A stretch of DNA of 21,965 nucleotides from Nephromyces sp. MM_2019 (Eukaryota > Apicomplexa > Aconoidasida > Nephromycida), in the NCBI GenBank assembly GCA_015657535.1, contig JADHZB010000867.1, positions 1 to 21,965 of the forward strand. Direction: 5' to 3'. Shown here piece by piece: positions 1 through 21,965 of this stretch (the first letter of the stretch is position 1; every line of letters begins with the position of its first letter). Position numbers and translations under genes: made by a program. The notes beneath the pieces are model-generated. The model was not told the origin of the DNA, did no database searches, and worked only from the letters and a program-made list of their open reading frames with translations.

Positions 1-168
1 TATATATTTATATAATTAAATATAAGTCACAATTATGTACACTAATATTCACACATATAAATTCACACTCAGATATATGAATACATACAAGTACATATGC
101 ATATATATATACGAATGCACACACAAACTCACATTTATATAAATATATATATATATATTTATTAACAG

Positions 169-1661
169 GGTTAAAAAAGCATACACACCCAATGATATTT
201 GAAAAATTATTAGACATGTTTGAAATAGAGTTACAAGAAATTTTCAAGTCACAAATTATAAAGAAATCAGTTAACTTAACCAATCAAAAAATCATCGATG
301 ATTTCATTGATTACGGGTACATTTTACACACATATATACACACACACACGCACACACTTTTTTTTTGTAATTTTATACATTCTTCCAAAAAAGGTTAAAC
401 ATGATCTACTAAACCTTTAGCTATATATGCATATCTATTCAATTATGGCATACACACTCATTATAGATATATCAAATAAGCTATTTTAGATGTATATACA
501 ATATATCTTTATACACACAGGAATTTCTTGCTCTATCAATGTCAGTCTCTTGGAACTACACAAAGATATTATCTACCTCAATTAAAAGTAATTATTTTCT
601 TATAATTTATTACCAAACACACACATATATAAATATGCATACATACACATAGAGACATGCATAGATATATCTTTAGTCATATACCCCTACCTAGCTATAC
701 TTTTACACACACATATCTATTCTTATATGAATACACATACATACACATCCATATAAGGAAATATCCAGACACATATACATATAAACACACTCAAACACAC
801 AGACATATACAAACACACATATATACATAAATATATATACATACATTAATGATTAGGAAATAATCACGTTATTAAGTTTACCCAAAGATCAGCTAGAACA
901 ACTCCATTCAGATTTGTCTACACTTACAACTCCACACACACAATCTGTATTACCAACTACCAATAGATTTAATTTTAATACACTTAAGACTGTTTTGTAA
1001 GTGATAAATAATTAGTGTGTATGTTATACACATATGTATATATATGTTTAATGACATAAATTACATACCTCAAAAGTAATCATATAAATATTACTACTGT
1101 ATAAATATGTATACATATATATATATATTTATTTATATGTATATATGTATGTACATGTGTGTATATATGTGTGTATATATATATAATTTTTTGAAAATAT
1201 GCATAACATTATAAATAATTTAAGTGTATATAATTCTCAACACTTATCTATATAGGCCAAACTTCATTCAAACAAAATTAAATGATTCAACTATCCCATG
1301 GAAATGGAAGAAAGATAATATTAAACTACTTGAAGATTTGAATGTAATGAATACATTATATAATACACACATATATAATCTTGTATAGTATATAGACAAT
1401 CATATAATCTTTTATAATATACACACATACACAATCTTATATAATAGACACATAAAATCTTATATAACATACATAGACACGATTTTAATAAAATACAAAC
1501 ACACATATAATCTTGAACAAAATACACACACACGATCTTATATAATATACACACACAATGATTAATACTTATATTTCCAAATTATATATGTTTTTTAGAT
1601 TAATCAATTAACTTTTGATCTTATATTTACCATTGTGGAGAATCGAACTTTGATTGAATAA
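169..1661 (+). CDS. Unknown protein, five 3' exons of a gene truncated at the left edge
   Basis: Exons at 169-316, 521-587, 857-996, 1256-1343 and 1599-1661, ending in TAA. Each is bounded by AG before and GT after, and the phases agree at every junction: the first begins with 2 nt of a split codon, then 2/1, 0/0, 2/1, 0/0. They give 167 residues of C-terminal sequence. The first part is acidic and helical (MIFEKLLDMFEIELQEIFKS), then comes YGNFLLYQCQSLGTTQRYY, a Thr/Pro-rich linker, a Trp/Lys patch (IPWKWKKDNIKLLEDLN) and the tail IVENRTLIE. No catalytic motif is visible and I do not recognise the family. The start codon and further exons should lie left of base 1, because the sequence before 169 is AT/CA-rich and ends in an acceptor (TTAACAG). 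The gene converges with the minus-strand gene ending at 1961, leaving 299 bp between stops. Introns are 86-269 nt. The gene model is fairly sure; the function is unknown. Confidence 0.75.
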
Positions 1662-1960
1662 TGATCCTAAAATAACATCTACACTTTACCGTCTCACACA
1701 CATATAAAGATATATACACATTAAAAATCTAATACATAAATTAAACACGTCAATACATACATATATATAAACAAATAATTTTATTTTTTTCTTATTTTAA
1801 ATTAATGTGTATATAAGTTATAATATAGGAATGGAAAACAGTTTAAATTTAAAATATATGTACACAGACATTTTAGGTATAATAAAAAATTACCGTAAAA
1901 ATATAAACATAAATTTTTTAATAAAAAGAAATTATTTCTAAATATATAAAACTCTTGATA
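1662..1960. other. Convergent intergenic spacer
   Basis: Very AT-rich spacer between the stop codons of two convergent genes. It presumably holds both 3' ends. It has short A and T runs and a few CACACATA patches, and I see no gene in it. Confidence 0.6.
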
Positions 1961-3748
1961 TTATTTATCTTTATTTTCTACACATTCTATATATTCTTTG
2001 AAACGTTTAATTCGTGTTTTACCAACACCTTCCATATCCCAATTATGAAAATGTGTATGTAGTGTTTCATCCATTTTATTTCCCTATAATATATTTTAAA
2101 AGTATATAAATATGTGTATATAAATATATATATATATATTGATATAGATAAATGTGTGTAGACTATAAAGGATAAACTATATAATTTAGAGTTTAGTGAT
2201 TATATATATATATAAAATTTTGGTGTGTGTTAAGTTTATATAAAATATATGATTTTTGAAATTGGTTTATAAGGTGCATTCAATGAGTAATAAAAAAAGA
2301 AATAGTATTATATATAAATATTACGTTTTGGATATCTTCTTCATTGTTTTGAATTTCTGTAATATTTCCATTATAAAATCGTTCAAATTCTTCCCTTTTT
2401 AACATATGATCAGTTGCCTTTGATTTAAGATATTCTATTAATTTCTCTTCAGACCAATGGCTCATATAAGCTGATTTATATTGAAAATATAGCCTGTTTA
2501 TTGAGTTATAAATAAAAAGTAAAGTGTGAAGGTTTTAAAATTTTATAAATTGGTGAATCATGTACACCACACACACATTTGGTATAAGAGAACCTTTAAA
2601 TGTCAAGAACAATGTCAAGCCTATACTCATATGAATTTGGAGAAAACATAAAAACATTAGTCTGGGGAGCATGAACACACATGTTAAAAAAAATAGTACA
2701 TATCATAGCACCTAAACCTACATCTCGAAATAAAGAGAAGAGTATGCATATCCAAATCATTAATATTTGTAATAAGTCAAACAGATGATCGAATTACTTA
2801 GATCTCCGAATCATACGTAAAATACACACACATACACATAGCAAACCTTCTTGTTAACTTCTTGACAAGACTTCTTGGTTTGAGGAGTTTCTCGAGATGA
2901 TCTTTATCGAGTGCAGTTAAGTCGTCTCCCTGGTTATTAAAAATTCGTTTTCTCTTCTTCATGATAATCCACTGTGCCTTTTGAGAGGTGAACTGGAGAA
3001 TATCTTCCTCGTGATTTTTCCAGTCCTCCATATGTTTTTTCTTTTCTTCGATAAATTCGAAGAAGTAACTATCAAGTTTGTTCCAGGAGACGCCATGTGA
3101 ATTGGAATATTTCCATAAATTCTGTAGTCGGATTTTATTAAGGTATATTTGATTTACATCCTCTGGAGGGATTGTTGAGTTCTCGGGATTGGAAGGTGTT
3201 GTAAAGTTAGTTTTATCGGTGTTATCTGTCTGTATGCCCTCGGGATGGTTTTGTTTTTCTTGCGGGTTAGTAGGCAAGTGATTATCTCCAAGATGAGTGT
3301 ACGGGTGCATGTCTTGAACTTTAGACAAGTCCTGGTTGATATTTGTGGTCCCGTTAGGTCCGTCCGGGAGGTTATCTGTTTTTTCTTCCTTGGAGGGATC
3401 AGGGGTATTTGTAGAGGATGTGTTGGTTGGTGACTTCCACACATAAAATGGCTTGAGTCGGCTATTGTGGATGAGAGGGTTAGGCCAGAAAGAAGACATT
3501 TTAGGGTAACTCCTTTCGACCCAAGGAGAGTCGCATACAAATCCATCAAGATTTGCTCTTTTAAAATGCTGAGAAACTCTCTCTTTAACAACGTTTTCCT
3601 CAAGTTTCTGTGGGCTTGTGGGAAGTGTAGATGTTATAGGGGTAACGACATGTCCCCTGATAAACCTCACCAAATGTTCTGGAGGTATTGGCTCAGAGGA
3701 TATGGTCGAAAAATGCCTAATAAATTTACTTAAACGGGAAAACTCCAT
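1961..3748 (-). CDS. Putative mitochondrial protein, three exons, 397 aa, family unknown
   Basis: Exons on the minus strand at 3748-2847, 2493-2325 and 2083-1961 (TAA). Junction phases are 2/1 and 0/0; introns are 353 and 241 nt. The donor after KKLTR is GTTTGC, and joining it to the acceptor ACAG restores an Arg codon and continues as LYFQYKSAYMSHWSEEKL. I chose the start MEFSRLSKFIRHFSTISS because it reads as an Arg/Ser amphipathic presequence; an in-frame ATG five codons upstream (MYIHE) is the alternative. Residues 1-105 look folded (PNPLIHNSRLKPFYVW near 90-104). Residues 106-195 are Thr/Asn/Pro/Gln-rich low complexity. Residues 200-397 are Lys/Glu-rich and helical with many aromatics (DSYFFEFIEEKKKHMEDW; HTHFHNWDMEGVGKTRIKRF). 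No enzyme motif is seen. It could be a lineage-specific mitoribosomal or respiratory-complex protein, but that is a guess from the presequence alone. The gene model is well supported; the function is not. Confidence 0.86.
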
Positions 3749-4992
3749 TTCGTGTATATACACTTATTATATATGGTTCATTTGGGTGAAATCTTCATTT
3801 CTTTATACGTTTTTATATATTATAAAATTCAATGTATATATTTATACACGTTGTTCACATTTCTCATTTGTGTGAACATCTACTTTTTGTGTATATATAA
3901 ACTATGTAGAAAAGTTGTTAACATTTTTAATTTTATAGCAATTTTAATACAGGTGTATCAATGTAGTATAATACCTTTGTATGTGTCTGTATATGTGTGT
4001 GTAAGACTGTGTTTGTATGTTTATATGTTACTTTCTATATATATACATGTGTGTGTGTATGTTATTGTGCCTTTGTAAGATCCAGTTTAGTTTATACAAG
4101 TGTGTTTCTCATGTATGTGTAATATTCACATTATATGTGATAAATATTTTTGCATGTGAATTATAAATATATGTATATATATACAAGTTTAATGTTTAGA
4201 TTTAATAGTTTAAGTGAAGGGAAATGTTATTAAATTATTGTAAAGATATAGGTAGCGTTTTGTAATAAATAAAAAAATTGGTTAAATTTGATATTTATAA
4301 TTTTTGGGATAGAAGTTGAATAGAGAAGGAAAATTTTAAAAATAAAAATGAATAATTTAAATTTTGTATTTCAAAATTATAGATTATCCACTGTAAGAAA
4401 ATTGAATAAACACATTGTGTAGATTGGAATGAGTATGTGAACACACATATTATTAATGTTTAGTAACAAAAGCGCACACGTTATGTTGAATCGTATACAA
4501 GTATATTGAGTTAAAAGTCATAAACACACAGATTTCTAATCACACACAACTTGGATCATACTTAAACTTTTAAATTCATGTATACACATTTTAAATCATT
4601 TACACAAATATTTTGTATCAAACATCTATTTTTCTAAATCACACATACCTTCTAAATCGTACATGCGACTTAAATGGATCACACACACGCATCACAAAGG
4701 TCACATATACAAATTACAAATATATATTAAACACATGTATTTTACACACATGGTAGATATATATAATTTTCATAAGATTGGTCCTGTAATCATAAAACGC
4801 TATGTAAAATGTGTGTGCGAGTGTGTGTAAATATCTTTTCCCAATTTGAAAAAGTGTGTGCTGTTTAATCCATATTTTCTATTCCTCTTACTCTTCACAA
4901 TGATGAATTTATTTTATCGAAAATTGATAATTTGGTGTATGTGTATGTGTGTGTACGAGTGTGTTCTCTAAAAAATTATCACACACCAAATT
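3749..4992. other. Intergenic spacer with TG then CA repeats
   Basis: This lies upstream of the gene starting at 3748 and downstream of the gene ending at 4993, both on the minus strand. The plus strand is TG-rich at about 3955-4160, AT-rich at 4180-4400 and CA-rich at about 4440-4760, with a loose repeat of AAATCACACACA type, then TG-rich again near 4808-4965. It must contain the promoter of the 397-aa gene and the 3' end of the 97-aa gene. I see no exon. Confidence 0.5.
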
Positions 4993-5893
4993 TCACTCAA
5001 ATTCATTTTCACTGGGTGGTAATTTACCTTCTTCACGTGCAAATCGTATGAGCTCCATCAAATGTTTTCTTTGTTGCTATTTAGTGATTAATATATACAC
5101 ACACATATATAAATATATATAGATTCATATATAAAAACAAATAAAATCATATATATAGATACATACGCATACATAAAACACACTTACGCATTCATACAAA
5201 CACACATACGCATACACACATATATATACAAACATAGATATACACATACAAACAAATAACTTACTTCTTTACGAACATAATGTTTCCAAGATCGATGAAC
5301 AGAGTCATTCCATAGAAAGAAGGCAGAAATACCTAAGTTTTGAAAATTGTTTTTAAATTTAATTTAAGTGTTTCAATTACACATATATACACACACACAC
5401 CAACGCATTTACATATAAAGATTTTACACATTTCAATGATGTGTGTAAAGAATTTTTGTTTATAGAATTTACTGTGTGTGTAAATCAATGGGCGATTTTA
5501 TCTATATATTCCGTTCATATGTTAACTTGTGTGTGATTATGAGTGTGTATATGTGTTTGAGTAATGATTCGAGCGTAAACAGGAGATAGAATTATATAAA
5601 TGAAGGCTTGTATGTATGTGTGTATCATAAGATTTTCTGTGTGTATGTATATGCAAATATGCATGTTTGACGTCAAGTAGACAATCATCATAAAATTGTG
5701 AGTCTATAGGTTTATATATATATAAGTGTGTGTATATATAAATAAATGCATTTACTTGTGTGTATCTGTGTATGTGTTTATGTATAAATGTATGTATGTA
5801 TAAGTGTTTATGTACAAATATATATGTTTATGTGTGTAGGTGTGAATTTATATACAACTCTCTATGTGTATGTGTATGTTTATATACATCTCT

Positions 5894-5925
<32 letters not shown>

Positions 5926-6093
5926 TTGTGTGTGTGTGTAAAATGATTTACCAATGTAGGTTGAGGCCCCAATGAGTGTGAAAATAACAGTACGATGGAT
6001 TGAGTCGTACACTTTATCTTTTCTTAAAACAAATGCAAACCAATTATACCTCTTCCAAATAAAAGAAAATGGTTGAAAGCGTGGCCCAGCCAT
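4993..6093 (-). CDS. Small single-span membrane protein, three exons, 97 aa
   Basis: Exons on the minus strand at 6093-5952, 5332-5265 and 5076-4993 (TGA); junction phases 1/2 and 0/0; introns 619 and 188 nt. The second donor is a canonical GTAAGT. The product starts MAGPRFQPFSFIWKRYNWFA. A hydrophobic helix follows at about residues 35-55 (TVIFTLIGASTYIGGISAFF), interrupted by the first splice junction, then WNDSVHRSWKHYVRKEQQ and a charged tail ending LPPSENEFE. The basic aromatic N-terminus, one membrane helix and a short charged C-terminal domain are the build of accessory subunits of mitochondrial inner-membrane complexes. I cannot assign it to a named subunit. The length is plausible for a complete protein, and no extra exon is needed because it has its own ATG and stop. 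An ER membrane protein is the alternative. Confidence 0.85.
5892..5940. repeat. (TG)n microsatellite
   Basis: Nearly pure TG dinucleotide tract with two TTTG interruptions. It lies just inside the first intron of the 97-aa membrane protein gene, about 11 nt from the donor at 5951, so the sense transcript carries (CA)n there. Confidence 0.9.
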
Positions 6094-7387
6094 TGAATAA
6101 AATATGTGTGTGTGTGTGTATGCTTTTTAAGTTAAATAAAATGTGTAAACTCTATAAGTGAATATATATGAGTAAACTATTCAATATGTGTAGCTTAGAA
6201 AAAAAATATTTGATTTTAACTTAGGAGTAAAAATCTTAGTGAGTTTATGTGTGTATGTATATATATATTTATATATATTATAATTAATATTGCCTACATT
6301 TCATTATATAGCTTAATTATATATAGTTTTAGTATTACTTTGCCGCTACTCTACATATATATATGTGTGTATGTTTGGAGTATGTGTATGGAGCGCGTGT
6401 GTAAGGTATGTGCTTGTGTTGAGTTGCATGTTTATGTGTAGTGTGTATTGATTGAGTTTTGTGTAGATATGTGTATTTGTGTCTGTAATATGTTGAATTT
6501 GTGTAAATGTGTGTATGTGGCAGGTTTGTCTAGGTGAATGTGTATGTTTGTGTGGAGTGTGTGTAGATAAGTGTATATATGTAAATAAAGTTTTTGTGAA
6601 TGTGTGTGTGTGTGTATATTTGTATATGTGTGTAAAACTTGTTTTTTTAATATTATTTTTTTTTATTTTTATTAATCTTTTCAGTATTTAACAAAATGTT
6701 AAAATTATTTCAAATAAATTCAAAACTAAATAAAATTTTATAACAATTTAAATAGTCGATTTGAGTTGAAAATTTTAATCAAAATTATTATCAATATGAA
6801 AAAATATTGAAAAAAATAAAATAAAATAGTTAAAAAGATAATATTGTATGTTTGTATATATATATATATTTACTCCTTATATTTTTACAAATTTAAAACT
6901 GGTTACAATATGTGTAACCATTATTTGATATGATTAGAGCACAAGTCAACTTCAAATTTCAAATTTAAATTTAATCAAAAATACACTCATAAGTTATATA
7001 TATAATATATTATCATGTATATCATTGAGATATATATCCATTATACACACTCACACATATATGCAAAATAAATATGTAAACCACAACATGGATACATATC
7101 AATTATATATATATATATATAAATCAAATCTATCAATTGAAACAATAATCTTGATTATTTAAACACTCACACACGTCAATAATACTCACATATCATTAAC
7201 ACACATACCTCAATAGTACCTACACATTAGTAATACATACATAACAATAATAGATACGCATCAATAATGCCTATTTATCAATAATACATACATATCAATA
7301 ATACATATACAAAAATAATACATACATATCAATAACACATATACAAAAATAATACATACATATCAATAATATACACACAGATTCAAT
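6094..7387. other. Intergenic spacer, TG-rich then AT-rich then CA-rich
   Basis: Upstream of the 97-aa gene and downstream of the 118-aa gene. The plus strand is TG-rich to about 6640, very AT-rich with A/T homopolymers at about 6640-6960, and CA-rich at about 7020-7380, where it ends in a 34-bp tandem repeat. Apparent reading frames here are Val/Cys-rich translations of TG repeats. I see no exon with matching splice phases. Confidence 0.5.
7287..7380. repeat. 34-bp tandem repeat, about 2.6 copies
   Basis: Copies at 7287-7320 and 7321-7354 differ at one position; a third, partial copy runs to about 7374. The unit begins CATACATATCAATAA. Degenerate CAATAATAC units extend the array leftwards to about 7175. 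It abuts the stop codon of the 118-aa gene. Confidence 0.85.
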
Positions 7388-7744
7388 TTAAACACATATT
7401 TGTCTGGGGTTATCATAACTTATAATCACAACATCCATTGTTTTAAATGGTTGTTCATCGAACTTAACTTTGACATATTTTTCCCCCAAATTTTGATCAT
7501 AGTATATAGTCTGTGTATTGGGATATTGCCCCACATTTTCAATAGTATTTTGAGGAGAATTTTGAGGTATGTTATGGTCTAATGTGTGTAATGTGGGTCC
7601 CACAAATTGTGGGTGATGTTGTGAAATAGGTGGTGCCCGAGAGCACACATTAAATATTGGGTAACACATTCTACAACACATTGTTAAACTGCCCAATAAG
7701 AAACTTGCAAAAATTAATACAAAGATATTTAGCAAAACGTACAT
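7388..7744 (-). CDS. Small secreted or membrane-anchored protein, 118 aa, unknown
   Basis: One open frame from ATG at 7744 to TAA. The N-terminus is strongly hydrophobic (YVLLNIFVLIFASFLLGSLT, residues 2-21), followed at once by a Cys cluster (MCCRMCYP). This suggests a signal peptide or signal anchor with possible palmitoylation sites. The middle is Pro/Asn/Gln/His-rich (QNSPQNTIENVGQYPNTQ) and probably disordered. The C-terminal third is more ordered (KYVKVKFDEQPFKTMDVVII). The residue mix differs from the Cys/Val or His/Thr strings of nearby repeat frames, which supports real coding. There is no homology I recognise. It is the only single-exon gene in the window, so a missed intron or a pseudogene cannot be excluded. 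Confidence 0.58.
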   Translation of the reverse strand: MYVLLNIFVLIFASFLLGSLTMCCRMCYPIFNVCSRAPPISQHHPQFVGPTLHTLDHNIPQNSPQNTIENVGQYPNTQTIYYDQNLGEKYVKVKFDEQPFKTMDVVIISYDNPRQICV

Positions 7745-9174
7745 TTTCGCTAGAAAAAAAAATTCAAAAATTTTAGATGAGGGTGGGGGGCATGTTGGGT
7801 TAGGTGTAAGTGGTGTCGGAAAGTTATATGTATATATATATATATGCAGCAGGGTTTAGGTTTGTTTATATACTTATATTGGTGTATATGTGTGTGTGTG
7901 CGTGTCTTGAGATTTAGTTATATATATATATATATCTATGCATGTGTGTATGTCTGGAGAATTAGTTATATATATATTTATAAATATGTGTGTGTATAAG
8001 GGGGTAAGGTGGAGGACAATGGAAGGTTATATATATATCTGTACATATGTTTATATACAATTAAGGGTTGTACACACCTGATTATAAATTTATGCATATG
8101 TGCGTGTATGTTTAGAAGGTTTATGTACACATTTGTTGTTTATATAAGTGTGTTTGTTTAGGGAGGTTATTATATACACACAGGAGGTTCATATATGTAT
8201 GTGTGTGCGGGTCTTACACACACCTGAGGCATTTATATTTGGGAATTGGGAATCATATACGCATTTGATGATTATATATATATATGTATGTGTAACAAAA
8301 GGTTTATTATTTACAGACTTGATGATTATATAAATTTTTAGCAAGTGACGAGATATAGTATAGATAGTGTGTGTCTGATTGTGTGTATAACTAATAAGTG
8401 CTTGTTATATTATGTGTGTGCTTCTGTGTATAATGATGTGCATGTGTTTCTATGTGTATACTAGAGTGTTAATATCTTTGTGTAAGATAAAGTGTGTATG
8501 TCTGGAGTGTGAATAGTAATGTCTGTATATTTTAATATCTATAATAATGTGTGAGTGTAAGTGTATATAATAAATGTGTGTGAGTAATTTATAATGAACA
8601 AGTGTGTTCAATATAATAGATGTGTGTGTAATATAATAAATGAGTGTGTATAGTGCAAAAATTATGTGTATGTAGTATAAAACTGTGTATATTATGTGAA
8701 ATTTAAGAGTAATTGAAATAAATTCGAATTCATTTGAATTTTTCAAAATATAAGTTTTAACTTTTAGATATTATTTATAATTAATAATGATATTCTATCT
8801 TAAATGATGTGTGTGTGTGTGTGTTTGTGTGTATGTATTTGTGTGTGTGTGTGTGTTTGTGTGTATGTATTTGTGTGTGTGTGTGTGTTTGTGTGTATGT
8901 ATTTGTGTGTGTGTGTGTGTNTGTGTGTATGTATTTGTGTGTGTGTGTGTGTTTGTGTGTATGTATTTGTGTGTGTGTGTGTGTTTGTGTGTATGTATTT
9001 GTGTGTGTGTGTGTGTATGTGTTTGAATAAGTTTAAAACTGTTAAATTTTAAATGATGGAAATAATTTGAAATTTAAAATTCACTAAAAAACATTATTAA
9101 TTTCTTAATCATTTTAATCATATCTAATTTTATTTTTTAATTGTGTAAATTCTTTGATTTTACAAAAATGAAAA
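7745..9174. other. Intergenic spacer with degenerate TG repeats
   Basis: Upstream of the 118-aa gene and downstream of the methyltransferase gene. A G-rich patch (about 7777-7820, plus strand) lies 35-75 nt before the 118-aa ATG. From 7820 to 8340 there are loose repeats pairing GGAGGTTATATATATA-like blocks with TG runs. From 8345 to 8700 there are TATAATAAATGTGTGTG-like units. A 32-bp minisatellite follows, then AT-rich sequence. No exon found. Confidence 0.5.
8806..9020. repeat. TG-rich minisatellite, about 32-bp unit, six copies
   Basis: The block GTGTTTGTGTGTATGTATTT starts at 8821, 8851, 8885, 8917, 8949 and 8981, giving spacings of 30, 34, 32, 32 and 32 bp. The block is constant and the pure TG run between blocks varies by 2-bp steps. 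Base 8921 is N, inside the block of the fourth copy. All three plus frames are open only because TG repeats contain no stop codon. Confidence 0.95.
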
Positions 9175-9236
9175 TTATTCGGATGAATGTGTGTAATTCT
9201 GACATGTTAAAGCGTCTACCTATAATAATATAAATT

Positions 9237-9267
<31 letters not shown>

Positions 9268-12200
9268 GTATATTTATATATGTGTATATATTTAAATTAC
9301 ACATCACATCTTCAGATGTGTGTATGCGTATGTGCGGTGCGTGTGTGTCTTCAGTGTGTGTAGTATTTATGTTTATAATGTGTGTGTGTGTGTTCATGGG
9401 TGTACGTATATATGTGTGTATGTATATGTATGTGCGTGTATATATATATGTGGAACAAACCTTCTTGATAATATAAATATTATATTCCATCAAACCACTT
9501 GCAAAGGCCCTTTGCATTGTGTGTAAACACCAAGCATCTTTAAAAAATTTAGTAAGTTTTCTGAAATTGAAATTTTAGAGGGAGATTGTTTATTGATGAT
9601 GAATGTGTAAATTATTAAAAAAATGTGTGTAAAAGTTAAGCTTGAATTATATCTANTATATATATATATGAATATTATATATGTTGCTATCTACACATGT
9701 TCTTTGTTATATAATGTTTACTTTAAATTATTTATCTAACTTGGGGATCAGTGTAAATGTGTGCAAATGTGTGTGTAACTTTAGGGATGTGAATAAATGT
9801 GGGCAAATGTGTGTGCAGCTTAAAAATGTGAATAAATGTGGGTAAATGTGTATAATTATAAAATGTGCATAAATGTAAAATGTGTATATATGAGTAAAAT
9901 GAGTATAAATATAAAATGTGGGTAAATGTGCAAAATGTGTATAAATGTAAAATTTGCATAAATGTAAGATGTGTGTGAATTTAAAATGTGTAAAGCTAAT
10001 AAAATTACGTCAGTTTAGTTATCCAAGGCATTGGGTTTTTGGCCCCAAGGTAAATAAGGTGATACCAAGAAGGTAGTGTGTATCTCGTCCAATTATCGGT
10101 ACAAATAATCTCACACTTACCTGTATAGATGTGTTATCGTGTGTGTGTGTTCGTGGGTGTGATTGGCTGTGATTTTGTGTGTGTTATTTTGTATAGGTGG
10201 TTGTGTGTGTGATTAGGTGTGTGAATGTATACATGTGTTAATATCTATATATGTTTTTAGATGCGAGTGTGTGTGAGTGTGTGTGTAATAGGATAGAATT
10301 TAATAACCTGAATCTCTGAAATATCTCTCAGTTTTCATTCTGTTTGTAAAGGGATAGTGTCCCCATTCTAAAACACACACACATTTACACACAAAGTAAT
10401 TACCTTATATAGTTTGAATAATGTATGTTTCATTTATAAACCTATAAATATTAAGTGCCATTCGAATCAATACACACACATTAACACTAAACACTATATT
10501 ACAAGCACACTACACACACACACACACACACACACATACACACACACTTCACATACACACACACTTCACATAGTGTGTGTGAAAATATATATTACGAGAG
10601 TATAGATAATTGAGTGTGTTGGTATCATCTACAGTAAATGGCCTTGTTGAACTATCGCGTTCATCCCAAGAACAAATAATAATTACACCCCCTGGTTTAA
10701 GGCATCTTAACATGTCATTATAAAACCTAAAAAATGTGTGTATAATTTTGGTGTATGTGTGTGTGTACGTGTGTATTTGTGTGTGTGTGTATATATATAT
10801 GGGTGTGGGTGTGGGTGTGTAGTTTGGGTGTGTAGTGTGTGTGTGTGTGTGTGCGTGTATGGATGTTGGTGTGCAGTGAGAGTGGTTGGGTATGAGTAGT
10901 GTGGGTGGATGCATGTACAGTGTGTGTGTATATAAATTACATTCGTGTAAATAAAGGTGTGGGTGCGCAAAAAAATTCATATTGATGTATAATTTGCTTG
11001 AATGTGTATATAGGTGCAATTTGAGATATACATTGAATAAGATGTGTGTTTTGAGTGTGTGTGTAATATAGGGGTGTTGTTATGTTTAATTTAAAATCGA
11101 TCATGTGTGTGAAATTCAAGTCATTATATACTGAACTAACTTCTCTCGGTCATACATATGCTCTGTTGACTCACACACCCAAAATAGTGAGACAGAGTTT
11201 GGTTCAAAATCCATATCCATAGCATCCATGTGCTGTATATTTATATGTATATATTTGTTTGTATATGTGTTTTGGTGTATATGTGTTTGTGTGTATATGT
11301 GTATATTTGTTTAAAAGTGTGTGTGAATATGTGTGTATATATATGTGTGTGTGGATTGTTATGAAACAAAAATATATACACACAGATATAAACATAGCTT
11401 AAATTTGAAATCGGCTCAATTAAATATACAACTCATATATGCATTCAATAGATCAATACACACACAAATTAACTCAATATAATTTGTAGATAAAACACAC
11501 GTATTTAATTAATAGGTCATGTATATATGTTGATTAGCTCGATAAATTACCTATACATATACAACAAGTCAGTATATTATATATATATATATACATAAAT
11601 GTTTAAAAAAACATAATTACATATAAAACAAATCATACACACAATTAATAAGGTTATAAATGAGTTAGAGTATACTCACACACGTTTATGAACATAATTT
11701 TATTTGTATTAAAAAGAATGAAATAATAAAAATTGAATTACACACTATAAAATTGGGTCTTTGTTCTTCAGGGATATTTTGATTATAAGTTTTTGCCATT
11801 TTGAGCTGAAATATATACACACATATATGAGGGCATAGGCATACACACACACTCACATATATATATATATGAATGAGTTATAAATAAGGTTCTAAGCAAC
11901 TCAATTCACACTCTGTTTTCCACTAGCTTAACATGGTGTTCCAAATACACCCTTACAAGCACTTTATACGCATCCCACACACCCACCACCCCCTACACAC
12001 GCACAAACTACCCCACACAAACACACACAGCCCCACTAAACGCACACACCACCCAACCTACACACACACACCACCCAAACTACACACACACACTACCCCA
12101 CACATGCACACACACTACCCCACACATGCACGCACACCACCCAATCTACACATTCACACACCACACCCCCCCCACACACACGCCACCCAATTCACACACA

Positions 12201-14252
12201 AATACTTGAATGGGTGAAATATTTATACCCAAAACTTCAGTGTTTGGAAATATTTGTTTCAATAGGCGAGAAGTTGCACCCAAACCACAGCCAGCATCAA
12301 CAATCATCCCATCTGTTATATCTAAACCTTTGGATTTCATAAGACTAACTAATTTATAAACTAATTGATCACAGGCCTACACACACACATACACACGCAT
12401 TGGATTGTTACAGTATAATGTGTGTAAAGTGTGACATGTGTGAGTATAAGGAAGAGATAATATACGTGTTGTCGTTTGTTTGATGTGTGTGGTTTGATAT
12501 AGGTGTTGGATGGTTGGTGTGTGCAATTATATATATATATATACTTTGGGTAGATCCAGTTTACTATAAGGTAAATTTAATTGAGTTTCTTCATAATACC
12601 TAGTCAATAAAAAAGTTGTTAAATTTACGTATTATAATTTATATCTGACAATATATTTTACACACATACATATCCTGAATATACATAGATAGACACTCAG
12701 AATAGAATACTATATACACACACGTCCAAAAACACGCACACCAATGCTTACACAATACACACAAAACCCAAAATACTTACACCTATACTTAAACAATACA
12801 CACACACACCCTAAAACATATCGAAACGCAAGCACACAGATGCATATACGCACAAAAGTACACACCCATTAATAAATATTTGAATACACACATTAATAAA
12901 TACACACAGACACACCCCAAATGAAGATGATCCTTCCAGTAAACTTGTAATATCTTATCCTCTGCCCACTCATCATATGCTTCAGATACACACTTGTTTG
13001 AATCCGTCTTTATTGAGTATAATTGAGTGTGTAAATTTCATATGTATGAGTGAGTGTGATTATAAATAGGTTACATGTGTGTATAGAGAATGAGTGAGAA
13101 AAGGGATTCTCATATATTAAACCATATAAGTAGTGTGTATATACACACACACATAGTTATGCTTGATTTGTCACATATATATATATATATATTATATACA
13201 TGTTATTAAAAATATTATGTATATGTCATGTGTATACACACACAGATAGTTACGCTCACTATGTGTTATATATAATGTGTGTGTATATATTATATAAGCT
13301 TACAACAGCTTTCCTACAAGGTGTGTTTAGATATTTGTATGAGTAGTAAATGCCAGCACAAACAGATGCAAAAGCTATTACTGAAAAGTATACACAAATT
13401 TAAATTAGACACAAATTGTATATTACACACTAACTGAAAATTACTCACAATTTAATATAATATTGGATATAATATCACCAAAATTACATACTTAAAATTT
13501 ACATTGAAAATTATGCACACATTGAAAATTACACAGACATCGAAAATTACATACACATTAGAAATTAAAAGACATTGAATATTATACACATATTGAAGGT
13601 TATACACATTTAAATTTTACACAATTTAATTTTTACCATAAGCTTTTGAGAAGCCCAATAAAACGATCGTAAATGAAGATATATCGGGTCCTTTCTAATT
13701 TAATTAAAAATTTTACAAATTTAGCATGAATTAATTATACACTTGAAATTCACACACACATACATAAATTTACACATAGACAAATTTACATACATACATA
13801 CATCAATTTATACCCACACACAATTCAATACATAAAAAAAAGAATTCAACTACACACATACAAACATTGTAAATATCACAACACATGAACAAGCATGCAA
13901 CATATCGAATCACATATATATAAATATATATATATATATATCACAACACACACAAATAAATGTATCATATTACACATACACATACAAATAGATATAACAC
14001 ATTACACACACACACACAAACAATTATAACACATCACATACACATACACAAACAGATATATCACATCACACACACACACGCACAAATATATCACAACACA
14101 CATTTTAAGTGTAAAATGTGTATAAATCAAACCAATAAGTTGTTGTTAGAAATGTTTTCGGCTTCATTAAATATATCTTCCCCAAAAATTTTTGGAACAA
14201 ACAAAAACATATTTTGGATGATTTGAAATAAAATAAATTTGCTTGAAAACAT
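9175..14252 (-). CDS. SAM-dependent methyltransferase, gamma-tocopherol methyltransferase-like, 12 exons, 373 aa
   Basis: Exons: 14252-14133, 13694-13637, 13380-13304, 13007-12916, 12599-12545, 12376-12206, 11805-11746, 11232-11132, 10726-10596, 10120-10009, 9560-9461, 9219-9175 (TAA). All eleven junctions are in phase; introns are 168-513 nt. It is a class I Rossmann methyltransferase. YDEW (96-99) and WKDHLHLGYY (109-118) match the family's N-terminal YDE...WGDHMHHGYY signature. VDAGCGLG (160-167) is SAM motif I, followed by GINISPIQ. DAMDMDFE...FWVCESTEHM (214-237) is the acidic motif with the EHM signature. LKPGGVIII (254-262) is motif III. The C-terminal cap includes MQRAFASGLMEYNIYIIKK. 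The closest family known to me is gamma-tocopherol/MPBQ-type ring methyltransferases, though the substrate cannot be read from sequence. Residues 1-80 are an extra N-terminus with a membrane helix near 49-75, so it is probably organelle- or membrane-bound. The weakest junctions are exon 4 (acceptor AATAAAG) and exon 10 (acceptor CAG followed by GTAAGTG). Confidence 0.93.
9241..9300. repeat. (TA)n microsatellite
   Basis: Long TA tract inside the last methyltransferase intron, about 20 nt upstream (in the sense direction) of the final-exon acceptor. Confidence 0.85.
9745..9995. repeat. Degenerate AAATGTGT tandem array
   Basis: Repeating units of about 12-18 bp built on TAAATGTG and AAAATGTGTATAAATG occupy most of methyltransferase intron 10, from about 14 nt past the donor. 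Units have diverged, so the period is only approximate. Confidence 0.75.
10511..10581. repeat. (CA)n tract ending in a 9-bp hairpin
   Basis: A CA tract (10511-10547) with two CTTCACATA interruptions ends in CACACACAC (10556-10564), an 8-nt loop and GTGTGTGTG (10573-10581). The hairpin sits 14 nt inside methyltransferase intron 9, next to the donor at 10595. Confidence 0.8.
10740..10930. repeat. TG/GGGTG-rich tract in methyltransferase intron 8
   Basis: The plus strand carries repeated GTGTGT with several GGGTGTG units (10801-10833) and GGGTGG further right. It lies close upstream, in the sense direction of the minus-strand gene, of nothing but intron; the sense RNA here is CA/CCCAC-rich. Confidence 0.7.
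11950..12190. repeat. C-rich CACC/CCAC tandem array in methyltransferase intron 6
   Basis: The plus strand has many CACACA units punctuated by CCCC and CACCC runs, including two near-identical copies of a unit based on CTACCCCACACATGCAC near 12113-12130 and just before it, and a run of eight C near 12165. It is almost free of G on the plus strand, so the pre-mRNA of the minus-strand gene is G-rich with about eight GGG or longer runs. Confidence 0.85.
13400..13615. repeat. Degenerate ACATTGAAAATTACAC array
   Basis: Loosely repeated units of about 18-25 bp (ACATTGAAAATTACACA and variants) fill most of methyltransferase intron 2. Similarity between copies is moderate. Confidence 0.7.
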
Positions 14253-15060
14253 TTTCAAAACAAGAAATTTCAAATTCAAATCTTATTGATTTTGACTCCA
14301 AAAATATATACACACACACACACTACTTGTAAAATTTACAATGTTTCTATGTGTATCTTATTTATGTGTTCTAGTTTTTGGGTCTATTTGTGTTTAAATT
14401 TTTGTATAAATTATATGAATTTTGGGTACATTTGGTGTGTTTATTTTGAGCTCGTCTTGTGTGAAGGCTTCTGTAGGTGTATTTTGTACAAGTGTTTTGT
14501 GTATGAATTTTGTGTATGTATTTTGTGCATGTAAATTGTGTGTATATTTTGTTTATATTTTGTGTGCGTATTATTTTTATGTTTTGTATATATAATCTGT
14601 ATGGATTGTGTTTAAATTGGTATAAATTGTGTGTAAATTGTGATTTTATCTATGTAACCTGTAATATAGCGTGTATAAATTATGAGATATATAGTTTAAG
14701 TTGTGATTTAGTGTGACTAAAATTGTGAGATATAAAGTGTAAACTTTGCAAATTTTGTGTTAAAATGGTGTTATATTGTGTGTAAGTTGTGACAACAGTA
14801 TGTTTGTCTTGTATATAATAGTTTGTGTAAATATGTCTCAAATATATGAATTTGAGACCTAGATGTCTGCAAATTATGTCTCAATGTGTGAAAATGTCTC
14901 AAAATTTTGTTAAATTTTTAAAATAAATTTTATTTTCTTATTCTCATTGTCTTGGCGCGTTATATATATATTATCATATAACAATACGACATACATTTTA
15001 TGTGTGTGTGTGTGCGTGTGTGCAAGCTATGGAATTAAAGATATATATATATATTTATGT

Positions 15061-15110
15061 GTGTGTATGTTCTAGGGACAGTGGTGTGTGTATGTTCTAG
15101 GGACAGTGGT
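15061..15110. repeat. Exact 25-bp tandem duplication
   Basis: Positions 15061-15085 and 15086-15110 are identical. The unit contains TGTTCTAGGGACAGTGGT, which is not a simple TG repeat, so this is a real duplication rather than microsatellite background. Confidence 0.95.
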
Positions 15111-15674
15111 GCGTGTCTGTATACATATGTGTATATGATGCTATTATAAAATTACGCGTATGCTAAAGCTATTACAGGATTGTGTGTTTATTTGTGTGTG
15201 TATTATTATATTATTGTGTGTGTGCTATGTTACACGATTGCGTATAGTTTATTGTAAGATTGCGTGAGTGCTTAATGATATAGGATGTTGTTAAGACTAT
15301 CACAAGATTGGGTGTATACTATTGGGGAATTGTGTGTTAATACTTAGTTTTTATGTAGAGTAAATGTGTGTAATCAACCTTGTATTGACAATTTATATGT
15401 AAATTTGAATGTTAAGTTTTGATGTTTTATATTTATATTTCTAAAATTAAATTTTTTTAAAGATAATTTTATAAAATAATTTTTTATTAATCTAATTACA
15501 GTTTATTTAAATACATCATTCCTTTTTGGCTTAATACACGCATTTACATACATTATGCTGCACGCATTTTGTTACCTCAATTTTTGTACACACATTCTTG
15601 TACACACATTTCTTTACACACTGTGTTTGCATATACGTTACCTTTAATACATACAATTTGTGCAATTAAAAGTA

Positions 15675-15702
15675 GGGTATAGTTACATTTTTTTCTATAC
15701 CC
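15675..15702. other. 8-bp inverted repeat with T-rich loop
   Basis: GGGTATAG (15675-15682) pairs perfectly with CTATACCC (15695-15702) across a 12-nt loop ending in a run of seven T. It stands alone in the spacer about 870 bp upstream of the uS7 start, and its role is unknown. Confidence 0.8.
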
Positions 15703-16149
15703 AAACGTTAATCATATATATTAAATCAACACAAAAACACATACTATATATGTAGTTTAAGTTAGATACACGCGCACATAACTAATAGAATCACATCTTA
15801 AAAATATCACACTCGTGGTTACTAATAACCACAAATAGTTAAAATTATACACGACTATTCTAGCACACATAGCATCATATCCTCTCATACACATACTTTT
15901 ATAATAATCAAACAAGCTCTATTACACTCCTACACATATTACTACACTCAAGTACATAACATTACTACAGTCAAACACACGGTTATTATCACACATACAC
16001 AACTTATTACCCATAAGGCTACAAATACACTTACACTTAAGTAATGACATACACACTACCGCATCCTAACACACACTTCTTAAATAACACACACATTGTT
16101 GCAATCAGACACACACTCTTAGAAAAGCACACTCATACGCATACTAATA

Positions 16150-16566
16150 TCCTCACCCGCCCCGCTCTCTAAACAATATATCTACCAACTATACACAGTA
16201 CAGGGTTAATCCCCCCACCCCTCTCTATCTATATACTACAGAATGTTATATATAGAAATTTCTTCTTTTTCTTCTTTTCCTAAATTTATTTTTGTGAAGC
16301 GTCACCAATTTGTACATGTTTTTCTGTGATAATGTGTGATGATATAAAACCTATTGAACAATATTAATGTGTTGTTCATCCAATTTTTTTACACACGGGC
16401 ATCTCTCCTACCTCTTCTTTTTTCACCTAGTACAATATATCAATAAATTTGTATATCTCTACATTATTTATTTATATTTGATAACTACTCTTTCTTCCTT
16501 TACCTCAAATTACACCTCTCTTACTCTCCTACCTTACTTTACCTATATTTCCTCTCATTTATAAAG
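16150..16566 (+). promoter_or_regulatory. Putative uS7 promoter and pyrimidine-rich leader
   Basis: Directly upstream of the uS7 start. It has a GC-rich patch CACCCGCCCCGC (16154-16165), a run CCCCCCACCCC (about 16211-16221), a TTTCTTC pyrimidine tract (16258-16280), and a second long pyrimidine-rich stretch of TCTTTCTTCCTTTACC type (about 16485-16558) that ends just before the ATG. Such tracts are common before ribosomal protein genes, but the transcription start cannot be placed. Confidence 0.45.
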
Positions 16567-17733
16567 ATGGAAGATTATGAAGTAAAACTCTTTGGTAAAT
16601 GGTCATATGAAGACGTCGACACCACTGACTTCTCATTGGTTTGTGTTTACATAGATATTACATAACTTAAAATTAAATCACTCCAGACACTCTAACATAG
16701 CTTTTTACTCATTGACTAATTCATCCCCTCTAAAAGAAAACCACCTGGTGTTCAAGATTACACCCAAACATCCACATCATAGTTACTGCGGGCTGACGCA
16801 GCATCTGTATGTGTATTGTATGTACATTACACAACTTTCTTCTTCTCCTCTTCTTGATAAACATATATATCTCTATCCTTCTTCTCTATGTGTCCTTCAG
16901 GTTGACTACATCTCAATTAAGGGTAAGGCTAAGGTATTCACCCCACACACTGCTGGAAGATATCAAAAGAAGAGATTCAGAAAGGCACTCTGCCCCATTG
17001 TAGAGAGACTTGTCAACGCCTTGATGATGAAAGGAAGGTTAGCATGAATACTTCCTTCCTTTTAGACAGCATTCTAATCATTTATACATTACTTCTCAAC
17101 TTAGAAACAACGGTAAAAAAATTATGGCAATCCGCATTGTTAAGCAATCTTTTGAAATCATCCACTTATTGACCGATAAGAATCCACTCCAAGTCCTTGT
17201 AGATGCCGTCAAGAATGGTGGTCCCAGAGAAGATTCAACTAGAATTGGCTCTGCTGGTGTTGTCCGCAGACAGTCCGTTGATGTCTCCCCACTCAGAAGA
17301 GTTAACCAAGCTATTTACCTAATCTGTACCGGTGTCAGGTTCGTATATATGTTACATAGTTAATGAAGATCTTACTTGACACAGTCTATATTAGTGGTAT
17401 ATGAGCGTTGCGAACATTTAAACACCCCTATTCAATTTTTGGCTATAAATTATATTTATAAACCCATTTGTTCTATACATAGGGTTTTTTTAATGCTATG
17501 TTATATGTTTAACATTTCTTTAATTATTTAGTATACTCCCTATAACTAGATTGAACTTCTAATTAGATACTCTGCATATTTTTTTTCACCACAGAGCTTC
17601 TGCTTTCCGTAATGTTAAAACCATGGCTGAATGTTTAGCTGATGAACTCGTAAACTGTTCAAAAGAATCACCTAATAGCTATGCTATCAAGAAGAAGGAC
17701 GAAATTGAACGTGTTGCCAAAAACAATCGTTAA
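16567..17733 (+). CDS. RPS5: 40S ribosomal protein S5 (uS7)
   Basis: Exons at 16567-16638, 16901-17037, 17105-17338 and 17595-17733 (TAA), coding for 193 aa; phases 0/0, 2/1, 2/1; introns 263, 67 and 256 nt. uS7 is a small-subunit head protein that contacts the 3' major domain of 18S rRNA and the mRNA/E-site tRNA region. Family hallmarks are all present: [81 protein letters not shown] and the C-terminus [18 protein letters not shown]. The length matches eukaryotic S5 lacking the long N-terminal tail. The first exon ([20 protein letters not shown]) is variable between lineages, and the [14 protein letters not shown] stretch resembles apicomplexan S5. Codons end in C or G more often than in the other genes here, as expected of high expression. 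This is the most certain gene in the window. Confidence 0.98.
16747..16813 (+). ncRNA. Candidate structured RNA in uS7 intron 1 (hairpins)
   Basis: A GC-richer island in the first uS7 intron has two stem-loops. GGTGT/ACACC (16747-16751 with 16760-16764) is followed by a two-part stem: CACAT/ATGTG (16773-16777 with 16809-16813) enclosing CTGCG/CGCAG (16786-16790 with 16797-16801), with an internal loop of 8 and 7 nt. That internal-loop layout resembles half of an H/ACA snoRNA, and ribosomal protein introns often host snoRNAs. Clear H and ACA boxes and a guide target are not established, so this is a weak call. Confidence 0.22.
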
Positions 17734-18246
17734 GATATTCATTTTCTCGACCTATACTCAATTTTTTTTGACACATTTCATAGCCTATGATTGGGAGGGA
17801 AAATTTTAAGACACACCATCGAGATATATTGATCTTATTAAACTATGAATATGCTTACAAAAATCTGAAAACAATACAGATAACTTAACACTGATCTATT
17901 GAATCCTTTCTTAAAAGAATACTTTTTAATAAAAAGTTCTAATTAATCATGCCGAGAGAAGTTTAAAACACACATATCACTACATAATTGTTTTACACAT
18001 CCAAGTTGGGTAAACAACACATTGACCATTAGAATATATATAGTGTGTAATTGATTTTTGAATATAAAATGTGTAATCAACAAACATATACTCCACTAAT
18101 GTATATAGTGAATCTGATCGTATTTCGCACATTATATTTCATTCGGATGATGCTCTGATTATTCTGCGTTTCATCTAAATTGCAATCAGTGTGTTTACAT
18201 GTTGATCCACATTAAAACAGACACGCCTTACCTTATTTGAAAGATA
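17734..18246. other. Convergent spacer between uS7 and the coiled-coil gene
   Basis: AT-rich and poor in microsatellites compared with the rest of the window. It contains the 3' ends of both genes. On the minus strand a possible alternative terminal exon (18174-18139, reading MKRRIIRASSE then TGA) follows an acceptor TTTAG. Nothing else is seen. Confidence 0.5.
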
Positions 18247-20806
18247 CTAAAACTCTTTAATGATATCTAACTAGAAATTTAGATATTTACACATAATAAT
18301 TTGATTTACTCAACAGTGTGTAAAAATCAGTTTCATAACCTCACTCAGAAATGTATTCAAAATCTCTACATTCATTCTCTCTGTTTCAATATCTTTCTAA
18401 ATTCGAGATTATGTATACATGTGTAATCTTATGAAATTTCAAATCCTAAAAGCACAACTTACCTCCAATTCCTCAACTCTTGATTCAAAGTGTAGAGTGG
18501 GTGTGTAGAGCTCTAGATTTTCTTTATATATATTATAATCAGATTCACACACTAATAATTTTTCTTCATTTTCCTTTATTAAACTTCGTAATTGATTTAT
18601 TGCAGCCAACTCTGACTCGCAGTCCCAAACTCGTTTATATATCGTCTCTAACACACTTTTATGTTTGGATGATTTCTGTACTCAAATTATATTAGATAAA
18701 AAATATTTTAGATATTATTTGTGTTTTATATTGTTTGTGTGTCAACTTCATATGATTTGGGTGTCCTTTGTACATTACAACATAATTTGAATATCAGTTC
18801 AATATTATGTGAGTCTAGTTATGTTTGCACGTATATGTTTTTAAAGAGAATTTCACATAATTGATAACACACAAACTTCTTTTTTTAACTAACAATACTC
18901 ATTTGAAATTCATTTAAACCTTGAGATATGTTACATTTGTGAGTAAAATGAGCCTGTAGTTCTGTCTTTAATTCTGACCACTCCTCTTTAAATGCAACTA
19001 ATTCCTCATAAATTGATTTATTGAGACCAATCAGGTATTTCTAAGCCAAAGTAAAAAATTGAAAAAATATCTAGTTTCAGGTATTCTATGCACACATATA
19101 TTAATAACCGAAAAGTCATCATTTTGGGTGACATTCTTTAACATCCATATAAACGGTTCTGAATTCTCTAAATCTTTCAATGTGTAACTCTATAACATTG
19201 TTCGAATTATATTATTTGTATTTCATTTAGTATGTGGTTTTTTTAGTAAGGTGTGTTTATGATGAGAAGTGTGTGTGTGTATGTGCTAACTAGAGTTTTA
19301 TTTGTTTCAATTTCATACCTCTAAAGCTGATTCGCTTTTCTTTCTTAATCCAATACTTTGAATATATTCAAATATCTGAATTTAGAGAAAGTAATTCGAA
19401 TTATATCCAAATTATTTATGAATTAAAAATTCAATTTTATATCTTAATTAGTGTTTACATATATATATATATATATATGTTATAAACGTTTGTTAAAAGA
19501 AGTATATATAAACATGTAGATATATACACATGTGTGAATATGTAAATATATTTATGTCTACAGATTTGTGTATGTATGGTTAAACAAATATAAATGTGTA
19601 TCAATATATGCATATGTATATGATGTGTGTGTGGATCCAAGAGCTTGTACATATATATGTATACATTTTTTATTTATTTTACCTCTTTCAAAATTGAGTT
19701 GATGTAATAAACACTTTTGACCTAAATTTAAACATAGTTAAACGTTTTCAAAACTTTTTAGAAAATTGTGCAAAACAAAAAATATATTTGATTAACTTGT
19801 TGGTCAGTAAATTCACTTGCTTTATATAAGTTTAATTCATCTGTATTAACACCTAAAATTGCAATTAAATTATATAACAATTAGTTCGTTTATTTTGCTT
19901 ATATTACATATTCACTATTTACTGAAAAAGTGAATCTAAGTAGAAAATGATTATGCACAGATATAGATATATACATATATATGTTTTATCAAAAGGGATT
20001 TTTTATAAATTGAGTGATATTTTATCCGGTGTGAAACTTATTTTCAAAAAGATGTGTGTAAATAAAAACTGTGTATATAGCTCATTCACTTCCAAGTACA
20101 TCAAGTGTATAAAAAAACGATGTATTTATGTTATATAAACAAGCCGGTACATAAGATATACGTTTGTAATAGTAAAATTGTGACATATTAATATCATTAC
20201 TTGGTAAATGATTAAATATATCTATATATAAATCGGTCAAAACTTTTTGTAATTCATCCAAGTTATTATCAAGATTATTTAAACTTTTGTCAACTTTCAA
20301 TGTTTGAAATTTCAAGCAAACTTCTCTGTAAAAGACAAAAATTTAACAATTTATCTAATTTAGCTAAGCAATATTAAAATCATATGAAAAATATTGAACT
20401 TATACCCACATAAACATACTCATAAATTTGCGTATACTTATGATTATTAATACAACTTGCTCAGTTTCTTAGCACACACATCAATAAAACAATATAAATC
20501 ATATTATTATTTAACACAGCTTGCATTGATTCTGAATACACGCAAAATACGCATTATAACTAATATGCTCTATGCAGCCTAAAAGATTTTATACGTATAA
20601 ATAAACACACACATTATATTTAATACAATATATATATTTTGAAAATATATACACAAACATTGATTTATTATACTTTAATTAAATAATGTGACTATAATTG
20701 TACGCATCTAAACTTACTGTAAGTTATGTATAGTATTATTAAAATAAGGTAGAATATGACAAATTAACACATTATTTTCTTTAAATAAATAACTCAAATC
20801 ATCCAT
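18247..20806 (-). CDS. Coiled-coil protein, ten exons, 315 aa, family unknown
   Basis: Exons: 20806-20718, 20325-20141, 19852-19797, 19721-19683, 19375-19319, 19189-19109, 19040-18894, 18675-18463, 18396-18340, 18270-18247 (TAG). All nine junctions agree in phase; introns are 66-392 nt. The start MDDLSYLFKENNVLICHILP is the first ATG after an acceptor-like TTTTCAG, so a 5' leader intron or an extra upstream exon is possible. The protein is helical throughout. Residues 31-65 are Leu/Asn/Asp-rich (LNNLDNNLDELQKVLTDLY). Residues 180-310 show heptad-like spacing with many Glu, Lys and Leu (YEELVAFKEEWSELKTELQ; INQLRSLIKENEEKLL; RVEELEKDIETERMNVEILN). No catalytic or nucleotide-binding motif is seen. 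A structural or cytoskeletal/spindle subunit is plausible but is inference. The last 24-nt exon is the least certain; an alternative last exon is also in phase. Confidence 0.84.
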
Positions 20807-21882
20807 TCTGTCTGAAAATGTGTATATACAATTTTTAAATTAATTTTATAGAATCTATTTTTAATCTTATCATAAAATAATTAACAAACCAAAAATTTCC
20901 CAGCTTTTTTGATATGTTAAATTTTTATTTATAAATGACTATAAAATTACGATAATTCATTTACTCATTCTTTTGCGTGTGTGTGTATATAATTTTTTTA
21001 ATTATTGTGTTTATGTGCGTTATATAGTTTTTTTTTTGTGTGTGCTTCTGTTGACTAATTTTTTGTGTGCCTGTGTGTGTTTATATGTTTTTTCATTTTG
21101 TGTTAGATATTTATTTTATTATATGTATGTGCTGGTTATATTTTGGTTTACTATATATTTGTATTATATGTTTCCTTTATTATAATTGTGTGTTTACTAT
21201 AATTGTTTTTTATTATGTGTATATGTGTATATTTATTTCTTGTGTGTATATGTATTTATATTTTTTAATTTCAGGTTTAAATGTACAATTAATATAATAT
21301 TACATTCAACGGATTGTATTTATACTTATGGAGGATTTGTGTAAGATCTATTAGAAAAATTTATTGAGATGTAGATGTATATATTGAATGAAATTATATA
21401 CAGTTGTTTGTTATGTCTTTATATCTGTATAGTGTGATTTATATTTGTATTTTATGATTCTTATGTGATAGATATATATATATATATACGTTTATATGCT
21501 TTATATTGAGCAACTGTTTGTGTGTGTAAAAATATTTAAGTTAATTTTATCAATGACGAAAATTTATAGGCAAGCATAGTATTATTTATTGTTTAAATAT
21601 ATTTTAATTATAAATGTATGTCTGCATCACACATACATATGTCTCAGAACAATTTTATGAGTATAATTTATTTTTAATGGGGTTATAATTTCAAAAAAGC
21701 TGAAACATTTTTAAGTATTTGATAAACTGTAAATATATTACAAATATAATACAAAAACAAAAATTTTATTTTTGTGCATATATCTAATTCGTTTTCTTTA
21801 TTTTATTAATTATGCTAAATCTCTACAATTTTGATAAACAAAATAAATAATTTCAAAGTAGATGTTGAAAATTTTGAGCAAA
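20807..21882. other. Spacer between the coiled-coil gene and the kinase terminal exon
   Basis: Both flanking genes are on the minus strand, so this holds the coiled-coil promoter and the kinase 3' end. The plus strand is T-rich with TGTG patches at about 20975-21260. The remainder is AT-rich with (TA)n near 21470-21488. I see no exon that joins in phase. Confidence 0.5.
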
Positions 21883-21930
21883 TTAATTAAAAAATGGGTG
21901 TAAGAGAGCGTCTTCTGCTGTTATACGATC
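21883..21930 (-). CDS. Protein kinase, last exon only (gene continues past the right edge)
   Basis: On the minus strand, an acceptor (TTTACACATAG) at 21931-21932 is followed by a 48-nt exon reading DRITAEDALLHPFFN and TAA. This is the subdomain XI signature of Ser/Thr protein kinases, where the pattern R-[IVL]-[TS]-A-x-x-A-L-x-H-P-[FW]-F ends the catalytic lobe; the Arg is the conserved residue that pairs with the APE Glu. Ending two residues after HPF means the kinase domain is at the C-terminus, common among CMGC kinases (CDK, CLK, PRP4 types). Calcium-dependent kinases share the motif but normally continue into EF-hands, so they fit less well. All other exons are outside the window, so the subfamily is undetermined. 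Confidence 0.8.
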   Translation of the reverse strand, partial: DRITAEDALLHPFFN

Positions 21931-21965
21931 CTATGTGTAAAAATTAGATTATATATATATATATA

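Follow-up and report, generated by a model that had tools for sequence, protein, structure and literature searches.

The window analysed here, a stretch of 21,965 nucleotides, carries a multi-exon gene between 14252 and 9175 on the minus strand. Probably, it belongs to the nuclear genome of a Cardiosporidium-related apicomplexan, has been kept since a photosynthetic ancestor and encodes a cyanobacterial-type plastid MPBQ/MSBQ methyltransferase. The gene, its family membership, the SAM-domain motifs, a hydrophobic anchor and the affinity of the host are what the analysis shows.

A 13-exon gene interspersed with microsatellite introns

A minus-strand model with GT-AG introns runs from a start codon at 14252 to a stop codon at 9175 and encodes 390 residues in 13 exons:

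Exon 1, 14133..14252, minus strand: start codon, hydrophobic leader, then an Asn-rich stretch (open frame; no homology support)
Exon 2, 13637..13694, minus strand: first half of the transmembrane segment (hydropathy; the exon itself has no homology support)
Exon 3, 13304..13380, minus strand: remainder of the transmembrane segment, followed by LNTPxR, a motif that eukaryotic members of the family carry (model, alignment)
Exon 4, 12916..13007, minus strand: YDEWAEDKILQVYWKDHLHLG, N-terminal motif of the family (model, alignment, tblastn)
Exon 5, 12545..12599, minus strand (model, alignment)
Exon 6, 12206..12376, minus strand: SAM-binding motif I, VDAGCGLG (model, Pfam, tblastn)
Exon 7, 11746..11805, minus strand (model, alignment)
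Exon 8, 11141..11232, minus strand: MDAMDMDFEPNSVSLFWVCESTEHM (model, tblastn)
Exon 9, 10596..10726, minus strand: LKPGG and ICSWDERD (model, tblastn)
Exon 10, 10308..10367, minus strand (model, alignment)
Exon 11, 10009..10120, minus strand: DNWTRYTLPSWYHLIYLGAKNPMPW, in the C-terminal half common to the MPBQ-type family (model, tblastn)
Exon 12, 9461..9560, minus strand: AWCLHTMQRAFASGLMEY, C-terminal motif of the family (model, tblastn)
Exon 13, 9175..9219, minus strand: last 14 residues and stop codon (model; no homology support)

The original prediction, made from the sequence alone, had described a multi-exon gene, as we find, but its 12 exons and 373 amino acids were not reproduced. Its eleven in-phase junctions likewise became 12 introns, all of which have GT-AG borders and keep the frame. 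The longest exon measures 171 nt, the upper limit that had been given, and coding sequence makes up 1173 of the 5078 nt of the locus (23%, close to the predicted 22%). The motifs YDEW, WKDHLHLGYY, VDAGCGLG, ESTEHM and LKPGG occur in the predicted order. The description of the introns as microsatellite-rich was also fair: TG/CA/TA runs cover 34% of intron bases versus 9% of exon bases, and the tandem repeats found in 8700-14500 fill 21 rows, some of them overlapping.

We compared six relatives with the unspliced window by tblastn and observed that every one matched at least five of the six exons 4, 6, 8, 9, 11 and 12, colinearly on the minus strand and at E ≤0.003. Two of them reached exon 12 at E 0.17 and 0.26 only, and the partial protein P0007 stopped short of exon 4. 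The Vitrella protein matched six exons at E 1e-4 to 2.5e-9, and the best match of any of the six outside the locus had an E of 0.077. By this measure the colinear exon matches exceed chance. Exons 3, 5, 7 and 10 are backed by the multiple alignment, their single tblastn matches not being significant, and exons 1, 2 and 13 have only an open frame and splice sites to support them; many family members terminate near the end of exon 12 in the alignment. We considered one more exon, in an open frame near 11990-11909 (minus strand), and left it out, since joining exon 6 to 7 and 7 to 8 directly gives a stretch that can be aligned. A search of the assembly at E ≤1 revealed no second copy of the gene.

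We considered whether the locus might be a decaying copy that still looks like a gene. Its fast branch (see below) and microsatellite-rich introns would fit a pseudogene, but GT-AG borders and a kept frame at 12 of 12 introns, 1173 nt free of internal stops and a SAM domain above its cut-off make this very unlikely.

The product groups with cyanobacterial-type MPBQ/MSBQ methyltransferases

The spliced protein matched PF08241, the class I SAM methyltransferase domain, with 68.3 bits (cut-off 21.2). Its best protein match was Vitrella brassicaformis P0001 (462 aa, product unnamed; 39% identical across 77% of the query, E 4.7e-67). Further matches are named MPBQ/MSBQ methyltransferase, one of them, from Chlamydomonas, being named cyanobacterial-type, and in a scan of prokaryote genomes the best 80 of 277 relatives were all of cyanobacterial origin. 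A multiple alignment with 16 family members covered the whole domain, together with the anchor and the LNTPxR/LDTPSR motif where members have them. Hydropathy peaked at residues 1-24, a signal-peptide-like leader within exon 1, and at residues 44-71, the N-terminal anchor before the YDxWT block, where LNTPCR was aligned.

For the trees we hand-picked 43, 33 and 34 rows out of a pool of 148 proteins plus 80 cyanobacterial loci, of which 12 loci were used; these rows included no VTE3 and no phosphoethanolamine methyltransferase. In the 43-row tree, which included both gamma-tocopherol and MPBQ-type rows, the query paired with the metagenome protein P0007 (98/88) and then with the photosynthetic chromerid Vitrella (98/99), its nearest relatives, inside an MPBQ-type clade of 30 rows (96/97). 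The database search and this tree returned a small-molecule ring methyltransferase, as had been predicted. Without P0007 and nine further rows, all of them bacterial or distant methyltransferases, the tree had 33 rows; in it the query still paired with Vitrella (98/94) and the deep split was weak (74/48). The 34-row tree lacked the same nine rows; on it, placement of the query with cyanobacterial rows was not rejected by the AU test (p 0.22). The query branch was very long throughout (3.06 changes per site in the 43-row tree, 4.74 in the 33-row and 5.14 in the 34-row tree), and the clade placement carries a long-branch caveat.

The original prediction had named a gamma-tocopherol/MPBQ type. 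A plastid prenylquinone ring methyltransferase of the MPBQ/MSBQ kind is what our comparisons point to; the gamma-tocopherol half is disfavoured. Tocopherol O-methyltransferases, including P0089 and P0090, which are so named, share the superfamily, the class I SAM domain, the ESxEHMxDK block and an LKPGG block with the query. However, they formed a separate clade in the 43-row tree, the query also sat with MPBQ-type and not with tocopherol-type rows in the 33-row tree, and their FYDxSSxLWExIWGEHMHHG motif is absent from the query. Forcing the query to group with them cost 12.6 log units, a borderline rejection (p-AU 0.047). Among 13 discriminating columns, drawn from 29 family rows versus four tocopherol-type rows (two of the four so named), the query agreed with the MPBQ type at 10, with the tocopherol type at one and with neither at two. 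We consider assignment to the tocopherol O-methyltransferases, of the gamma-tocopherol kind or another, very unlikely.

UbiE/COQ5 and sterol methyltransferase identities were also disfavoured. The UbiE/COQ5 model TIGR01934 scored 39.5 bits versus a cut-off of 158.35, and none of the 22 listed models reached its cut-off. Sterol_MT_C (PF08498), expected of a sterol 24-C-methyltransferase, did not appear among the matches to Pfam, six in number at E ≤0.001. The phosphoethanolamine methyltransferase structure PDB 4krh matched only residues 146-262 of the query (E 3.2e-8). On homology, then, we assign the protein to the cyanobacterial-type MPBQ/MSBQ methyltransferase family, which acts in plastoquinone and tocopherol ring methylation, and not to the gamma-tocopherol methyltransferases.

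The contig has apicomplexan affinity within a mixed assembly

The gene is flanked on one contig by an mS145-like ORF, which matches a mitoribosome protein of a solved structure, and by an RPS5 gene. The contig's RPS5 paired with Cardiosporidium cionae (99/93) in a tree of 30 of the 120 matches listed and the assembly's own two RPS5 genes, a placement for a short protein whose bootstrap is not fully settled. These two neighbours bear out the view of an apicomplexan-like genome, and the best explanation is that the host would be a Cardiosporidium-related apicomplexan.

RPS5 and L15e each have two loci, on contigs that differ in composition, so DNA of at least two eukaryotes is present in the assembly. 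Such a mixture could have brought in an algal gene by contamination or misassembly, but the gene sits between the mS145-like ORF and the Cardiosporidium-paired RPS5, and composition is the same in both halves of the window. This is the least likely of the explanations that we weighed.

Pathway partners cannot be assigned to the same organism

The only homogentisate prenyltransferase detected in the assembly lies on contig C816 (NF009525, E 8.4e-61, 206 bits versus a cut-off of 226, from a partial splice), and none was placed in the gene's own organism. Three samples of C816 had a masked GC of 0.39-0.44 versus 0.30 for the window and sorted with the second organism, in a sorting that has two references only (the window itself and contig C567) and labels only as good as those. 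We rejected the claim of two successive pathway steps in one organism because the assembly is mixed and C816 sorts with the other eukaryote.

Family searches of the assembly gave no matches to HPPD or tocopherol cyclase. LYTB is expected in an apicoplast-bearing apicomplexan, yet the same searches gave none for it either, so we regard them as low-powered. The PF08241 search, which returned eight loci in the assembly (five were examined), missed the window's own methyltransferase gene; these nulls are thus not evidence of absence. A protein query performed better than the family search, the Vitrella protein leading to the methyltransferase gene in six of seven rows. A COQ2-like ubiquinone gene is present in the assembly, on a contig of ambiguous composition.

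Divergence may reflect a change of substrate

The amino-acid make-up of the query is odd. Of 74 columns in which at least 95% of the 29 family rows agree, the query kept the family residue at 52 and changed it at 22; at half of the changed columns (11 of 22), all four tocopherol-type rows carry the family residue as well. Since these changes accompany a very long branch, the substrate may have shifted relative to the family. The question of which ring is methylated, raised by the original prediction, is more open than it held, because of that branch.

One reading of this divergence is that the plastoquinone/tocopherol pathway was lost and that an enzyme of the same ancestry was then recruited to a different ring, for example that of a ubiquinone intermediate or another prenyl-phenol. 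The branch length, the 22 altered positions, the lack of upstream enzymes placed in the same organism and the COQ2-like gene (its contig ambiguous) all suit this idea; on the other hand, the 52 retained positions include C-terminal motifs common to the family, and UbiE/MenG models score far below cut-off. We regard such recruitment as unlikely.

DISCUSSION

We favour a cyanobacterial-type plastid enzyme, from a family already described but not expected in this host, whose function we infer from sequence. The gene would have been inherited from a photosynthetic ancestor common to the apicomplexan and the chromerids. Following the concept of a bipartite apicoplast signal, the N-terminal leader would carry the protein into the plastid, possibly the apicoplast, and a single helix would hold it to the membrane. 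There, an enzyme of the Synechocystis type, neither plant VTE3 nor gamma-tocopherol methyltransferase, would transfer the methyl group of SAM to a carbon in the ring of a prenylated benzoquinol, late in the route to plastoquinone or to a precursor of tocopherol. The expression of the gene, the location of the protein in the apicoplast, its substrate and its product are all what we infer. We propose tentatively, and with less than even confidence, that quinols of the plastoquinone or tocopherol type are still made in the non-photosynthetic plastid of a Cardiosporidium-related apicomplexan, with this gene encoding the ring methylase. To our knowledge, the apicomplexan phylum is not usually credited with plastoquinone.

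Vitrella P0001 is the nearest named relative, sharing LDTPSR and the C-terminal motifs, but it comes from a photosynthetic chromerid and has a much shorter branch. The Synechocystis-type enzyme of Chlamydomonas (CHLRE_14g624350v5) aligns over the whole domain and anchor; the query differs in its changed columns, its leader and its 13 or so small exons. According to the excerpt of PMC5159609, the Synechocystis enzyme serves both plastoquinone and vitamin E synthesis and has orthologs in Chlamydomonas and a diatom, whereas plant VTE3/APG1, compared here by description, catalyses the same reaction with a highly divergent sequence of archaeal origin. Plastoquinol and tocopherol are credited to chromerid plastids in the excerpt of PMC6668581, and non-photosynthetic plastids that retain such pathways are described in those of PMC7580956 and PMC7495860. 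The apicoplast functions listed in the latter two excerpts are isoprenoid precursors, fatty acids, heme steps and iron-sulphur clusters, prenylquinones not being among them. Tocopherol synthesis in Plasmodium has been claimed biochemically (excerpt of PMC6832408; also PMC5634829). Our literature search found no report of an MPBQ/MSBQ-type methyltransferase in an apicomplexan.

With an algal-type MPBQ/MSBQ gene in an apicomplexan, the Plasmodium prenylquinone question gains a concrete, testable protein; if the proposed quinol synthesis is true, this would be a first candidate gene type for the synthesis claimed there. A quinol made in the apicoplast would add a function beyond those listed for the organelle in the excerpts of PMC7580956 and PMC7495860. 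Should the second organism be a non-photosynthetic apicomplexan as well, the homogentisate prenyltransferase that sorts with it would indicate that the pathway is kept more widely. Overall, our analyses suggest that a remnant of photosynthetic quinone metabolism may have outlived photosynthesis in at least one apicomplexan branch.

Gene model and its recovery from unspliced DNA

We read the minus strand for open frame and GT-AG sites and obtained a model of 13 exons, running from 14252 to 9175 and encoding 390 residues (exons of 120, 58, 77, 92, 55, 171, 60, 92, 131, 60, 112, 100 and 45 nt, in order). All 12 introns, 168 to 513 nt long, are bounded by GT-AG and keep the frame throughout, and coding sequence takes up 1173 of the 5078 nt of the locus. 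TG, CA or TA runs account for 34% of intron bases versus 9% of exon bases. The model agrees with the original prediction on where the gene starts and ends, on the longest exon, on the share of coding sequence and on the motifs, and replaces its twelve exons and 373 residues. Exons 1, 2 and 13 had no homology support. A short way downstream of the stop codon lies a TG-rich 32-bp tandem repeat (window 8808-9022, 6.7 copies, 98% matches).

Because the family was already known while splice sites were being chosen, we also searched the unspliced window with six relatives by tblastn. Each matched five or six of exons 4, 6, 8, 9, 11 and 12, colinearly on the minus strand at E 0.003 or better; exon 12 reached only E 0.17 and 0.26 for two of the six. 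The Vitrella brassicaformis protein (462 aa) matched all six exons (E 1e-4 to 2.5e-9), and the best match of any relative outside the locus had E 0.077. Against the whole 48.3 Mb assembly, six of the seven rows found with the Vitrella protein were this gene (best E 2.6e-7), the seventh being a different methyltransferase (E 0.001). A search with the spliced protein at E up to 1 found no second copy in the assembly, with 12 of 12 rows falling on the gene itself.

Family membership

The best protein match was that of Vitrella (39%, E 4.7e-67). Other high-scoring matches came from metagenomes and algae, part of them annotated as MPBQ/MSBQ methyltransferase, and included Chlamydomonas CHLRE_14g624350v5. 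After 16 proteins, the E-value jumped from 2e-34 to 1e-14. With a profile built on three rows, no apicomplexan proper was named among the best 120 of 281 matches, many of which are nameless. All 80 loci kept from a scan of prokaryote genomes (best 80 of 277 relatives) were cyanobacterial. The alignment with 16 family members spans the domain and, in the eukaryotes having them, an N-terminal membrane segment and LNTPxR/LDTPSR. Generic models support a SAM domain at residues 160-259; of the 22 NCBIfam models listed, none attained its own cut-off.

In the tree, the query grouped with a partial metagenome protein (branch supports 98/88), then with Vitrella (98/99). The original prediction had named a gamma-tocopherol/MPBQ type. 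The MPBQ half is favored and the gamma-tocopherol half disfavored: the query falls inside a 30-row MPBQ-type clade (96/97), separate from the tocopherol-type rows, and at 13 columns discriminating the two types the query has 10 MPBQ residues, one tocopherol residue and two of neither. Without the metagenome protein and nine distant rows, the query still paired with Vitrella (98/94), and the deep split was weak and little informative (74/48). From these comparisons, membership of the predicted enzyme in the MPBQ-type family is well supported.

The query sits on a very long branch (3.06, 4.74 and 5.14 changes per site across three trees), and it has an odd amino-acid composition. Among 29 family rows, 74 columns show conservation of 95% or more; the query departs from the family at 22 of them, and at 11 of those 22 the four tocopherol-type rows all carry the family residue as well. 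In AU tests, grouping the query with the tocopherol type was rejected at only p 0.047 and grouping it with cyanobacterial rows was not rejected (p 0.22); a constraint that kept the 14 eukaryotes together and the query outside gave p 0.068. The branch, composition, altered columns and AU values make its exact position within the family less well supported, and a shift in substrate quite possible.

Proposed working of the enzyme

A hydrophobic leader (residues 1-24) and an Asn-rich stretch precede a hydrophobic segment at about residues 44-71, the SAM domain and a C-terminal half common to the family. Leader and stretch would resemble an apicoplast bipartite signal, and the segment would hold the enzyme to a membrane. 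Passages of PMC6668581 credit chromerid plastids with plastoquinol and tocopherol, and list tocopherol cyclase among the enzymes missing from that paper's sequence set. Among non-photosynthetic plastids, parts of PMC7580956 and PMC7495860 describe a tocopherol pathway kept in Euglena longa and a plastoquinone pathway kept in a chlamydomonad; a passage of PMC6832408 reports tocopherol synthesis biochemically in Plasmodium.

Host of the gene

Two neighbors bear on the source of the window:
Window, about 16567-17730, plus strand: RPS5, cytosolic ribosomal protein, 4 exons
Window, 2798-3763, minus strand: ORF matching mitoribosomal protein mS145/mS120 (solved structures 9fia and 9hqv, E 3.5e-24)

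Among the best 120 of 7869 RPS5 matches, Cardiosporidium cionae was best of normal length (85%); two longer proteins rank above it but are less identical (79% and 55%). When this short protein was placed in a tree of 32 rows, with the bootstrap not fully settled, the window gene paired with C. cionae (99/93). The RPS5 pairing and the mS145 match make an apicomplexan close to Cardiosporidium the most likely source of the window. C. cionae was not named among the methyltransferase's protein-search matches listed (direct, and best 120 of 281 profile matches), which may reflect an incomplete draft, nameless rows or a word-based search; the part of PMC7737231 describing that draft gives 57 Mb, 34.4% GC and 63.7% completeness. 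A short ORF at window 5848-6126 (minus strand) matched COX14 (PF14880) barely above cut-off (25.7 versus 25 bits, E 9.9e-6), and a 52-residue piece of it had no PDB match at E up to 1.

A mixed assembly and pathway partners

The assembly contigs fall into two composition classes. RPS5 occurs at two loci (contigs C469 and C567), which share 80 and 83% in two of the exons and 59% in another, and L15e at two loci (C740 and C222) on contigs differing in GC. Since both are paired on compositionally different contigs, the assembly contains at least two eukaryotes. A PF08241 search also returned other methyltransferases, which by eye we take to be an arsenite-type enzyme (L001, on C408) and, presumably, a phosphoethanolamine methyltransferase pair (L003 on C222, L005 on C838), one in each composition class.

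A UbiA family search gave seven rows at three loci, which from partial pieces are COQ2-like, COX10-like and homogentisate phytyltransferase-like, the last being:
C816, 64500-70000, minus strand: a gene in several exons that belongs to the homogentisate phytyl/solanesyl-transferase family (L098), matching NF009525 on a partial splice

On that partial splice it scored E 8.4e-61 and 206 bits versus a cut-off of 226, and it alone was recovered as a homogentisate prenyltransferase by gene query and NF009525 model search of the assembly. The enzyme predicted on C816 would act one step ahead of MPBQ/MSBQ methylation. In its masked composition, C816 groups with the contig that carries the second RPS5. 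We therefore set aside two pathway steps in the window's organism and claim no prenylquinone pathway for it, the assembly being mixed. This grouping is possibly misleading, because the methyltransferase gene and the C816 gene were each detected once. Family searches of the assembly for HPPD, tocopherol cyclase and LYTB gave no matches; such searches are weakened by small exons, since the PF08241 search overlooked the window's own gene.

We found no report of an MPBQ/MSBQ methyltransferase in an apicomplexan in the titles and abstract openings of the papers listed on apicomplexan tocopherol, plastoquinone or homogentisate. By word search, the main texts of two apicomplexan-plastid papers (PMC6733595 and PMC6722601) hold no word starting with tocopherol, quinone or homogentisate, and plastoquinone is absent from that of PMC6722601. 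If the second organism is also non-photosynthetic, the C816 prenyltransferase would be a finding in its own right. The window's gene adds a member to a known family, in an unexpected host.
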